A stretch of 64,000 bases of DNA. Origin: Candidatus Poribacteria bacterium (GTDB lineage Bacteria; Poribacteria; WGA-4E; WGA-3G). The stretch spans positions 201 through 64,200 of the forward strand of contig PYJC01000177.1 in NCBI GenBank assembly GCA_003635255.1, written 5' to 3'. Below are positions 1 through 64,000 of the stretch, piece by piece. Under the pieces are notes generated by a model. The model worked only from the letters and a program-made list of their open reading frames with translations, made no database searches and was not told where the DNA came from. Every line of letters starts with the position of its first letter. Position 1 is the stretch's first letter. The translations under genes and the position numbers were made by a program.

Positions 1-1
1 A

Positions 2-160
2 GATAAATCTGCGAAGCCCAATGTCGTTTACTACTACCAGATTCAAGATGTCTCCCTCGACGGTAAAGTCCAAACCCTACGGATGAGCCGTCTGAAAGGT
101 GATGTCTCACCTAATGGTAAGATGACAACGATATGGGGTGAAATAAAAGCGTTGCAATAA
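2..160 (+). CDS. C-terminal fragment of a secreted protein (5' end outside window)
   Basis: Open from the window edge to TAA at 158-160, 52 residues. It ends with a short motif, VSPNGKMTTIWGEIK then ALQ, which resembles the tail of the LamG protein at 20954-21712 (VEPQGKLATQWADLK). Such tails are familiar from Poribacterial secreted proteins, so this is probably the end of a surface protein. The N-terminal domains are not visible, so no further function can be given. Confidence 0.6.
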   Translation, partial: DKSAKPNVVYYYQIQDVSLDGKVQTLRMSRLKGDVSPNGKMTTIWGEIKALQ

Positions 161-454
161 TACGAAAGGCACGCGATCGCGGTTATCGTGATGGCGTGCT
201 TTCGCTTAGCAACAACTCGGTTATTCAGGGAGAAGTCTATAACCGAACTAACCTAACGCTTGGCGGTGGATTCCCTGTCCACCGCCTTGCACTTTTAATA
301 GTGGTCAGTACGATTTTTCTGCGAAAAATCTTTCAGTTATCAGTTTGCCTTGCAGTGAGAGTTAAGAGTCGGGAATCGGAACTATTGAAACTATAAACAC
401 AGCAACACCCCAAAAAGAGTAACAACCAAAGGATTTGGAAACGCACAGACTAAA
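161..454. other. Intergenic region with hairpin and repeat
   Basis: No supported gene. A perfect 9-bp stem, GGCGGTGGA (262-270) with TCCACCGCC (278-286), forms a hairpin without a clear T run. At 307-370 lies a copy of a dispersed repeat containing GATTTTTCTGCGAAAAATC, also seen near 37475 and 41820 and, in a variant with CTCACTGCGAGGC, near 20640 and 42500. Confidence 0.5.
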
Positions 455-844
455 ATGCCCATCGAACTCAACTGGATCTCCACCAGCACCCACAACGAAT
501 ACCTCCAATTCTACGGTGTCGATCTCAACGATCTGTTCTTTGAACACCTCAGAGGCGTGTATATCATTTGGTATAAGAAAGGCAAACGCGCCGTAACCGT
601 CTATGCTGGCAAAGCGAAACTGACACTCATCAAAGAGCGGCTCAAAGAACACCGCGACGACCCTGAGATCATGACCTACGCGCCGAGACACCTGTATGTT
701 GCCGTGGCACCGGCGTTGATACACTATATAGACGGCATAGAGCGGTTTCTACACGATACACTCCAACCGCTTGTTGGAGAGCAAAGCACACATTCCGTGC
801 CACTGCCTGTCAGTCTGCCGGATGTGGGGTTGCGGTGGTATTAG
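455..844 (+). CDS. GIY-YIG nuclease-superfamily protein
   Basis: 129 residues. The order of motifs fits a GIY-YIG domain: GVYII at about residue 34 (the GIY strand), VYAGK at about 49 (the YIG strand), an Arg/His pair in ERLKEH, and a downstream helix with Glu in GIERFLHDTLQP. The domain fills most of the protein and there is no separate DNA-binding domain, unlike the homing enzymes at 14522 and 35928. Upstream of the ATG only a weak ribosome site is seen. It opens a run of small accessory genes. The precise role (defence, repair or selfish) cannot be told from sequence. Confidence 0.6.
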   Translation: MPIELNWISTSTHNEYLQFYGVDLNDLFFEHLRGVYIIWYKKGKRAVTVYAGKAKLTLIKERLKEHRDDPEIMTYAPRHLYVAVAPALIHYIDGIERFLHDTLQPLVGEQSTHSVPLPVSLPDVGLRWY

Positions 845-848
845 ATTA

Positions 849-889
849 GTTGCCAGTTGCCAGTTACCAGTTACCAGTTAAGAGAGTAT
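849..889 (+). repeat. Heptamer array (TTGCCAG/TTACCAG) after stop codon
   Basis: Four tandem 7-bp units followed by TTAAGAGAG, starting a few bases after the stop of the GIY-YIG gene. Member of the CCAGTTA family that recurs after many stop codons in the phage region. Confidence 0.8.
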
Positions 890-924
890 AGAAGGAGAGT
901 ATAGATAAAAAGGAGTTGTATAAA

Positions 925-1293
925 ATGAAAAATCAACGTTTTAATCGTAATATGTTTGGCAGTATGGATTCACAGAGGATGGCACAGGCAGCGTTACCGA
1001 TCCTTATCTCGTTTGGACAAAAATGCGATATCGTTATTATGCGGGATTTAGCCAAGGAGGTAGCACCAGATCTCCCTCGATTTAATTTTAGTATGAGATG
1101 GACGCTTGCTTGGATTCAGACAACGCTTTGGGAATTGGAGAGGTCGGAGGATTGGAACTATGGAGAGATACCATGTATTACAGCAATTGTCTTAGACAAG
1201 CCGGAAAAGCCTACCAATCGGATGGATCAGGAGACCCGGATTGATCCGAATAGACCGCTACCGTGGGAAGACTACAAAACGGAACATATCTAA
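925..1293 (+). CDS. Hypothetical protein
   Basis: 122 residues from the ATG at 925, chosen because AAAAGGAG at 908-915 is a good ribosome site 9 bases upstream. A TTG codon lies in frame at 916 but has no such site. The protein is soluble, with a Trp-rich central segment (RWTLAWIQTTLWELERSEDW), and I recognise no domain. It lies in the accessory gene row. Confidence 0.6.
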   Translation: MKNQRFNRNMFGSMDSQRMAQAALPILISFGQKCDIVIMRDLAKEVAPDLPRFNFSMRWTLAWIQTTLWELERSEDWNYGEIPCITAIVLDKPEKPTNRMDQETRIDPNRPLPWEDYKTEHI

Positions 1294-1326
1294 CCTGTGT
1301 TTGGCTATCCTCATTGGGATAAAGTT

Positions 1327-1413
1327 ATGGAGTTTGTTTACGACAGGAACGAGATACTCGCGGACGGAGAAATCCCGGGACCTCCAAATTCTGGGAACTC
1401 CGAAGATTACTAA
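1327..1413 (+). CDS. Possible 28-residue ORF ending in GNSEDY
   Basis: In frame with, and just beyond, the stop of the preceding gene. It has no clear ribosome site, so it may instead be a decayed 3' tail. Its interest lies in the last six residues, GNSEDY, which are identical to the end of the HEPN-like protein at 2062-2727. Confidence 0.25.
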   Translation: MEFVYDRNEILADGEIPGPPNSGNSEDY

Positions 1414-1468
1414 CGAGGGCACCTCGATTGCGATATTGAAACAATTCTTATGGGTGAGGGAGTTTAAC

Positions 1469-1516
1469 CTGAATGAAGCGTAGGTGCCCTTCCCATCCAC
1501 CTAATCGTGAAAGGAG
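1469..1516 (+). repeat. Duplicated gene leader, copy 1
   Basis: About 48 bp (TGAATGAAGCGTAGGTGCCC onwards, ending in AAAGGAG) directly ahead of the gene at 1523. Copy 2 is at 2005-2052 ahead of the gene at 2062. The repeat supplies the Shine-Dalgarno sequence in both places. Confidence 0.75.
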
Positions 1517-1522
1517 TAGAAC

Positions 1523-1918
1523 ATGTATGATTATATAGGACAGGGACTCAACCGACCTATAGCCGAAAAACTGATCTTGGAATTATTTTCAGGATCGAAT
1601 ATGGTCCCAAGAAAGAAAATCATAAAGGATGTACATGATACACATGTTCAGCGTGGTGGGGATCCAATTGATGATCCTACATCTGTTGTTAGAGGAGCAT
1701 TGGACAATTTACTGAACGAAGGAATTGCTACCCGGGCGAAAGGGGGGTATTATTCTATACATCAACAAAACCCGCCAGAACAACCAGAACCGGTAGGCGA
1801 AGACGAGGTGAACAGGTTGCGATCTGTTATTGAAAACGAAGTTGAATTTGTTGATAAGCAGATTAATCAACTTGAACGTCGGAAGTCTGAACTTTCATGC
1901 ATGCTTGACGAATTATAG
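1523..1918 (+). CDS. Small winged-helix-like protein with C-terminal coiled coil
   Basis: 131 residues with AAAGGAG 6 bases before the ATG. Residues about 28-75 (PRKKIIKDVHDTHV to GGYYSI) have the helix-helix-helix-wing pattern of a winged-helix domain, ending in a beta-hairpin-like GGYYSI. Residues about 95-130 form a charged coiled coil (ENEVEFVDKQINQLERRK). A DNA-binding regulator or specificity partner is plausible. The family was not recognised. It shares a duplicated 48-bp leader with the next gene. Confidence 0.5.
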   Translation: MYDYIGQGLNRPIAEKLILELFSGSNMVPRKKIIKDVHDTHVQRGGDPIDDPTSVVRGALDNLLNEGIATRAKGGYYSIHQQNPPEQPEPVGEDEVNRLRSVIENEVEFVDKQINQLERRKSELSCMLDEL

Positions 1919-1924
1919 AACAAA

Positions 1925-1962
1925 TACTATTATGGCGACTGTCTCTAACTCATTGAATAAAT
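1925..1962 (+). pseudogene. Relic of a DNA methyltransferase N-terminus
   Basis: The frame reads YYYGDCL-stop-LIE-stop directly after the stop of the preceding gene. YYGDCL followed by LIE resembles the start of N4/N6 DNA methyltransferases, before motif IV. Stops interrupt it, so it is a decayed scrap, and the match is short. Confidence 0.35.
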
Positions 1963-2004
1963 CTCGTACAAGTGGGGTCAGCCCGGCGGTATAACCCCTC
2001 CACC

Positions 2005-2052
2005 TTGAATGAAGCGTAGATACCCTTCCTCCATCCGCCTAATAGAAAGGAG
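2005..2052 (+). repeat. Duplicated gene leader, copy 2
   Basis: Imperfect copy of 1469-1516: TTGAATGAAGCGTAGATACC onwards, ending in GAAAGGAG ahead of the ATG at 2062. Confidence 0.75.
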
Positions 2053-2061
2053 AATTATATC

Positions 2062-2727
2062 ATGTCAGAAACAACAGCGGAATATCGTGTGAATAAGGAT
2101 AAAAATACTAACGATTTATCAAAAGACGGATTGCGTAACTTGATACAAGGCAATTTAGATCTTTTGTGCCGACATATTAAAGGCACGGTTGCTCATCAAT
2201 GGGCGGGCGTTATTCTGCTAATGCAATTTATAGAATACTTGCTAAAGTATCAAATCCAGAGTAATGGCAACGAGTTTCCCCAAACACACAACCTTAGAAA
2301 GTTATATGGGAGGCTCACAGAAGATGACCGGGGTCGTATAGAAGCGTGTTTTGACGAGTTAACGGCATATAATAGGCAGAAAGATCCAAAGAGTTTTGAC
2401 ACAATAAAGGGCTTTATGGACCGATATTACAACTCTTATACCTTTCTGCGCTATCCAGTATTGCAAGAAAACTTTAGCACGACCGAGAGATATTTTTACG
2501 TTGCAGACACGTTTCTTGTTCTTATCGCTCTTATGGAATGTTCTGACATTGATTTTAACATTCCCAAAGTGCGTAATGTGCAAAAGACCATAGTAGAAAA
2601 GTTTGACAAATTATTGAAAGCTGACATACGCAGCCAAAAAAGGGGTAAGCGAGGTACGCCTATGGTCGCTACTGGTGATCGAGGAATCCCCTACACTTAT
2701 CCCACTGGCAATTCTGAAGATTATTAG
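2062..2727 (+). CDS. HEPN-like helical protein
   Basis: 221 residues, nearly all alpha-helical. The segment AGVILLMQFIEYLLKYQIQ followed by FPQTHNLRKLYGRL resembles HEPN domains, in which a hydrophobic helix precedes a T-H-N/D-L motif. HEPN proteins are commonly RNases or nucleotidyltransferase partners in toxin-antitoxin and defence loci. The canonical RxxxxH motif is not evident, so catalysis is unproven. The protein ends in GNSEDY, as does the small ORF at 1327. The next gene begins 28 bases on, suggesting an operon. Confidence 0.45.
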   Translation: MSETTAEYRVNKDKNTNDLSKDGLRNLIQGNLDLLCRHIKGTVAHQWAGVILLMQFIEYLLKYQIQSNGNEFPQTHNLRKLYGRLTEDDRGRIEACFDELTAYNRQKDPKSFDTIKGFMDRYYNSYTFLRYPVLQENFSTTERYFYVADTFLVLIALMECSDIDFNIPKVRNVQKTIVEKFDKLLKADIRSQKRGKRGTPMVATGDRGIPYTYPTGNSEDY

Positions 2728-2755
2728 AAATCTGTTTTTATGAAGGAGATCTTAA

Positions 2756-3262
2756 ATGCTATTTCGCGAATCACGTATAAATAACGATGATGAACTATAT
2801 CCGCGATACTGGTCTGAATTTGTAGAATACTATATTGCTAATGGTCTATCGCTTTCTTCTGTAGGAGTTAGTGATAGAGGTCCAAGACCGAAGTCCTATT
2901 ATTTTCGGATGGACAATTTCGATCACTTCCACATTAGTCTTGGGGTGTTTCTACTTGGCGATTCTGAAATTAGTGCTAATATTAATTTGAATAAGCAGAT
3001 AGAGCAAAATAGAGATATTTTTGAAGCGTTAAGGTCTGCACAAGATATTTTTCAGAGAGATTTTGACGAGGAGTTGCTATTTTTGCCAGATCGCCCAAGA
3101 ATATATATTATAGGTTGTAAAACACAAGCCGATCAAAGGGCCCCAAACGACTGGTCAAACCAATTTCAATGGCTCTGCACAAATATTGAACGGTTAAACA
3201 AAGTATTTCTTGGACCGCTCAAAATTACCCAGTATTATGAACAAACGCGGCTGCCACAATAA
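2756..3262 (+). CDS. DUF4268-like protein
   Basis: 168 residues with GAAGGAG before the ATG. The pattern RYWSEFVEYY, FHISLGVFLL, NRDIFEALRSAQDIFQRDF, RPRIYI and NDWSNQFQWLCTNIERLNKVF fits the DUF4268 domain, which is found alone or behind nuclease-like domains in restriction and other defence-associated proteins. No nuclease motif is visible here, so the domain stands alone. It lies 14 bases upstream of the next gene in the same apparent operon. Function is inferred from family associations only. Confidence 0.55.
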   Translation: MLFRESRINNDDELYPRYWSEFVEYYIANGLSLSSVGVSDRGPRPKSYYFRMDNFDHFHISLGVFLLGDSEISANINLNKQIEQNRDIFEALRSAQDIFQRDFDEELLFLPDRPRIYIIGCKTQADQRAPNDWSNQFQWLCTNIERLNKVFLGPLKITQYYEQTRLPQ

Positions 3263-3276
3263 AGGAGAATAAGAAT

Positions 3277-3969
3277 ATGTTTTGTAAAGACATATCTTAT
3301 GAATTTACTGAAGTTGAACTCACCAAAAAAGAATTTAAAAATTTAGTTTTTATGGGACCGCCTTCCATCTGGGAAAAATATAAAGATTATGATGAAGACT
3401 GTAAGTTTCTCTTTAACCTTTGCCATAAGCCCCTTGAATGTGTTGTAAAAAAAGTTGTGGAAAAAGCACGTGAGACGGGCCCTACATCTAATCCTACAGA
3501 GGTTTTTAAACATCTTATCAATCAAGATATAAAAGCCAGAAAAGATGATGATAGTGTTGAGGATCACCCTTGGTTTAAACCACATATGCTGCTTTGCAAA
3601 GGCTTTGAAAAAGAAGTTATGGGCGAATTATGGATTCGCAACTTAACAAACTATCCTGGCGGTGAAAGAGATCTGTGTCCTGAGGGATCATTTTACATTG
3701 AGGATGGCAATCATCGCGCACTTGTCTACGCAGTAATCCTTGAATGTAGTCAGGGTCAAAAGAAATACAAGCCAGTTAAAGCGTTACATGCGACCTCATG
3801 GGATATAGCTGATGGTATACTCGGTCATCCTTGCCAACCAGCGAAAGCATTAGAACACGATGGGAAATTTCCTGCTGGTGGTGGACCCAACATAAAAAAA
3901 AGAAATATGTCTTACAAAAGTGGATTTCACGCACCTATTCGGCGATATGGAAGCTTCGTAATTCCCTAA
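3277..3969 (+). CDS. ParB/sulfiredoxin-like candidate protein
   Basis: 230 residues with AAAGGAG before the ATG. The central FYIEDGNHRALVYAV carries the DG-x-HR signature of ParB/Srx-fold nucleotide-handling proteins, which is also seen in DndB-like proteins. The N-terminal half is Lys-rich and unrecognised. The C-terminal 15-20 residues overlap, in another frame, the remains of a methyltransferase gene (3935-4006), so the present C-terminus may be a product of rearrangement. It is the last gene before a strong terminator at 4066. Confidence 0.4.
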   Translation: MFCKDISYEFTEVELTKKEFKNLVFMGPPSIWEKYKDYDEDCKFLFNLCHKPLECVVKKVVEKARETGPTSNPTEVFKHLINQDIKARKDDDSVEDHPWFKPHMLLCKGFEKEVMGELWIRNLTNYPGGERDLCPEGSFYIEDGNHRALVYAVILECSQGQKKYKPVKALHATSWDIADGILGHPCQPAKALEHDGKFPAGGGPNIKKRNMSYKSGFHAPIRRYGSFVIP

Positions 3970-4006
3970 CGGAAGTATTGACCTGATCTGCCTCGATCCG
4001 CCAAAA
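3935..4006 (+). pseudogene. Relic of a DNA methyltransferase (motif IV region)
   Basis: The frame reads LFGDMEAS-stop-FPNGSIDLICLDPPK. GD, then FPNGSIDL and DPP, is the usual run into motif IV (DPPY/F) of beta-class N4/N6 DNA methyltransferases. One in-frame stop and the loss of everything downstream make it a relic. It overlaps the 3' end of the ParB-like gene in a different frame. Confidence 0.5.
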
Positions 4007-4065
4007 GTATCACACGATCCAGTGAGGAGCTTTCACTGCTTTTTAAATAACATACTAACGAGTAT

Positions 4066-4105
4066 GGAGGCGTGGTTTATGATTGCTGCCACGCCTTTTT
4101 TGTTT
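4066..4105 (+). terminator. Rho-independent terminator
   Basis: Stem GGCGTGG (4069-4075) with CCACGCC (4089-4095), followed by six T and TTTT after one G. It closes the accessory operon ending at 3969. Confidence 0.85.
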
Positions 4106-4204
4106 TATAATGTGTCTGAATCGCGGATGGCGCGGAGAATGCTATTGTGATTCGGACATTCGACCATGAGAACAAAGTAAAGAATATCAAATAGAGGTGT
4201 TTTT

Positions 4205-4888
4205 ATGCGAAAAACAGTGCTATCAATTTCGCTGGGGCTGCTCTTTCTGTGTGCTATCTTCTATCCGCAAGCGAACGATATAGCGTATCCGGTAGAAGAT
4301 TTTTCAAAGAATCCTGCCTACCTTGTGTTGCGTGTGGTGGACGGCGACACGGTTGAGATTGACTATCAAGGTAAAAAGATGGATGTTCGGCTGATCGGTG
4401 TGGATACACCGGAGACCGTGCATCCGAGCAAACCGGTGGAGTCGTATGGCAAGGAGGCTTCGGCGTTCCTTAAGAACCTGTTGCTTGGCGAATCTGTGTA
4501 TCTGCGGTTTGACAGGGACAAAACGGACAAATACGGCAGGCTGCTGGCATATCTGTATCGCGCACCGGACGGCTTGTTTGTGAATCTGGAAATCGTGCGG
4601 CAGGGGTACGGACACGCCTATACCAAATTTCCGTTTAAGCACAGTAAAATCTTTCAGCACTATGCGGCAAAAGCGCGTGAATCTGGCAAAGGGCTATATG
4701 GCGTTGTGCAGCCTCCTAATGAGCCAGAACCACCTGAAGCGGTACAAGATGTGCAGGTCTATAGGACAAAGACCGGCAAAAAATACCATCGCGCGGGGTG
4801 TCGTTGGTTGAAAAGCAAGATACCGATAACGTTGGAAGAAGCGAAGTTACGGTATGGACCTTGTAGGGTGTGTAATCCGCCGCGGTAA
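4205..4888 (+). CDS. Secreted staphylococcal-nuclease homologue with C-terminal zinc-type tail
   Basis: 227 residues. Residues 1-24 are an N-terminal signal or anchor. The SNase OB-fold spans about 35-165 with the full catalytic set: DGDT (Ca-binding Asp), RLIGVDTPE (Arg, Asp, Glu) and KYGRLLAY (second Arg). A Ca-dependent nuclease acting outside the cytoplasm is therefore expected. Residues about 185-227 form a separate module, YHRAGCRW then a Cys pair in YGPCRVCNPP, a small metal-site domain often fused to SNases. It is preceded by a strong terminator and so is transcribed separately. A related protein lacking these residues is encoded at 59031. Confidence 0.85.
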   Translation: MRKTVLSISLGLLFLCAIFYPQANDIAYPVEDFSKNPAYLVLRVVDGDTVEIDYQGKKMDVRLIGVDTPETVHPSKPVESYGKEASAFLKNLLLGESVYLRFDRDKTDKYGRLLAYLYRAPDGLFVNLEIVRQGYGHAYTKFPFKHSKIFQHYAAKARESGKGLYGVVQPPNEPEPPEAVQDVQVYRTKTGKKYHRAGCRWLKSKIPITLEEAKLRYGPCRVCNPPR

Positions 4889-4903
4889 GGATTAGAGGCT
4901 CAA

Positions 4904-4978
4904 ATGCGCTTCAGACTCGCAACGCTGCTCACACTCTTAGCAATGGCACTTTTGATGTTGTGGTTAGCATTCAGATAA
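4904..4978 (+). CDS. 24-residue hydrophobic peptide
   Basis: MRFRLATLLTLLAMALLMLW and four more residues: a basic start and one membrane helix. Its stop codon overlaps the ribosome site (TAAGGAAG) of the lipoprotein gene that follows, which suggests translational coupling. It may be a leader peptide or a small membrane protein. Its own ribosome site is weak. Confidence 0.35.
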   Translation: MRFRLATLLTLLAMALLMLWLAFR

Positions 4979-4989
4979 GGAAGAAAAAA

Positions 4990-5754
4990 ATGAACAGACT
5001 TCAACGATCTTTCTACTGTCTACTCATCCTAATACTCAGTGTCCTCGCTTGCGACGAAGCAGAGATCCATCAGATCATAGACGATATCACGAGCGACGCG
5101 ACAGATTCGCTCGGGGATCCGTTTGAAGGTGCCGCTTTACAAAACCTGAACTGGCGATGGCAGAACGAACCCCCGACATGGACCCACCACGAAATAGAAA
5201 ACATCGCTAAGTGGGACATCGGCGAAACACGCGCCAATCACCTGTTCATCGAGGCTGAACCGAACCGAAATCTTTGGACAACCGATCAAACACATATTCT
5301 CTATCAGGAAATTGATACAGACGTTCTTGATGTAGAAACAAAATTCACGGCTCGGTGGAACACGACATCAGGCGTAACAGGGCTTATCGTGAAGAGTCCG
5401 GCAGACGATAATTGGGTGACGCTCAAATTCTGGGCGAGAGATGCCACGGCACGCGGGTTCGTCCAATTTCACAATAAACCGGATTATAGCGCGAACATCC
5501 TCTCTGGAAGGCAGTTCCAAATCGAAAACCATGGTGAAACTGACCTGTTTTATCGCCTCACCAAAGCGGGCGACACGTACACAGCTTGGTATAGAGCACA
5601 AGAAACTCAGGACTGGACACATGTAGGCGATATTGAATTCAAACTCACACCACCGCTATGGGTTGGGATTTACGCAGGAAACGCGACGAGTTCTAAGCGA
5701 ATGCAGGTTGAATTTGAATACTTTAGAGATAACCTAAACCCGATCACAAACTAA
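4990..5754 (+). CDS. Lipoprotein with concanavalin-A-like (GH43_C2/DUF1349-type) domain
   Basis: 254 residues from the ATG at 4990, preferred over an upstream start because AAGGAAG lies 6-7 bases before it and the product then begins with a lipoprotein signal (LSVLAC, Cys 21). Residues about 50-250 form a jelly-roll pattern with LNWRWQNEPPTW and repeated W/F-rich strands, as in DUF1349 and beta-xylosidase C-terminal domains that bind glycans. It is probably a membrane-anchored carbohydrate-binding protein and looks like a host rather than a phage gene. Confidence 0.6.
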   Translation: MNRLQRSFYCLLILILSVLACDEAEIHQIIDDITSDATDSLGDPFEGAALQNLNWRWQNEPPTWTHHEIENIAKWDIGETRANHLFIEAEPNRNLWTTDQTHILYQEIDTDVLDVETKFTARWNTTSGVTGLIVKSPADDNWVTLKFWARDATARGFVQFHNKPDYSANILSGRQFQIENHGETDLFYRLTKAGDTYTAWYRAQETQDWTHVGDIEFKLTPPLWVGIYAGNATSSKRMQVEFEYFRDNLNPITN

Positions 5755-5757
5755 GAT

Positions 5758-5807
5758 CCGGTGCGGTTAGGAGGGAAACCCCCCAGCAAAAACACCGCAC
5801 CTACCGG
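5758..5807. terminator. Hairpin between convergent genes
   Basis: CCGGTGCGG pairs with the CCGCAC/CTACCGG segment, with an inner GGG-AAA-CCCC and the dispersed CCCCAGCAAAAAC motif in the loop. There is no T tail, so termination is only suggested by its place between converging genes. Confidence 0.4.
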
Positions 5808-5817
5808 GTTGGGGGTG

Positions 5818-6906
5818 TTAGCCGCCAGTCTGACCCCTTAGCATCCCCTCAAGGGGTGTCATATTGAAGATGCCGGTGGTGCCTTCAGCAACAACCCAGC
5901 GAATCAAGAAATACTGCCCTTCATTCGCGGCACCGTGCCAAAACCCGTTTTCATCAAAATCGTTTTCGGCAGTGGTAGGGACACCGGCTGGCGGAGATGT
6001 GAGTTGTTGCCAATCCGTGCCTGTCAGATCGTCCGGCACTGCGGCATTGAAATCGGGAGGCGAAGCACCTACCCATTTATAAGGTGTAGGTGTTCCCATC
6101 ATATTCGCCGCACCTTCCAAAATGAAAACCTGATGCACATTATTATCGCTCAAGCCTGTCACGCGTAGATTATACGCGAGGCGCACATCAAAATTTTCAC
6201 CCTCGGTATAGTTTGCAGGAATATCATAAGCAACAATCCGTGGTGCGCGCGTATCATACGCGAAGGTACGATCTGCGAGCGGCTGATTGTTGGTCACGTT
6301 GTCCCAGATCATGGTGTCGGATTTCAGGACATCGCCCTCGAAGCGCAAGATAAAGCTACCTTTCTTTTCCTCAGCGATCTGAACGATCAGCGCATAAGCC
6401 GTATTTTCACCGACGATATAAAAATCTTCAATCGCTGCGATCCCATCCCCTGCATCCTCAGACGGATTCGCGAACCGACAGATGGTTTTTGAGGGTGCCG
6501 TGACCGCCACACCAAATGTCATCGGAATCGCAAGCACACCGTTATCGCGGTATTCCACGGTCCCGAAAGTCGCTGGAACATTCGTAATATTGTTGTACGT
6601 AACGACAGGCGAGTTCGCCATCACCGCTTCGGGGCCACTGCCGCCTTCTACCGTAACCATCCCCGAAATCGTGACCCGAAAAGACCCCTGAACATCTTCC
6701 GGCAGTTGGAAAGTGATATGGTAATCTGCGCCTCTGCCGGTTACTTCAAACGTCACGCCGGTGATGCCGTTCCCTGACACCGCGGTAATCGTAATATCCG
6801 CGTCGTCGAATCCAGTAACGGACGTAATCGGCTCCGTAAACGCCACCATGAGTGGGAAGTTGCCGTTTTTTATGCCTGTGTGTCCAGAGATTGTTGCGTT
6901 TGCCAT
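5818..6906 (-). CDS. Ig-like-repeat structural protein, probably distal tail
   Basis: 362 residues, no signal peptide. Residues 1-100 match bacterial Ig-like domains of the Bap/Big_12 type (PLMVAFTEPITSVTGFDDAD, then DITITAVSG), with a second, degenerate copy at about 100-210 and an unassigned C-terminal part. It begins 7 bases after the stop of the next gene upstream and is the last gene of the minus-strand tail block. Such Ig-like modules decorate phage tails and help attachment to surface glycans. Virion location is inferred from gene order. Confidence 0.5.
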   Translation of the reverse strand: MANATISGHTGIKNGNFPLMVAFTEPITSVTGFDDADITITAVSGNGITGVTFEVTGRGADYHITFQLPEDVQGSFRVTISGMVTVEGGSGPEAVMANSPVVTYNNITNVPATFGTVEYRDNGVLAIPMTFGVAVTAPSKTICRFANPSEDAGDGIAAIEDFYIVGENTAYALIVQIAEEKKGSFILRFEGDVLKSDTMIWDNVTNNQPLADRTFAYDTRAPRIVAYDIPANYTEGENFDVRLAYNLRVTGLSDNNVHQVFILEGAANMMGTPTPYKWVGASPPDFNAAVPDDLTGTDWQQLTSPPAGVPTTAENDFDENGFWHGAANEGQYFLIRWVVAEGTTGIFNMTPLEGMLRGQTGG

Positions 6907-6912
6907 TTTTCT

Positions 6913-9402
6913 TTATACTGCTATATCTAAGCCCACGATTCTATCGCAACCTGGAGGCGCAATAAACTGCTTTATCACCTGCCCAGCATCCGTATGTGCC
7001 TTTGTCAAATCAACGATATTTATCCGCTGTGTATTTGAGCTAAGATCAGAAATATACGCGGTATTCCCGATTACAGAAAGCCCGTTTACACCCCGAGACG
7101 AATCAAAGTGGATATCCGTTGCAATTCGCTGGTTTATAGTAAAATCCACATCAGCATAGTTTGCAGGCTCTCTTGGGAAAGCAACAACAGCATTCCCACC
7201 AGAAGTATTCATAAAATAAACCAATTCATCTGTAGCATAAGATGCGAAAGTCCTTGAATTGTTACCACCAGGAATATTCGTTATATACCTGTTTATGCGT
7301 GTGGCAACTTGTCCATTCGCTGTATTCGCCGAAAAACTTTCAAAGTAATTATTATCAAAATACTTTCCATACAGAGTATTGCCATATATTGAAAGCGCAA
7401 AGACACCTGAAAGCGTTGATGGTTTAAAAAACTTACGTAATCGTGTCGCTTGTGTGTCGTGGTTGGTGTTCAAATCAAATACATGAATCGAGCTGTCTTG
7501 AGTATCCGAGATATAAAAATGATTATTCTCAAAATCTATAGCCAAATCTGAGGGAGTGTTTACATCATCAGGTATCAAAATCCGCTTGATTGGGCTTGCT
7601 ATCCCATCTTGTGTTCCCGTGCTAAAAACAAAAAGCACATGGTCATCATTCGCTGAGGAATCTCCGTGAAGCGCATACGCCAATCGCCCTCCAGTAACCT
7701 GCACTGGCACTGGTACACCGATCCACGGGCTGGAGACACGGAAATAGACCTGGTAAGTCTCACCTTCCTCCAAATCCGGTATGATTGTTTGAATCAGATT
7801 ATTCACTGGCGCGGCGACGAATTCATGCCAATTGCCGCCAATCAGGTATTCATAACGCGTCGCGCCTGGGACATGCGGGAAAGTCACTGTGGCGTTTAGG
7901 TGTCTGGGCGTTACCTTTATGTGCTCTAAATCTATGACGGGACGGTTGGGCCCAAATCTGTTGTAGTTAATAAAATCGACACCGCTGCCTTCGTCGATCC
8001 CCCATTCGTATTCGATGGCGTGTTGGACATCGGGAAAAGAAACCACCGCAAAATTACCTTTCGGTGTCTGCTCGATCTGACCAAGGGCAGGCGGGGTACC
8101 CGCTTCGATTGTATAAGGAACACTTGACATAACGGTTTCTCCAAGGTGCGGGGCTTCCATCTCAATATTGCCCGCTGTAACGGTGAAGTTTGCGTCGGCG
8201 GGTATAACGCCATCAATTTTCGCGCCTGTTTCTATCTTCTCGATACCCAGCCCGAGTAGCAATGTTTTAGCGATCACTTCTGACGGTGGGTTGGTTATCG
8301 GGATCTCAAGGTTTATATCCACGTCTCTATAAAGATGTATATCGGGGACAGTGCCAAAGACAGGCGCGGCAGGCACAACATTGAAAGTAATATCCCTTTC
8401 AAGCGGATCGCCACTGCTATAAGTTGCCTCGATATGCCAGTTTTTGTTGTTCAGCAATTTCTCTGGGTGCCCTACAATTTTCACCTCGTTATCGCCAGCT
8501 CGCCAATCGTAGTTGAAATACTCCATATCGCCGGTGACTTCGACGGTTGTCGGGTTCCCGGTGATTGCAACTGTCAGGCGATAATCTGTATTTACAACGA
8601 TATTCTGATCCGCGACCATTGCGATGGCACGCGTTACGACTGCCGCCGCGGTAAACGTCTCAGTATCGCTACCGGTATCCTCTGACCAGCCGATAGAGCC
8701 TGCATCTGCCACACCTACCAACAAAGAACTATCACTACCACTACCATCAAGGTCAACAAATTTCTGCTGGAGCGTTGCGTTAGAGACATTCCATTGGGCA
8801 CGAGCAGCAGTTGTTACTGCTATATCCGATGAATTCAACTCAAGCACAGTGCCGTCCGAAAATATGACAAAAACAGCACGGGTCGTAACACCTTGAAAAA
8901 ACGTCCCTATATTCCCACTACCAGAACGGGTCAGAATAAACCTGTTTGTCCTATCGTTCCACTCGATCTGCGTAATCTGTAAATTACTGGATAGCCCACT
9001 ATCCGAACCAGAGGCAAGCGTCCCCCCCGGATGGATGTTAGATCGCGCATTCTCACGCGTGTCAGCCGTCGGGTTAATAAACATGTTCAGGATTTGTCCG
9101 GTGATGCCCAGTGCTGTCATTGCAGTGAGCGAGCCAGCGGATACTGTTGGGTTACTTTCAGCAGGACGCGTAACATCACAAGTAATCGTGACATCAACAT
9201 CCGCAGCATCCGTAAAATCCGCGTGATACACGGCAGAGGCTTCATCGGTCGCGCCAATAAACGTACCCCTACTCGCGCGCCATGTATATTGAAGTGTTCC
9301 TGGTGGCGTGTTCCCGTTCGCGTCCGTTACGGTCGCGTTCAAGGTAACCTGCCCCCCTTGGTCAATATTTTCGCCACCTGTCACGACTACACTCAATGCC
9401 AT
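6913..9402 (-). CDS. Large structural protein with Ig-like and beta-propeller regions
   Basis: 829 residues. The N-terminus (1-95) is PKD/Ig-like (VVVTGGENIDQGGQVTLNAT). The middle is beta-rich with fibronectin-like stretches (YQVYFRVSSPW). Residues about 590-829 contain repeated strands of the type FYISDTQDSSIHVFDLNTN, LYGKYF and YISDLSSNTQRINIVDLT, as in beta-propellers. No signal peptide is present, so it is probably a virion protein rather than an exported one. GAGGG 8 bases before the ATG supports the start. Likely role: distal tail or receptor-binding component. Confidence 0.5.
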   Translation of the reverse strand: MALSVVVTGGENIDQGGQVTLNATVTDANGNTPPGTLQYTWRASRGTFIGATDEASAVYHADFTDAADVDVTITCDVTRPAESNPTVSAGSLTAMTALGITGQILNMFINPTADTRENARSNIHPGGTLASGSDSGLSSNLQITQIEWNDRTNRFILTRSGSGNIGTFFQGVTTRAVFVIFSDGTVLELNSSDIAVTTAARAQWNVSNATLQQKFVDLDGSGSDSSLLVGVADAGSIGWSEDTGSDTETFTAAAVVTRAIAMVADQNIVVNTDYRLTVAITGNPTTVEVTGDMEYFNYDWRAGDNEVKIVGHPEKLLNNKNWHIEATYSSGDPLERDITFNVVPAAPVFGTVPDIHLYRDVDINLEIPITNPPSEVIAKTLLLGLGIEKIETGAKIDGVIPADANFTVTAGNIEMEAPHLGETVMSSVPYTIEAGTPPALGQIEQTPKGNFAVVSFPDVQHAIEYEWGIDEGSGVDFINYNRFGPNRPVIDLEHIKVTPRHLNATVTFPHVPGATRYEYLIGGNWHEFVAAPVNNLIQTIIPDLEEGETYQVYFRVSSPWIGVPVPVQVTGGRLAYALHGDSSANDDHVLFVFSTGTQDGIASPIKRILIPDDVNTPSDLAIDFENNHFYISDTQDSSIHVFDLNTNHDTQATRLRKFFKPSTLSGVFALSIYGNTLYGKYFDNNYFESFSANTANGQVATRINRYITNIPGGNNSRTFASYATDELVYFMNTSGGNAVVAFPREPANYADVDFTINQRIATDIHFDSSRGVNGLSVIGNTAYISDLSSNTQRINIVDLTKAHTDAGQVIKQFIAPPGCDRIVGLDIAV

Positions 9403-9463
9403 CTACTTACCCTCTGAACTGAAGAAACCCCCTAAATCCCCCTTATCAGGGGGACTTACTCTT

Positions 9464-12400
9464 CTATTTACCCTCTGCTGAAATTGCATTCTGAATTTCT
9501 GTTATCTGTGCCTGGATTTCTTCTTCTGTCATATCCTTGTACAGCCAATCCAGCCGTTTGCGTTCAGGGTTCACCGACCATCGACCGCCACGGTTGTTCT
9601 GTAACAGGATATTGAAATACTCGTGATACATCAGTGAGACCCGTTCTTTTGAGTACTGGACAGCCTGATGCCGGCAATCTTTTGGGGAAATCTGGTCTAT
9701 ATTTTCCAAACACCACACCATGTGATCGAAATTCTGTGTCCGCCAACCTGTTTGACCATCTACTACCCAGTCCATCGGCGCGCCCCAGTTCGATGTGATA
9801 TGCGGTGTCCCACAGAAAAGCGATTCCACACCGGACCCCAGAAACGGCTCAAGATAGATGCTCGGGCAGACGTGCGCCATCGCGTTCGCGTAAATATCGC
9901 TCCGGGTCGCAATATCCGCGACACCTACAAACTCAAGCTGCGGCGGAATCTCTAAACCGCATTGCTCTAACCGTCCAACACCCGCGGCAATTAGCCGAGT
10001 ATTCGTATACTTCGCGAGTTGAAACACATCGTGCAAGCCTTTACAGATATTGATCCGCCCAACAAAGCAGATATAATCATCCTTCTTTTCTTTGTATTCA
10101 AAGTGATCAAAATCAAAGAAATTCGGGATCACAACAGAATTCCGATCCGGTACTGTGTACTGCATCCGATTATATTGCGAAGAGATAAACTCGTTATATT
10201 CACAGTCCGGGTATTTCTCCGCAATGAAATAGTTGACATCCGCTTTGCCGCGTTCAAAGTGCAGCTTCGGGCTGCTCTGATAGACACGGTTTTCAGAGAA
10301 CGCATCTGGGTAACCGATAGAAGGCTCAACAATATGCACTGGTAGATCCGAAAGTGCTTCGCAGAGTGCCAAGTGACCGAGTCCATAGAACGCAAGGATA
10401 AAATCATCTGCTTGCGCACGTTTACGGACTTCAGGCTCAGTGTTTTCGGCGTACGCTTTGAAAACAGGATCATCCATCCCATGCTCCGGCACCACAAAAT
10501 AATCTGAAGAACCGTAGTGTTGTTCAAGGATTTTGTTATCGTAGACGGTAACGTGTTCAGTGCATGGCACAGTTGAATCCGCGTGTCCGTAGTAGATAAT
10601 CCGATGCCCAAGATTTTTCATGGCGCGACACCACTTAAAGATCCGCTGCACAAAAGCACACGCGAAATCTTCTTTGCCGGTCGCGTAAGGCACTTCAAAG
10701 ACGTGGAAAGTTTTGCAGACAGGCGGTGTGTAGAAATTGAATTCATCAACCCCACTTTGCGCAGCAGTGATAGATGGCAACACTTTCGGTCTATCCTTGA
10801 TAAGGATCCGCTCCATGTGTTGAACTCGGATGGAAGCGTTTGCTGTGCCGTCTATACCGTAACAGTCTCCTACCTCACACATTTTACGGAAGAAATCCTC
10901 ATCCTTAACATCTTCACACACTAACTTACCGCCATCGGACAACAGCTCTACATAGTTTTCCAAAAAATATAATTGGTCAGAAGGTTCATGCGTCGCATCG
11001 TCTATAATGATGTCGAAGCCGTCCGGGTATTCCGCTTTCAGAAACGCTATCGTTGCAGGCTTATACGCGTCGATTTTATGGAAAGCCGATTTCTCGTTGA
11101 GTTCACCTACATAAGTGATGAGATCCAAGCCGACAACCTGTTCTACAAGCTCTGATTCCTGAAACGCCTCCATAGAACCTTCACCAAACAGGCTCACGCC
11201 GATCTCCAGGACCCGTAGCGGTCGTTTCTTACGGAATACCATCGACTCGAAAATCATATCGTAAAACTTGCCGTACTGGTGACCCTTTGGATGCTGTTTG
11301 TCCGATCGCGTACCTATCAACTTATCCGAAATGGATTGTGAATCAGTTACCTGTGGCGGTTCATGGAACGTCAACGCCTCGTAGAAATCGTCGTAATACT
11401 TCTCAAAATCTTTCTGCTCAGGTCCGTGGTCGTCCGGCACGATATGTGCGACGTAGCCCTCTTTATCCAGGGTCTTGTCCCGCGCAATGAATTCCGATTC
11501 ATAGTTGTAAAAGTGGAAGCTACCGAGTTTTTTTCTCAGATCAGAGACCTCTTGATGCGCGGATTCCCACATCGCAATCAAGAATTCGTCCTGATAACAG
11601 GTTTTATAGAATTTCTTGATATGCGCTGCGAGCGAGTGTTTCACCGGCAGCATAAAGAGTTGTGTAGAGATGACTGGGCGATCGGTTTCATACTTCGGAT
11701 GTACGGGTCTTTTATTTTCTATCCAATGCTCTAATGCATAAAAACATCGTAACTCTTGTCCAAACAGATCCTCGTCAGCGAAAAAAGGTATCCCCGCCGC
11801 AAGACAAACCCCATGCACCCAGATCCGGTACTGATCGCCGGTATACGAACCCATGAACCGCTTGATCGCCGACGGGTTTTCAAAGGCTTTCAGTTTATCG
11901 TACCAGTAGAATTTATCACCCGCTGTGCAGACAAACGCATCGGAATCGGCAATAAGCCATCGCGCCGTCTCGATATTATCCTCGAGGCACATAAACTTTT
12001 TGCCGTAGTGCGGGTGCTTAACTTTATCCGATTGTGGGAACGCAATATCCATTCGACGGATAAACTGCTTAGGCACTTGGAACGCTTCAAAGACTTCCGA
12101 AACCGCGTCGTAGACAGCGTCCTCGACATGGAAATAGATACCGACACCGCGCTCGGCTAAATCCGTATTGCGTATCAAGGACATCGCCGCCCAGACGGCA
12201 CCTTTTGCGTGGACATCCTTCAGCCGTTGCGAATTCGCAGGTGTCAGTGTCGCCGAGTCGATAGCAGAATGGAACAACGCTATCGAAACAGCAACTTCCG
12301 TATCCGTGATTTCGTAGTTGGGATACTCTACGACCGGTAGCCTCGTAATATGCGGTTTATGTTTTTCTATATTTCCTTGCGGTTCGGTGAGGTCGGTTGG

Positions 12401-12469
12401 TCGTTTGATGTCTCTCTCCGTAGATCCGCGCTCCATTACATTACGCGCTACAGTTTTTTGATTTATCAT
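9464..12469 (-). CDS. Three-domain glycosyltransferase / methyltransferase / glycosyltransferase
   Basis: 1001 residues with AGGAG 7-8 bases before the ATG. Residues about 40-330 form a GT-A-like domain (SLIRNTDLAERGVGIYFHVE, then DSDAFVCTAGD). Residues about 415-550 form a SAM-dependent methyltransferase (VLEIGVSLFGEG as motif I; IIIDDATHE). Residues about 590-960 form a GT4-type domain (ICFVGRINICKGLHDVFQLA; EPFLGSGVESLFCGTPHI). It probably builds and methylates a glycan on the virion or host surface. Residues about 7-38 are encoded by a dispersed intergenic repeat, so the N-terminus looks acquired. A short paralogue of the first domain lies at 41941-42480. Confidence 0.7.
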   Translation of the reverse strand: MINQKTVARNVMERGSTERDIKRPTDLTEPQGNIEKHKPHITRLPVVEYPNYEITDTEVAVSIALFHSAIDSATLTPANSQRLKDVHAKGAVWAAMSLIRNTDLAERGVGIYFHVEDAVYDAVSEVFEAFQVPKQFIRRMDIAFPQSDKVKHPHYGKKFMCLEDNIETARWLIADSDAFVCTAGDKFYWYDKLKAFENPSAIKRFMGSYTGDQYRIWVHGVCLAAGIPFFADEDLFGQELRCFYALEHWIENKRPVHPKYETDRPVISTQLFMLPVKHSLAAHIKKFYKTCYQDEFLIAMWESAHQEVSDLRKKLGSFHFYNYESEFIARDKTLDKEGYVAHIVPDDHGPEQKDFEKYYDDFYEALTFHEPPQVTDSQSISDKLIGTRSDKQHPKGHQYGKFYDMIFESMVFRKKRPLRVLEIGVSLFGEGSMEAFQESELVEQVVGLDLITYVGELNEKSAFHKIDAYKPATIAFLKAEYPDGFDIIIDDATHEPSDQLYFLENYVELLSDGGKLVCEDVKDEDFFRKMCEVGDCYGIDGTANASIRVQHMERILIKDRPKVLPSITAAQSGVDEFNFYTPPVCKTFHVFEVPYATGKEDFACAFVQRIFKWCRAMKNLGHRIIYYGHADSTVPCTEHVTVYDNKILEQHYGSSDYFVVPEHGMDDPVFKAYAENTEPEVRKRAQADDFILAFYGLGHLALCEALSDLPVHIVEPSIGYPDAFSENRVYQSSPKLHFERGKADVNYFIAEKYPDCEYNEFISSQYNRMQYTVPDRNSVVIPNFFDFDHFEYKEKKDDYICFVGRINICKGLHDVFQLAKYTNTRLIAAGVGRLEQCGLEIPPQLEFVGVADIATRSDIYANAMAHVCPSIYLEPFLGSGVESLFCGTPHITSNWGAPMDWVVDGQTGWRTQNFDHMVWCLENIDQISPKDCRHQAVQYSKERVSLMYHEYFNILLQNNRGGRWSVNPERKRLDWLYKDMTEEEIQAQITEIQNAISAEGK
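12366..12446 (-). repeat. Family B repeat inside the start of a gene
   Basis: Copy of the repeat bounded by GTAGCGCGTAATGTAATGGA and CCGCAAGGAAA that elsewhere lies just before start codons (39090, 39765, 41470, 42803, 54143). Here it is translated in frame near the N-terminus of the 1001-residue enzyme. Confidence 0.75.
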
Positions 12470-12479
12470 CTATATTCTC

Positions 12480-14333
12480 CTAAGAAGAAGACTCCAGAGT
12501 CGTTACGCGATCTGTTAATCCCGATACAAGGGAAGTCAAATTTCTAATATGGTACTGAACACCTTTCACATTTGTTTTTATCGTATTCGCAGCACTATCA
12601 ATCTCAAGAAATGCCATCTTGCCTAATTCGAGAACACCTGGCGTTTCAGAACCAGATAAAGTTGTAGCGGATTCACTGAAAAACTGCGAGATATGCGAAA
12701 AGTTCAGCGTGCCGTCAGAGCCTGGCGCACCAACACCTGTTGGCCCTTTTCCGGTTGCCCCGGTGATGCCGGTACCGCGTAGATCATCAGGCGTTATATT
12801 CGCCACACGCCCTTTAATCGTTGCACCTGTGATCCCCGTGCCAACAAGATCATCAACCGTTGCAGTAACTTGCCTACCCTTAACCGTTGCCCCTGTGATC
12901 CCTGTACCAACAAGAGGTGCTGCATCAACGCTACGCCCTTTGACGGTCGCCCCTGTGATCCCCGTGCCGACAAGAGGTGCTGTATCGACTCTACGCCCCC
13001 TGACCGTCGCGCCTGTGATACCAGTTCCCACAACAGCGTTCCCAGCTCTCCCCTTAAACGTCGCACCTGTGATGCCGGTTCCCACAACTGCATTCCCAGC
13101 TCTACCTTTAGTCGTTGCGCCTGTGATGCCGGTTCCGACAAGATGGGCAGCGTCAACTCTACGTCCTCTGACCGTAGCACCCGTGATCCCCGTCCCGACT
13201 TCAGCATTCCCTGCCCGTCCTTTTGTAGTCGCGCCTGTGATCCCCGTGCCTCTCAATGAATTGACAGTTGCATTAACCCGTCTGCCTTTGACCGTTGCCC
13301 CTGTAATGCCCGTGCCGACGAGTGAGTTTCCAACATTCGCTTGTCTACCTTTTGTTGTCGCACCTGTGATGCCGGTTCCCACAACTGCATTCCCAGCTCT
13401 ACCTTTAGTCGTTGCGCCTGTGATCCCTGTACCAACAAGAGGTGCTGCATCAACTCTACGTCCGCGGACGGTAGCACCCGTGATACCGGTTCCCACAACA
13501 GCGTTTCCGGCTCTGCCTTTTGTTGTGGTTCCTGTGATGCCCGTACCAACAAGATGTGCTGCATCGACGCTACGTCCGCGGACGGTCGCGCCTGTGATGC
13601 CGGTTCCGACAACTGCATTCCCAGCTCTACCTTTAGTCGTTGCACCCGTAATCCCAGTGCCGCGCAAACTATTGACAGTTGCATTAACCCGTCTACCTTT
13701 AACGGTCGCGCCTGTGATGCCCGTGCCAATAAGAGAATTCCCAACGTTAGCTTGCCGACCCTTAACGGTCGCGCCTGTGATCCCCGTGCCAACGAGCGAA
13801 TTCCCAGCGTTAACTTCTCTGCCCTTGACAGTGGCACCTGTAATCCCCGTGCCAACCAGATCGTCAACTGTTGCAGTAACTTCTCGACCTTTGACGGTAG
13901 CACCCGTAATCCCAGTACCAACTAAATCGTCAACAGTTGCGGTAACTTGCCTACCCTTAACCGTAGCACCCGTAATCCCGGTGCCACGTTCACCTACGCC
14001 TGTCGGTCCTATCCCTGTTGAACCTCGCCTGAAAACAACGAAATCTGTATAAATTTCAAAGTTGATCGTTTTCTTAGATTTTTTTGTTTCGCCATTTTCC
14101 TCCCACTCCGCAACAAGCACCAGGCGTGTTTGTGTCTCTTGTGTGACATTCGCAATCCTATATCGCAATTCGTTTCTAACGATTTTCGTTTGCGCAGCCA
14201 CAAATTGCGAAGGCGGTGTCTCAAGTGTAATCGTTGCACCAATTGGATCCCTAAGAAACTCATAGATATTATGTATTGTGCCAACCTTACTCGCTTGCAC
14301 ATGCTGGATGGGAATTGGAAACCATTCTCTCAT
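12480..14333 (-). CDS. Repeat-rich phage fibre protein
   Basis: 617 residues. Residues 1-115 are a globular N-terminal domain. Next comes a long run of 21 units beginning GTGITGAT, each followed by a K/R-GR turn and a 5-10 residue variable tail (for example QVTATVDDLV, RVNATVNSLR, AGNAVV or RVDAAPLV). The run is framed by collagen-like GPTGVGERG and GPTGVGAPGSDG. The last 85 residues end in a predicted coiled coil (IRNLTSLVSGLTDRVTTLES), typical of trimeric fibres. Units come in 17-22 residue lengths, so the DNA is a long tandem repeat that can change length by recombination. Its start shares a leader with the tape measure gene. Confidence 0.7.
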   Translation of the reverse strand: MREWFPIPIQHVQASKVGTIHNIYEFLRDPIGATITLETPPSQFVAAQTKIVRNELRYRIANVTQETQTRLVLVAEWEENGETKKSKKTINFEIYTDFVVFRRGSTGIGPTGVGERGTGITGATVKGRQVTATVDDLVGTGITGATVKGREVTATVDDLVGTGITGATVKGREVNAGNSLVGTGITGATVKGRQANVGNSLIGTGITGATVKGRRVNATVNSLRGTGITGATTKGRAGNAVVGTGITGATVRGRSVDAAHLVGTGITGTTTKGRAGNAVVGTGITGATVRGRRVDAAPLVGTGITGATTKGRAGNAVVGTGITGATTKGRQANVGNSLVGTGITGATVKGRRVNATVNSLRGTGITGATTKGRAGNAEVGTGITGATVRGRRVDAAHLVGTGITGATTKGRAGNAVVGTGITGATFKGRAGNAVVGTGITGATVRGRRVDTAPLVGTGITGATVKGRSVDAAPLVGTGITGATVKGRQVTATVDDLVGTGITGATIKGRVANITPDDLRGTGITGATGKGPTGVGAPGSDGTLNFSHISQFFSESATTLSGSETPGVLELGKMAFLEIDSAANTIKTNVKGVQYHIRNLTSLVSGLTDRVTTLESSS

Positions 14334-14337
14334 TTTA

Positions 14338-14521
14338 CTTGCTAAAAAATGGGGAAAATGCTATACTATAAGGAAGGTAGTGGGAAGGGATGGAACCCCT
14401 TCCCGTGCCAAGTATTGAAAAATCACAGAATCCAATCCGGTTTTCGCATTGGCATTTTTATTTTAACACCTTCCTGTAGAAATGTCAAGCGAGGTCCCCA
14501 AACCTATAGGAGCTTGACATT
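14338..14521. promoter_or_regulatory. Divergent leader of GIY-YIG element, copy 1
   Basis: About 180 bp nearly identical to 35358-35537. From left to right it has CTTGCTAAAAAATGGGGAAA next to the minus-strand start, an AT-rich stretch, a hairpin GGGAAGGG/CCCTTCCC with variable loop, CATTGGCATTTTTATTTTAA, and CCTATAGGAG ahead of the plus-strand start. It presumably drives genes on both sides. Confidence 0.7.
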
Positions 14522-15376
14522 ATGGGTTTCGTCTACATGATCACGAATGACATCAATTCTAAAGCATACATCGGCATCTGTATCCATCCACCTGAGAAAA
14601 CGAGAATCAAAGCCCATCTTTCTGGGCGTGGCAATCAGGGTATAGCCGACGATATCAATATCTATGGCAAAGATGCCTTTACCTATGAAATCCTTGAAGC
14701 AAACGTCTTTGATGAACTTCTGCCTGATCTTGAAAAGGCGTATATCGCCAAATTTAAAACTGTCCATCCGCATGGGTATAATCTCACATCTGGCGGTGAG
14801 GCTGCTAAAACGATTTCTGATGAGACGCGTTGTAAAATCTCTGAAGCACACAAAGGTAAATCACTTTCCGCTGAACACCGTCGTAAAATATCTCAAGGAG
14901 GTAAAGGTCGAAAGTTTCTCATAGGACATCGCCGCAAACTCTCTGAAGCCATGAAAGGTGAAAAGAACCATCAATTTGGCGAAACGCATTCTGAAGAAAC
15001 ACGTCGGAAAATGTCTGAAGCACAGAAAGGTAAAAAAAACCATTTTTATGGCAAAACGCTTTCTGAAGAACATCGCCGTAAAATATCTCAAGCGAACAAA
15101 GGCCGAAAGCATTCTGAAGAATCCCTCCGTAAAATGTCTGAAGCACAAAAAGGCAGAACACTTTCTGCTGAACACCGTCGTAAAATATCTCAAGCTCTGA
15201 CGGGTGAAAAGCACCCAAACTTACATCCGGAGCACATACGAGCGCGTAATTATTTCTTTTCTCTACCGTCTGCTATGCCTTTAAAAGAGAGAAGAAAGTT
15301 GCTCCGTACAGCATTCCGAAATATTCATAGAAACACTATCTATCACTGGGTGCGCAAATGGACATCAACTGCCTAA
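14522..15376 (+). CDS. GIY-YIG homing endonuclease with NUMOD3 repeats, copy 1
   Basis: 284 residues with TAGGAG before the ATG. GIY-YIG domain at 1-95: FVYMIT, AYIGI, Arg and His in TRIKAHL, Glu in DLEKAYI, and the closing GYNLTSGGE. Residues about 98-235 hold seven NUMOD3-type DNA-binding repeats (SEETRRKMSEAQKG and variants). A C-terminal helical segment ends in NTIYHWVRKW. This is the architecture of free-standing homing enzymes of the SegA/I-TevI kind. It is encoded opposite to the tail genes and splits them, with a second copy at 35928. Confidence 0.88.
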   Translation: MGFVYMITNDINSKAYIGICIHPPEKTRIKAHLSGRGNQGIADDINIYGKDAFTYEILEANVFDELLPDLEKAYIAKFKTVHPHGYNLTSGGEAAKTISDETRCKISEAHKGKSLSAEHRRKISQGGKGRKFLIGHRRKLSEAMKGEKNHQFGETHSEETRRKMSEAQKGKKNHFYGKTLSEEHRRKISQANKGRKHSEESLRKMSEAQKGRTLSAEHRRKISQALTGEKHPNLHPEHIRARNYFFSLPSAMPLKERRKLLRTAFRNIHRNTIYHWVRKWTSTA

Positions 15377-15412
15377 GCCTACAACGTTGGGTGCTATTCA
15401 TTCATAAAAAAC

Positions 15413-17671
15413 CTACAAAGTAACCAGTTTAACAGAAGTTGTTGGTGGCTGTCTGAATGCGTGCCGGATCTCAAGCACTTGACAAAGATTTCCGTTGAGG
15501 TGCAGGCGTTCTTGTATTTTCAGATAGACGACATCACCGACGTTCATGTAGAACGTAGGCTTCAGTGTTAGATTAAGAATCTGTTTTATTTCCTTGAAGC
15601 GAGCGAGATACGCATTTGCGAGCCATTCAGCCCAGACGCGCTGATGAGCATCCAAAGGTATATCTACTTCCAAAAGCCGTGCGCCGTTTTCAGTGATACT
15701 TGTTGCGTCTTCAACAAGGACCGCCTCGCCGTCGCCATATCGGAGCCGTACCCTGTTATAGAACTGACGGAGATCGTTGGTGGCGACGATAGATTTGATA
15801 GGCATCTCAAGTACATCTGCGTTGAGTGCCAAAATGTGATCGACGAAAGTGATGTCGAAGTTGCCGGTGTGTGCAGCAGCGGTGGTGTCCTCGGCACCGC
15901 GGACAAGGTTTGCGAATTGACCGTTTTCATCTGCGCCTGTGTGTTTTATCAGTTCACCGTCGATAAAGAGCCATCCTTCGTTGGGGAATTCACCCCAATT
16001 CAGTTTAGCCGCGGTAACCGATCGTTGCGTTGCGGAGATACCTGATCCGCCTCCGTTGAGAGCTTTCTGGGGTTCACGGGGCCGCATAAAAAAGGTATCG
16101 TTTTTGAAGCCTATGATAGCATTCGTAAGAATCGCTATATCTTTCAACACATCAAACCCTGTGCGTCCGTTTGTCAAAACCTCGCTCAGCCGTTGATTAA
16201 TCTGGTTGTGATGCTGAATCCAGTTCCAATTGCCGATACGGTTGACGGGGAATTCACCGCGGGGTTGTCCAATATCGTCGAAGTTCCCGAAGCCGGTAAT
16301 CAGATGCAAAACCTCATCTGCTATTATTATCGGTGAGGCAGTGCCGCCATGGATGCCATAAAAATAATCTGTCTCCTCGGTGTCCGGGTTATCATCTGTA
16401 GACGCGCTGCGCCAGTTGCGTCCGACCGTTTGAATTGTGCTTGCTGGATGCTCAATCTTGTACAGATGGCCTATTTTTTCGCGATAGTCAGGATCCGAGA
16501 ACTCGGTCTCATCCTCGTATACATAATGTGAGCCTTCCATGAAATACAGCATGTTTCCATTGACCGTTAGCGATCGTGCTGCAAGCGTCATATCCGAATA
16601 CGCTTTCAAAACCTCAAATTGACAGTTTGCGGTGTTTACTCGCACCAGTACGGCACCTGCTTGTCCGTTTGAGAGGAAGTTTTCCGGGTTTGTTGGCGTA
16701 ACCAGTTCACCGTCATCGTTGACCGTTTGTGTGAACTTTCGCACTTGAACAACAAGGTACACATAATCACTAATAGCAATAGATTCCAGTACGCATGTAA
16801 AGGCTCCCCCGGCATTATCACCGAGGTGTGGAATTACATCGTTAAGCACATCGTTTGCGATAATATCTTTCTCCAGGACACAAACTTCATCTGCACCCGT
16901 GACTTGTGCAACTGCAGTTGGTGCTGCGATCTCGAAAGTTTTAGAGGTATCCTCTAAAGGGCCGAGGACAGCAGGATTAGAATTTGCGACTTGTGCAGAT
17001 TCAGCAGAAACCGTAATCGTTACTTTTGTGCTGGTGTTGCTTGGCGGTATCGTGAGCTCGGCTGTGTATTTACTCGCATCCCCTGACACTTGTTGAAAGT
17101 TGCCGATTGTCCCCACATCTGTTTGGGCATCCGCCTGCACAAAGTTTTCCATCGGTACCGGTGTGTCATCTGTATAGGTCCAGTCGAAAGTGAGAGGGAT
17201 AGGTCGTTGCGTAATCGGTCTTTGTGTTGGCACGCCAATTTTGACGATCGGAGCGACAATTCCCAATTCTATAGTCGCAGATGTATCCTCCGAGGGACCG
17301 GTGACATTCGGATCAGCTATCAGTGTTGCGGCATTCGCAAGCACAGTAATTGTCCAATTCCCCGTCCGTTTTATAAATCTCACATCACAGGTATATCGGC
17401 TGTTGCTCACTTTTGTAAATCTGAAAATCTCACCGCCGGGGTCGCCTATTAGAGAACCGATACCGAAGCCGCTCACCGGTGCAGGCTGCCCGTTGTTATT
17501 TTCAAAGTCAAATACAATCGTTGCGACACGACCGGTATAACGCGATGCCATCGGTGGACGGATAACGACTGAGAGCGAAAGCGTCGCTGTCACCGGTGGT
17601 TGATTGCCGCTCACCATAGTGAGGGACTGGGTGTTCGGGGTCCCGCGTATAGCCATCTTTCCATGTAGCAT
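15413..17671 (-). CDS. Phage tail hub or tip-attachment-like protein with Ig-like repeats
   Basis: 752 residues. The first about 250 hold two related Ig-like modules marked by the repeated phrase GPSEDTSATIEL / GPLEDTSKTFEI. The middle has propeller-like strands. The last 250 (NWGEFPNEGWLFIDGELIKH onwards, to RVRLRYGDGEAVL and FKEIKQILNLTLKP) resemble the C-terminal halves of phage tail hub proteins. The start is uncertain: an ATG at 17671 and one 15 bases on both lack a good ribosome site. Virion function is inferred from position downstream of other tail genes. Confidence 0.5.
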   Translation of the reverse strand: MLHGKMAIRGTPNTQSLTMVSGNQPPVTATLSLSVVIRPPMASRYTGRVATIVFDFENNNGQPAPVSGFGIGSLIGDPGGEIFRFTKVSNSRYTCDVRFIKRTGNWTITVLANAATLIADPNVTGPSEDTSATIELGIVAPIVKIGVPTQRPITQRPIPLTFDWTYTDDTPVPMENFVQADAQTDVGTIGNFQQVSGDASKYTAELTIPPSNTSTKVTITVSAESAQVANSNPAVLGPLEDTSKTFEIAAPTAVAQVTGADEVCVLEKDIIANDVLNDVIPHLGDNAGGAFTCVLESIAISDYVYLVVQVRKFTQTVNDDGELVTPTNPENFLSNGQAGAVLVRVNTANCQFEVLKAYSDMTLAARSLTVNGNMLYFMEGSHYVYEDETEFSDPDYREKIGHLYKIEHPASTIQTVGRNWRSASTDDNPDTEETDYFYGIHGGTASPIIIADEVLHLITGFGNFDDIGQPRGEFPVNRIGNWNWIQHHNQINQRLSEVLTNGRTGFDVLKDIAILTNAIIGFKNDTFFMRPREPQKALNGGGSGISATQRSVTAAKLNWGEFPNEGWLFIDGELIKHTGADENGQFANLVRGAEDTTAAAHTGNFDITFVDHILALNADVLEMPIKSIVATNDLRQFYNRVRLRYGDGEAVLVEDATSITENGARLLEVDIPLDAHQRVWAEWLANAYLARFKEIKQILNLTLKPTFYMNVGDVVYLKIQERLHLNGNLCQVLEIRHAFRQPPTTSVKLVTL

Positions 17672-17697
17672 AGGCTGTCAGCCTGTACTTTCTTCCT

Positions 17698-17832
17698 TTA
17701 ACCTCGCCTTGGTGGGTTTCCTGCCATAAACAGGGATCTTCGCGTCATTGCTATCAATTCTTCCCGCGAGTAGATAAACACGATTTTCTTGGCGTTGGGA
17801 TTACGAAAGTATTTGTCCAGTAGCTTTTTCAT
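17698..17832 (-). CDS. 44-residue basic protein
   Basis: A good CAGGAG site lies 7 bases before the ATG. The product (MKKLLDKYFRNPNAKKIVFI onwards, ending PPRRG) is basic and compact, with no known family. It lies between two tail-hub-like genes and reads in the same direction, so it is probably a real small phage gene. Confidence 0.55.
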   Translation of the reverse strand: MKKLLDKYFRNPNAKKIVFIYSREELIAMTRRSLFMAGNPPRRG

Positions 17833-17852
17833 TTTCTATCTCCTGTAGGGCT

Positions 17853-18038
17853 GATAATCAAAGATGCACAACCTAACAGGTTATGCTACAACATGTATAC
17901 TTTTTCGCAATTTCTATACATGTCGCGACCGATATGTATAATTTGTATAGATAGGCTTCGTCATTTGGCGAAGGGTTTTTTGTAGCGCAAACTGTTAGTT
18001 TGCGTCGCATAAGCCACAAACTGAAAGTTTGTGCTACA
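17853..18038. promoter_or_regulatory. Operator-like palindrome, terminator and twin hairpins
   Basis: ACATGTATA (17891-17899) and TATACATGT (17915-17923) form a spaced 9-bp palindrome, followed by a related GATATGTATA at 17931. A plus-strand terminator-like hairpin CTTCG/CGAAG with six T lies at 17956-17981. Twin hairpins (AAACT-GTT-AGTTT and AAACT-GAA-AGTTT) enclosed by TGTAGC/GCTACA lie at 17981-18038. A single related hairpin (AACCT-AAC-AGGTT) is at 17855. Confidence 0.55.
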
Positions 18039-19506
18039 GTGCTTTTTTGAATACGAGCGTTTGCGATCTGCCGCCGCTGAGGAACGTCATCCCGCCGAGG
18101 AGTGTACTACCACTTATATCGAAGCCGATGCCCCCGTGGTTTTCGTAGTTGTCCATATTCATCGTAATCAGGGCAGTTGGCGTAACACCAGCTGCCGTCG
18201 CTTTCGCAACCCCAAACTGCGAATTGCCGGCATTGACGCAGGCATAATAGAGCCCATCGTTTTCCCTATAGATCAGCTGCCGTCGTGAATCAGGTTTCAT
18301 AAACACACTCGCAACCCCATGATAATAATGTGCGAGTTGGGGCTTCAGGCTCACAGTATGCGCGACAAAAACGGTTTCTGTCTTGCTGGTGATGTCCAAC
18401 TGGATAATCTGATTCTCGCTGCTCGCCTCATTTGCGTCGTAATTCCCGCCCGTAGTTGTTAGCAGATAGAGGTTATTCCCGGATTTCGTGAATTTCCACA
18501 CCTCTGTCGCCGAACTGAAACCGTGCAGTTTGGTATAGGTGCGCGTCCTGGTATCGTAGGTTATCACCTGCGAGAACCCGTTCGGATTGTTCCTGTGCTT
18601 ATTGTAGAGAAAATACCACTTGCCAGCGTCGTGTAGGAAATCGGTCACATAACCGTTCCATGTCACAGGGTTCCCGCTCCCGATGTTCCCGATCAGATCG
18701 TAATTGATTCGCCCATTTGACGAAAAGTGTGGGTCAGCGTCTCGCGCTGGTATCGCTATATCGGAATTCGTGATGCCGGCATGGTTGAGAATATCGGTAA
18801 TCACATCCAAGAGATGCCGGTATCGGTATGGCGATTTCATTCGGATTTGCGGGTATCCGGACTGCGGATTCGTTATAAATCCGCCTTCGGTACGTACACC
18901 TTTATCACCTATGATAAAGTTTTGCGAGTCCAAGGTCCCTTCCGTTGCGAGTTTCTGAACGGGTTCGATCTCCTCACCGGTACGTGTTGCCAACTTAACA
19001 GATCCGTGTGATGCCGGCATGATGGCATCCATCACCGGATAGACCCCGTTTTCAGCGGCTTGTTCAAGATCTTCCGTTAACATAAAGTGCCGCGGTAAAC
19101 CGAAGTCAGCAACCGCTTTTTTCCGTATATCGCCGAAATTGTCAGTACATGTTACTCTCAGTGACTTCACGTCCTGAACGAGTCGGATGATGGTCCCTTT
19201 AAAGACAGTTTCCGTGTGGCGGGTGCCGTCCACAATAAACCCTGCCTCGATTTCGATAGGTGAGTTGCGACCGGTACGTCGACCGCCGTTTCGCGTGAAG
19301 AAGTTCGACGGGTTGTTGGGTGAAAAATCGCCGTGGATGTCGCGAAGCGTGAAACTCGCTTCCCCCACGCGAAATTCTGTGAGGTTCGGATAGTCCACTC
19401 CTTGTCCGATGTCGTCCATTGATGCGATGTCATCCGTCACGTCTTGGTCGTGGATTTTGACCGTGAGGGCGACTGGATGTCCGCTATAACTAAATTCCTT
19501 TGGCAT
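18034..19506 (-). CDS. Phage tail hub-like protein with propeller segment
   Basis: 490 residues. The N-terminal 120 residues (FRVGEASFTLRDIHGDFSPN, later FKGTIIRLVQDVKSLRVTCT) have the feel of baseplate or tail-hub beta-domains. The C-terminal half has repeated propeller-type strands (KWYFLYNKHRNNPNGF, LYLLTTTGGNYD, LYYACVNAGNSQFGV). The gene sits between the distal-tail-like gene and the larger hub-like protein, where siphophages encode tail-tip parts. The ribosome site is weak. Confidence 0.5.
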   Translation of the reverse strand: MPKEFSYSGHPVALTVKIHDQDVTDDIASMDDIGQGVDYPNLTEFRVGEASFTLRDIHGDFSPNNPSNFFTRNGGRRTGRNSPIEIEAGFIVDGTRHTETVFKGTIIRLVQDVKSLRVTCTDNFGDIRKKAVADFGLPRHFMLTEDLEQAAENGVYPVMDAIMPASHGSVKLATRTGEEIEPVQKLATEGTLDSQNFIIGDKGVRTEGGFITNPQSGYPQIRMKSPYRYRHLLDVITDILNHAGITNSDIAIPARDADPHFSSNGRINYDLIGNIGSGNPVTWNGYVTDFLHDAGKWYFLYNKHRNNPNGFSQVITYDTRTRTYTKLHGFSSATEVWKFTKSGNNLYLLTTTGGNYDANEASSENQIIQLDITSKTETVFVAHTVSLKPQLAHYYHGVASVFMKPDSRRQLIYRENDGLYYACVNAGNSQFGVAKATAAGVTPTALITMNMDNYENHGGIGFDISGSTLLGGMTFLSGGRSQTLVFKKAL

Positions 19507-19508
19507 CG

Positions 19509-19607
19509 TTACGTCTCATTTCTGTATGAACTGCACATTAGTATCATTTTGGGCAGTTCAGGACCGTTCTTCTTGTGGATTTTCACGCGAATTGCGACTG
19601 TGCCCAT
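19509..19607 (-). CDS. Possible 32-residue protein
   Basis: Short ORF filling the gap between two tail genes. No ribosome site is seen, and it might be non-coding. Confidence 0.25.
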   Translation of the reverse strand: MGTVAIRVKIHKKNGPELPKMILMCSSYRNET

Positions 19608-19620
19608 GATTTTTTGTTGC

Positions 19621-20409
19621 TTAGGCTTCCCTAACGCTAAATGATACCCGCCGTCCGCCGCCTTTCCATCTTGATAGGTATCGGATCTGTGTTTCAGGGT
19701 TGGGCCAGAGCGCAGGAAAAACGCGATCCGGGTATCGATTGTATTCTGCGGCAAAGACAAATCTTTTGTATCTCCGAATAAACGAGATAAGTTGATCTGT
19801 GAGTGTCTCTCGTGTCCCCTTTCTCGGTGACTGGAGCGTCAGGTTCACCAACCACTTGTCCCTTTCGCCCCCGATAGGTGGTACGTAAGAGAGCCGTTTG
19901 CGTAGATCGGGTTCCACAGTGCCGAGATCAAGAGAATCGTACTCGATACGGCTAAACCCGCCATCGGAATTCAGTGTGAGCAGCCGATCGAGAACCATCA
20001 CCTCATAAATGCGTGGTGATGATCCAGTAAAGGTCAAAGTGATAGATTTCGCTTTGGGCTTCGTGGTGCTTTCGTCTATCCAGAGGTTGTGCAGATCGTG
20101 TTGGTATCCGTCAACGGTCGTAGAAACTTCGTCTCTCGAATCGTTTGTCACGGTTGCTGGTAGCGTGCGCGCAGCGGGACTGGTGATATTTTCTGGATTG
20201 GTGAATGCTGCAGAATAGCTGCTGACACCGGATCCCTTCACAAAAATATCAGTAAAGGCGCGTGCATCACCAGAGCCATCGCCAGCTGTGTCGATATGCA
20301 GGAGCATCGAGGTCTCTGACGTGAAGGTGTTATAGTCGTTATCTGCTACGGCTTTATATTGGCTGCGTCCGCCGCCGTAATTCAGAGCGGGTAAAAAAAA
20401 TTGCGCCAT
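19621..20409 (-). CDS. Distal tail protein-like
   Basis: 262 residues with GGAG before the ATG. The N-terminal beta domain is followed by a segment, GERDKWLVNLTLQSPRKGTR then LISFIRRYKRFVFAAEYNRY, typical of proteins at the distal end of siphophage tails. It would normally follow the tape measure gene directly. Here 12.1 kb of other genes separates the two. Confidence 0.45.
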   Translation of the reverse strand: MAQFFLPALNYGGGRSQYKAVADNDYNTFTSETSMLLHIDTAGDGSGDARAFTDIFVKGSGVSSYSAAFTNPENITSPAARTLPATVTNDSRDEVSTTVDGYQHDLHNLWIDESTTKPKAKSITLTFTGSSPRIYEVMVLDRLLTLNSDGGFSRIEYDSLDLGTVEPDLRKRLSYVPPIGGERDKWLVNLTLQSPRKGTRETLTDQLISFIRRYKRFVFAAEYNRYPDRVFPALWPNPETQIRYLSRWKGGGRRVSFSVREA

Positions 20410-20850
20410 GGGTGCACTCCAGGAAATGGTTATAAGTTAAAGAGGGTTGGGTTACAGAAAACCCTTCGGTGACGTGGACACCTCTTAACTCTCACTGCGA
20501 GGCAAACTTATAACTAAGAACCAACAACCATTATAATGTGGAGTGCGTGGCGGCTATAAGGGGAATTCAGTGGGAAAGCAATACATAAGTAATACAATAG
20601 CAATACATTTAAGAAAAAGGGAAGGTTATCCGTGCGATTTTCTCTCACTGCGAGGCATGAAAAATCTTTCGGTTATCAGTTATAAGAGGTCTCTTAACCG
20701 ATAACTCAAAGCGCAGCATACTGAAAACGACAACTCTTATAATGTAGAGGGGTTGGGCGGTTAGAATGGGAATTCGGTGGGGAATATATAGAATCAATAT
20801 AGACTTGAAAAAAAGTGGATGGAAGATCGGAAGGATGGAAGGGTGGAATT
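20410..20850. repeat. Repeat-filled intergenic region
   Basis: No gene. Two arms of GTTATAA-type heptamers flank 20424-20535. Then come TTATAATGTGG, GGGGAATTCAGTGGG and 11-bp units of the AAGCAATACAT type (20573-20613). A second, shorter copy of the TTATAATG...GGGAATTCGGTGGG element lies at 20735-20790, and a copy of the GATTTT-CTCTCACTGCGAGGC repeat at 20634-20700. The same mosaic recurs at 41620-41830 and, inverted, at 43700-43870. Confidence 0.7.
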
Positions 20851-20939
20851 TGAAGTGCGTACGCTTATTTGGACCACAATTTTCTTAGCTTAACATGAGT
20901 TTGATAAATAAGAAAAATCTTCTCGTCGTATGCACTTCA
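20851..20939. mobile_element. 89-bp MITE-like element with 13-bp terminal inverted repeats
   Basis: Begins TGAAGTGCGTACG and ends CGTATGCACTTCA, inverted repeats matching at 12 of 13 bases. The first 32 bp recur with two mismatches at 31789-31820 in the same orientation, at the far end of the cargo block. No transposase is present. Confidence 0.5.
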
Positions 20940-20953
20940 CAGTGCTTGATAAC

Positions 20954-21712
20954 CTATCGGACAGAGCGTTTCAGGTCTGCCCACTGCGTTGCCAATTTCC
21001 CTTGCGGTTCAACCGGCAGGAACACTTCAACGCTGTCCATGATCAGAGTAATCTCGTCTGCGTCTAATGCACGCGTAAAGACGGCATAATCGTCCATTGA
21101 CCCGGCAAAGGTCTCGCCACCGGAACCACCGATGCGATAAATGTCGTTCGCTCCATCGGTTTCCTGAAAGTCGGTTTCAGCAACCATCTCACCGTCGGCA
21201 TAAATCTTGAACTTATCACCATCGCCTGTGACGGCTATGTGCATCCACTTACCCTCTTTGACGATGCCCGGTTCGGTCTGACACAGGACTGTCCATCCGC
21301 CAACGCGGCCGCGCCAAGAGATGAGTCCCTCGTCTTTGTTAATGAACAAAGTGTTGTGTCCGATGCCCGACGGTAAACTCCGCCAGATGTGTTCCCATGT
21401 GGTGCCTTCAAAGTTCGGGTTAACCCAAGCAGAAATTGTGAACGGATCTTCTTTGAAAAGGTCACCATGAAGTGAGTCGGAGGTTTCCAGTTCAACATAG
21501 GCGGTTGGGTCGAGTTCAAGGGCATCTCCGAATTTGCCGTTTACCCACCGAGATGTGCCTGTAATGTCGCCGTGGTTATCGTTTCCTGATGCGTCTTCCG
21601 TATCACCATCAAATGGGTAGTACGCCACCATATCCGGGTCTTCACCCGTAATCCCTAAAGTGGCGTTTATCAGTAGGAAGGTGACTGCCAAAAATAACGT
21701 CCAACGTTTCAT
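20954..21712 (-). CDS. Secreted LamG-domain protein
   Basis: 252 residues: signal peptide 1-20, then a LamG/concanavalin-like domain (DMVAYYPFDGDTEDASGND, FTISAWVNP, GKWMHIAVTGDGDKFKIYAD, GSMDDYAVFTRALDADEI). The C-terminal motif GKLATQWADLK resembles the end of the protein at position 2-160. Probably exported and glycan- or protein-binding. Its ATG overlaps the stop of the truncated apt reading frame in an ATGA junction, so it is now read from the regulatory region of another operon. Confidence 0.75.
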   Translation of the reverse strand: MKRWTLFLAVTFLLINATLGITGEDPDMVAYYPFDGDTEDASGNDNHGDITGTSRWVNGKFGDALELDPTAYVELETSDSLHGDLFKEDPFTISAWVNPNFEGTTWEHIWRSLPSGIGHNTLFINKDEGLISWRGRVGGWTVLCQTEPGIVKEGKWMHIAVTGDGDKFKIYADGEMVAETDFQETDGANDIYRIGGSGGETFAGSMDDYAVFTRALDADEITLIMDSVEVFLPVEPQGKLATQWADLKRSVR

Positions 21713-21813
21713 GGGTATCGCTCCTTTGTTAAAAGCGGTGTAATGTCTTTAAACATGATACTTGGCTTAGGATAATTAGGGACGGTTCGGATAAACTTGG
21801 ACAGATCATTCAT
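21709..21813 (-). pseudogene. apt: Truncated adenine phosphoribosyltransferase (N-terminus only)
   Basis: 34 codons, MNDLSKFIRTVPNYPKPSIM then FKDITPLLTKERYP, matching the conserved N-terminus of Apt (LKDFIRTIPDYPKPGIxFRDITPLL). GGAG precedes the ATG. The catalytic domain and PRPP loop are absent because the frame ends at TGA overlapping the LamG start codon. It is a relic of a host purine-salvage gene and marks a rearrangement breakpoint. Confidence 0.75.
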
Positions 21814-21938
21814 ATTTTTCTCCAAATCATTTTTCGGGAACCTTCAACTCTCCTGACACGTCCTTCACGAGAGAGTTTATCAAGGACACCACGGATTAAG
21901 GTGTAATCTTGGGAGTCGATATAACTTATATTTCTCAC
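21810..21938 (-). CDS. 42-residue winged-helix-like fragment or small regulator
   Basis: GTG start with AAAAGGA six bases upstream. DYTLIRGVLDKLSREGRVRR then VEGSRKMIWRKI looks like the recognition helix and wing of a winged-helix protein. It ends in an ATGA overlap with the apt relic. It could be a complete small protein or the surviving C-terminus of a larger regulator. Confidence 0.45.
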   Translation of the reverse strand: MRNISYIDSQDYTLIRGVLDKLSREGRVRRVEGSRKMIWRKI

Positions 21939-21979
21939 TAATTGTCCTTTTAGTTTAATATTAACATCACAGATAAAAC

Positions 21980-24055
21980 TTACTTCCGAATCAACATCTT
22001 CCGTGTTGCCGTGAAATCCCCTGCCGTCAACGTATAGAAATAAATTCCGCTTGTGACGGGTTCACCGAGATAGTTTTTCCCGTCATAGTAGGCAGCGCGG
22101 TTTGGCGTTTTATACACACCCGCGGGCTGATGTCCGAGCGGCAAGGTTCGCACGATTGTTCCTGTTGTTGTCCGTATCGTCAACACAACTTCAGCTGGCA
22201 CAGCTAACTGGTAAGGTATCCACGTTTCTGGATTAAACGGATTCGGGTAGTTTGCAAACAGTGCTGTTTTCATTTCTGTTTTCTCTGACTTCAAAAACAT
22301 CAAGAGATTTTCAAGGCTTGTGATACCTTTCTGGAATTCGATGGACCCGTCGTATTCTGTCCATGCCATGTCTATCCATTGCTGGACTAATTCGGGCGAG
22401 ATCGGTGCGTCCGGGGTGTTCTCTACGGGCGCGTTGATGTACTGTGCGACAAGGACAAGGTCATTGATATTGACGACCCCATCTTCGTTTACATCCACAC
22501 TGACACGGCTGCCATCGTCCTTCGAGGCGAGCGGTGTACCAAAATAGAATGCAACCTCCAGCATATCAAGGATACTCACTTTCCCGTCTCCATTGACATC
22601 TTCACGGCGCGGGGGTGTCTGATTTTGGTATCCTGGCAGCCGTTCCTCATATTGTGTATCGGGGGGAAGTCCAAAGAAACCTGACCACCACCCCTCCTTT
22701 TCATAAACAGCAACTAACAGGACATTATCTCCTGCCAAGAGCGTGATACTGAAACTGTCTTGATAATCATTTGCGTCTCTGTCGATAGCGTTGGTATGAA
22801 CCAGTGCCCCGTTGAGCCAGACCTTTACAGCGTCAGAACTGCCGACAAACAGGGTCGTCTCTTGTTCTCGGGGTGCGTTCAAGAGGATGGATCCATAAGC
22901 GACGTGGTGATCCACATTATCTAAGCCTAAACCGATCTCGTTGACGAGTTCGTTGATGTTATTGCCCCCGCTGCGTGAGAGGTACCCCTCTGTCCATCTC
23001 TTATTCCCGACAGGATCATACCGTCTTGCCCCCTGCGTTGCAATCATCGCTTCCGTTGTGGTGCCGTCAGTGGCACGACTGAGATAATCTCTGCCGGAAG
23101 CCGCCGCTGCCGCCCCGGACACGTCACCCGTTGGAACGATCACCCATAACCAAGGGCCCGTGATTTTCGGTGCGGGCCGGACCTCTCCAGGGTTACTGAA
23201 CGTTATGATATTAACATCTTTCGGCAACGCATTCAGCGGTGAGAAGTCTTGTATGTTATTATTATTGAGTTCTATCCACGTCAAGTTATGAAGGGTCGCA
23301 AGCGGCGAGACATCCGAAATTTGGTTATGTCGAAGACTCAAACGTGCCAACCCTGTGAGACTTGATAGGGGCGTGATGTCTGTAATTTCGTTGCCGACGA
23401 GATAGACCTCTCGCAACTGCGTCATCTCTGCCAAAGGTGAAATATCGGTGAGTTCGCCGCCACAGATATCGAGGATACCGAGTTTCGGTAAAGCGGTCAG
23501 TGCTGAAAGGTTTTCGATCGGGGTGCCCCACGTATGAAGCCGTCTTAAACTTATCAACCCGACCAGCGGCGTGAGATCAGCGATCGGGTTCTCAGTGAAA
23601 TGTATCGATTCGAGTCTGATGAGCCCCGCAAGCGGTGAAAAGTCCGTGATCGCGTTATGCGAAACATTCAGGTTTGTCAAGTTGATGAGCCCTTTGAGGG
23701 GTGAAAGGTCGGATATGTTATTACTGTCAAGATCGAGCACTTGCAGTTTGATTAAATCTTTAAGCGGTGACAGGTCAGATATAGCGTTATCGCGAAGTTC
23801 GAGTCTATCCAAGTTCGTTGCAGCTGCCAATCCAGTCAAGTTGGTAATGTTCGCCTCCTCCGCGTCAAGCCGTATCAACGTTGCCATATCCGCCGCAGTA
23901 ATAGGGTCACCGGGTGCTTTTTCAAGCACGTTTACGAGTGCAGTCTGCAGGTTTGGGTCCGGAATGTTTACGATTTGGGCGAGTATCCCCTGGGGTAAGC
24001 TAAAAAGTCCGATATAAAACAAGAACAGGTACAGCCATAATTTCATGCGTTGCAT
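21980..24055 (-). CDS. Secreted leucine-rich-repeat protein with dockerin and C-terminal sorting-like domain
   Basis: 691 residues from the ATG at 24055 (AAGGAG upstream). Signal peptide 1-28. Residues about 65-285 are internalin-like 22-residue LRRs (LxxLxLxxNxISDLSPL). A beta domain with DAVKVWLNGALVH and NVLLVAVYEKEGW follows. Paired dockerin-like calcium loops (DVNGDGKVSILDM and DVNEDGVVNINDL) lie at about 490-550. The last 95 residues form the NYPNPFNPETWIPYQL domain ending TRKMLIRK, seen on exported proteins of Poribacteria and related phyla. Likely surface protein for protein-protein contacts. Host-type cargo. Confidence 0.85.
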   Translation of the reverse strand: MQRMKLWLYLFLFYIGLFSLPQGILAQIVNIPDPNLQTALVNVLEKAPGDPITAADMATLIRLDAEEANITNLTGLAAATNLDRLELRDNAISDLSPLKDLIKLQVLDLDSNNISDLSPLKGLINLTNLNVSHNAITDFSPLAGLIRLESIHFTENPIADLTPLVGLISLRRLHTWGTPIENLSALTALPKLGILDICGGELTDISPLAEMTQLREVYLVGNEITDITPLSSLTGLARLSLRHNQISDVSPLATLHNLTWIELNNNNIQDFSPLNALPKDVNIITFSNPGEVRPAPKITGPWLWVIVPTGDVSGAAAAASGRDYLSRATDGTTTEAMIATQGARRYDPVGNKRWTEGYLSRSGGNNINELVNEIGLGLDNVDHHVAYGSILLNAPREQETTLFVGSSDAVKVWLNGALVHTNAIDRDANDYQDSFSITLLAGDNVLLVAVYEKEGWWSGFFGLPPDTQYEERLPGYQNQTPPRREDVNGDGKVSILDMLEVAFYFGTPLASKDDGSRVSVDVNEDGVVNINDLVLVAQYINAPVENTPDAPISPELVQQWIDMAWTEYDGSIEFQKGITSLENLLMFLKSEKTEMKTALFANYPNPFNPETWIPYQLAVPAEVVLTIRTTTGTIVRTLPLGHQPAGVYKTPNRAAYYDGKNYLGEPVTSGIYFYTLTAGDFTATRKMLIRK

Positions 24056-24105
24056 CAAAAATTCTCCTTCTTGAGTTCGGCGCGCGTGTCCCGCGCGCCA
24101 TCAGC

Positions 24106-27100
24106 TTATTTCATCAACAACATTTTACGGGTCGTCGTGAAGTGATCTGCGGTGAGTGTGATAAAATAGATGCCACTTGCGACAGGTTCACCAACATCAT
24201 TTTTGCCATCCCAATACACAGCACGACTCCGGGTCTGATAAATGCCTGCGGGCTGATGTCCTAACGCCAGTGTCCGCACCACTGTGCCATTTGTACCGTA
24301 GATTGTTAAAGTAACCGTCGCCGGTTTCGCAAGATGATACGGTATCCACGTCTCGGGGTTGAATGGATTTGGATAGTTTGGCAGTAAAGCCGTCTTTTCC
24401 GGCACAAAAGTAGCATAGAGTGCCTCAATATTTGCAATACCGCGCCGGAAGGTGAGCGATCCATCATCTGCAGCGCGCAAGAGCTCGAGGACTTCTTCAA
24501 CGTTTTCTGGGGTCAGACCAAGCGATTGCGGGTCCCCGAACGGTGCAGCCCCCGCGGTACCTTCACCGAGGTGTGCAGCGACAATCGCAAGGTCCTTGCC
24601 ATCAACAACACCGTCGCCATTGACATCCGCGCGGGGGTTCTCTGGCGGTGATTGCCCCAATGCCGCGACCACCAATATAACATCCGAGACATCTGTGATG
24701 CCATCTTCATTGACATCCCAGGTTGGAATCGTGGTTTCATCGCCTTCTACAACGATGCGGAGCTCCGGCGGGATAGAAGGCACAGGGTTTCCGCGACCCG
24801 AACCTGCTTCAAAATTCTCCAAAGTCAACAGGCTTTCTCCAGCCCCGACAACCGTAAATGTTACTGAGCATAATAAGCCGTTGCCATCTACACTGTCTCC
24901 AGAGAGTCTTAGTGCCTTCAAACCTGTGATTTTACCATCGCTATTCTCAATTGTGCCTGCCTCGAAGTAGGTTTCTTCGTCCGATGCTTGTAGGAAATCG
25001 CCTTCATTCACCTCAACTGCGTTTAGCACGGCGGGGTTAAACACGAGATCTGCTTGCCAGCCGCCTAAATTTTCCATATTTTCGGCGCGGAGTTCGAGCG
25101 TAAACGTATCTTCAACCTCAAATGCTGTCGCGTCCGTGGAGAACACGAACCGGGGACTCGGCAGAAACACCTCATATTCGGCATCACGTGCAAATGCGAA
25201 ATGTCCACTGAAACCGCCATGTCCGTGGTTGTCAATCGCAACTAACAGTACATTCTGCCCCTGTTTGAGCGTTACAGGGAAGAAGCTGCCATCTTGGTCA
25301 AAGGTTGCGTGGAGTACGGTGTGAACTAACTCGCCATTCAGAAAAACTTTCACAGCGTCATCGTTGCCAATGAACATCGTCGTCTGTTGTTCGCGCGGTG
25401 CATCCAAAATGACAGCACCGTAAACGATATGGTCGTAGATTTCGCGACCTGTTCCCCAGCCGAGAGCGTCTGTCATTCGGTTAATATTATTGCCCCCCGT
25501 GTCGAGTCTATGCCATGTCCAGACACTTTTTCCAACAGCCTTGCCTGCTGTCGCGCCGTTGGTCGCAACTTTTATCTCCGTCGCTGCGCCATTTGTCGCC
25601 CGCGACAAAAAATCTGTTTGCGTATCAAGACGTGTACCCGGAACAATTGCCCATAACCACGGTCCCGTTATGTGCGCCCCCCTATTGGTGGGAAACCCCG
25701 GATTCCCTGTCATGCGGATAGCTACCCCTTGCAAATCGTCTAACGGTGAAAAGTCGAAGATCGCATTGTTACGCACGTCTAATCGATGCAAGTTGGTCAA
25801 CTCGGAGAGCGGCGATACATCTGAAATGACATTATTTTCAAGATAGAGTAAGTTCAAGTTGGTCAACTCGGAGAGCGGCGATACATCTAAAATGAGATTC
25901 GCATCAAGATTCAGATGCGTCAGATCCGTGAGGTTTTCCAACGGCGAGAGATCCGTTATCGCGTTATTTACCAATTCTAACCATCGTAGCTGCGTCAATT
26001 CCGCTAATGCAGAGATATCTGAAATACCGCAGCCGTGAATTTCTAACCGTCTTAACGCTTTCAAACCTGTCAGAGATGGCAGCGCTGTTGTGGACTTGTC
26101 ATTGCCATATTCTATCCATCTCAATACACGCAAGGTCGCCAACGGTGAGAAGTCTGATATAGGTGTCTGCCATGCATCTATTCTTTCCAAACTGGTTAAC
26201 TTTGCCAGGGGCGACACGTCTATGACAGGGTTGCCAGAAATCCCGATCCCTTGTAACCTTGTTAAACCTGACAGTGGGGCTAAATCGATAATACGGTTCT
26301 GTTCAAGTCCTAACCAATCCACTCGGATTAACTTTGCCAACGGCGTGACATCTGTGATCTCATTGTCGCGGAGCTTGATGTTATTCAACTGCGTCAAACC
26401 CGCAAGCGGCGATAGATCCGTTATCATATTGTGCCGAAACTCTATCCGTTCCAGCTGCGTCGCGAACTCAAGGCCTGTCAAATCACGAATCCCTCTCCGA
26501 TCGGCGTTAATATTCCGTAAGTTTAACATCTCTGCGGCTGTGATCTCTTCATCCGCTGCTTTCCCTAAACGTTCGGCAATAACCGCACGCAGATTCACAT
26601 CAGGGATATAAAAATCGCCCACTGGACGCATCGGGCCCTCTCTATCAGGCGCAACATACTCCGGATTGAAAAGTGCAGCGCGCACGTCGTGAAAATTGGA
26701 TGTCCACGCATCCCGTTTGACAGTGCCGTTCTCCTCGACAAGCGGTGTCAACCCTAAGTCTTTCAAACTCTGTTTCTCGCGTATCTCCGTGAGAAATACT
26801 GGGGTTTCCAACCCGACGGCTGCCGCAGCGGATGCGACATCCAGCGGTGCCTGAAATGCCTCATGAAACCGTTGGACGGGTTCATTTTTATGTCTCTCAA
26901 AGAATTGGTTGCGTTCCTCTGCATTCGCAAAGGGCTCCCCAATTTTCGCAAGGGCACTTTCAAACCGCGCCGTATCCGTTTGCAGCAGCGTATCCAGAAC
27001 GGATTGTGCCGGATAGAGGCGTAAGGCTTCTGCTTTATTGTAGGGGGGGTTTTGGTTCTGTTCTATCGCGGCACGGACAGAATCTGTAAAATCCTTCATA

Positions 27101-28332
27101 CCTTCGGTATGGCACCCGATACAGGAGAGACCATTCTTAACAGCAGGATCGCTCGCTGCAGGATTAGAGACAATTGTTGTAGGTGCGACATCCAAACGAT
27201 TTCCGACAGCGTCTGCGAGATAATAGGCCTGTAGTCCGTTGGGTAGGTTAAAGATCATTTCGCCGCCATCATGGGTGAAGTTAAGGGGGTGTGTAAAGAT
27301 ATTCTGTGAACCGACACTGCCAGCAAAGTCGTAACTTTTCCAATACGCACCATACCGCGCGGTATGCCGTTCGACAACACGATTGTGATTCGAGACACCC
27401 GAATCGTTGAAACCCGCACGCCAGACGCGAACCCCCGGTGCATTCCTTATATTCACGGCAACATTGACATCGAGTTGACGCTCTAATTCACGGGTATTCT
27501 GCGGCAGCCCTAAAATGTCATTATAGAGCGGCGGCAAGGACGCTGTGGCTAAAAACCAATCGACATGCACAAACGGCGCGAAACTACCCGTTTCTGCCCG
27601 CAGGGCTGCCATCTTTTCAAGGCGACCGGCTTGTGTTTGTGGATCAAACGCAGGGTTATAAGGATACGCAGCCTCTATTTGCGCCCAGGCATTCGTTCGG
27701 TCCCATTCATAATGACGCAGGTCAATGTAAAAGATTGTCTCTAACGCATCTACAGGCGTGGGGTTGGTCACGACAAAACCCCAAGATAGACTGTTGACGA
27801 GTTTAGAAAGGGCAACACGATAGTCTCTCAATGTCTCAGGGGATTCGCCCGAATTATAAAGATGCGTCAAGGTAAAATAGCGCGCAGATGTCCTGCTAAG
27901 CGGATCCAGTCCGCCAAGATGAGACGCGATCGTATCGAGCACTGTATCAGGCGCAATAAAGTCAATGGAATGCGATACATCCCAATCGGGTGCACCGAGT
28001 GCGATCCAAAGGGCTATTGTCCGAATCGCTTCATCTGAGAGCGCGGGTAATCCCAACGGCATCTGTGGCCCCTTTTCCGTCTCACCGAGCAGACGTTTAT
28101 AGAACTCCGATTCGAGCGGATTCCCCGGCATAACAACCCCAGTATTAACTAATGCATCACGGTCCAGCAAGAGATCGTCCTTAAAAGCCCCGGTCGCATC
28201 ATGACACCTCGCACAGTTGGCTTCCAAAATAGTATACGCTTCCTGTGCGATATTCTGCTGCGCGTCAACAACGGATACCCAAAAAACGCAAAACAATAGA
28301 AATATCGAAAAAGTAAAGATGAATCTGCTCAT
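24106..28332 (-). CDS. Giant exported cytochrome c / LRR / cohesin / dockerin protein
   Basis: 1408 residues from the ATG at 28330-28332 (GGAGG upstream; a longer frame starts 18 codons earlier without a site). Signal peptide 1-24. Haem motif CARCH at about 40-44 and CIGCH at about 401-405 bracket a c-type cytochrome-like region. LRRs of the NxITDLSPLAGLT type follow (about 600-870). Next are the same beta domain as in the neighbour (DAVKVFLNGELVH), a cohesin-like domain (VEDTFTLELRAENMENLGGW to VTFTVVGAGE), a dockerin (DVNEDGITDVSDV, DVNGDGVVDGKDL), and the NYPNPFNPETWIPYHL C-terminal domain. Cohesin plus dockerin in one chain suggests surface assembly with its neighbour. Confidence 0.8.
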   Translation of the reverse strand: MSRFIFTFSIFLLFCVFWVSVVDAQQNIAQEAYTILEANCARCHDATGAFKDDLLLDRDALVNTGVVMPGNPLESEFYKRLLGETEKGPQMPLGLPALSDEAIRTIALWIALGAPDWDVSHSIDFIAPDTVLDTIASHLGGLDPLSRTSARYFTLTHLYNSGESPETLRDYRVALSKLVNSLSWGFVVTNPTPVDALETIFYIDLRHYEWDRTNAWAQIEAAYPYNPAFDPQTQAGRLEKMAALRAETGSFAPFVHVDWFLATASLPPLYNDILGLPQNTRELERQLDVNVAVNIRNAPGVRVWRAGFNDSGVSNHNRVVERHTARYGAYWKSYDFAGSVGSQNIFTHPLNFTHDGGEMIFNLPNGLQAYYLADAVGNRLDVAPTTIVSNPAASDPAVKNGLSCIGCHTEGMKDFTDSVRAAIEQNQNPPYNKAEALRLYPAQSVLDTLLQTDTARFESALAKIGEPFANAEERNQFFERHKNEPVQRFHEAFQAPLDVASAAAAVGLETPVFLTEIREKQSLKDLGLTPLVEENGTVKRDAWTSNFHDVRAALFNPEYVAPDREGPMRPVGDFYIPDVNLRAVIAERLGKAADEEITAAEMLNLRNINADRRGIRDLTGLEFATQLERIEFRHNMITDLSPLAGLTQLNNIKLRDNEITDVTPLAKLIRVDWLGLEQNRIIDLAPLSGLTRLQGIGISGNPVIDVSPLAKLTSLERIDAWQTPISDFSPLATLRVLRWIEYGNDKSTTALPSLTGLKALRRLEIHGCGISDISALAELTQLRWLELVNNAITDLSPLENLTDLTHLNLDANLILDVSPLSELTNLNLLYLENNVISDVSPLSELTNLHRLDVRNNAIFDFSPLDDLQGVAIRMTGNPGFPTNRGAHITGPWLWAIVPGTRLDTQTDFLSRATNGAATEIKVATNGATAGKAVGKSVWTWHRLDTGGNNINRMTDALGWGTGREIYDHIVYGAVILDAPREQQTTMFIGNDDAVKVFLNGELVHTVLHATFDQDGSFFPVTLKQGQNVLLVAIDNHGHGGFSGHFAFARDAEYEVFLPSPRFVFSTDATAFEVEDTFTLELRAENMENLGGWQADLVFNPAVLNAVEVNEGDFLQASDEETYFEAGTIENSDGKITGLKALRLSGDSVDGNGLLCSVTFTVVGAGESLLTLENFEAGSGRGNPVPSIPPELRIVVEGDETTIPTWDVNEDGITDVSDVILVVAALGQSPPENPRADVNGDGVVDGKDLAIVAAHLGEGTAGAAPFGDPQSLGLTPENVEEVLELLRAADDGSLTFRRGIANIEALYATFVPEKTALLPNYPNPFNPETWIPYHLAKPATVTLTIYGTNGTVVRTLALGHQPAGIYQTRSRAVYWDGKNDVGEPVASGIYFITLTADHFTTTRKMLLMK

Positions 28333-28421
28333 ATTCAATAAACCTCCATTCTTGAATAATATATGAGTTCGCAAATGCTGTTTCAATCTCGCTGTCGCGG
28401 GCTTTTCCTGAGAAATGAATC

Positions 28422-29312
28422 CTATTTCTTTGCCTCTGTTGTGAAATCAAAAATGCGTATAATCCCCCAGTCTGCGGGTTCCCAATTCCCTGCGGCATCT
28501 GCCCATCGGAGTTGTACTCTATAACGCTCTTTATGCCGTAACCGAAGCCCTTCACCCGGTAATCTCAAAAGGATAATACGCTTGTCATCTATCAACATTT
28601 TCCATTTCATATCAATCTGGCGCGTGCGATTATAGAGTTTCACGTCTGCTCTATGAATAGCCTCATCAAAGTCAAATACAAAACGTTCTGTGTTTATAGG
28701 TACATTTGTCCCTCCATGTCTCACACTACTTCTGGTCATTTGGGGGGCTCGATTGTCTCCTTTCTTGGTTGTGAATGTAATTAGAATGGTGCGCATATTT
28801 CTCGCAGCGTCTTCGACGTCCCCAGATATTTCATATTGTCCGTCGGTTTTTAAATTAATCACGTTTCCCAGGGGCGTGAGAACCACTTTTTTGCCACTCA
28901 CAATCCGTTTCCAACGAAGACTCTGTCTAAACGTGCTGTGGTTTTTGTGGATTTGGACATTCGATTTTGCAACATCTTCATCGAAAGTTAAGGTGATGGT
29001 ATCCAAATGTATATCTACGTCTCGCGCACCGTCCGATATCTTGATTTTTCTGTTACCATTCGCTCCAATGCTTTCTATGAGTTTCGGACCAAAGATGTCA
29101 AAAACAAGTTCAGGTTCAGGTTCATCTACAATAGGCGCGACAACAGGAACGACTGGATCTGGCTGTGGGACTAAAGGTTCGGATTGTACTTCTGTATTAG
29201 GATCTTCTATCAAGGTAGGTATTGCGAAAAGAGGTTCAGGCGTGCCCTTTTCGGTATCCGTCGCACAACTGATGCACGTTAACAATAAAAATATAACGAG
29301 TACATATCTCAT
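28422..29312 (-). CDS. Lipoprotein with Ig-like domains
   Basis: 296 residues with AAGGAG before the ATG. Lipobox LTCISC (Cys 16). A Pro/Glu-rich linker (about 25-70) is followed by two Big_5-like Ig folds (HLDTITLTFDEDVAKSNVQI and NTERFVFDFDEAIHRADVKL). Probably a cell-envelope lipoprotein. It starts 9 bases after the stop of the barrel gene and so is likely co-transcribed with it. Confidence 0.7.
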   Translation of the reverse strand: MRYVLVIFLLLTCISCATDTEKGTPEPLFAIPTLIEDPNTEVQSEPLVPQPDPVVPVVAPIVDEPEPELVFDIFGPKLIESIGANGNRKIKISDGARDVDIHLDTITLTFDEDVAKSNVQIHKNHSTFRQSLRWKRIVSGKKVVLTPLGNVINLKTDGQYEISGDVEDAARNMRTILITFTTKKGDNRAPQMTRSSVRHGGTNVPINTERFVFDFDEAIHRADVKLYNRTRQIDMKWKMLIDDKRIILLRLPGEGLRLRHKERYRVQLRWADAAGNWEPADWGIIRIFDFTTEAKK

Positions 29313-29321
29313 TCTGACTCC

Positions 29322-30020
29322 TTATCGGAAATTGATCCCGATGTTGTAGATAACCTCGGAGGCCTGAAAAGAGAACCCGACACTTCCGATGATATGTGTT
29401 GTCGGTGAGGCTTGTATTTCAACGCCAGCCTCACCTGTAAAGAGATTGTATGTATCATCAACAATAATACGACGGGTTGTGGACGTATTTCGCCACCTGT
29501 TTGAATAGAAGACACCGAAGAACGGGTGGAATCCCCATTTTGTTGTTGTCCAGAGTTTGCCAATAACGCCTATACCGCCTGTAACTGTCATATTGATATA
29601 GTGCGTCGCCTCGCCATTTCTATAGATTTGTGAGTAGTGTGACTGGAATGCACCTCTGAGAAAATAATCTATTGTCTTTTCAGCGATCAGTGGTCCGGTG
29701 GCTGCTAATTGAAGTTCGACTGAAGGTGATGGTGGCACGTCAATTGTTTGCTGGTTTGGTATATTCAGGAATGCGATACCCGGTAGAAAAGAAATCTTCA
29801 ATGTGGGGTTGAACTGGTAGTCAAGGCTTCCGCGAATATGGCTCACTCTAAACTGGTGCCGATAGTTGCTGCTTCCTGTTATTTGGGATGGCGGTTCGTA
29901 ATATTGAAATCCTAACCCAATAGCACTCTCTTTTGCGGGCATACTCAAAATCCCTGTCTGTGCGGATACCGGTATACAACAGATGAGCAGAATGAAATAA
30001 ATGAACGATAAAGTTCTCAT
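29322..30020 (-). CDS. Outer-membrane beta-barrel-like protein
   Basis: 232 residues: signal peptide 1-20 (VSAQ cleavage), then alternating amphipathic strands rich in aromatic residues, ending in ASEVIYNIGINFR with a terminal aromatic-x pattern typical of outer-membrane barrels. No family was recognised. It lies between two lipoprotein genes read in the same direction. Confidence 0.6.
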   Translation of the reverse strand: MRTLSFIYFILLICCIPVSAQTGILSMPAKESAIGLGFQYYEPPSQITGSSNYRHQFRVSHIRGSLDYQFNPTLKISFLPGIAFLNIPNQQTIDVPPSPSVELQLAATGPLIAEKTIDYFLRGAFQSHYSQIYRNGEATHYINMTVTGGIGVIGKLWTTTKWGFHPFFGVFYSNRWRNTSTTRRIIVDDTYNLFTGEAGVEIQASPTTHIIGSVGFSFQASEVIYNIGINFR

Positions 30021-30031
30021 AGTGCGAAGAT

Positions 30032-30826
30032 TTAATGTGGAATCCTCCCTAATCCCGGAATGATAGTCTGTCCATCTCTTTGAAGTATACCCATTAGTAA
30101 TTTCTCATTGCGAGACAACTCTAAGAGTATCTTTGCGGGTCTGAAACGCATTCTTTGGAGTTTGTCATAGAATGCACTATCAACATATCCTATTACCCCA
30201 TCAAAGTAGACAACCTCACCAGCCTGTTTCTGCTTCTCCAACTCCCTATAAAGTAAATCGCCAAGCATGCCGCCGTCTGTGTAGTTATATTTTGTGATTG
30301 TCTCCTTTATAACTGACGCATAGCTATTCGTCCATATAATAGAGTCATCACCTTTCCACACCATGCCGTGCTCTAACTCTGGCATTGTTGGATCACCATA
30401 CTTCTCAATGACTTTTTGGATTAGTTTTTCTGCGTTCCTTATAGGTAGTATGGTTATGTAGCCTGCGGTTCGCAACTTGTTATCCTTGAACGTGTAAATG
30501 AGTTTACATTTAACACCGTTGATTTTAATTCTGTAGACGAGGAGTTCTCGTGTCCTTTCATCAGGTCGTATCCCTTCTTCTGACAATTCAACACGTTCAC
30601 GACTAAATCCCCACCGTGTTTTGCGAAAGTTGTAGCCACTCTCACCTTCAAAGAGGTACTCTGATAGTTTGTTGGGGTCAAGAGGTGGGTCTATGTCAGA
30701 CATCCAATCAGGCGATACAGGTGAGTCCCATTCGGGAATGTCATCAGGCGGTAGTTGAACTCTTGGGGCACATCCCATATACAAGCAGAGTATGAGTGGG
30801 ATAGAGAGCATTAGCAACTTTTTCAT
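30032..30826 (-). CDS. Lipoprotein of unknown function
   Basis: 264 residues with AAAGGAG before the ATG and lipobox LYMGC (Cys 19). Residues about 65-190 look like a compact alpha/beta domain (TRWGFSRERVELSEEGIRP, KCKLIYTFKDNKLRTAGYIT, YGDPTMPELEHGMVWKGDDS) similar in style to envelope lipoproteins with a comparison of predicted and actual values. First gene of a lipoprotein-barrel-lipoprotein operon. Confidence 0.6.
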   Translation of the reverse strand: MKKLLMLSIPLILCLYMGCAPRVQLPPDDIPEWDSPVSPDWMSDIDPPLDPNKLSEYLFEGESGYNFRKTRWGFSRERVELSEEGIRPDERTRELLVYRIKINGVKCKLIYTFKDNKLRTAGYITILPIRNAEKLIQKVIEKYGDPTMPELEHGMVWKGDDSIIWTNSYASVIKETITKYNYTDGGMLGDLLYRELEKQKQAGEVVYFDGVIGYVDSAFYDKLQRMRFRPAKILLELSRNEKLLMGILQRDGQTIIPGLGRIPH

Positions 30827-30852
30827 AAAGTTCTCCTTTATTGAGAATAGTA

Positions 30853-31110
30853 TTAGGCCAGTGGTGGTTTGCCATTTTTTTCAAACAGCAAATTGAGTGC
30901 GTCCCCTATTACGCGCTCTATGGATGTTCCTTTGTCTGCAGCAATCAGTCGGACTTGTCGGTGTACTTCGGATGGATACCACCCTTGAAGGATTTTCTTG
31001 CCCTTCCGGGAATCTGGTCTGTTTTTGGGTTCAAGGCTTGGAGTCTCGTTAGGGGCCTCTGCCTGTTGTTTCTCGTTCAAGATCGTTTGTAGGCTTTTTG
31101 GTTGTTTCAT
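30853..31110 (-). CDS. Ribbon-helix-helix partition partner
   Basis: 85 residues with GGAGGT before the ATG. A flexible N-terminal half is followed by YPSEVHRQVRLIAADKGTSI then ERVIGDALNLLFEKNGKPPL, an RHH antitoxin-like domain of the sort encoded next to short ParA proteins. It starts at the 3' end of parA and is evidently co-transcribed. Likely role: centromere binding and autoregulation, as for ParG or omega proteins. Confidence 0.7.
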   Translation of the reverse strand: MKQPKSLQTILNEKQQAEAPNETPSLEPKNRPDSRKGKKILQGWYPSEVHRQVRLIAADKGTSIERVIGDALNLLFEKNGKPPLA

Positions 31111-31111
31111 G

Positions 31112-31723
31112 CTACACCTCCAGTTGCTTTTCGACGTATTCGTATAGTACTTGTGCTTCGATAGATGCTTTAGACTTTGGTAGATATTCCTGTGCAGTTA
31201 GTCCGTGATTGAGGGCATGTACAAAGGCTACACGGTGACCGAATTCACAGGGGGCGCACTGTCCCGGAAGTGCTGTTCGTGCTTGGTTTCCGAGTGTTGT
31301 TCGGGCTGGAACGGAGTTGAGTACAATGTGTGCGGAGACTTTTGCGATTTCGCAGATAGAGAGTGTTGAAGCGATAGCGTCTAAATCCATAATCGACGGT
31401 TTACACGGAATTAAGACAAGGTTCGCGGCGTTTGCTACATCGAGAGCGTCATGTCCGGCATTGGGGGGTGTATCAAGGATCGCAAGGGTTGCTCCGTTAT
31501 CTTTGGCTGTTTTCAGCCACTGTTGGACACGGGATGCGGGTGTTGCGATGATAGCTGGTGATTCAGCGTCTCGATAGTCTCCCCATTTTGCCGCAGATGC
31601 TTGGGGGTCTAAGTCAATGAGAATAGGCGTGTGCCCGGCTTTTTCTGCGGCGACCGAGATATGGGTTGCAAGTGTCGTTTTTCCAGTGCCACCTTTTCGG
31701 CTCATGATTGCTATTGTTTTCAT
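31112..31723 (-). CDS. parA: ParA-family partition ATPase (short type Ib)
   Basis: 203 residues from the ATG at 31721-31723, chosen for AAGGAAAG upstream; the longer frame would add an unlikely N-terminus. Deviant Walker A KGGTGKTT with the signature Lys (residues 9-16), Walker A' LIDLDPQAS and Walker B LAILDTPP are present. There is no N-terminal HTH, as in type Ib ParA. It moves DNA apart at division together with the RHH partner. Plasmids and phage-plasmids carry such pairs. Three 17-bp-spaced repeats lie just upstream. Confidence 0.85.
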   Translation of the reverse strand: MKTIAIMSRKGGTGKTTLATHISVAAEKAGHTPILIDLDPQASAAKWGDYRDAESPAIIATPASRVQQWLKTAKDNGATLAILDTPPNAGHDALDVANAANLVLIPCKPSIMDLDAIASTLSICEIAKVSAHIVLNSVPARTTLGNQARTALPGQCAPCEFGHRVAFVHALNHGLTAQEYLPKSKASIEAQVLYEYVEKQLEV

Positions 31724-31740
31724 GTTGTCTTTCCTTCTTT

Positions 31741-31787
31741 GTTTTATATGCAACGGTGTTTTATATGCAACATTATTTACAATGCAA
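31741..31787. repeat. 17-bp iteron-like repeats upstream of parA
   Basis: GTTTTATATGCAAC at 31741-31754 and again at 31758-31771, then a degenerate ATTTACAATGCAAC at 31775-31787/8, all in a 17-bp register. They are candidates for the centromere or operator bound by the RHH protein. Confidence 0.65.
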
Positions 31788-31788
31788 C

Positions 31789-31820
31789 TGAAGTGCATAC
31801 GCTTATTTAGACCACAATTT
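31789..31820 (+). repeat. Direct repeat matching the MITE-like end at 20851
   Basis: TGAAGTGCATACGCTTATTT then AGACCACAATTT, two mismatches from 20851-20882 and in the same orientation. Only this end is present; the other inverted end seen at 20927-20939 is missing. Confidence 0.7.
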
Positions 31821-31832
31821 CGCAAAAACGGT

Positions 31833-32171
31833 TTATCTATTGTATTCCGACTCGGTGAGTCGCCAACCTATTCTCTGTTTACCTGATTTACTTCGCAAAG
31901 ACTCAACCCGACCCTCATCTTCCAACTTTTCAAGAATTTCCCTATGTATTCTACCGGGGGACTTTCCTTTTTTCCGTTTTTTCTCGTATGTTCCCATTTC
32001 TTCACCTATATATGTAGCCTCAATATATGCATGTCCACCATCCGGATCAGGTTTACACTTCTTAGGAGGAATGTCTACATATTCGCTCTCTTGTGCGTTC
32101 TTTAGAACATCTATGACTACGTCCTTAAGTAGTCCTATCGCTTGATCTGTGCGTAATCTTACGTGATCCAT
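31833..32171 (-). CDS. Winged-helix DNA-binding protein
   Basis: 112 residues. Residues about 70-110, PGRIHREILEKLEDEGRVES then LRSKSGKQRIGWRL, form a winged-helix end with a basic wing. The N-terminal half is mixed helix/strand. Located just upstream of the partition genes, so perhaps a regulator of this locus. No close family recognised. Confidence 0.5.
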   Translation of the reverse strand: MDHVRLRTDQAIGLLKDVVIDVLKNAQESEYVDIPPKKCKPDPDGGHAYIEATYIGEEMGTYEKKRKKGKSPGRIHREILEKLEDEGRVESLRSKSGKQRIGWRLTESEYNR

Positions 32172-32220
32172 TTGGATTTACCTCATATTTGAGGCAGCAG
32201 AAAACTGCTGCCTTTTGTGA

Positions 32221-32337
32221 TTAATCGTCAAATAACCCAAGTTGATCGGTTGTTGATTTGCCACGCGCAAGCGGTGTATCAAATTTGTTGATGTTCAGTG
32301 CAGAAGCAAACGTTGGGTCTTGTACTTTGACGAACAT
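32221..32337 (-). CDS. 38-residue protein
   Basis: MFVKVQDPTFASALNINKFD then TPLARGKSTTDQLGLFDD. A textbook AAAGGAG lies 6 bases before the ATG, and the promoter-like element found ahead of the GIY-YIG genes lies upstream in the matching orientation. Acidic end, no known family. Probably a real small gene. Confidence 0.6.
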   Translation of the reverse strand: MFVKVQDPTFASALNINKFDTPLARGKSTTDQLGLFDD

Positions 32338-32480
32338 TTTGACTCCTTTTCGGCTTGACGTGCATCGGCATCGGTGTTAAAATTAAAATGCCAATACATC
32401 GAAATAGCCTTTCGTTTTTGGTTTGGGGAGGTGACCGCCTCCCCTTCTCTATTATAATCTATTATCTATTTTCACAACTT
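32338..32480 (-). promoter_or_regulatory. Promoter-like element related to the GIY-YIG leaders, with hairpin
   Basis: On the minus strand it reads ATTGGCATTTTAATTTTAAC ACC then GTCAAGC, close to the CATTGGCATTTTTATTTTAA and GTCAAGC parts of the leaders at 14338 and 35358, ahead of the 38-residue gene. A hairpin GGGGAGG (32425-32431) with CCTCCCC (32438-32444) lies beyond it. Confidence 0.5.
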
Positions 32481-32518
32481 TTTGTCAAGCAACAATTCAA
32501 TGGTCTTGATGCCATGTG

Positions 32519-35353
32519 TTACGCCCTCGCTTCTTGTCGGAGTTCATTTTGCAAATCAGAAATATCGCGCGCCTCCTGATCTCCGATTTTCAGAAAGACT
32601 TGCTGCGCCCCAAACGCCCGATCGGGTGCGGATGCGACGTTTGAGAGTAGGTTACTGATCGTATCTGTGATACCGCCAGCGAGGTTTTTGATTTGCTCCG
32701 GGAACAGGAGCGAAGCGGCCCCCAAAGCGATACCACCACCACCGAGTGCACTTCCAAGCCTACCGAGTCCTGATAAATTACCGAGTCCAGCAAAATTACC
32801 AAGACCGCCTGCTCCTACAGCAGATTGTGCTGCAGAAATCTTTTGGATATTCGCTATCCGTGCGGCAGTCAACTGGTCATCAAGCCGTAATCTGATCTGA
32901 TGCTCGATGAACGCCCTTGCGATAATCCGAACCGACTGCCTTATAAATTCTGTCGCGACAGTTTCAAAACTACGCGCTCTGCCGGTCGCTAAATCCAAAA
33001 ACGTATTAGAGACCAGATTGGTAAATTGCCTATAGGACCGGACACGGGCATTGATACTCCGCTGGGTATCTCGCTCCTCGCTCCGTAGGACTCTATTCAA
33101 AAATTGCCTGCCCTGTTCGGCGGCATCTTGGCGAATATCTAAAAGTGTGCGTGCCCCACGTGCTTGTTCAGCGATCTGGTCATCGATGTCAGCCCCTCGC
33201 ACAATCGGATCGGGTATCCGGGCATCTAAATCGGTCGCAAAGGCGAAGTTAGCGATCTGCCGCATCACATTCAATAAGCTCTGTCCTTGCCGTTCCGTCT
33301 CTTCAAAATCTTGTCGCAATTGCGAGGTGAAATTACCGTATTGGGCATCAGGGCTGCTGATAGATGGGATGGCGTTTATCTGTCTCGTGAGCTGGTCTGT
33401 GTAGGCTTGCCCTGCTTGTGCTGCAGCCTTGAAACCCTCGACTTCAGCATCAGAAACAGCGTTGGCAGCGTCAATCCGTTCTTGTGAGAGCTGTTGCAGT
33501 AACCGTTGATTTTCAGCGGTAATCTGTCGCTCAGCTTGGAGCCGTTGTCTACCGAGTTCAAATATTCGGGTTTGCAGTGTATTGTATGCCTCGGTGCCTT
33601 CTGTCTCTTGTGCGAGTGCGTTCTGGGCGTTCGCGATCCGTGCATTGTAGTAAGCGTTGCTCGCTGTAAGTGCAGCTTGGAATCCGGCTGATAGCTGTTG
33701 CGGGTTGATACTGATATTAAGTGCTTCGCGTGTATCTTCAGCATTCGCTCTGAGTTTCGCCAGCGTTAGCGCGAAGTTTTCAGTGTTACGTGTAGCGGTT
33801 TCCGAAGCCTTTGCGGTGCTTGTATTCGCGGAGGCTAAAGCGCGTAAAGCGTTGGCGTTGGTTGCGAGTTGCGTTTGCGTTTCAGCGAGTGCTTGTCTTT
33901 TCTCTCTCAGCCGACGGTTCAGCCCTTGTACCGATTTCCCTGTGCGTTCGTCGATTTCGTTGGTGAGTGCTGCGATTTCTGTGTTGAGTGTTCTCGCTTG
34001 TGTTACCAGGGCGGCTTGAACGTTTCTGAGGTATTCGGATTGTGCGGAGACGCTCCCTTGTGCGGCTTGGAGTTTCTCCAGTTCGGTCGTGATTTCCCGA
34101 TACTGTCTACCGGCTTCTGTCTCTCTGCCTCTAAACCTGAAAAAGTTTGTGCGTCCTTTCGCTGCCTCGTCGAGTGCGACTTTCTCCTGTTTCAGGAATG
34201 CGATACGGTCTTCAAAAGCCTTGTTAATCGTGCCAGCAGCCGTAGCCGTACTTAACGCAGTGGTGAACCCCTCAACGGATTGCTTAGCCTCGTTTGTGTT
34301 TTGAATGAAGTTTGTGACGTTATCAAAGAGTTCAGCGAACCCGCGTGCCGCGCTGGAGACGACCGGCAGGAGTCTGTCCCCGATAGCGATCTGGAGTTGA
34401 TTGAATTCCTCTTGTAAGGCATCCACAGAACGTGCGTAAGAATCGACGGGTGCAGCCGGGATCTCCTGCCGGAGTCTCGCAAGGATAGGTAACAAGAATT
34501 GTCCGAGCGTCTGTCCGGAGGCTTGGAATCTCTTGTTCAAGCCATCCATGGTGCCGTCGGTGTTATAGACTTCCTGTGACAGTCTGTTGAAACTGGGGAT
34601 GAGTTCTTTGATGGTCGAAAAGTTCTCTTGCGAGATTTTATTTTCACCGAAAGCCTGTGTGAGCTGTAGCATCGCCCGCGAGGTATCCGCAGCGTTGCCA
34701 CCGAGTCCGACGATGCTTTGTCCAAAAGTCGTGATAATCGCATCAACTTCTAAGGTGGTTGCACCTGCTGCACGGAGCGAGTTAGAATAGCGGATAATTT
34801 GGGGTGTGTTGAGGCCTGGGAGTTTTGCGATCTCGTTGAAATCCCGGAGTCTGGCATCTGCTTGTGTGCCTTCGATGGCTCGGAGTCCACGCAATAAGCC
34901 CTCCATTTGTCCAGCAGACCGAACGGACGCTGCGCCGAACTCAAAGATTTCGCGTGCGGCGAGTGCTGCACCTAAGCCTGTTAAGATGCCGCGGACACCG
35001 CCTAACGATCTCGTGAAGAACTCAGCACCGTGTCCAGCCGCTACGAATCTACCGCGCGCATCTCGGAGCCTACCGTTTGTATCTCGCCATGTTGCGTTGG
35101 TACGGCGTGCGGCGTTTGAGAGGCTGTCTATTTGTACGCCGCTCTTTTGGGCTTGATCGCCGAGCCGGTCAACGTCTCTTGCGGTGGTCCTGGATTGGTC
35201 GCCAAGTCGGTCAATCGCTTCGCCAGCGTCGCGTGCCTTGCTGCGAGTGGTATTGAATTCATCCTCAAGCGAATCCACTTCCCGCTTGAGGCGCGAAAAA
35301 GCGGCACGTGCGCGTCTGTCCTCGACATTGAAAACCAGGGTATTCGTAGGCAT
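32519..35353 (-). CDS. Phage tail tape measure protein
   Basis: 944 residues from the ATG at 35351-35353. Long heptad-rich coiled coil at the N-terminus (AFSRLKREVDSLEDEFNTTR). A tape-measure N-terminal domain follows at about 140-330 (LPGLNTPQIIRYSNSLRAAG, IGLGGNAADTSRAMLQLTQA, FSTIKELIPSFNRLSQEVYN), then helical repeats and a Gly-rich hydrophobic segment (GGLGNFAGLGNLSGLGRLGS) near the C-terminus. It sets tail length and probably takes part in DNA delivery. Its leader is duplicated ahead of the fibre gene. Confidence 0.85.
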   Translation of the reverse strand: MPTNTLVFNVEDRRARAAFSRLKREVDSLEDEFNTTRSKARDAGEAIDRLGDQSRTTARDVDRLGDQAQKSGVQIDSLSNAARRTNATWRDTNGRLRDARGRFVAAGHGAEFFTRSLGGVRGILTGLGAALAAREIFEFGAASVRSAGQMEGLLRGLRAIEGTQADARLRDFNEIAKLPGLNTPQIIRYSNSLRAAGATTLEVDAIITTFGQSIVGLGGNAADTSRAMLQLTQAFGENKISQENFSTIKELIPSFNRLSQEVYNTDGTMDGLNKRFQASGQTLGQFLLPILARLRQEIPAAPVDSYARSVDALQEEFNQLQIAIGDRLLPVVSSAARGFAELFDNVTNFIQNTNEAKQSVEGFTTALSTATAAGTINKAFEDRIAFLKQEKVALDEAAKGRTNFFRFRGRETEAGRQYREITTELEKLQAAQGSVSAQSEYLRNVQAALVTQARTLNTEIAALTNEIDERTGKSVQGLNRRLREKRQALAETQTQLATNANALRALASANTSTAKASETATRNTENFALTLAKLRANAEDTREALNISINPQQLSAGFQAALTASNAYYNARIANAQNALAQETEGTEAYNTLQTRIFELGRQRLQAERQITAENQRLLQQLSQERIDAANAVSDAEVEGFKAAAQAGQAYTDQLTRQINAIPSISSPDAQYGNFTSQLRQDFEETERQGQSLLNVMRQIANFAFATDLDARIPDPIVRGADIDDQIAEQARGARTLLDIRQDAAEQGRQFLNRVLRSEERDTQRSINARVRSYRQFTNLVSNTFLDLATGRARSFETVATEFIRQSVRIIARAFIEHQIRLRLDDQLTAARIANIQKISAAQSAVGAGGLGNFAGLGNLSGLGRLGSALGGGGIALGAASLLFPEQIKNLAGGITDTISNLLSNVASAPDRAFGAQQVFLKIGDQEARDISDLQNELRQEARA

Positions 35354-35537
35354 TTTTTTCTTGCTAAAAAGTGGGGAAAATGGTACAATAGAAGGGATAA
35401 GTGGGAAGGGGCGCAACCCTTCCCGTGCCAAGTATTGAAAAACCTAACGACTAAGCTGGATTTCGCATTGGCATTTTTATTTTAACACCTTCCTGTTGAA
35501 ATGTCAAGCGAGGTCCCCAAACCTATAGGAGCTTGAC
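35354..35537. promoter_or_regulatory. Divergent leader of GIY-YIG element, copy 2
   Basis: Nearly identical to 14338-14521. The hairpin stem GGGAAGGG/CCCTTCCC is kept while its loop differs (TTGCGC here, GTTCCA in copy 1, read on the minus strand), and CATTGGCATTTTTATTTTAA and CCTATAGGAG are identical. Confidence 0.7.
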
Positions 35538-35876
35538 ATGTTTATGACCCGTCCAACTTTCGCGCTCTCCGTTTCGGTGGGGCTTCAGCCCTCACAGGTG
35601 CACGCGCGTCTCACCGCAGAACAGCAACGCGGTTTTCGTCCGGTTCGGTATGAGAATCAGTATCTTCGAGGCTACCATTGGTGGATCTTTCCAAACTACG
35701 TGGATAACATTTACTCGAAAGTCTATGCCAGGCTGAATATCTTCGGCGATCTCGTTGTCGGTAGAGGTGCATGGACACGCTTGGTCTGTATTAAGAACGG
35801 CAGACTGACACTGAGTCCATTCATTTCTGAGGATGTTGTTTCCGCATCCGATGAGCGGTTGCTTGTTTGCCTGTAA
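35538..35876 (+). CDS. Hypothetical protein captured between leader and endonuclease
   Basis: 112 residues using the TAGGAG site of the conserved leader. Soluble and aromatic-rich (GYHWWIFPNYVDNIYSKVYA); no family recognised. Copy 1 of the element has the endonuclease directly behind the leader, so this gene is an extra cassette in copy 2. Confidence 0.5.
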   Translation: MFMTRPTFALSVSVGLQPSQVHARLTAEQQRGFRPVRYENQYLRGYHWWIFPNYVDNIYSKVYARLNIFGDLVVGRGAWTRLVCIKNGRLTLSPFISEDVVSASDERLLVCL

Positions 35877-35927
35877 AACCAACGTGGGCGGGTTCGCTCG
35901 CCCACATTTTCTTAAAGGAGTATCCGC

Positions 35928-36731
35928 ATGGGTTTCGTCTACATGATCACCAACGACATCAATTCTAAAGCATACATCGGTATCTGTATCCATCCACCTA
36001 AGAAAACGAGAATCAAAGACCATCTTTCCGGGCGTGGCAGTCGGCTTGTTGCTGCTGCCGTTAAGAAATATGGCAAAGATGCTTTTACTTACGAAATCCT
36101 TGAGGCAGATGTCTTTGATGAATTCTTACCCGATTTAGAGGTTGCATATATTGCTAAATTTAATACTGTTGCACCTCACGGCTATAACCTCAATTCTGGG
36201 GGGAACCACGCTATACCGTCCGAGAATACGCGTCGCAAAATGTCTGAAGTACATAAAAGTAGAAAGTCTGGAGCCCAAAAGGGTGAAAAACATCCTTTCT
36301 TTGGTAAAACACATACCGCGGCTACGCGTCGTAAAATGTCTAAAGCTAACAAAGGTAGAAAGCATACCGCGGCTACGCGTCATAAAATCTCTGAAACCAA
36401 GAAAGGTAAAAAACTTACCGAGAGACATCGTCATAAAATCTCTGAGACCTTGAAAGGCAGAAAGCATACCGCGGCTACGCGTCATAAAATCTCTGAGGCA
36501 CATAAGGGTGAAAAACATCCTTTCTTTGGCAAAACACATATCGCGGCTACGCGTCGTAAAATCTCTGAAGCAAAAAAGCATCCAGATCATGCTGCTGCGC
36601 GTGAATATTTCTTTTCACTCTCTCCCGATATGCCACTTACAGAAAAAAGAAAATTACTTTTCACAACATTTTCAAACGTTTCCCAACCCACAATTTACAG
36701 ATGGGTCAAGAAATGGCAATCATCCGATTAG
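35928..36731 (+). CDS. GIY-YIG homing endonuclease with NUMOD3 repeats, copy 2
   Basis: 267 residues with AAAGGAG before the ATG. The first 95 residues are almost identical to copy 1 (MGFVYMITNDINSKAYIGIC shared), with the same Arg/His and Glu positions. Six NUMOD3-type repeats (TAATRRKMSKANKGRK and variants) and a C-terminal helix (TIYRWVKKW) follow. It lies opposite to the tail genes, between the tail-chaperone frames and the tape measure, a common site for intruding homing genes. Confidence 0.88.
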   Translation: MGFVYMITNDINSKAYIGICIHPPKKTRIKDHLSGRGSRLVAAAVKKYGKDAFTYEILEADVFDEFLPDLEVAYIAKFNTVAPHGYNLNSGGNHAIPSENTRRKMSEVHKSRKSGAQKGEKHPFFGKTHTAATRRKMSKANKGRKHTAATRHKISETKKGKKLTERHRHKISETLKGRKHTAATRHKISEAHKGEKHPFFGKTHIAATRRKISEAKKHPDHAAAREYFFSLSPDMPLTEKRKLLFTTFSNVSQPTIYRWVKKWQSSD

Positions 36732-36985
36732 GCTTTGGATAAAGCGCGATGTTCCGCTTCCTCCAATAGTTCTGCTTCGTGATCTTTACCCACACACATC
36801 ACGGCAAAATCTATCTCATAAGCCGAAGTGAGCGGTATTTTGTCCCCGAAGGCGTAATAACTTGGACGTTGTCCAAATTCTTTGGCGGTATAATAGAGCG
36901 CGAGGATTTCGTCACGATTCTCATCACTTTGATGGATCCACGTCAGAAAATCGTGCCACGTCTTTTGACGGGCGACTCCCTTCAA
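36728..36985 (-). CDS. Tail assembly chaperone, second frame (GT-type extension)
   Basis: Frame of 85 residues from a TTG at 36985, overlapping the end of the preceding gene by 62 bases in the +1 (-2) frame. The frame is closed by TAA just before the TTG. It lacks a proper ribosome site, so it is most likely read by frameshifting from the upstream gene, as in the gpG-gpT arrangement placed before tape measure genes. Its stop overlaps the 3' end of the converging endonuclease gene. Confidence 0.5.
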   Translation of the reverse strand: MKGVARQKTWHDFLTWIHQSDENRDEILALYYTAKEFGQRPSYYAFGDKIPLTSAYEIDFAVMCVGKDHEAELLEEAEHRALSKA

Positions 36986-37442
36986 TTAAGGCATTATGGA
37001 GTGATATGACGTAAAACGGTTCCCATTCCCGCATCTGCTCGGCAGTCAGCCCCGGATGGCTAATAATACATGACTCAAGGATGTTTAATAGTTTGTCATC
37101 ATATTTCTTGACGGCGAGTTCATCCTCAAGTTTTTGCCGCTGTTCGTCGTCGAGTTCGGGATCCGGGCTTTCACCAGCGGAAGCCTCCCAAAAGGTATGT
37201 CCAAGTAACGTATTATAGTACACGGCTGTCTGTCCGGGTGTCATTGGCATCATTTCAAAATCTATTGGGTCACCGCCTTCGGGGTCAGGGAATCGAGCGA
37301 TAATATTATCTTTCTGAAGTTTCTTATTCAGAGACTTCAAATCTGTGACGAAGTTCAGATCCCCTTCAACCTCTTTGCGTTTCATCACCTGCGTTGTCTT
37401 GGTGGCAGCCTTCGCCGCGATGTCTTCCATTGTTTTCGTCAT
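36924..37442 (-). CDS. Tail assembly chaperone, first frame (G-type)
   Basis: 172 residues, acidic, helical, with MMPMTPGQTAVYYNTLLGHT and a central Glu/Asp-rich stretch. It sits between the tail tube gene and the tape measure gene, the place of tail assembly chaperones in siphophages. AAGGATTTGGAG lies before the first ATG. The C-terminal 20 codons overlap the second frame. Confidence 0.55.
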   Translation of the reverse strand: MTKTMEDIAAKAATKTTQVMKRKEVEGDLNFVTDLKSLNKKLQKDNIIARFPDPEGGDPIDFEMMPMTPGQTAVYYNTLLGHTFWEASAGESPDPELDDEQRQKLEDELAVKKYDDKLLNILESCIISHPGLTAEQMREWEPFYVISLHNALIEGSRPSKDVARFSDVDPSK

Positions 37443-37581
37443 TCTCCAAATCCTTTTTTAGTGGTTTTCGGTGCGATTTTTTCTGCGAAAAAATCTTTCG
37501 GTTATCGGTGCTCAGTTAAAGAGGGAGAGGGTTTAATCAAAAATCTCTTGTAACCGACAACCGATAACCGATAACTGACAA
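37443..37581. repeat. Hairpin and CAGTTA/AACCGATA-type repeat between tail genes
   Basis: GATTTTTTCTGCGAAAAAATC hairpin repeat, a GGTTATCGGT/ACCGATAACC pair of arms and CAGTTAAAGAGG: a variant of the intergenic repeats seen throughout the phage genes. Confidence 0.65.
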
Positions 37582-39081
37582 CTATTCCGCAAACCCTTTC
37601 TCTGAATAGAACCGCATCGAGATTTCATCTGGCGTGGTGGCACCGACGGACGGGTTCGCTTGGAATGCGAGGTTCCGTGTGACGGAGCCTCTGCCTTCGA
37701 TAGGCAGTCCGGGAATTTCTGTGAGTCCACAATTCGGGAACCGGCTCTCGACCATGACCTGTCGACCGTTTGACAACCAGTTATAGTTTCGGATAACGAT
37801 CGGCACCTTGCGTTTCTCGAAATAGATGTCCTGCCAGTGGACAGTCTCGTTATTCTCTGCAGCATCATCGGTTTCATGGTAGATGCCGGCATTGACAGTG
37901 ACAGTGCGCCCTTCCGTTTCGCTGGTTACGGGTTGACCGGCAAGCGGATCGCCTGTAAAGCCTTCGGGATCGACATAGTTATGGTTGCCTTCTATATCGA
38001 CGCTGGTCACTGCGATCGGATCAGGTGCATCATCAGGATCGCCATCAATGCGTGCGACAAGATCCTCGAGGCTCTCGTCCGGTTCTCCGAGTACGACGGC
38101 TGTGCCGAGGCTCGGATAAAAATTGAGCGGTTTGCGTGGATACTTTTTAAGGATACCGTCGTCCGCACGCAAATTCGCCAAAGTGTTCGCGACGACGGTC
38201 GGATCGGCAAGGCTTCTCGATTCCTGGACATAAGATGCCAGCAGTCCGAGCAGTAACCGGATATTCGCGCCGATCGAGAGCCGGAACAGATTCGGGATGA
38301 TGTTGTAAGCGATATAGGGTGTAAAAGCCTTGAGCATCTGTGAGCTCCAACCGTCGAAGGGGTTATTGTTCTCGTTGAGCGTCAAGGCTGCCCATTTCGT
38401 ATCTGGGAGGAACTTGAGTTCTACGCTTGTCGGTGCGGTGCCATTCCCCCAATCGAGGATGAGTCTGTCGGCGCGGTGATAGAAATCTGTGGTTATCTTT
38501 TTCGTATCACTGGCACCGAATGCAATTTCTTCGGTTGTTGGGGTATTGAAATCGTTGGATCGTGAGCCGCGTTTTTGTCCGTAGACGCGGATTTTACCTG
38601 CACCCGAAGGGGAACCTTTTAGGGTGATCTCCAATTGGCCTGGCCATTCTGCGAGTGCCGTTTTATCATCGTTATTGATTGTCACGATATTGCTGCTGGG
38701 AGCACCGATTTTGCCACCGGGGATCGCCTGATCGTCGACATCATTATTCGTTGGCAGTGCGGTCGGGTTGAACCAACCTAACAGCATGTGGATCGCGTCG
38801 TCGGGGAGCAGTTCAAATTCCCATTCGCCGCCGCCCCCGCGTTTAGAGATGATGCTTTCTGGGGTCGCGCCCCCGCCGATAATGCTTTCGGATTCCGTTT
38901 CTTCTGCGGTCGGATCGAGTGTGTTCCGTGTGAACACAAAATGGTTGCGGATGAGTTTCGCCAGTGTAGTTGTCGGTGCTGCCCCATCAAAAACATTTGC
39001 GCCGGTGATGGGTTCCCCGTATTTGAGTTGGCGACCGATAAATATATAAGAATCGCCGCCGGTACGTCTTTTAGGTGCCAT
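37582..39081 (-). CDS. Probable major tail tube protein
   Basis: 499 residues, long for a tube protein. The N-terminal 160 residues (WEFELLPDDAIHMLLGWFNP then GQLEITLKGS) and the C-terminal region (VHWQDIYFEKRKVPIVIRNY, SVTRNLAFQANPSVG) are beta-rich, with an apparent insertion in the middle. The AAGGAAA end of a family B repeat lies 9 bases before the ATG. The gene lies immediately before the overlapping chaperone frames, as expected for the tail tube. Confidence 0.55.
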   Translation of the reverse strand: MAPKRRTGGDSYIFIGRQLKYGEPITGANVFDGAAPTTTLAKLIRNHFVFTRNTLDPTAEETESESIIGGGATPESIISKRGGGGEWEFELLPDDAIHMLLGWFNPTALPTNNDVDDQAIPGGKIGAPSSNIVTINNDDKTALAEWPGQLEITLKGSPSGAGKIRVYGQKRGSRSNDFNTPTTEEIAFGASDTKKITTDFYHRADRLILDWGNGTAPTSVELKFLPDTKWAALTLNENNNPFDGWSSQMLKAFTPYIAYNIIPNLFRLSIGANIRLLLGLLASYVQESRSLADPTVVANTLANLRADDGILKKYPRKPLNFYPSLGTAVVLGEPDESLEDLVARIDGDPDDAPDPIAVTSVDIEGNHNYVDPEGFTGDPLAGQPVTSETEGRTVTVNAGIYHETDDAAENNETVHWQDIYFEKRKVPIVIRNYNWLSNGRQVMVESRFPNCGLTEIPGLPIEGRGSVTRNLAFQANPSVGATTPDEISMRFYSEKGFAE

Positions 39082-39089
39082 ATCTTTAA

Positions 39090-39172
39090 ATTTCCTTGCG
39101 GTTCGGTGAGGCGGGTTGAATGACCAACGTTCCTCTCCGTAGGTTCGCCCTCCACTTCGTTACGGGCTACGG
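39090..39172 (-). repeat. Family B repeat supplying ribosome site
   Basis: Ends CCGCAAGGAAA with the tail tube ATG 9 bases on. The same end stands before the starts at 39756, 41461, 42792 and 54232. Confidence 0.75.
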
Positions 39173-39189
39173 TTGTTCACTATTTTTCA

Positions 39190-39240
39190 TCGGAAACCCT
39201 CTTTAACTGGTTACTGGAACTGGTTACTGGCTACTGGTAA
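39190..39240 (-). repeat. Heptamer array at and after the 3' end of a gene
   Basis: CCAGTTA-type units on the minus strand, ending CAGTTAAAGAGG. They encode the last residues (QLPVASNQFQ) and the stop codon of the gene at 39211. Confidence 0.75.
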
Positions 39241-39462
39241 CTGGGAACTGACAACCATTTTGCCGCGCTCATCGTGTGTGGTGCGGGTCTTGACGAACCC
39301 GTTTGCTGTTTGCCGCCAAGGTGACCAGTTTTGGAGCCCGAAGCGTTTCACGAGGGCGTGTTTCGCGGATCTGACCGTATGCGCTGAGATCGTGTCTGCG
39401 GTATGCTCAAGGATCGTGCCGTGCGGTGTGCATCGGGTATAGGTGAAATTGTAAGTGTGCAT
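39211..39462 (-). CDS. Hypothetical phage protein
   Basis: 83 residues, basic (TVRSAKHALVKRFGLQNWSP), with no known family. Its final 11 residues come from a heptamer array, so the original C-terminus is probably altered. The ribosome site is weak. It lies 3 bases after the stop of the RHH-like gene. Confidence 0.45.
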   Translation of the reverse strand: MHTYNFTYTRCTPHGTILEHTADTISAHTVRSAKHALVKRFGLQNWSPWRQTANGFVKTRTTHDERGKMVVSSQLPVASNQFQ

Positions 39463-39465
39463 AGA

Positions 39466-39756
39466 TCAGATTTTAGGCGGACGGTTAAAGAGTCGTGCGA
39501 GTAGCCCTCGCTTCTGGAGTGCCTTGATTTTTGCTTCTGCCGCGCGTAGATCGTCCAATGCGCCATCAAATTTCGCCTTAAAATGATCGCGTTGTCTGCG
39601 TGCCTCGTGCGTTTGAATCCGTATATCGAGTTTATCAAGATCGGTTTCGATGGCTTGCTCGATGAATTTGGATTCTGAAAGCCCTAACGCCTCGGCGGCT
39701 TTCTTGACCCGAAGCTTCGTCTGTCTCTGGACATTTGAAGAGATACGTTCTTTCAT
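39466..39756 (-). CDS. RHH-like DNA-binding protein with coiled coil
   Basis: 96 residues. VQRQTKLRVKKAAEALGLSE then SKFIEQAI fits a CopG-like ribbon-helix-helix; residues 45-80 are a charged coiled coil. The family B repeat gives AAGGAAA 9 bases upstream. Possible regulator. Confidence 0.5.
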   Translation of the reverse strand: MKERISSNVQRQTKLRVKKAAEALGLSESKFIEQAIETDLDKLDIRIQTHEARRQRDHFKAKFDGALDDLRAAEAKIKALQKRGLLARLFNRPPKI

Positions 39757-39764
39757 TTTTTTGA

Positions 39765-39900
39765 TTTTCCTTGCGGTTCGGTTCTTTTAACGTTCCTTGC
39801 GGTTCGGTGAGGTGGGTTGAATGACCAACGCCCCTCTCCGTAAGTCTAGAAGAAATACCCCAGCAAAAACCCCTCCACTACGTTACGGGCTACATTTATG
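39765..39900 (-). repeat. Family B repeat, one partial and one full copy, with CCCCAGCAAAAAC insert
   Basis: The TTGCGGTTCGGT end occurs twice in tandem; the full copy also carries GAAATACCCCAGCAAAAACC, a third dispersed motif also found near 5780, 41525 and 46245. Confidence 0.7.
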
Positions 39901-39905
39901 CTTGA

Positions 39906-39961
39906 ATATTCATCAGAAACCCTCTTTAACTGGTTACTGGTAACTGGCAACTGGAAACTTC
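39906..39961 (-). repeat. Heptamer array after stop codon
   Basis: On the minus strand GTTTCCAGTTGCCAGTTACC onwards, ending CAGTTAAAGAGG, directly after the stop of the gene at 39964. Confidence 0.8.
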
Positions 39962-39963
39962 CT

Positions 39964-40599
39964 TTATCCTTTTTTTACGATTTCGAGAAACCCGGAGAGC
40001 GTCCGGTTTCGCCAGTTGCCGACTCTGTATGCCTCGCTTTCAGCGACGATAGCGAAGTAGTATTTCGCGTCGGCTTTGGGTCGCCAGAAATCCCATCGGA
40101 AGTCGACGGTTACGTGTCCTAACCCGCCACCGGAACCGCCCTGTCCTGTTGCGAAATCGACGACAACATCGTCCGTATTCTCCATCATCTGTCGGAGTTG
40201 CACTTCGAGGGTCCGGCTCTGTTGCGCGCCTTGCACATCTATATCGAAATGCAAGTCAATGTTAAAAAGCCCTTTCGGGAACTGGATCACCTCGTTCTGT
40301 GTGCGTTGTGTGCTGGAGGCTGCGGTGATGTCGCAATCGGTTTCGTCAACGACATTTGTAAAGTTGAGTCCAAGGGTATCACCGCCGTATTCATGTTCGT
40401 CGACCACCCCAGAGAAGCCGACAGCGTAAGCCTGACCGGTGGACACGAAAGGGTGATGGACACCGCCACCCATAAATCTATCTGTCTGCTTTGTGACGGT
40501 TCCAAGCACGTTACCTGCAACTGTTCTACCTTGCAGATAGATAAAAGAGACAGGGTCTTTGCTACCGTAGAGTCCGCCAACGATGCCGCCGCGTATCAT
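39964..40599 (-). CDS. Putative virion protein, tandem paralogue 1
   Basis: 211 residues with AGGAGG before the ATG. Begins MIRGGIVGGLYG, identical over 12 residues to the next gene, then diverges into a beta-rich protein (FNIDLHFDIDVQGAQQSRTL, KADAKYYFAIVAESEAYRVG). The shared Gly-rich start may be a docking or processing signal. Probably a small tail or head protein duplicated in tandem. Confidence 0.5.
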   Translation of the reverse strand: MIRGGIVGGLYGSKDPVSFIYLQGRTVAGNVLGTVTKQTDRFMGGGVHHPFVSTGQAYAVGFSGVVDEHEYGGDTLGLNFTNVVDETDCDITAASSTQRTQNEVIQFPKGLFNIDLHFDIDVQGAQQSRTLEVQLRQMMENTDDVVVDFATGQGGSGGGLGHVTVDFRWDFWRPKADAKYYFAIVAESEAYRVGNWRNRTLSGFLEIVKKG

Positions 40600-40610
40600 T
40601 TGTCTGCCTC

Positions 40611-41156
40611 CTATCCGACCTTCTCAACGCGTAGGAAATGGCTTCTGTTTCGGTCACCGTGGATAGGGAACAGGAAATAAAACTGTTCTGTGCCAGCAAC
40701 GACAAAATCAGGATAGATGAGCTGATACGTTGTGTTGGCAGGTGCTGTTCCCGATGTAAAGCCTGATGTATGCGTGATGACAGTGTCATCGGCGTTCATT
40801 TTGACTTCTCGCAATTCGACCCGGAATCCACCCTGAGACGCGCTTGCACTATACCCTTCAAATAAGAGGTCGTAGCGTCCGTTGGAGAATTGTAAGACAG
40901 TCTTATCCGCCTGCCCCGTTACATCGAGATTGGCGACATCCCCACCGTTAAGGATTGTCAGGAGATCGGATTTCCCGCCGTCGTAAACTTCATCCGCGGT
41001 TGCCTTGAATTCTGCAAGCCTGCGGTTTCCACTTCCGGCAGGTGTGTAGTTCTCACCGACCCTTTTCGTCTGGCTTTTGCCGTAATAGTAAGAGACCGGG
41101 CCGCCACCACCGCCACCTTTTCCGTAAAGCCCACCAACGATCCCACCACGTATCAT
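40611..41156 (-). CDS. Putative virion protein, tandem paralogue 2
   Basis: 181 residues with GGAG before the ATG. Same MIRGGIVGGLYG start followed by a run of Gly, then a beta-rich body (YDLLFEGYSASASQGGFRVE; FYFLFPIHGDRNRSHFLRVE). Its ATG lies 2 bases after the stop of the gene upstream. Confidence 0.5.
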   Translation of the reverse strand: MIRGGIVGGLYGKGGGGGGPVSYYYGKSQTKRVGENYTPAGSGNRRLAEFKATADEVYDGGKSDLLTILNGGDVANLDVTGQADKTVLQFSNGRYDLLFEGYSASASQGGFRVELREVKMNADDTVITHTSGFTSGTAPANTTYQLIYPDFVVAGTEQFYFLFPIHGDRNRSHFLRVEKVG

Positions 41157-41158
41157 GT

Positions 41159-41461
41159 TTAACTCCCGTGTGGGTCGTCTTTCGCGATCCAGACTTCAGC
41201 ACCGGCAGTTTTCGTGAAGAGTCGGTAATCGAAGCCCTTCTTGACGGTTATATCCAGCACATCACCTTCCGCGGTGAGTTTGATTTCGTTGCCGTTGTAC
41301 CGTGCGTTTTTCCAGGTCCCACCCTCGCGCCGTATTTGCACATGCACTTCATGTGAAGTATAGGTATCGCAAAAGAGCTGGTATTCGCCATACGAATTTT
41401 CACCGAGGATATCGGCATCCGCAGTATGGGTTTGATCGGTTTTCAGAATAACTTTCGCCAT
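41159..41461 (-). CDS. Small beta-rich phage protein
   Basis: 100 residues, all-beta pattern (YQLFCDTYTSHEVHVQIRRE, NEIKLTAEGDVLDITV). The family B repeat places AAGGAAAG 8 bases before the ATG. Virion role guessed from context. Confidence 0.45.
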   Translation of the reverse strand: MAKVILKTDQTHTADADILGENSYGEYQLFCDTYTSHEVHVQIRREGGTWKNARYNGNEIKLTAEGDVLDITVKKGFDYRLFTKTAGAEVWIAKDDPHGS

Positions 41462-41469
41462 TTTTTTAA

Positions 41470-41940
41470 CTTTCCTTGCGGTTCGGTGAGGTAAATCGCA
41501 GCTGTGAAGTGCTATTCCGTCCAGCTAGAAGAAATACCCTATCAAAAACCCTTCCATTACATTACAGGCTACGGTTGTGATGAAAAATTATGAACTATGA
41601 TTTTTGGGATTCAATTAAATAGTTAATGGTTAATGGTTATAAGTTAAAGAGGTTTCTTGTAAGCCCCAACCGTTTGGGAGTATCGGAAACCAAGAACTAA
41701 AAACCAACAACTAATAACTAATAACCATTATAAGGGGGAGCAGATAGCGTCTATAAGGGGAATTCGGCGGGAAAGCAATACATAAGCAATACATAAACAA
41801 TACGGAAAGTTATCAGTACGATTTTTCTGCGAAAAATCTTTCGGTTATCAGTTTTCAGTTAAAGAGGTGTGTTGTGGCAGTAACAGGAACGGTAACCATC
41901 ACAAGCTCTTAACTGGCAACTGGTAACTGGCAACTGACAA
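41470..41940. repeat. Repeat-filled intergenic region
   Basis: No gene. Family B repeat with CCCTATCAAAAACCC insert (41470-41575), GTTATAA heptamer arms (41620-41735), GGGGAATTCGGCGGG with 11-bp AAGCAATACAT units (41773-41805), the GATTTTTCTGCGAAAAATC hairpin (41820-41842), then a CCAGTT heptamer array (41904-41940) after the stop of the next minus-strand gene. Confidence 0.7.
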
Positions 41941-42480
41941 CTATATCTTCATAGCAAGTTGTGCGCCCATGAGTTGTTTGATGGCGTGTCGGAATTGTTC
42001 AACTGTGCAGTGCGTCATATCATAGAAACTTGGGGATGGCGATACCTTCGGGAGTGGCGGATACGGCTCAGCTTCAATTTTGTTGTGTTTTAGCGTGTCT
42101 CCGATGTCGAGTTTGTGGGTGTTACTCGCATCGCGGAATGCCCAGTAGTTGATGTCGAACACAGGGATAGAATCGTAGTCATTCGTTGCGAGGGGGCCGG
42201 AGCTCTGCGCAAGGATGGTGTTTTCAGGCAGGTCAAATTTTTTCAGTGCGGTTTGGATACGGGTCTCGGTGCTATGATCGCACACGATATAGAGATGTAT
42301 CCCCTTCATGATGAGATCGGTATTATTGATAAGGCTGGCGAGGGTCCAGGGTAACATCTTTTCCTGCCAATCGATGTCTTCGGCATGGATGGTGATAAGG
42401 AGTGCGGTGTGTTTGCCGGGGATGAGTGGCACTTCGTATTCAAGCGGGCATTCGGGGAGTTGGGTGCGGATGTCGTTCAT
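41941..42480 (-). CDS. Short glycosyltransferase-like paralogue
   Basis: 179 residues. Residues about 45-100, LPWTLASLINNTDLIMKGIH then LYIVCDHSTETRIQTALKKF, align with AVWAAMSLIRNTDLAERGVG in the first domain of the 1001-residue enzyme. Only the first part of that domain is present and the nucleotide-sugar site is not evident, so it is either a truncated copy or a distinct adaptor. Confidence 0.45.
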   Translation of the reverse strand: MNDIRTQLPECPLEYEVPLIPGKHTALLITIHAEDIDWQEKMLPWTLASLINNTDLIMKGIHLYIVCDHSTETRIQTALKKFDLPENTILAQSSGPLATNDYDSIPVFDINYWAFRDASNTHKLDIGDTLKHNKIEAEPYPPLPKVSPSPSFYDMTHCTVEQFRHAIKQLMGAQLAMKI

Positions 42481-42540
42481 AATAGTTATCAGTTTTCAGT
42501 ACGGTTTCTCTCACTGTGAGGCATGAAAACCTTTCGGTTA

Positions 42541-42792
42541 TCAGTTGCGATCCTCAGATTCGCGAATTGTGAACTGCAGGGTCTGGCACACATCTACCAA
42601 CTTATTGTATGCGACTCTAATATTAAAATCGTCTGTAAATTCTTCAAGTTTCTTACCTATCGTTTCTATATCGGCGATTGCCGATACTGCTGCCTCTACA
42701 TACGCAGCATCGGTTTTGATTTTGCTGGCATGTCCAGGTATGTACTCCAATTGGTTACTCCTTGTGTCGATAACGTAATCCAGCGATTTCAT
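42541..42792 (-). CDS. Small helical phage protein
   Basis: 83 residues from the ATG at 42790-42792, chosen because the family B repeat ends AAGGAAAG 8 bases upstream; the longer frame would simply translate the repeat. Helical (VEAAVSAIADIETIGKKLEE). Function unknown. Confidence 0.5.
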   Translation of the reverse strand: MKSLDYVIDTRSNQLEYIPGHASKIKTDAAYVEAAVSAIADIETIGKKLEEFTDDFNIRVAYNKLVDVCQTLQFTIRESEDRN

Positions 42793-42802
42793 TCTTTTAA
42801 CT

Positions 42803-42883
42803 TTCCTTGCGGTTCGGTGAGGGTGGATAGAAAAACCAACGTTCCTCTCCGTAGATCCGCGCGCCATTACATTACGCGCTACA
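42803..42883 (-). repeat. Family B repeat supplying ribosome site
   Basis: Minus strand: GTAGCGCGTAATGTAATGGC through to CCGCAAGGAAAG, 8 bases before the ATG of the gene at 42541. Confidence 0.75.
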
Positions 42884-42906
42884 GTACCTCTTTAACTGGT
42901 TACTGG

Positions 42907-43203
42907 TTACTTGCAAGGCAGCATTGTGCCGTCTTGGATTTTGAAGAGTCGGTTATCTTCAAAGGTAACCATCAGCGCGCCCTCGTTTTCGGGATTATTG
43001 AGCACGACATCCACTGCGGAGACATCTTCCTGTTTGTAGCTTTTATGTCCGTCCTTCGCATAGAAGTTCGGCATATCGACACACTGATACCAGATCGTTT
43101 GTCCCTCCGACGCTGCTTCCGCCTTCTTCTTTGCGATGTGTTCTTGGATTTTCCCCGGTAGCACGGGTTCATATTCCTGTGGGACGTTCATTCGGTTTTG
43201 CAC
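42907..43203 (-). CDS. Hypothetical phage protein
   Basis: 98 residues from a GTG at 43201-43203 with GGAGGT five bases upstream. GTG overlaps the TAG stop of the RHH gene by one base, so the two are coupled. The stop codon is the first TAA of a heptamer array. An alpha/beta domain may be formed by DVVLNNPENEGALMVTFEDN. Confidence 0.55.
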   Translation of the reverse strand: MQNRMNVPQEYEPVLPGKIQEHIAKKKAEAASEGQTIWYQCVDMPNFYAKDGHKSYKQEDVSAVDVVLNNPENEGALMVTFEDNRLFKIQDGTMLPCK

Positions 43204-43496
43204 TATGACCTCCTTTTCTGCGATTTTGCAATGAAACGGGTTTCCCTCTCAACTGCCTTGCGAATCACCTCTGCTTCAGAGATATTCTGCATCTTCGCCA
43301 TAATTTTGATATTCTGCTGTTGCTGCAGCGTGAAGTATTGGCTTTGCTCTTTCTCCGCTTGGACATCTTTATAGTCGTCAAGTGCGCGTCGGACGATTTC
43401 AACCTTATTCAAGCCTGTTTTTTCGCTCTCCTGTTCGAGCCAGTCGAGTTGCTGCTGCGTCACCTTAAAAGTAACGGGTTTTAGACTACTTGCCAA
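43203..43496 (-). CDS. Double ribbon-helix-helix protein
   Basis: 97 residues with two RHH-like segments: PVTFKVTQQQLDWLEQESEK to VEIVRRALDDY (6-42) and YFTLQQQQNIKIMAKMQNIS to EVIRKAVERE (54-87). Arc/CopG-type regulators bind DNA as such dimers, here possibly within one chain. First gene of the minus-strand block, so it may control the divergent region that holds the packaging genes' leader. Confidence 0.6.
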   Translation of the reverse strand: MASSLKPVTFKVTQQQLDWLEQESEKTGLNKVEIVRRALDDYKDVQAEKEQSQYFTLQQQQNIKIMAKMQNISEAEVIRKAVERETRFIAKSQKRRS

Positions 43497-43936
43497 GGGT
43501 ATCTCCTTGTAAATGGTTATAAGTTATAAGTTAATAGTTATAAGTTAAAGAGGGAAGCCTGGTTGTCGGTTATGCGTTGCTGGTTAGGAGGGATCTGAAA
43601 CGCTCATATTTTTTTCTTACGGTTGCTACCCAGAGCGGCGACACCGGTTACAAAGCACTAATAAAGTATCAGAAACCAAACCTATAACTTATAACTTATA
43701 ACTAAGAACCAACAACTACTCATACCTATTATAGCATAAGCAGCCCATTCTTTCAACGCCCCGAACCCCTTATTTTCTGAAATGTATTGTTTATGTATTG
43801 CTTATGTATTGCTTTCCCAAAAAATTCCACTTCTGAACGCCTCGTACACCACATTATAATTGAGAGTATCAAGAGAAAGGGAAATTCACTGAACGAGCTT
43901 CGTCATTTGACGATGCCCAGATCGCCTAAAAAACCC
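43497..43936. promoter_or_regulatory. Divergent region between tail and packaging operons
   Basis: Holds long GTTATAA-type heptamer arms (43510-43550 and 43680-43705), 11-bp ATGTATTGCTT units at 43782-43815 (inverse of AAGCAATACAT), a TTATAAT sequence at 43852 within an inverted copy of the 20525-20620 element, and CTTCGTCATTTGACGA at 43899. Promoters in both directions are expected but cannot be placed with confidence. Confidence 0.5.
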
Positions 43937-44079
43937 TATGAAAACTTTATGAAAACCTTGCGAAAACCTTGCGAAAACCTTATGAAAACTTTATGAAAAC
44001 CTTGCGAAAACCTTGTGAAAACCTTATGAAAACTTTATGAAAACCTTGCGAAAACCTATCAGAAGTTTGTGAAAACCCC
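43937..44079 (+). repeat. 11-bp phased A-tract array ahead of terminase small subunit
   Basis: Eleven consecutive 11-mers of the form TATGAAAACTT, TATGAAAACCT, TGCGAAAACCT, plus two degenerate ones, ending at the ATG at 44080. They form a 44-bp higher-order unit repeated 2.75 times. A4 tracts spaced 11 bp apart predict bent DNA. Candidate packaging or replication site. Confidence 0.85.
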
Positions 44080-44742
44080 ATGAAAAAACGACACTGGATT
44101 CAACTACATATCCTCGATACGCTTGAAGATGCAGGCGAGATGCATGTTGATGACATCTTCGCCAGTAAGCCTGACGTGAAAAAGTCAACGCGGGATTATC
44201 ATGTTAGGCAACTGACAGAGCGAGGCGAAATAGAAAGGGTTCAAAACGGGATCTATAGGAAACCGGCAGCAACAGATCCACAAACACGGCTCAGTAAAGC
44301 ACGCAAAAAGTTTTCCAGTGACGCGCGGTCAGCCGAAAACAACGAGCAAACAATTAACACGCTGCTGAATACTTATGACGAAGTGTTAGCGATCTTTCAG
44401 GTCTGGGTACTCCAAAACATAGCTTCTGAAAAGATAGACTTTGAAAAGCAACTCCTCTTTATCGAGAACTTCAAATGGCTCACCATGATCGGCGATAAGT
44501 TGATGAAACGGTGGGCGTTGGTGCATGTCGGCTACGATACGAATACACGTCAAGCACAAGAGGATACGAAAGCCAAGATCGAAGCCAAGCAGAAAGAAGC
44601 CATCAAAGACGCACCTATTGAAGAACAAGTCAGCATCATTGGGAGCTTCGATCTCGAAACGAAGCAACTGATTGATAATTTCCCGACCCATGAGGATCTC
44701 GAGAATCTCTCCGAAAAAGACACAGAGGAGATAACGGTTTGA
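44080..44742 (+). CDS. Probable terminase small subunit
   Basis: 220 residues. A winged-helix domain at 1-62 (WIQLHILDTLEDAGEMHVDD, TRDYHVRQLTERGEIERVQN, GIYRK) would bind DNA. The rest is helical with a coiled-coil (about 150-175) and an acidic C-terminus. It ends 3 bases before the large terminase gene and follows an iteron array, as small terminase genes often lie at or beside their own recognition site. No conventional ribosome site because the array abuts the ATG. Confidence 0.6.
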   Translation: MKKRHWIQLHILDTLEDAGEMHVDDIFASKPDVKKSTRDYHVRQLTERGEIERVQNGIYRKPAATDPQTRLSKARKKFSSDARSAENNEQTINTLLNTYDEVLAIFQVWVLQNIASEKIDFEKQLLFIENFKWLTMIGDKLMKRWALVHVGYDTNTRQAQEDTKAKIEAKQKEAIKDAPIEEQVSIIGSFDLETKQLIDNFPTHEDLENLSEKDTEEITV

Positions 44743-44745
44743 CGC

Positions 44746-46188
44746 ATGCAGAAACGATCTGTTATCGGATATGGCCATGGGCATTATCGTCCGTATGCGC
44801 GGATGTGGGATTTATGGGACGCACGTAAAAGTGTGAAAATCGCCGGTGGCACTTACGACGCTGGCAAAACCTTCGGGCTCATCGCCTACATGCACGCGAT
44901 GGCAATACGGTATCCCGGCTCTCGAATGACCTTTGTGCATCGGAGCCTAAACCGTGTGTATCGGAACATCATACCGAGTTACGAGAAATTATTGGGGTAC
45001 AAGCCGACAAGCCGTGATGATCCGAACCCGACACGTGTAACGCGGTTCGGTGGCGAGCGTCCAGAGTTCTTTGAATACGAAACCGGTACCCGGATCTATA
45101 TGAACGGGTTGGATAAACCGCAGAACCTGTTATCCGATTTCTTTGATGCAGGGTTTGTCAACCAAGCGGAACTCGTACCTTTTGACGCGTGGGACGAACT
45201 CACAGCGCGGGTTTCTGAACGTGCCGGCACGATGCCGATCGCAACGCTTGTCGGGGATTGTAACCCGAATGTGCCGCATCATTGGATCCGCCAACAGGCG
45301 AAGGACAAGAAACTTGACTATTTCAGGATGTCGTTTTTGGACAATCCTGAGATTATTCCCGATCAGAAGTCAGATCGACTGATAGCGTTCAAACGTGCAT
45401 TTGAGAACGAACCCGATCCGAAACTGCTGAACAAGATAATGGATCTGTTCACGGAGCCGGGTTTACGGCGTGTTGAGAAACTCAAGAACCTTGAGGGTTT
45501 ACGGTTCAAGCGTGGGTTTCTCGGTCTCTGGGCATCCGGTGAAGGTCTCGTTTTTCAGAAGTTTGAGCCGGAAACGCACATCGTCGATGCAACCATCATG
45601 CCGAACTGGAAACGGTATCTGAGTGTGGACTGGGGAACACGCAACCCATCGAGCGTGATCTGGTGGGCACTTTCACCTGACGACAGACTCTATGCCTACA
45701 AGGAAATCTATAAAACACAGCTGACGAAGCCCGATCTGATACGGTTGATAAAAGAGAATTGCGATCGCTATGACCGTATCCAGTATGCCGCGGTAGACAG
45801 TGCAGACCAAGACGGTGTTGAGCAGCTCCGGCGTGCAGGCTTCCGTGTCAATGAACCCGTAAAAAACAGAATCGCACAAATCCAGGCTGTCCAAGAACGG
45901 TTGAAAGTCGACGCAAGCGGTCAACCGGCGATTATGTTCCTCCGGGATCGGTTGGTGCATCCACCCGATCAAGACCTCAAAGACGAATACCGTCCTGTTG
46001 AGGTTACAGATGAGTTTTTGAGCCTGAGCTACAACGAGAAACGGAAAGGCACGAATAAAGACGATGAGGATACGGTTGGCGACAATCACGGTGTCGACGG
46101 CACAAGCTATTTGGTGCGAAGCCTGGGAACGAAACAGAGTATCGGCAGCGGACGCGTCGTTCACGGCTCGGTCACAATGCGGAGATGA
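44746..46188 (+). CDS. Terminase large subunit
   Basis: 480 residues. ATPase: GGTYDAGKT as Walker A (34-42) and hydrophobic strands before FFDAGFVNQAELVPFDAW as the Walker B/coupling region. RNase-H-like nuclease: first Asp in YLSVDWGTRNPSS (about 297), second in AAVDSADQDG, third in DNHGVDGTSY. This is the motor that cuts and packages DNA into the prohead. Length and motif order are normal for the family. Confidence 0.9.
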   Translation: MQKRSVIGYGHGHYRPYARMWDLWDARKSVKIAGGTYDAGKTFGLIAYMHAMAIRYPGSRMTFVHRSLNRVYRNIIPSYEKLLGYKPTSRDDPNPTRVTRFGGERPEFFEYETGTRIYMNGLDKPQNLLSDFFDAGFVNQAELVPFDAWDELTARVSERAGTMPIATLVGDCNPNVPHHWIRQQAKDKKLDYFRMSFLDNPEIIPDQKSDRLIAFKRAFENEPDPKLLNKIMDLFTEPGLRRVEKLKNLEGLRFKRGFLGLWASGEGLVFQKFEPETHIVDATIMPNWKRYLSVDWGTRNPSSVIWWALSPDDRLYAYKEIYKTQLTKPDLIRLIKENCDRYDRIQYAAVDSADQDGVEQLRRAGFRVNEPVKNRIAQIQAVQERLKVDASGQPAIMFLRDRLVHPPDQDLKDEYRPVEVTDEFLSLSYNEKRKGTNKDDEDTVGDNHGVDGTSYLVRSLGTKQSIGSGRVVHGSVTMRR

Positions 46189-46288
46189 AGGCCGGAAGAT
46201 AGGAAGGGAATAGAAGGGTGGAAGGGTGGAAGTTTCCTAGGGGAAACACCCCATCAAAAACACTTCCAATATTCCAACCTTCCAACCA

Positions 46289-48586
46289 ATGAATATGAAT
46301 CTACAGCGGACACTTCAGAGCCTGAATAAGCGAATTTTCGGTCGGAACCCAGAAACCGTTGCTCAGTCCCGAAACACACGGGCACTTGCTGGGGGTCGGG
46401 TATCGATGCAGGACCCGATCCGATCACAGACGCTGTATCATGTCGCACCACCTGAACGGACCCGGAGCGTTTTTCAGCTGAAGAACTGGACAGAAGAAGA
46501 GCTGCTCCATCTGCCTGTAGATCAGTTCATGAAAGTCGTGACGAGCATCTCTCCGGAAGTGAACAAGGCGTATAAGGATTTCCTACGGAACTGTAATGAA
46601 TCGTGGTACTACCAAGTCGAACCCGAAAGTGCGACACCGGTTATAGACGATTTTATTGCACGGCTGGAGACAAAACACCACGATTTTGATGTGATTTTGG
46701 ATCGGATCTTCGCCGGCATCTACAAAGGCGGCGCGATCTTTATTGAACTCGAATTGAACGCGTCCGCGGATATGGCGATGGACATCGCAGTAATGGACCC
46801 GTATGTGGCACGTTTCCATCGGGTAGGTAACGACTGGATGCTCGGTCAATGGCAGAACGGGAAATGGGTATCTTTACAGGAGGACCCGACGGTGATGTAC
46901 GTGCCTTTTAATGCCGGACCGAATGAACCGTTTGGTAAATCTATGCTGGAATCCGCGCCTTTGGACGTTGTACGGATGCTCGGGGTCATGAACGATTTTC
47001 GGAGGGTTTTGGAATCGCAGGGCTGGGCACGTGCAGACTTTGAAATCAATTCTGAGAAACTCAAGGACTTCATGCCCCCAGAAGTGATCGGTGATGTCGA
47101 AGCGGAAGATGAATTTATCCGGGACTTTATCGACGGCGTGAACAAGATGTACTCGAACCTGAAACCGAATGAAGGATACGGGCATTTGGACATCGTGAAA
47201 GTGAACATGCCGGTGGGTGGTCAGATGCAAAGTTCGTTCTTTGGGTTAGTGGACGGATTGATGCGGTTGTATGATCGGCGTGTCGGTCGGGCTACGGGGT
47301 CAACGCCCATCAAGCAGCACTCTAACGAGAACGTCGCGGAGACACATGCCCGTGAACAGCGCAAGGATTACAGGATCGATATATCGAGTATCCAGTCAAC
47401 CGTTGCAGGGACACTTTCAACAGAATTGGGGTATGTCTTGCGAGCCGAGGGCGTGAAAGGGAAGGTGATGTTCTATTTCGAGAACACACCGGATCCCGAA
47501 GATGTCAAGGCAATGGAAGAAGCCGAAGGTGTCAAAATTGAGAACCTCAAGAAACTCAAAGAGCTACGCGATATGGACGGTATCGATGATGAAGTCTACG
47601 AGGATGCTGTCAACAAGTACAAGGCAGAAAAAAATAAGCATTCCTCCGGGATGCGCAGTTTTGAAGTTAGCGGTTACCAGGGGTCTCCAGTTACCAGTAG
47701 TCGTGAACTTGCGCATTTATGCTGGGATCTCGACTGTCCGCAATGTGGCATTGACCCTGAAGGCGAAAGAGCCGCAACGATTAGCCCGGATGGTTCAGAG
47801 GATCCACTCCCTGTCGTGCCATCCGATTTTGAAGTGACTGCGGTGTTCCTTGAGTCTGCGATCGAATCGTTTGAGGACGTACTTCCAGACTATAAGAATA
47901 TGCTCAACGCCAGGGTCACGGGTATGACGCAAACCGATGCGATTGATACCGTCAAGAAAGGCGATTGGGTCTGGAACCAGCTGACGAAACGGTATCGGAA
48001 TTCCAAGACGAAAAAGACGGTCTCTGCAAACACAGTGCTACAACTGCGTGACGATCTCATTGATTTGAAACGCGACACGTTCAGCGATCTGACGGATAAC
48101 CTCATCAACTCGCGGATTACCGTCCAGGAGTGGGTGCATGAGATGCGGAAACGGATACGCGATGCACACAGTGCGCAGTATATGCTTGCCCGCGGTGGAC
48201 GAAATGCGATGTTCCAAACAGATCTGGACGTGCTGACTGAAATCATTAATGACCAGTTTGGGTACTTGCAGCAGTTTGGCGAGGAGGTCCGTGCCGGTAG
48301 GCTGAGCGCGAAACAGATAACTGCTCGATCAGAGCTCTATGTCGAAGCGTCTACAAATGCGCATGAACAGGCGAAAGCGGCAAGCTTTGATATAACGTTG
48401 CCGCAGTATCCGGGTGATGGGAACCAAGACTGTAACGTGCGATGCCGGTGCCGGTGGGAAATCGAGGAAAAGAAAGACGCTATCGAGGCGTTCTGGCTTT
48501 TGAACGTCGCGGCACAACACTGTGATACGTGCCTCTCAAATGCAGCGAGGTGGGCACCCTATACAATAGTAACCAGTGACCAGTAA
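46289..48586 (+). CDS. Portal protein fused to a MuF-like C-terminal domain
   Basis: 765 residues. The portal part (about 1-450) has the ring-protein pattern around IFAGIYKGGAIFIELELN, MYVPFNAGPNEPFGKSMLES and PIKQHSNENVAETHAREQRK. The C-terminal 200 residues (RKRIRDAHSAQYMLARGGRN, VEASTNAHEQAK, QYPGDGNQDCNVRCRCRWEI) match Mu-F/SPP1 gp7-like minor head domains, so the two are fused. Residues about 463-470 (SGYQGSPVTSS) derive from a CCAGTTACCAG-type repeat, and the last residues (IVTSDQ) are read from the downstream heptamer array. Confidence 0.75.
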   Translation: MNMNLQRTLQSLNKRIFGRNPETVAQSRNTRALAGGRVSMQDPIRSQTLYHVAPPERTRSVFQLKNWTEEELLHLPVDQFMKVVTSISPEVNKAYKDFLRNCNESWYYQVEPESATPVIDDFIARLETKHHDFDVILDRIFAGIYKGGAIFIELELNASADMAMDIAVMDPYVARFHRVGNDWMLGQWQNGKWVSLQEDPTVMYVPFNAGPNEPFGKSMLESAPLDVVRMLGVMNDFRRVLESQGWARADFEINSEKLKDFMPPEVIGDVEAEDEFIRDFIDGVNKMYSNLKPNEGYGHLDIVKVNMPVGGQMQSSFFGLVDGLMRLYDRRVGRATGSTPIKQHSNENVAETHAREQRKDYRIDISSIQSTVAGTLSTELGYVLRAEGVKGKVMFYFENTPDPEDVKAMEEAEGVKIENLKKLKELRDMDGIDDEVYEDAVNKYKAEKNKHSSGMRSFEVSGYQGSPVTSSRELAHLCWDLDCPQCGIDPEGERAATISPDGSEDPLPVVPSDFEVTAVFLESAIESFEDVLPDYKNMLNARVTGMTQTDAIDTVKKGDWVWNQLTKRYRNSKTKKTVSANTVLQLRDDLIDLKRDTFSDLTDNLINSRITVQEWVHEMRKRIRDAHSAQYMLARGGRNAMFQTDLDVLTEIINDQFGYLQQFGEEVRAGRLSAKQITARSELYVEASTNAHEQAKAASFDITLPQYPGDGNQDCNVRCRCRWEIEEKKDAIEAFWLLNVAAQHCDTCLSNAARWAPYTIVTSDQ

Positions 48587-48606
48587 CCAGTGACCAGTTA
48601 AGAAAG
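48573..48606 (+). repeat. Heptamer array overlapping a stop codon
   Basis: Units of AGTAACC and AGTGACC ending CAGTTAAGAAAGG; it provides the TAA of the portal gene and ends at the next gene's ribosome site. Confidence 0.8.
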
Positions 48607-48616
48607 GAAGGGAAAC

Positions 48617-48880
48617 ATGAATAGCATTGCTTTTACTTTCAGAAACCGATTTATTTTAGTCAAGCGGAATGAAAACCCTATTTTGTTTCATATCACTTTT
48701 TGGTTAATCCAACCCTATAAGTTGGTAAGAGCAGGATGGCACTTAACATCAGACCGTGCGCGTATACAACCGATAAAAAACGGGATACACCGCAGATGCT
48801 ATAAGGCTGTCCGACACATGGTCACTTGGATTATGTTTTCTGGTTTTAGTCCGTATAGTCGCAGGAAACTTGATTATTGA
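48617..48880 (+). CDS. Hypothetical basic protein
   Basis: 87 residues with AAGGAAGGG before the ATG. Basic and aromatic (FHITFWLIQPYKLVRAGWHL; RRCYKAVRHMVTWIMFSG). No family recognised; context suggests a small phage protein between portal and protease genes. Confidence 0.4.
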   Translation: MNSIAFTFRNRFILVKRNENPILFHITFWLIQPYKLVRAGWHLTSDRARIQPIKNGIHRRCYKAVRHMVTWIMFSGFSPYSRRKLDY

Positions 48881-48925
48881 ACACTGGTAACTGGGCACTG
48901 GCAACTGGTAACTGATACAAAGGAG
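48881..48925 (+). repeat. Heptamer arm (ACTGGTA type) ahead of a ribosome site
   Basis: ACTGGTAACTGGGCACTGGC onwards, complementary to the array at 48573, lying 10 bases before AAAGGAG. Confidence 0.75.
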
Positions 48926-48935
48926 AGTAAACCCA

Positions 48936-50105
48936 ATGGAAGATGTACGCTATTTCCCTGGAATCATAAATACCCGTGCGATGGGCGCGGAATTGCCTGA
49001 AGATGACGACGATAAATACTGGATCCGGGTGCTGGCGAGCAACGATAAACTCGATGGACACAACTCCATCATGGATCCGGAAACGACGCTCCGCAACTAT
49101 GAACGAGACGCGAAAACGAAGCCCGGCGTGGCGTTGAAAGACCATCACGCCTACAGGTCTTTCGGGTACGGACGCTCCGGCAATGCCCAGTTAACCGACA
49201 AAAATGAACTCTTCATAGACTTCTATATCCTCAAGAACATGGAATACGATGCCGGTTCTCGTGAGTTCCGCACCAGTGAAAAATTGATACGCGCCATTGA
49301 ACACGAACTCGTGAATCAGGTATCCGTCGGCTTCTATGAAGGCCGCGAGATTTGTAACCTCTGCCAACTCCCGATCCGACGCTATTCCTATTGGGACTGG
49401 GAGCCAGAGCGAGAGGGACAATGCACCCATAAGATGGGGAAGATGTATGAAATTGACGGTAAAAAAGAGAAGGCCACCTATACCGTCTTTGATGCCCGGC
49501 TTAAAGAGGTGAGCCTCGTTGAGTTTGGGTCTAACCGCAAAACTGCCATCGAGAAAAAACGGGAAATCGCTGAAGCACTTGAATGGGTCTTTACGGAGAA
49601 ACCCGGACCCGGTGTCGGTTCCCCGATATTCGATGGTATCCGAAAATTTATGGAGGAAAATTTCATGACAGACCAAGAATGGATCGCGCAACTACGCGAG
49701 AAACTGGACATCCCGAACCTTAAGACTACGGACGAACCGGATGCCGTTGTTGAGACGCTGGAAGCAGAATTAACCAGTCTACGCGAGAAAGTCGAGGAAC
49801 AGAAAGACGAAATCGCGGATCTGACGCTCGATGCTGAGGACGGCAAAGCGTACCGCCAAGCACGCGTGGACGAAGGTATCAAACAGGGTGTCCGTGCACA
49901 CGGTGACGATTTTGATGAGGAATACCACCGCGAGTATTACGCCGATCTGCCGCTGGATAAACTGGAGAAGGCGATCGAGAGCAATAAGAAAATCGCTGAT
50001 GCCGCACTACCAGAGGGTCGCAGCACAACCGACGAGCATGAACCGCCACCAGAGAAAACACGGGCGACCGAACGCGATCGCAGACGGAGAGGGCGGAGAA
50101 GATAG
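48936..50105 (+). CDS. Prohead protease fused to scaffold
   Basis: 389 residues with AAAGGAG before the ATG. Serine protease of the phage prohead type at 1-215: His in LKDHHAYRSFGYG (70-71) and Ser in NQVSVGFYEG (130). An insertion with CNLC...CTH (139-165) may bind metal. Residues about 215-389 are a charged coiled-coil scaffold (LEAELTSLREKVEEQKDEIA) with a very basic tail. Scaffold alone can probably be made from an internal start at 49665. It matures the capsid made from the gene at 50840. Confidence 0.8.
   Translation: MEDVRYFPGIINTRAMGAELPEDDDDKYWIRVLASNDKLDGHNSIMDPETTLRNYERDAKTKPGVALKDHHAYRSFGYGRSGNAQLTDKNELFIDFYILKNMEYDAGSREFRTSEKLIRAIEHELVNQVSVGFYEGREICNLCQLPIRRYSYWDWEPEREGQCTHKMGKMYEIDGKKEKATYTVFDARLKEVSLVEFGSNRKTAIEKKREIAEALEWVFTEKPGPGVGSPIFDGIRKFMEENFMTDQEWIAQLREKLDIPNLKTTDEPDAVVETLEAELTSLREKVEEQKDEIADLTLDAEDGKAYRQARVDEGIKQGVRAHGDDFDEEYHREYYADLPLDKLEKAIESNKKIADAALPEGRSTTDEHEPPPEKTRATERDRRRRGRRR
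49665..50105 (+). CDS. Nested scaffold protein (internal in-frame start)
   Basis: GGAGG at 49652-49656 lies 8 bases before an in-frame ATG within the protease gene, giving a 146-residue product that holds only the coiled coil and basic tail. The layout is that of lambda C/Nu3. Inferred from the strong internal ribosome site and the domain boundary. Confidence 0.6.
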   Translation: MTDQEWIAQLREKLDIPNLKTTDEPDAVVETLEAELTSLREKVEEQKDEIADLTLDAEDGKAYRQARVDEGIKQGVRAHGDDFDEEYHREYYADLPLDKLEKAIESNKKIADAALPEGRSTTDEHEPPPEKTRATERDRRRRGRRR

Positions 50106-50195
50106 TTGTCAGTTACCAGTTACCAGTTATCAGTTAAGAGGAGAACGCTTTTCTTCTCTGGGCACTGGAAACTGGCCACTGGAAACTATAAAAAT
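50106..50195 (+). repeat. Heptamer hairpin between genes
   Basis: TTACCAG units ending TTAAGAGG, a short spacer, then complementary ACTGGAA/ACTGGCC units before the next ribosome site. Confidence 0.85.
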
Positions 50196-50209
50196 AAGGA
50201 GTACAACAA

Positions 50210-50743
50210 ATGTTGAAAGAACATCCGTTTTTAGTCACCACCACCTTCCAAGGGGATGGGGACACGATTAAGTACGACGCAACGAAACCGAATCGTTCTG
50301 ATGCCGTCGGTAAAGCGTTCAAGATTAATGCCGATGGCAAAGGCGAACTCGTTGTGGATGGCGACGAAATTGATGGCAAGGTGATCAGCGTTGACGACGA
50401 CCACAAATTCACCGGTGCCTATATGTTCGGCGGACTGAATTTACCGTTAGGCGAGAATGAGACTGTCGCACGCGGCGATAAGCTTGTCGGCGCGCTCGGT
50501 GCTGACAAAGCAAAAGGGCACGTCAAAGCCGTCTCTGCACCCGCGGCGTTACCTTCGGATCTCGCAGATCTCGCAGCAACAGATATTGATACCGATGCTG
50601 AAAAGCTCACAGTCCATAACGCTGCACGGACCCAGATCAATAGCGTCTCTGCAACAGTGAGTGCCTTGGTTGCTGCAGCGAAAGGTAAAGGCAGTGTCAT
50701 CAATTCCGACACAACACATGCCCTCGTTGCACTCGGCGCATAA
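50210..50743 (+). CDS. Head decoration-like protein
   Basis: 177 residues with AAGGAG before the ATG. The beta-barrel-like N-terminal part (TTFQGDGDTIKYDAT, GKGELVVDGDEIDGKVISVD, LGENETVARGDKLVGALGAD) recalls capsid cement proteins that sit before the major capsid gene. The last 70 residues are Ala/Ser-rich helices. Role inferred from fold pattern and position. Confidence 0.5.
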   Translation: MLKEHPFLVTTTFQGDGDTIKYDATKPNRSDAVGKAFKINADGKGELVVDGDEIDGKVISVDDDHKFTGAYMFGGLNLPLGENETVARGDKLVGALGADKAKGHVKAVSAPAALPSDLADLAATDIDTDAEKLTVHNAARTQINSVSATVSALVAAAKGKGSVINSDTTHALVALGA

Positions 50744-50799
50744 CAGAAAAGGGGAACCCGTCGCTAACGATTTCCCCATTTCATTCTATTTGAAGAATT

Positions 50800-50822
50800 A
50801 GCATATTGTATCACAATGTGCT
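50800..50822 (+). promoter_or_regulatory. Hairpin before the capsid gene
   Basis: AGCATATTGT pairs with ACAATGTGCT (10 bp with one G-T) around a three-base loop, 6 bases upstream of the AAGGAG site. It may stabilise or tune capsid mRNA. Confidence 0.5.
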
Positions 50823-50839
50823 TTTACGAAGGAGAAAAA

Positions 50840-52231
50840 ATGCCTTTATTAACGACACGAGAACTGGTAGATCGCGTTCGTAACGATGGCCAGCGTACAA
50901 CTTTCGTTGAAGAAGCTGCGGATGCAGGGATGCCGTTTTCTGCTTATGCAGATTCCCAATACGATCCAGACAAAGACAGCGAACTCGGTCCTGATGATGA
51001 ACGTCTGTCGGCGATGGAAGTGATTCAAGACGACCTCGATATGACGACGACGTGTAACCCCGCTGCGGGTATCTGGCCCACACGGTGCGAAAATGTGATT
51101 GGCGATCCTGCCAAGGAATTTGTACTCAAAGAGATGTGTCTGAACGCTTACCGAAGCGTCTCTTATGCCCCGCAGATCGCTGCAGCAGCACGGAAAGCGG
51201 ATCGACGCGCTCGTTGGGAACGTGCCGGTACATTTAACAGTGTCTATGACACCGAGCCCGGCTCCACGCTCACGCCGTTTTACGACGCGATGGCACACTG
51301 GGACCAGGACGTAGAAGTCGACATCCGTTTGGAAGAACTCACGAGTCGGTTCGCAGAGACCTCTAAGAGCGATTACCGCGCCACCATCCTGGAATACGAC
51401 GAAAACGCTTTTAGTGAAGAACGCCGCACGCCTGCTTCCGATCCACCCATGGCAACCTTCGAGACCTCTGAACGTCCGGTCCGTCCGAAAAAGCGGATGC
51501 TGGCGATTCCCTTTACCTACGAACACCTTCGCGAAGTTGAGTTTATCGATAAAGCGATGGAACACGTAGAAGAAATCGCAGTGCAGCGGACGATGGCGAA
51601 AGTTGACGAAGGGCTTGAAGTGATGCTGTTTGGTGCCGGTGGCGATAACCTCGGTGGCACGCTGATCCCGTTGACCGATCTGGATTCCGACGCGACAACC
51701 ATGACCCCGAAAGCGTGGCTCACACTCCAGAAAAAATTCAAACGCTCCTACATGATGACCTCCGGTATCGGTTACGAGGACGATATTACCGACATCCAAC
51801 TCGCGAAAATCGCCGGTACGAATGTGATGATGACGGCATTGATCGAACGCGATAACGCCGTGCTGAGCGGCTTCGGCGGTGCATTCCGAATCATGAACCA
51901 GTTGTCCCAGGGTATCGGCATCGGTTGGCACGATAAGTTAAAAGACCGGTTGCAGTGGTTCCGTTCCAACGGCACGACGAAGCGCGGAGATGCCTACAAC
52001 GCCTATATCGCTTACGACTTACGGAAAGCGATCGAATTCATCACGCAAATGAACACCGACATCATTGAAACCACGCGGGATATGCTCAAGCAGGTCGAGT
52101 ACATCGTCTGCTCCGAGATTTGGGGCTGGATCTCGTATCAGCCGAAAAAGGCATGCTACATCATCCAGATGGGCGGACTCCCGACTGGGCATGAAGATAG
52201 CGATGTGTTGAAGGTTGCTGAGGCGGCATAA
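50840..52231 (+). CDS. Major capsid protein
   Basis: 463 residues from the ATG at 50840 with AAGGAG 5 bases upstream. The order of features is that of an HK97-like shell protein: a helical N-terminal arm, an extended loop with RFAETSKSDYRATILEYDEN, a spine-helix region (FTYEHLREVEFIDKAMEHVE then EIAVQRTMAKVDEGLEVMLF), and a C-terminal domain (WLTLQKKFKRSYMMTSGIGY, RKAIEFITQMNTDIIETTRD, KACYIIQMGG). It follows the protease/scaffold and decoration genes, the standard order. Confidence 0.75.
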   Translation: MPLLTTRELVDRVRNDGQRTTFVEEAADAGMPFSAYADSQYDPDKDSELGPDDERLSAMEVIQDDLDMTTTCNPAAGIWPTRCENVIGDPAKEFVLKEMCLNAYRSVSYAPQIAAAARKADRRARWERAGTFNSVYDTEPGSTLTPFYDAMAHWDQDVEVDIRLEELTSRFAETSKSDYRATILEYDENAFSEERRTPASDPPMATFETSERPVRPKKRMLAIPFTYEHLREVEFIDKAMEHVEEIAVQRTMAKVDEGLEVMLFGAGGDNLGGTLIPLTDLDSDATTMTPKAWLTLQKKFKRSYMMTSGIGYEDDITDIQLAKIAGTNVMMTALIERDNAVLSGFGGAFRIMNQLSQGIGIGWHDKLKDRLQWFRSNGTTKRGDAYNAYIAYDLRKAIEFITQMNTDIIETTRDMLKQVEYIVCSEIWGWISYQPKKACYIIQMGGLPTGHEDSDVLKVAEAA

Positions 52232-52235
52232 AAAA

Positions 52236-52328
52236 AGTGTCCAGTTACCAGTAACCAGTTTCCAGAGAAGAAAAGCGTTCTCCTCTTAACTGGCCACTGG
52301 TCACTGGAGACCACTGGTAACCACTATA
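52236..52328 (+). repeat. Heptamer hairpin between genes
   Basis: TCCAGTTACCAGTAACCAGT onwards, then TCTCCTCTTAACTGGCCACT onwards; long complementary arms filling the gap between capsid and connector genes. Confidence 0.85.
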
Positions 52329-52341
52329 AAAGGAGCAACGG

Positions 52342-52839
52342 ATGGCAGCCACTGTCTTGACGAGTTCACATTATGACGGCGTGCGCGGGTTGATTGCGCC
52401 GGATGTCACTGCGGAACATATTTCCGATGACTATCTGTCGCAACGCCCTTTCGCGCCGGAAGCCGAACGCAAGGTACGCAAGCGGTTGATGGCTGCCGGT
52501 ATTGATGTTGATAGCCTCACCGGTGATGCCCTTGAAGATGCGCGACTCGCTATGATGCATGAATGTGCAGCGGTGTTGTGTTTGACTGCACCCCAACAAT
52601 TGCGTCAGAACTTGATTGGCGTTATCACTGATGTACAGGAAATCGACTGGAAAGAGAAACGAGCATTCCATCTATCAGAAGCCGACGAACTGGTGAACGA
52701 CATCATTGAGAACGCCGAGGTTTCCGGTAGCGCGTCCTCGAAGCGGAGGCGTGGCAACCCGTTCGGTGCGGTTGGCACAGAGCGAAAGGAAGTCGAAACG
52801 CCGGCGTATCCTTATAGAAGGGTCTATACGGACAGGTGA
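52342..52839 (+). CDS. Head-tail connector / adaptor-like protein
   Basis: 165 residues with AAAGGAG before the ATG. Helical N-terminal 110 residues (HISDDYLSQRPFAPEAERKV; DARLAMMHECAAVLCLTAPQ) resemble gp6-like adaptors that bind the portal ring. The C-terminus is basic. Its position after the capsid gene supports the call. Confidence 0.55.
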   Translation: MAATVLTSSHYDGVRGLIAPDVTAEHISDDYLSQRPFAPEAERKVRKRLMAAGIDVDSLTGDALEDARLAMMHECAAVLCLTAPQQLRQNLIGVITDVQEIDWKEKRAFHLSEADELVNDIIENAEVSGSASSKRRRGNPFGAVGTERKEVETPAYPYRRVYTDR

Positions 52840-52932
52840 GAAAATATCTCTATATTATCATATCCTGGTGTATGGAAAATCTTATTTCGATTTTTGCCTA
52901 TTTTTGATAGCAAGGTGACAAATGCGGAACCT

Positions 52933-53127
52933 ATGTCAATGAATTGGTATCAGAGTTTTACGCATTTTGCAGACGGCACGTGGGATATTGAATTCCACAA
53001 ACAGAGTCCAGATCACCCTGATTTCATTATTCAGGTGTATTACTCAAAACTTCGGGGATGGGGCTGGATATTTAAACCGTTCACGCGACATTGGCGCGTT
53101 GATAATCATCATATCATGTATTTGTAG
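52933..53127 (+). CDS. Small Trp-rich protein
   Basis: 64 residues from the ATG at 52933. WYQSFTHFADGTWDIEFHKQ then RGWGWIFKPFTRHWRVDN looks like a small beta sheet. The ribosome site is poor and the frame is open further upstream, so the start is uncertain. Confidence 0.4.
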   Translation: MSMNWYQSFTHFADGTWDIEFHKQSPDHPDFIIQVYYSKLRGWGWIFKPFTRHWRVDNHHIMYL

Positions 53128-53131
53128 GACT

Positions 53132-53201
53132 TCGGGAGCAGATACCGAAAATTAGGGAGCTGCCCGCTAATTGATTTTCTATGGTCGTGCGCTGCTCCCG
53201 A
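53132..53201. other. Nested inverted repeats between genes
   Basis: Outer 10-bp perfect arms TCGGGAGCAG (53132-53141) and CTGCTCCCGA (53192-53201) enclose inner GAAAAT/ATTTTC arms. The RNA would fold into one long stem ahead of the membrane protein gene. Confidence 0.6.
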
Positions 53202-53219
53202 GGATATGAGAGGGTGGAG

Positions 53220-53447
53220 ATGATAAATCAAAGAATAGAGCATGTCGTCAAGTTTATTCGTGAAGCACGCGATGAGGCAGACAGCTTAGGAGAGCGTATC
53301 CTATTTTTTGTAGCGTTTCTGTTGATAGGGACCGCTGTGGCCGCCTTTGCGTATCTGCTCTGTATGTTGGCGTTCACGGCTCCGAAAGTATTCATCCCGA
53401 TTTATTTTAGTATCTTCATCTTATGGCAGGGCTATAAACACCTATGA
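53220..53447 (+). CDS. Small two-helix membrane protein
   Basis: 75 residues from the ATG at 53220 (AGGGTGGAG upstream). A charged N-terminus is followed by two membrane helices (ILFFVAFLLIGTAVAAFAYL and VFIPIYFSIFILW). Could be holin-like, but sits in the head-tail-joining module. Its end overlaps the next gene by 4 bases (ATGA). Confidence 0.5.
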   Translation: MINQRIEHVVKFIREARDEADSLGERILFFVAFLLIGTAVAAFAYLLCMLAFTAPKVFIPIYFSIFILWQGYKHL

Positions 53448-53644
53448 GAAAATACAGGTTAGGAGAGCGTGTCAAGGCACGGATCCCAGATGCTACGGAG
53501 ATAGGCACTGAAAAAGTAGCAAAGTGGATTAGCGGTCGGATCATTGCGCTTTCGCCTGATAGAAAGTGCGCGAAACTCCTACTGGATAATGATACCGAGT
53601 TATTAATTGAAACACGTTTTTTAAAAGTTACCAGTGGCCAGTAA
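53444..53644 (+). CDS. Small SH3-like protein
   Basis: 66 residues. YRLGERVKARIPDATEIGTE then WISGRIIALSPDRKCAKLLL and LIETRFLKV fit a small beta barrel. ATGA overlap with the gene before. The last residues VTSGQ and the stop are read from the heptamer array that follows. Confidence 0.5.
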   Translation: MRKYRLGERVKARIPDATEIGTEKVAKWISGRIIALSPDRKCAKLLLDNDTELLIETRFLKVTSGQ

Positions 53645-53722
53645 CCAGTGGCCAGTTAAGAGGGGTTTTGGATAGTTCCAAAGTCTTCTTCTGGTAACTG
53701 GTAACTGGAAACTGGAAACTAA
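53628..53722 (+). repeat. Heptamer hairpin overlapping a gene end
   Basis: TTACCAGTGGCCAGTAACCA onwards to CAGTTAAGAGG, then CTGGTAACTGGTAACTGGAA onwards before the ribosome site at 53726. Confidence 0.85.
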
Positions 53723-53735
53723 TATAAGGAGAGTT

Positions 53736-54113
53736 ATGGCGAACTTATTGACCGAATCTATTGAAATTTACCGTGACGATTACATTAAAGTGCTCTGCAT
53801 GGATGAGCAAGGTGCTGGCGGCGCGCATCATCTCTACCATATTTATGAAGTAGATGCGGATGTAGCAACCGTTGAACCGCTAACCGTTATCAAACACCAA
53901 GAGGGTGCTATCCTTGAAAATGGTGTCAATGGCTGCACCAACGAGGCTTTACTTGCTATTTGTGGGCATCGTATGGAGTGTTTCCAGAAGGGACCGTTCC
54001 CGTCCCATTACAATGCAAACGCCAAAATTGGTATAGATTTCGGAAAAGCGAACCTTGAGGCTCGAACCCGTGACCGAAAAGCCCGTAACGTTGAGGGACA
54101 AACGAAAGCGTAA
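53736..54113 (+). CDS. Candidate Acb2/Tad1-like anti-defence protein
   Basis: 125 residues with AAGGAGAG before the ATG. The C-terminal half, GVNGCTNEALLAICGHRMEC then FQKGPFPSHYNANAK and LEARTRDRKARNVEG, matches a pattern I associate with short phage proteins containing a helical hairpin of the Acb2/Tad1 type, which sequester cyclic nucleotides or gcADPR made by CBASS or Thoeris. The N-terminal half is a beta-rich part as in Tad1. This rests on remembered motif patterns, not on a search. Confidence 0.4.
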   Translation: MANLLTESIEIYRDDYIKVLCMDEQGAGGAHHLYHIYEVDADVATVEPLTVIKHQEGAILENGVNGCTNEALLAICGHRMECFQKGPFPSHYNANAKIGIDFGKANLEARTRDRKARNVEGQTKA

Positions 54114-54142
54114 ATGACCGATGAGGTTTTGTCACGGAAACT

Positions 54143-54223
54143 GTAGCGCGTAATGTAATGGAGCGCGGATATACGGAATGGCACTTCAAATGCCAAACCC
54201 ACTTGACCGAACCGCAAGGAAAG
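54143..54223 (+). repeat. Family B repeat (plus strand) supplying ribosome site
   Basis: GTAGCGCGTAATGTAATGGA through GACCGAACCGCAAGGAAAG, 8 bases before the ATG at 54232. Confidence 0.8.
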
Positions 54224-54231
54224 TTAAAAAA

Positions 54232-54546
54232 ATGCGATTTCGGATACCGCCACAACTCAAAGAGAAAGTGACCGTTGTCCGTCAAGATGCGATTGTTCGC
54301 AGTAACCAGATGACCATCGCTGAAGATGTCGTGTGTCTGATCGCCCCAGAAAGCGATTTGATTCGAGTCGCTTCCGGTGTCGCTGTTGGCGGTACAGGCT
54401 GGGCAGCGTTGCTCGAAAAACCGAACCCGGACATCATCGGTGGCGATATTTTACGGCGAGCAGATAGCAGTGAACTGACGGTACATCGTGTCCGTCCGCT
54501 TGGCGATACGATGATCCTTGAACTGAGGGGTGACGAAATACCGTGA
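54232..54546 (+). CDS. Head-tail joining candidate
   Basis: 104 residues from the ATG at 54232; an in-frame ATG at 54178 lies in the repeat and has no ribosome site. Beta-rich with Val/Ile strands (EKVTVVRQDAIVRSNQMTIA; TVHRVRPLGDTMILELRG). Position suggests a neck or stopper protein. Confidence 0.45.
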   Translation: MRFRIPPQLKEKVTVVRQDAIVRSNQMTIAEDVVCLIAPESDLIRVASGVAVGGTGWAALLEKPNPDIIGGDILRRADSSELTVHRVRPLGDTMILELRGDEIP

Positions 54547-54622
54547 GGAAATTTCCAGTTTCCAGTTTCCAGTTAAGAAACCTCTTTACCTGACCACTGG
54601 TCACTGGCGGCTGGTAACGATA
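54547..54622 (+). repeat. Heptamer hairpin between genes
   Basis: TTTCCAG units, CAGTTAAGAAACC, then GACCACTGGTCACTGGCGGC arm before the next start. Confidence 0.8.
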
Positions 54623-54627
54623 AAAAA

Positions 54628-55134
54628 ATGATCACAATAGAATTCGACACACAGAGACTGCATGCCTACCTGAACGAAGTCGAAAATAGGCTCACAGATC
54701 GGACGCGGTTGTTCTCAGATTTTATCGCACCGTTGGTTGCTGGTGAAATCGCTGAGGTCTTTGAAACCGAAGGGCGCGGTGAATGGCCGCCCTTGCACCC
54801 AGTTTATGCGGCAGAGAAAGAAATCACGCATCCGGGGAAAACGATCTTGCGTCGCGACGACAACTATATTCAGGCTGCTACGAGTACCTTGCACCCTGGT
54901 AACATCGCCCGTTTCGGACCGAGCGAGATGATTTGGGGTATTGACGGCGGATACTTTGAAGCTGCCTACGGTGAGAACTACCCGGAACAACACGAACTCG
55001 GCACAGAAAGATTGCCCGCACGCCCCGTTTTTGAACTTATCACCGTCGGCGGACGGTTAGATGAGAATATCGAGCAGCTCACAGAGAAATGGGTGCGCGA
55101 GGAGATCGCTGAAGTGGAAGGGAGGCTCTTTTAA
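54628..55134 (+). CDS. Phage virion morphogenesis (gpG/tail completion-like) protein
   Basis: 168 residues. FETEGRGEWPPLHPVYAAEK, GKTILRRDDNYIQAATS and YPEQHELGTERLPARPVFEL are the usual landmarks of the phage virion morphogenesis family (small head-tail completion proteins). No strong ribosome site. Confidence 0.7.
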   Translation: MITIEFDTQRLHAYLNEVENRLTDRTRLFSDFIAPLVAGEIAEVFETEGRGEWPPLHPVYAAEKEITHPGKTILRRDDNYIQAATSTLHPGNIARFGPSEMIWGIDGGYFEAAYGENYPEQHELGTERLPARPVFELITVGGRLDENIEQLTEKWVREEIAEVEGRLF

Positions 55135-55135
55135 A

Positions 55136-55948
55136 ATGAAAAGGATTTGGATTTTGATATTCGCCCTGTGCTTCGCGCTCATTGCATATCACGGATGTGA
55201 AATCCCCTACACCGGTCACTTGGGTCCTGAAGCGTTTAATGGCTGGATAGAATCCGAAGAAAACGGGTTTGTCTGTCTTTGGAACGGGTTTGATCGGATC
55301 TGTATCAAGACGATACCTGGCCGCGATGGCAAGGATGGCAAGGATGGCAGAGATGGACAAACATTGATCGCTGTTCACGAGATGCCTGTAGAAGTCATCG
55401 TTGAGAAAATTGTTGAAACGGTCGTTGTTGAGGAAATCGTCAAGGAAGTGCCCGTGGAAATTGTGGTCGAACGGGTTGTCACGGAGTATGTAGACCGTGA
55501 GGTCCCCATTGAAGTCTTTGTCGAAAGAACCGTTGAGATCATCAAAGAGGTCGTCAAGGAAGTGCCGGTCGAAGTGCCTGTTGAAGTCGTCAAGGAAATT
55601 GAGGTCCCTGTTGAGAAAATCGTCGAGGTAGAGGTTATCAAGGAAGTGCCGGTCGAAGTCGTCAAGGAAGTTGAGGTCCCTGTAGAGGTTATCAAAGAAG
55701 TGCCTGTTGAAAAAATTGTTGAAGTCGTCAGGACAGTCTATGTCACGGAAACGGACCCTATCTCTGTCACAGCAGGTGCAACCTACACGGAACCGGGCTA
55801 CCACAATCCACCAGCAGGATTTCACCGACACTCCTTCACGCACACACATGACGGTGCAACGCATACGCATCGGATTATCCATCCCAACGGCGAAAAAGAC
55901 GATTGGGATCGGGAACATAACGGTTGGGCCGGATTAGCACACGATTAA
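55136..55948 (+). CDS. Exported protein with collagen-like, EVPVE-repeat and His-rich segments
   Basis: 270 residues from the ATG at 55136 (GGAGG upstream). N-terminal membrane/signal segment (1-20) ending HGC, a weak lipobox. GRDGKDGKDGRDG is collagen-like (about 62-75). A run of about 130 residues is built from EVPVEVV, KEVEVP and EKIVEV units. Then a beta region and the His-rich HRHSFTHTHDGATHTHRI. The long extended repeat could span the periplasm like a spanin, or form a fibre. It precedes the lysis-type genes. Confidence 0.5.
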   Translation: MKRIWILIFALCFALIAYHGCEIPYTGHLGPEAFNGWIESEENGFVCLWNGFDRICIKTIPGRDGKDGKDGRDGQTLIAVHEMPVEVIVEKIVETVVVEEIVKEVPVEIVVERVVTEYVDREVPIEVFVERTVEIIKEVVKEVPVEVPVEVVKEIEVPVEKIVEVEVIKEVPVEVVKEVEVPVEVIKEVPVEKIVEVVRTVYVTETDPISVTAGATYTEPGYHNPPAGFHRHSFTHTHDGATHTHRIIHPNGEKDDWDREHNGWAGLAHD

Positions 55949-55963
55949 ATTAAGGAAAGCATC

Positions 55964-56410
55964 ATGCCGAAAGTCAAGTACTGGGATGTCTGGCGATCCG
56001 TCAGAGATACCAAACAACAATTCAGTAACCGTCAAGTTCAGGACGCGCTCAAAGCATCCGGGCTCTCAAAACTGCAAGGGCTGCCCCTCGATAACACCTA
56101 CTGGGGCGTATCGCTGGAGACGTGGCAACTGATTCTCGCCTATAACGGCACAGACAAGAAACGCTATGTCAAGGATACCTTCGATTGCGATAACTTCGCG
56201 ATCCTTTTCGCGGGGAGCGTTGCGGATAAGTTTAGCATCAACGGTGCCGGGATCGTTATCGACTATTCGGGTGGACATGCTTACTCTGCGCTGCTTGTCG
56301 CGACAGAAAACGGACTCGCTTTCGCAACGATCGAACCGCAGAATGACCAATTCGTAATCAAAATGGACGGCATGTATGATGCAGAATTCGGGTTCATCAT
56401 GCTGGCGTAA
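55964..56410 (+). CDS. Cysteine-peptidase-like protein, possible endolysin
   Basis: 148 residues with AAGGAAAG before the ATG. A Cys in DTFDCDNFAILFAG (about 74), His in YSGGHAYSALLV (about 106) and Glu in FATIEPQND (about 124) give a transglutaminase/NlpC-like Cys-His-acid order. Adjacent coiled-coil and membrane proteins support a role in wall lysis, but substrate and family are not settled. Confidence 0.5.
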   Translation: MPKVKYWDVWRSVRDTKQQFSNRQVQDALKASGLSKLQGLPLDNTYWGVSLETWQLILAYNGTDKKRYVKDTFDCDNFAILFAGSVADKFSINGAGIVIDYSGGHAYSALLVATENGLAFATIEPQNDQFVIKMDGMYDAEFGFIMLA

Positions 56411-56436
56411 CAGTCAACTTCAAAAAAGGAAAAATC

Positions 56437-56778
56437 ATGAATGAAATGGAACACCAACTGGTCGACAAAACGCTTGAGAGTATCCACCAGCTTGAAATGA
56501 AAATCGTTGAGCTCAGCGGCGAAATTAAGTCGTTGCGAGAACACAATGATGATCAACATAAAGCAATGTCCGAGAAGATCGAGCAAAGCATCAAGACAGA
56601 TACCGATCGGCTGAACACGCATTCCAAAGAGATAGACGATCACCGCGAACGGCTGGCGACACTTGAAGAGTGGAAAAAGCAGTTTGAAGAGGCGATCCGA
56701 AACCGACTCATAACTTCGCAGAGCATATCGTCCATCGCTGCCGTGGTCATCGCGTATTTGCTCAGTAAATTTCTCTAA
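56437..56778 (+). CDS. XhlA-like coiled-coil protein with C-terminal membrane anchor
   Basis: 113 residues: a long coiled coil (about 5-85, ERLATLEEWKKQFEEAIRNR at its end) followed by one membrane helix (SSIAAVVIAYLLSKFL). This is the layout of XhlA haemolysin-type lysis accessory proteins. AAAGGA precedes the ATG. Confidence 0.6.
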   Translation: MNEMEHQLVDKTLESIHQLEMKIVELSGEIKSLREHNDDQHKAMSEKIEQSIKTDTDRLNTHSKEIDDHRERLATLEEWKKQFEEAIRNRLITSQSISSIAAVVIAYLLSKFL

Positions 56779-56789
56779 AGGGGATTCTC

Positions 56790-56984
56790 ATGGATGCCAA
56801 ACTCAAAAAGATTCAGATAACGCCTGTCAAATTTGATAAAGAAGGCGACATCAAAGACCCGGAATTCGCCACGTTGACCCTTGAAGTGCCGATGGATTCC
56901 ACCGGTCAGCGTGCCGCAATTATAGAGCTGTGTGAGCTGCTCGACCAAGAATGGGTCACGCTTGAAATTGGAGGTAAGACCTAA
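56790..56984 (+). CDS. Small conserved-looking phage protein
   Basis: 64 residues with AAAGGGG before the ATG. LKKIQITPVKFDKEGDIKDP then ATLTLEVPMDS and LLDQEWVTLEIG suggest a small beta domain. Function unknown. Confidence 0.45.
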   Translation: MDAKLKKIQITPVKFDKEGDIKDPEFATLTLEVPMDSTGQRAAIIELCELLDQEWVTLEIGGKT

Positions 56985-56986
56985 AA

Positions 56987-57247
56987 ATGGAAGGTTTGAA
57001 AGCGTGTATGCGCTATGTCTTCATTTTGTCTGCCATGATTATCGTCGGCATATTTGCAACGGACTGGTGGTTCACTAGGGACGGCAATCTGCTCAATGAT
57101 ACGCTCGTCGGCATCATGATGGGCGCGCCTCTGGGGTGGTTTGGGGCGTTTGTGACGTTCTACACCACCGAGAAAGTGACGCAGATACTCAACAAGAAAG
57201 AGGAGGTAGCAAATGGAGGTGATCCACCGCCGAGCGCAGATCATTAA
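56987..57247 (+). CDS. Holin-like protein
   Basis: 86 residues with two membrane helices (YVFILSAMIIVGIFATDWWF; TLVGIMMGAPLGWFGAFVTF) and a charged C-terminus, size and layout of a class II holin. GGAGG lies 9-10 bases upstream. Its 3' end overlaps the next gene by 35 bases. Confidence 0.5.
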   Translation: MEGLKACMRYVFILSAMIIVGIFATDWWFTRDGNLLNDTLVGIMMGAPLGWFGAFVTFYTTEKVTQILNKKEEVANGGDPPPSADH

Positions 57248-57698
57248 CGCCCTTGAGGGACTCTTTGAGACGCTCAAGACACCTGTAGACGAATCCGGGT
57301 TTCCGATACAGGTGAAGACCGTCCAGAAACGGTTTGTCCACTGGACGGCATTAGACCAACAAGACGCGTTGCCGGCGATCCTGTTGACGTATGGCGACAA
57401 CGGGAGCGCACCGGACTCACCTGTTGTCGGTTACATCGACGAAAACTTTCCGATCGCGGTCACTGCGGTCATGAAAGAGGAACCGCATCTGAAAGACCTG
57501 ACCGATCAAGCGTCCGATATGCACTATTCGATCGGTCGGCTTATTAACAGTAACCCAACGCTGGGTGTCGAGGGTGTCAACCCCGAAAAGACACGCATTG
57601 TGGGGTGGAGAGGTAGTGAAGGTACTATCTCCAAATTTGAGATAATCCGTTTCAGACTCGTTGTGGTGCATCGGTATCACGCGACAGAAAATGTGTAA
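57213..57698 (+). CDS. Tail terminator-like protein
   Basis: 161 residues with GAGGAGG before the ATG, overlapping the holin-like gene. IINALEGLFETLKTP, ALPAILLTYGDN, YIDENFPIAVTAVMKE and FEIIRFRLVVVHRY follow the alpha/beta pattern of phage tail terminators that cap the tube. It is odd to find it among lysis-type genes. Confidence 0.55.
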   Translation: MEVIHRRAQIINALEGLFETLKTPVDESGFPIQVKTVQKRFVHWTALDQQDALPAILLTYGDNGSAPDSPVVGYIDENFPIAVTAVMKEEPHLKDLTDQASDMHYSIGRLINSNPTLGVEGVNPEKTRIVGWRGSEGTISKFEIIRFRLVVVHRYHATENV

Positions 57699-57772
57699 CA
57701 GTTACCAGTAGCCAGTACCCAGTGGCCAGTTAAAGAGGTTTTTTAATTGGAAACTGGAAACTGGAAACTTCA
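57699..57772 (+). repeat. Heptamer hairpin between genes
   Basis: CAGTTACCAGTAGCCAGTAC onwards to CAGTTAAAGAGG, TTTTTTAA, then TTGGAAACTGGAAACTGGAA onwards. Confidence 0.85.
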
Positions 57773-57792
57773 AAAAAAAGGAGTTAAGACTT

Positions 57793-58599
57793 ATGTATTT
57801 CCAGAAGACACGACTTTGGTTTTGGGCAGCGACGATCGTTGCGCTTGTTCTGCTCATCGGTGCGCTTGCACATGCCCAATTGCCAAGCAACCCAGACGAA
57901 ACTTCCGTCTCTATTGCGATCAACAAAATTGTCGACACAACCGGTTGGGGCGGCTCGTTCGCCGTGCCATACAAACTTAACGATAATGTTTCTGGCTATT
58001 TCGCTACCGCGGCACAAGGCGGCGATCTGATACGCGGCCGCTATCACGCCGAAGTGTCGTACGCTTTCGGTGCGCTCGATGTAACACTCTATACCGATGG
58101 CACTTATAAGGGACCGGATGTCGCGAATCTCGGACGACAGGCAGATTTAGGCGTAACCATCGGAACGAACCGTCCGGGTGGCGATGTTGAAATCGGTATT
58201 TTTGGCAGGAACGGCGGCGCATTTGCGAAACCCAACGCCTTTGATGACCTATCGGCGAAAGGGTATGACGAAGCCGTCCTGGAAACGATTGACGGACTCA
58301 CCACCTTAAATCCTGCACCGACGGGGCTGAGTTTTGGCGATCGGAACTCTGTGAACCTGTTGGTCTCGCTGCAGAAAAACGTTGGTGATATTGGCGCGTC
58401 TTTGAAACTGATGCCAGAACTTGTCGGCAGCACGGACGATGCGGTTGACCAAGCCATTTTGAACCTGCACACCGATTACCGGCTTTCAGAGAAGGTGTCG
58501 TTGGGTGTAGGTGTGGATATTGGCTGCCAGCGGTTTCGTGGGTCTGGTGATATTGAGCAAGAAGTCGCCGGGCTGCTAACGCTAAATCTCGCATTTTAG
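57793..58599 (+). CDS. Phage-borne outer-membrane barrel-like protein
   Basis: 268 residues with AAGGAG before the ATG. Signal peptide 1-28 (ALAHAQ), then amphipathic strands (YKLNDNVSGYFATAAQGGDL, HAEVSYAFGALDVTLYTD, SEKVSLGVGVDIGCQRF) ending VAGLLTLNLAF with a terminal Phe, as in outer-membrane proteins. A phage gene of this kind might mask or alter a surface receptor. Confidence 0.55.
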   Translation: MYFQKTRLWFWAATIVALVLLIGALAHAQLPSNPDETSVSIAINKIVDTTGWGGSFAVPYKLNDNVSGYFATAAQGGDLIRGRYHAEVSYAFGALDVTLYTDGTYKGPDVANLGRQADLGVTIGTNRPGGDVEIGIFGRNGGAFAKPNAFDDLSAKGYDEAVLETIDGLTTLNPAPTGLSFGDRNSVNLLVSLQKNVGDIGASLKLMPELVGSTDDAVDQAILNLHTDYRLSEKVSLGVGVDIGCQRFRGSGDIEQEVAGLLTLNLAF

Positions 58600-58606
58600 G
58601 AGGAGT

Positions 58607-58703
<97 letters not shown>

Positions 58704-58710
58704 TAAACGC

Positions 58711-58911
58711 ATGGATAAGCAAGGACATTTGATAAAGACTCCCCAAGAGCTCCTCATTGAACCTGCTCCCCGCAAGGTGACGATCAGAGAATATCCAAGC
58801 CCCGATTATCAACGCCGATGGCAGATTGAGAAAGAGCAGCGCGAGCAGGCACAGAACTCTATCAAACCGAAACCGAGACGGAAGCGTGGTCGGAAGTTTA
58901 GATCGCGATAA
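58711..58911 (+). CDS. Small very basic protein
   Basis: 66 residues ending KPKPRRKRGRKFRSR. The array abuts the start, leaving no ribosome site. Possibly nucleic-acid binding. Coding status moderate. Confidence 0.4.
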   Translation: MDKQGHLIKTPQELLIEPAPRKVTIREYPSPDYQRRWQIEKEQREQAQNSIKPKPRRKRGRKFRSR

Positions 58912-58923
58912 AAGACTTATGGG

Positions 58924-59022
58924 TTATCAGTCACCAGTGGCCAGTTACGAGTTACCAGTTAACTCTCACTGCGAGGCACTCTTTTCTGGTAACTGGAAAC
59001 TGGTAACTGGAAACTCTAAAAG
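58924..59022 (+). repeat. Heptamer hairpin with CTCTCACTGCGAGGC insert
   Basis: CAGTCACCAGTGGCCAGTTA onwards, CTCTCACTGCGAGGC (also near 20480, 20640 and 42500), then CTGGTAACTGGAAACTGGTA onwards. Confidence 0.85.
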
Positions 59023-59030
59023 GGAATATC

Positions 59031-59651
59031 ATGATTAAGAAACTGCTTTACATCATCACTGTTTTGACGATACTCACGGGTGCGTCATTGCTTTTTAATA
59101 CGCATACCGCGGATACATCTGGGGACGATGACCCCTCGCTGATGGATGAGACACCGCCCGAAGGCATGTTTGATAACGAAGAACAACCGGTTTATATCTT
59201 CGCGCACTTGGCATATAAACACGATGTGAGAGCGGTCGATACATACTTTCTTGAGATACAAGACCACCCCGGTGAGGGGATTGATGAGATTGTGGGGGGT
59301 TTCGTCGCGACGAACTTCCACGCGTATGTGAAGTTGCGTGACGTATCCGTTCCAACGAGCTGCGACACAACCGAGGCACACAGCAGACCGCATATCGAAA
59401 TAGACCGCGAACGGGAAAGATGGGCAAAAGGCATGGACTTTGTGCAACGGTTGCTGATGCTAAACCAGTCGTTGCGGCTATCGAACATAACGGTCGAAGG
59501 CGAAATACTTGTCTGCGATGTCCAGTTTTTTCTCGGTGGGGCGTTCCATGATCTGACGACAACCCTCTCACGAGACGGTTTCGCGAGACCCACCATCGAT
59601 GGCTATGCATGGAACTGGGGCGCAGAGCAATTGGAACCGCACGAACAGTAA
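59031..59651 (+). CDS. Membrane-anchored SNase-like protein lacking catalytic residues
   Basis: 206 residues with an N-terminal anchor (1-22). The OB-fold pattern of the staphylococcal nuclease family is visible: AYVKLRDVSVPTSCDT in place of RLIGVDTPE, AKGMDFVQRLLMLNQSLRLS for the helix, VCDVQFFLGG in place of KYGRLLAY, and LSRDGFARP at the end. The Asp/Glu and second Arg needed for cutting are gone, so it is probably a binding protein. Compare the intact enzyme at 4205. Confidence 0.55.
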   Translation: MIKKLLYIITVLTILTGASLLFNTHTADTSGDDDPSLMDETPPEGMFDNEEQPVYIFAHLAYKHDVRAVDTYFLEIQDHPGEGIDEIVGGFVATNFHAYVKLRDVSVPTSCDTTEAHSRPHIEIDRERERWAKGMDFVQRLLMLNQSLRLSNITVEGEILVCDVQFFLGGAFHDLTTTLSRDGFARPTIDGYAWNWGAEQLEPHEQ

Positions 59652-59722
59652 CCAGTTACCAGTCACCAGTCACCAGTAACAAGAGTCCTCTTAACTGGCC
59701 ACTGGTTACTGGTCACTGTTAA
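59648..59722. repeat. Converging heptamer arrays between convergent genes
   Basis: The left half reads CCAGTTACCAGTCACCAGTC on the plus strand after the plus-strand stop; the right half is the same kind of array on the minus strand after the minus-strand stop. Confidence 0.85.
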
Positions 59723-59894
59723 CTTCTTTACCTTCTTTTTCATCTTCTTCTTCAAGATACAGCTCTTTGAGTGCTTGAACATCTTCTGCGTCGAGTGGAA
59801 TGCCGCCAGACTCGACAACTTTGCCGGTTCCAAGATGTTGCCAACCTGCAGGTGTGAACATGTAGATGTTTCGATCTTCTTTTTCTTTTTTCAT
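59706..59894 (-). CDS. Small acidic protein
   Basis: 62 residues: RNIYMFTPAGWQHLGTGKVV then an acidic tail (EEEDEKEGKE). The last residues (VNSDQ) are read from the heptamer array. Last gene of the minus-strand early-type operon. The ribosome site is weak. Confidence 0.45.
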   Translation of the reverse strand: MKKEKEDRNIYMFTPAGWQHLGTGKVVESGGIPLDAEDVQALKELYLEEEDEKEGKEVNSDQ

Positions 59895-59917
59895 ACAAAT
59901 TACCCCATGTAGTCTCT

Positions 59918-60481
59918 CTAATACTCCTCAGCAAACATAACAACGAGAACACGGTAAGCGTTGAGGGGGTCCGCCGCGCGCGCCTTCATAGACGCGTCCT
60001 CGTAGTAATTAATTTGCCAATAGATTTTCGGGATACCGTCAAGTTCGATACACCCAAAATCATGCTCACCGTAGGGATCGTTGTCCTGGGTGAAGTTATC
60101 GAAAGCGATAATCTTGTCAAAAAGCACCGCCTTCGTCTCCGCCGCAAGGTTCTCGACGGTCGAAGTCATGAACGCCCTGCCATCGGGTCGCGGCACCATG
60201 AAGACGGCTTTTCGGAAAAGGTCATTTCTCAGTTGAATGCTTTTAGCCAGCGCGTCCGGATTATCAACTCGGTCATAGCGGATTTCATAGACAGCGAGTC
60301 TCGACACCAGATTAACTACCTCTGTGAAGTCGAGCGTGTCAACGTTTTGTATCCCGCGCGCCTTAAGCTTAGCCCTGAGCTCTTCAAGGCTATATTGCTC
60401 GGCTTCAAGTTTATATTTCTCGACAGCAGATGCTGGCTGCTGTTCTGTTTTCGATAAGAAGTTCAAACCATTTTTTGACAT
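59918..60481 (-). CDS. DUF3768-like protein with N-terminal helical domain (fused form)
   Basis: 187 residues with AGGAGG before the ATG. Residues about 30-75 (LEELRAKLKARGIQNVDTLD) are a helical domain shared with the gene at 61202. Residues about 85-187 (FDNFTQDNDPYGEHDFG, IYWQINYYEDAS, YRVLVVMFAEEY) match DUF3768, shared with the gene at 61416. So this protein joins both units in one chain. Function unknown. Confidence 0.65.
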   Translation of the reverse strand: MSKNGLNFLSKTEQQPASAVEKYKLEAEQYSLEELRAKLKARGIQNVDTLDFTEVVNLVSRLAVYEIRYDRVDNPDALAKSIQLRNDLFRKAVFMVPRPDGRAFMTSTVENLAAETKAVLFDKIIAFDNFTQDNDPYGEHDFGCIELDGIPKIYWQINYYEDASMKARAADPLNAYRVLVVMFAEEY

Positions 60482-60493
60482 TTGTAAATCCTC

Positions 60494-60868
60494 CTAATCC
60501 CATCCGAACCGCTTGCGCCAGTTAAATATCGTTTTTTCGGAAGCATTGACGACTTTGGCAGTGTGTTTGGATGCGTCTCCCTTCCGCATCCCAGCAGCAC
60601 GGGCATCGTGGTACGTGGATTTCGCAAGTGCGATCAGGTCGCTACTGTCACGTTCAAGGTCGCGGGTGGCTTTTCTGCGGAGGCTTCTGTCGCCGGTGAA
60701 GCTGAACGCATCGAGAGCCTTGTCCCATTCGCCTTTCGCTTGCCATTGGTGGACGGTATTCTCGCGGACACCGACCGCATCGGCAATCTCCTTAACAGTT
60801 TTATCCGGTTCGTTTATGAAGAGATAGGCAACCGCGCCCATCTTGTAATAGTTAAAATTCTTGGGCAT
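60494..60868 (-). CDS. Double HTH DNA-binding protein
   Basis: 124 residues with GGAGG before the ATG. Two helix-turn-helix segments, KTVKEIADAVGVRENTVHQW (24-43) and HTAKVVNASEKTIFNWRKRF (102-121), each followed by a Trp-rich end as in terminase small or transposase-like HTHs. Probable regulator or DNA-marking protein of the early operon. Confidence 0.55.
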   Translation of the reverse strand: MPKNFNYYKMGAVAYLFINEPDKTVKEIADAVGVRENTVHQWQAKGEWDKALDAFSFTGDRSLRRKATRDLERDSSDLIALAKSTYHDARAAGMRKGDASKHTAKVVNASEKTIFNWRKRFGWD

Positions 60869-60903
60869 CTGTCCTCCATTATTTTACCATATCCGCCATA
60901 AAT

Positions 60904-61197
60904 CTAAAATTCACAGTTGTTCCAAGCCTCGCGCAAGTTCTCAACTGTCAACTGTTCTTTGAACGCTGCGACGGCTTCCGCTCTCGGCATATCGCTATAT
61001 TTCGCACCGAACGCAATGAAATCGGCAATCCGTGCCAACATCGCTTGTTCTGCATCGTCCGCGGGTTGTGCCAGCACTAACACCCGTAACGCTTTCTGGC
61101 ACTGTGCTTCGGTAAGGTGTCGAAACAAGGATTTCAGTTGCCGAAAAGCATCGTCATCGAGTCGGTTATCCTCAACCTCAACTACAACTTTTTTCAT
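60904..61197 (-). CDS. Hypothetical helical protein
   Basis: 97 residues from the ATG at 61195-61197 (GGAGG 8 bases upstream; an earlier in-frame ATG lies within that site). Helical (DDAFRQLKSLFRHLTEAQCQ; DFIAFGAKYSDMPRAEAVAA). Starts 4 bases after the stop of the next gene upstream. Confidence 0.5.
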   Translation of the reverse strand: MKKVVVEVEDNRLDDDAFRQLKSLFRHLTEAQCQKALRVLVLAQPADDAEQAMLARIADFIAFGAKYSDMPRAEAVAAFKEQLTVENLREAWNNCEF

Positions 61198-61201
61198 CTG
61201 T

Positions 61202-61414
61202 TTATCCTCCAATAAAGGTAGCGTTATTTTTCTCCCGGACTTCGATGGCTATGAGTTTTGCCAGCAATTCTCTGGCTTCATCATAACCGAGCCGGTGCGC
61301 GTTGTTAACGCCACGTCGCTGGAGCAGGTAGATAACCTTTCGGTGGTTTTCGACCTCTATTGGACGCGGCGGTGTCGGTTTGGGTTTCGTGAAATAGAAA
61401 TTGAGAGACTTCAT
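61202..61414 (-). CDS. Stand-alone copy of the N-terminal unit of the DUF3768 fusion
   Basis: 70 residues from the ATG at 61412-61414 (GAGGA upstream). HRKVIYLLQRRGVNNAHRLG then YDEARELLAKLIAIEVREKN parallels the N-terminal domain of the protein at 59918. It follows the stand-alone DUF3768 gene by 1 base. Confidence 0.55.
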   Translation of the reverse strand: MKSLNFYFTKPKPTPPRPIEVENHRKVIYLLQRRGVNNAHRLGYDEARELLAKLIAIEVREKNNATFIGG

Positions 61415-61415
61415 T

Positions 61416-61772
61416 TCAATATTCCTCTGAAAGCATGATAACGAGGACGCGGTAGGCGTTAAGTTTATCCTCTGCCCCGAATTCCATATCGGCATCCTCA
61501 TAGTAGTCTATCTTCCAAAAGACCTTATGCGTTTCATCTTCATCCGTCATCAGATTAGAAACCGAGACGGTGACACTCCCAAAATCGTGATCCCCGTAGG
61601 GATCGTTGTCTTCGGTAAAGTTATCGAACTCGGCGATCTCCTTGTAAATCCAAGCACACACCGCGCTGCCGAGACTCGCCACGCCGGGGGTCATGACGGC
61701 TTTGCCGTCGGGGTGGGGCGCGAACATGACAACTTTTCGGAAGGCATCATTTTTCGCTTGAATAGTGTCCAT
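61416..61772 (-). CDS. DUF3768-like protein (stand-alone form)
   Basis: 118 residues from the ATG at 61770-61772 (AAAGGA upstream). FDNFTEDNDPYGDHDFGSVT, FWKIDYYEDADM and YRVLVIMLSEEY match DUF3768, a small domain common in mobile elements and phages. Paralogue of the C-terminal half of the protein at 59918. Confidence 0.65.
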   Translation of the reverse strand: MDTIQAKNDAFRKVVMFAPHPDGKAVMTPGVASLGSAVCAWIYKEIAEFDNFTEDNDPYGDHDFGSVTVSVSNLMTDEDETHKVFWKIDYYEDADMEFGAEDKLNAYRVLVIMLSEEY

Positions 61773-61831
61773 CAGTATATTTCCTTTTGTTTGCGACAAG
61801 GCGAGGGTTTGAGACCTCGCCCTGCTGGTTT

Positions 61832-62146
61832 TTAGTCGTTGATAAGCAATTCGGAAAGTTCATTGTCGTAGCAGTGAACGATCCAATTGCCGGACTCGTC
61901 TTTGGTGATCTGTAGCGATCGCTTATCAATCTGAATCCGATCCCTACGCCACAACTTCCACATCGCTTGCGTCGGAAACTTGCATTCAGCAATGATACCG
62001 CGTCCGTCGCGATGGAACGCTGTCCAGTTTGTCATCCCCAACTCCTGTCGAATAAACGCTGCATCCTGAGCGGCAACCGCAGCGGCAATCGCTTCCTTGT
62101 TCGCCTCGTATTCGGCGCGTGTGGTTTTCTTCTGAAGATCAATCAT
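61832..62146 (-). CDS. Hypothetical protein
   Basis: 104 residues. RAEYEANKEAIAAAVAAQDA (helix) then RGIIAECKFPTQAMWKLWRR and SLQITKDESGNWIVHCYDNE (strands). No family recognised. AGGTGGA lies upstream of the ATG. Confidence 0.45.
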   Translation of the reverse strand: MIDLQKKTTRAEYEANKEAIAAAVAAQDAAFIRQELGMTNWTAFHRDGRGIIAECKFPTQAMWKLWRRDRIQIDKRSLQITKDESGNWIVHCYDNELSELLIND

Positions 62147-62184
62147 TTATAGAATTCCACCTGTAGGTCGCCCTGATGGGGCGG

Positions 62185-62220
62185 GGCAGGGAAACCCCGA
62201 AGGCCTCCCTGCCTTTTTTT
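62185..62220 (+). terminator. Plus-strand rho-independent terminator within the minus-strand operon
   Basis: GGCAGGG (62185-62191) pairs with CCCTGCC (62207-62213), followed by seven T. On the minus strand it has no T tail. It would stop antisense transcripts. Confidence 0.75.
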
Positions 62221-62410
62221 ATTTTTGCATGAGCACTGCTCTGACGCGCAGGCAGTGTTGACATTGACATCTCCGATGGTACCGATGTTGCGGTGTCGGA
62301 GACCTGGAGCATTCACCGCAGGCAATAATTTCGCCATTCTTGAACCGGGCATCCGCGTCGGTTTCTGGCACGAGGCGGCTGCATCGGGTGCAGATGGGTT
62401 GCTGCTTCAT
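62219..62410 (-). CDS. Small zinc-ribbon protein
   Basis: 63 residues with AGGAGGT before the ATG at 62408-62410. CTRC (8-11) and CGEC (32-35) form a four-Cys ribbon, then CQCQHC near the end. Its start overlaps the stop of the gene upstream by 4 bases. Confidence 0.55.
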   Translation of the reverse strand: MKQQPICTRCSRLVPETDADARFKNGEIIACGECSRSPTPQHRYHRRCQCQHCLRVRAVLMQK

Positions 62411-62718
62411 CGTTGACCTCCTGGGAACCATTCTTTTGTGTAGGGGACAGTATTCCGAGCGCAACCGCCCCAGGGCCGGATAAGACCGCATCGCTGGCAC
62501 CGTTGCCACATCAGCCGTTGATGGCGTTTGATGTCGGTATCGGTTTTGGGGATGCCGGTGAAGTCGGGGGCACCGCAACTTGAGGTTGCAGTGCCGTTTG
62601 GTGAAATGTGGACCCATCGCTTTTTCACAGAATCCCATTGCGGGGATGCGATCCAAGCGGATTTGAGATACGCCCGCGCCAGTTCAGTGAGCCCGGCAAG
62701 AGACATCAGCTTTTTCAT
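62407..62718 (-). CDS. Hypothetical early-type protein with CxxC motif
   Basis: 103 residues with AAAGGAGGT before the ATG. Helical start (LAGLTELARAYLKSAWIASP), Trp/Arg-rich middle, then WQRCQRCGLIRPWGGC, a possible metal site. It overlaps both neighbours by 4 bases. Confidence 0.5.
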   Translation of the reverse strand: MKKLMSLAGLTELARAYLKSAWIASPQWDSVKKRWVHISPNGTATSSCGAPDFTGIPKTDTDIKRHQRLMWQRCQRCGLIRPWGGCARNTVPYTKEWFPGGQR

Positions 62719-63077
62719 GCTGTACCTCCTTTGAGGGCAAACTGGAGTTGCGAGCCGTAGCCCTGCCGAAACGCGATCTTGCGATCACGATAATAGCCGC
62801 GCAGGGTTTCCAAGAGCGCATCTCTGGAAAAGGAAGCGCATTCTTGACGGACGGTGACGAAGATTTCATCAAAGATAAAATAGCCGTTGCCACCAGGGTA
62901 GTATTCGGTCAATTTATGGAGAGCTGCCAGAACGGGGCAGACCGGAACCGGGGGCTCCGATGGCGGCGGTTCAGGAAGGCGTTCAACCCGCGTGCGGATA
63001 TGGCGAGTTGGGAAGCCTTTGGGTTGGATCGCAATTGCACGCGTGCCGTTTTTGCCGTGCAATGTTACAGTAATCAT
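62715..63077 (-). CDS. First gene of the early-type operon, unknown function
   Basis: 120 residues from the ATG at 63077 (GAGG seven bases upstream; another ATG lies two codons earlier but too close to that site). Pro-rich linker (PEPPPSEPPVPVCP) and then a winged-helix-like C-terminus (GYFIFDEIFVTVRQECASFS to LRGYYRDRKIAFRQGYGS). It lies behind the promoter at 63206-63234 with a ~120-base structured leader. Confidence 0.5.
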   Translation of the reverse strand: MITVTLHGKNGTRAIAIQPKGFPTRHIRTRVERLPEPPPSEPPVPVCPVLAALHKLTEYYPGGNGYFIFDEIFVTVRQECASFSRDALLETLRGYYRDRKIAFRQGYGSQLQFALKGGTA

Positions 63078-63095
63078 AATCATACCTCATAAAGT

Positions 63096-63124
63096 TTGAC
63101 TTTCGCCGCTGCATGAGATATAAT
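63096..63124 (+). promoter_or_regulatory. Sigma-70 promoter for antisense RNA
   Basis: TTGACT (63096-63101), 17-base spacer, TATAAT (63119-63124). Start expected near 63131, directly before the hairpin-rich segment. Confidence 0.8.
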
Positions 63125-63130
63125 TAAAGC

Positions 63131-63199
63131 AAGCGGCGCAAGCCGTGGTTTTTCCGCGGCGGGGGACTCATTTAGCGGTGAACCCCTGCCGTTTTTCTT
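63131..63199 (+). ncRNA. Short structured antisense RNA opposite the operon leader
   Basis: Begins behind the promoter at 63096-63124. First stem CGGC-GCAA-GCCG (63134-63145, GNRA loop). Alternative stem CCGTGG/CCGCGG. Terminator stem of 9 bp, CGGCGGGGG (63157-63165) with CCCCTGCCG (63183-63191), then TTTTTCTT. About 65 nt, fully complementary to the minus-strand leader. Loop sequence AGCGGT can pair with stem bases, suggesting kissing or pseudoknot contacts. Confidence 0.65.
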
Positions 63200-63205
63200 A
63201 TATAT

Positions 63206-63234
63206 ATTATACCACAAAAACCAATAAAAGTCAA
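63206..63234 (-). promoter_or_regulatory. Sigma-70 promoter of the minus-strand operon
   Basis: On the minus strand TTGACT (63229-63234), 17-base spacer, TATAAT (63206-63211). Start expected near 63199, giving a leader that covers the whole antisense RNA gene before the first ATG. Confidence 0.85.
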
Positions 63235-63250
63235 ATAAAAATCAAATAAA

Positions 63251-64000
63251 ATTGCTAAAAAATTGCGTTTTTTTCGTCAAAAATGCACATTTTTTTTGCG
63301 TAAACTGGCGGTTTTTACCTAAATTCCGCTCGGTTGTCTGCTGATCTGATCCGAAAACGCACACCGCGGTCAAAACCTTGTGCTTTCTATCCCACCAAAA
63401 TTAGCAACTTCAATCTATCTATATACAACGCCAGCAGTAACAAAAACGCAGCAGTGGCATGTTATCTGAAATCTTCCCTAACCTTTCATGCCACTGCGGA
63501 ACACCGAGCAAAAAACGCTGACAGGAGACGGGTGTTTTTGTTTTCTTGGAGGTTGAATAATATCTGTCCTTACCGAGACAAGCTGCGACAGGCTGCGACA
63601 GGCTGCGAAAATTTCTGCGAATTGTTTTAAAACATAACTTATATGAAGCGTTAACACCTGCGAAAATTGCGAAAGGTGCAGGGCGTGCCTTATCTTTAAA
63701 AATGCGCACTTCGGCGTTTATTGGGACGTTGCACGAGAGAGGGTGTAGCGGAGGCAGCGCGGGGTGGAAGGCGGGCGGTGGAGTGTAGTGGAATTCCGTG
63801 ACCCGCGACAGCGTTACCTTCTCCTGCCGTAGCAATGCCTGTAGTGTAGTGTAGTGGTAGGCACAAAGTGTAGTGTAGTGACGGCTTCTGCCCTTCCGCT
63901 TCCTGCCGAAACACTGCGCGGGCTTTGCTATTGGCGCGGTGTTTCGGCATTATTCAGAAGTAGGGCAGAACGCCAAAACGCAACGAAACGACTGCCGTGA
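63251..64000. other. Non-coding region with inverted and tandem repeats
   Basis: No supported gene. A/T-rich 63235-63320. Perfect 10-bp inverted repeat CAGTGGCATG (63453-63462) with CATGCCACTG near 63488-63497. Three GCTGCGACAG units near 63585-63612. Tandem GTAGT units near 63841-63880. A 15-bp stem (14 of 15 bases plus one G-T) from GCCGAAACACTGCGC (63905) to GCGCGGTGTTTCGGC (63948). The layout would suit an origin or a recombination site. Confidence 0.45.

Follow-up and report, generated by a model that had tools for sequence, protein, structure and literature searches.

Putative antisense-RNA leader modules over selfish and costly genes in Poribacteria

Phage context of the contig and operon A

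The window, i.e. the whole 64,000-nt stretch of DNA analysed here, corresponds to positions 201–64200 of a 78,675-bp contig from a Candidatus Poribacteria bacterium. The contig encodes the terminase, portal, protease, major head and tape-measure proteins of a tailed phage. This phage is flanked on its left by host-type LRR, dockerin and FlgD proteins and on its right by a tyrosine integrase, a ParA with a ribbon-helix-helix protein and another FlgD-type protein. Two ParA genes located about 41 kb apart (31112–31825 and, at the scale of the window, 72706–73326, L002) flank the phage structural and early genes. The first-pass annotation had proposed that the element is a phage-plasmid. The two ParA genes favour this proposal, whereas the tyrosine integrase, the host-type genes on both flanks and the absence of any recognised replication initiator on the element speak against it, and the element is a candidate phage-plasmid.

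Operon A is located on the minus strand (Table 1), and its designation as an early operon is plausible. P0001, the product of its first gene, has no Pfam match; its AlphaFold2 model includes a C-terminal winged helix (pLDDT 80–90) whose fold matches in the PDB are generic winged-helix proteins (E ~1e-2). Only two relatives of P0002 were found in IMG/VR, one of them being the contig studied here. In L072 (G030:C163, at about 1.6–1.8 kb), the leader that precedes the P0002 homologue coincides exactly with an assembly gap (a run of N). The operon also includes genes for two DUF3768 proteins (59918–60481 and 61416–61799; Pfam 2.7e-20 and 1.1e-23) and for an HTH protein (60494–60868) of an HTH_23/Terminase_5-like family. 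Genes of this family are also found in chromosomal loci elsewhere as the first gene under leaders of the countertranscribed RNA (ctRNA) type described below (L138 8162–9586; L139 6970–7764; L136 9727–10140).

Adenine phosphoribosyltransferase-like, TPR and other genes lie between the leader region of operon A and the integrase (64181 to about 71.5 kb of contig C177, L002); in G029 and L027, the integrase is close to the leader. At 64498–64598 lies an integrase 3' end truncated to its last 32 codons, which, together with the intervening genes, suggests that cargo inserts at the integrase end. The region between integrase and leader carries tandem 10-bp repeats GACARGCTGC (63577–63606), a perfect 11-bp inverted repeat (63451–63461/63487–63497) and TGTAGTG-type repeats (63764–63880), which are possible att arms or a possible origin. 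An iteron/origin reading of 63.3–64.0 kb was rejected, as short repeats are present there but no Rep.

Table 1. Coordinates (in the window) of the four modules, their parts and the genes under them
Feature	Position	Strand	Evidence and remarks
Module A	63096..63234		
Module A ctRNA promoter	63096..63124	+	TTGACT-17-TATAAT, 11/12 consensus, 17-nt spacer; kept in G029 and L027
Module A predicted ctRNA, ~67 nt	~63131..63197	+	Fold; R1 and R2 model matches
Module A 5' hairpin, GNRA (GCAA) loop	63133..63146	+	GCGGC-GCAA-GCCGU; compensatory G-C to A-U in relatives
Module A predicted intrinsic terminator hairpin and T tail	63156..63197	+	Fold; apical loop invariant in relatives
Module A target-operon promoter	63206..63234	-	TTGACT-17-TATAAT, 11/12 consensus, 17-nt spacer, TG-extended
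Module A target mRNA leader	63084..63199	-	First ~68 nt wholly complementary to the plus RNA
Module A leader stem, 5' arm	63132..63138	-	Within the antisense-covered region
Module A leader stem, 3' arm	63104..63110	-	Pairs with 63132–63138; adjoins the Shine-Dalgarno region
P0001, 122 aa, first gene of operon A	62715..63083	-	Predicted C-terminal winged-helix domain; homologues in G029, L027, G034
P0002, second gene of operon A	62407..62718	-	Small cysteine-containing protein; homologues in four related elements
Module B	32355..32488	+	Convergent promoters, 5' hairpin, terminator GGGGAGGTGACCGCCTCCCC, 12-bp mRNA leader stem
38-aa ORF directly under module B	32221..32337	-	SD AAAAGGAG; followed by gene 31833–32171
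ParA-type ATPase, further down the module B operon	31112..31825	-	PHROG 164 2.5e-35; Pfam AAA_31/CbiA
Module C	35361..35507	-	Minus-strand ctRNA; plus-strand target promoter
Small protein directly under module C	35538..35876	+	Similar proteins under modules in G012, G005, G079
GIY-YIG/NUMOD3 homing endonuclease, second gene under module C	35928..36731	+	Pfam
Module D, near-copy of module C	14339..14488	-	Exposed by similarity to another virus contig; model match
GIY-YIG/NUMOD3 homing endonuclease, direct target of module D	14522..15376	+	Pfam

Convergent promoters and a predicted antisense RNA in module A

Two promoters located on opposite strands and both pointing inward delimit module A. They lie exactly where the first-pass annotation had placed face-to-face sigma-70 promoters. 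Such a pair is far above chance expectation: inward-facing pairs in which each promoter scores at least 11/12 occur once in the 64-kb window and never in 40 dinucleotide shuffles, a looser exact pattern likewise occurs once in the window and never in 100 shuffles, and shuffling the surrounding 400 bp 5000 times never reproduces the pair.

The plus-strand RNA, whose start is placed 7 nt past the -10, folds at -34.3 kcal/mol (z -3.25). The fold includes the GNRA hairpin and the T-tailed terminator stem that the same annotation had read from the letters; the terminator (hairpin 63156–63192) has a basal stem of 9–10 bp, an extra small apical stem and a tail of five T (63193–63197). Termination is predicted to occur at the -10 of the opposing promoter. 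The module thus carries, at the sequence level, the opposite-strand promoter within the target leader that characterizes a cis-encoded antisense RNA, and its product is predicted to be a discrete short RNA ending at an intrinsic terminator.

Conservation of module A in relatives

Homologues of module A were found in the same-genus MAG G029, whose contig C82 aligns with the window over 1388 bp at 74%, and in the virus contig IMG/VR 3300012947_000033. The block extending from the SD to the target promoter (63076–63240) shows ~90% identity in the former and 88% in the latter; the adjoining P0001 coding sequence shows only 66% (G029). Both homologues retain the two promoters and the terminator, and in both the GNRA stem GCGGC/GCCGU has become GCGAC/GUCGU, a compensatory substitution. 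Through one-sided changes, the terminator stem stays paired in both, its apical loop being invariant; both promoters survive, GTCAA being spared by an 11-bp deletion upstream. Relatives breaking both promoters and stems without compensation would have spoken against an antisense RNA; the conservation and the compensatory change instead answer this test in favour of function. The antisense RNA over the operon leader, as first proposed from the letters, is therefore well supported by conserved promoters, compensatory change and the family of same architecture described below.

A search of the phage collection found no DNA resembling 62400–63300. The matches of the minus promoter of the window to many genomes are mostly common promoter sequence rather than homologous modules, and a broad promoter-pattern search chiefly returned ordinary Poribacteria promoters.

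Three other modules in the same window

Besides module A, the only one noted at first, the window carries modules B, C and D, and these four are all the model matches found in the 5.4-Mb source genome. The RNA of module B is nearly identical in G029:C60 and in the virus contig L156, where it lies over different genes. The DNA upstream of the module B -10 cannot be aligned between the window and G029:C60 or L156, yet it is complementary to the 5' arm of the RNA. In the region of the ParA start, a 27-bp stretch (31800–31826) is found exact or near-exact at dozens of sites in related genomes, several of its copies being ~100 bp from contig ends, as if it were a piece of a repeated mobile sequence.

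The small protein encoded directly under module C belongs to a family (GYHWFxYPNExxGLYxKVLARVNMFGDLV; 35538–35876, L163, L179 and L161) that recurs directly or closely under ctRNA leaders. A GIY-YIG/NUMOD3 gene comes next in some copies.

A family of modules in Poribacteria

Weak promoter matches led to full modules in other genomes (two in G034:C103, two in G020:C102 and one in G030:C163), one of the G034:C103 modules being located over homologues of P0001/P0002. The first six modules span 137–141 bp from one -35 to the opposite -35 and have their parts in the same order, with unrelated RNA sequences. A sequence-only model (R1) included module B among its matches, and modules C and D were exposed by similarity to another virus contig. 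A second, covariance model (R2), built from 14 modules, retrieved 31 full-length copies (17 of them outside its training set) in 19 of the 73 genomes of the order at E<=1e-4, a rough threshold since E-values come from short calibrations, and a count from which copies may have been lost because whole genomes were scanned by model search with strict filters. Its extension to all 85 genomes of the phylum (12 extra) added no copies. A few weak model matches (e.g. G030:C29) are devoid of a convincing terminator, and a module-like locus located among chromosomal genes (G045:C43) was left out of the count as it has no T tail.

Across the family, five of the six consensus pairs of the terminator stem change on both sides with pairing kept. 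Rfam 15, searched at gathering score with the window and 15 module loci, gave no match, and a literature search found no paper joining Poribacteria and antisense RNA and none describing the ctRNA cassette. The modules of these uncultured sponge-associated bacteria thus form a family of short antisense-RNA switches that appears not to have been described before.

Target genes under the modules

Several targets are assigned by position only, and transcription start sites are predicted ones. Genes encoding GIY-YIG proteins (Pfam) lie under modules C and D and under modules in G047, G005 and G020:C85, with NUMOD3 in G079; an HNH_5 gene (Pfam) is found in G012. N6_N4_Mtase genes are targets in G011, where they neighbour Endonuclease_7, and in G008 (Pfam), as well as in G081 (by similarity), whereas IS1595 transposase genes (Pfam) are targets in G028 and G063. 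The target in G029:C60 is HSDR_N-like, its Pfam score being just under the cut-off. HTH/Terminase_5-like genes are targets in G023 and, by position, in G077 and G064. The remaining targets are small unknown proteins, the phage operon under module A and the module B set (the 38-aa ORF, an unknown gene and ParA). Recognisable genes for nucleases, methylases, transposases and defence amount, as a raw share, to about half of the targets. A gene encoding a ThsB_TIR (Thoeris-like) protein was also observed under a ctRNA leader (L172, G018:C157:50522–50667).

As one module type lies over endonucleases, methylases, transposases, a TIR gene and a parA operon, its job looks generic. The copy-number or immunity switch put forward in the first-pass annotation fits poorly with such a range of genes.

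Pairing within the leader and folding of the ribosome-binding site

In most copies, a leader stem can form between the complement of the ctRNA 5' end and a segment located just upstream of the SD. As the ctRNA starts after its -10, only the mRNA strand holds both arms of this stem. The pairing energies of cognate arms sum to -307.5, vs a permuted mean of -189 (sd 13), and none of 20,000 permutations reaches this value; for several modules, mainly of the endonuclease subtype, the cognate stem is no better than average in this arm test. Module D folds into a stem that also takes in the -35 complement. Taken together, the arm complementarity of module B, the cognate leader pairing and the covariation of the terminator argue for selection on RNA pairing.

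Equilibrium folding of 16 modules with the antisense region blocked gave a lower accessibility of the ribosome-binding site (RBS) in seven, a higher one in three and no change in six. In G029 and L027, blocking releases an anti-SD, which then pairs with the SD, and the unpaired fraction of the RBS falls from 0.53 to 0.34 and from 0.63 to 0.33, respectively; a drop in accessibility from 0.51 to 0.12 is seen in the leader of an IS1595 transposase. Module A is unchanged because an SD hairpin dominates both states. RBS sequestration therefore appears weak as a general mechanism (lower in 7/16 modules). Attenuation of transcription of the pT181 type was rejected: in the leaders examined by inspection, no hairpin followed by a U run lies between the antisense region and the SD, which makes transcription attenuation unlikely.

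Proposed mechanism and alternative explanations

From the anatomy, conservation, covariation and targets of the family, we infer that the modules are portable ctRNA repressor leaders for selfish or costly genes, a reading to which we give a probability of about 0.7. The process can be viewed as follows. The site would be a ctRNA leader module of ~140 bp, in which a strong promoter located just upstream of the target Shine-Dalgarno would drive a short terminated RNA. This RNA would run back over the first ~60–80 nt of the target mRNA and end at the -10 of the target. As the exact complement of the nascent leader, it would pair with it and remove the 5' arm of the leader stem, leading to lower expression of the downstream gene. 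The block would proceed via refolding of the leader and/or decay of the duplex, aided by collision of convergent polymerases; decay by RNase III or promoter collision may account for some or all of the repression. Copy A would restrain the P0001-P0002 operon, copy B the parA operon and copies C and D the two GIY-YIG endonucleases. Poribacteria harbour many such copies, with diverged RNAs, over selfish genes, genes for nucleases and methylases, and genes of defence or of phages.

Collision might also matter alone, the convergent promoters interfering with each other like P_REV0 and P_M of EcoRI and the short RNA being only a by-product. Convergent consensus promoters are found ~80 bp apart in nearly every copy, and promoters so arranged have been documented to act through collision (PMC3874152, PMC10349824), but collision leaves the conserved hairpins, the covarying terminator, the compensatory GNRA stem and the cognate leader stem unpredicted, so that this explanation appears unlikely. 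The inverted repeat around the ctRNA -10 could instead be an operator for a DNA-binding protein, which would turn the module into a protein-controlled promoter switch; the repeat is indeed centred on the -10 in many copies and several targets are HTH proteins. However, it varies between copies, tracks the ctRNA and not the target, and is retained by module B over three different genes, which renders this possibility very improbable.

Other alternatives concern what is controlled. A phage-plasmid switch, in which the RNA would set the replication or lysogeny of the element, would suit the position of module A between the integrase/repeat-rich region and an operon that opens with a gene for a predicted winged-helix protein, as well as the ParA and ribbon-helix-helix genes; furthermore, parABS phages using RNA-based replication exist (PMC7157519). 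Nevertheless, the family guards mostly genes unrelated to replication, no Rep domain was found in the scanned proteins (the targets being nucleases, methylases, transposases and others) and an integrase and host-type flanking genes are present; such a switch is quite improbable. Silencing of a toxic small ORF, as in type I toxin-antitoxin systems, would fit convergent promoters and an antisense RNA of <80 nt, which are usual for these systems (PMC3874152), and module B directly covers a 38-aa ORF. This ORF appears hydrophilic, unlike a membrane peptide, most targets are ordinary-sized enzymes or regulators and P0001 is a 122-aa protein with a predicted winged helix, so that hardly any weight can be given to this last explanation.

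Under the preferred reading of portable repressor leaders, one RNA device would be reused for the domestication of costly mobile genes, and it would provide a handle on the phages of a hard-to-culture sponge symbiont as well as a set of antisense pairs that have diversified in nature and could be tested directly for cross-talk. It can also be proposed, more tentatively, that this undescribed RNA family acts as a portable, sequence-diversified silencer of selfish and defence genes, whose copies with the same RNA could cross-silence different cargo in trans. If so, trans cross-silencing by RNAs of the module B type (window, G029 and virus contig) would link mobile elements in a network of RNA-based incompatibility or immunity.

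Comparison with known antisense and leader-based systems

Individual plasmids, IS elements and restriction systems are already known to be under antisense control. According to the literature searched, a homologous ctRNA cassette moved among homing endonucleases, methylases, transposases, a TIR gene and phage operons in one uncultured lineage appears unreported. The immunity RNAs c4 of P1 and CI of P4 are small phage RNAs that act on the leader of an early operon and are processed from a same-strand transcript. The RNA of module A would likewise be small, phage-encoded and directed at an early-operon leader, but it is predicted to come from the opposite strand and from its own promoter. In IS10, the antisense RNA-OUT lies over the start of the transposase mRNA and covers the ribosome-binding site. 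IS1595 transposases also carry ctRNA leaders here, whereas the Poribacteria ctRNA ends ~45–70 nt upstream of the ribosome-binding site.

RNAII of pMV158 inhibits the translation of repB (PMC4485353). This RNA and CopA of R1 resemble the RNAs of the modules in being short antisense RNAs with a hairpin and a U-rich tail, directed against the leader of the controlled mRNA. In contrast, the Poribacteria modules have two hairpins, their opposed promoters are set a nearly constant distance apart, and they form one family over many unrelated genes without any rep gene; as no replication gene is controlled, they are not members of a copy-control family. The GIY-YIG and HNH homing endonucleases of T4-type phages are restrained post-transcriptionally by leader hairpins that sequester the RBS (PMC2988022), a functional parallel in which, however, no antisense RNA has been described as regulator. 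The EcoRI system also combines convergent promoters with a short antisense RNA that holds back a DNA-modifying enzyme, Rna0 (88 nt) being transcribed from a reverse promoter inside the coding sequence (PMC3874152). In Poribacteria, by contrast, the reverse promoter is located in a dedicated leader with a terminator, which is reused across gene classes.
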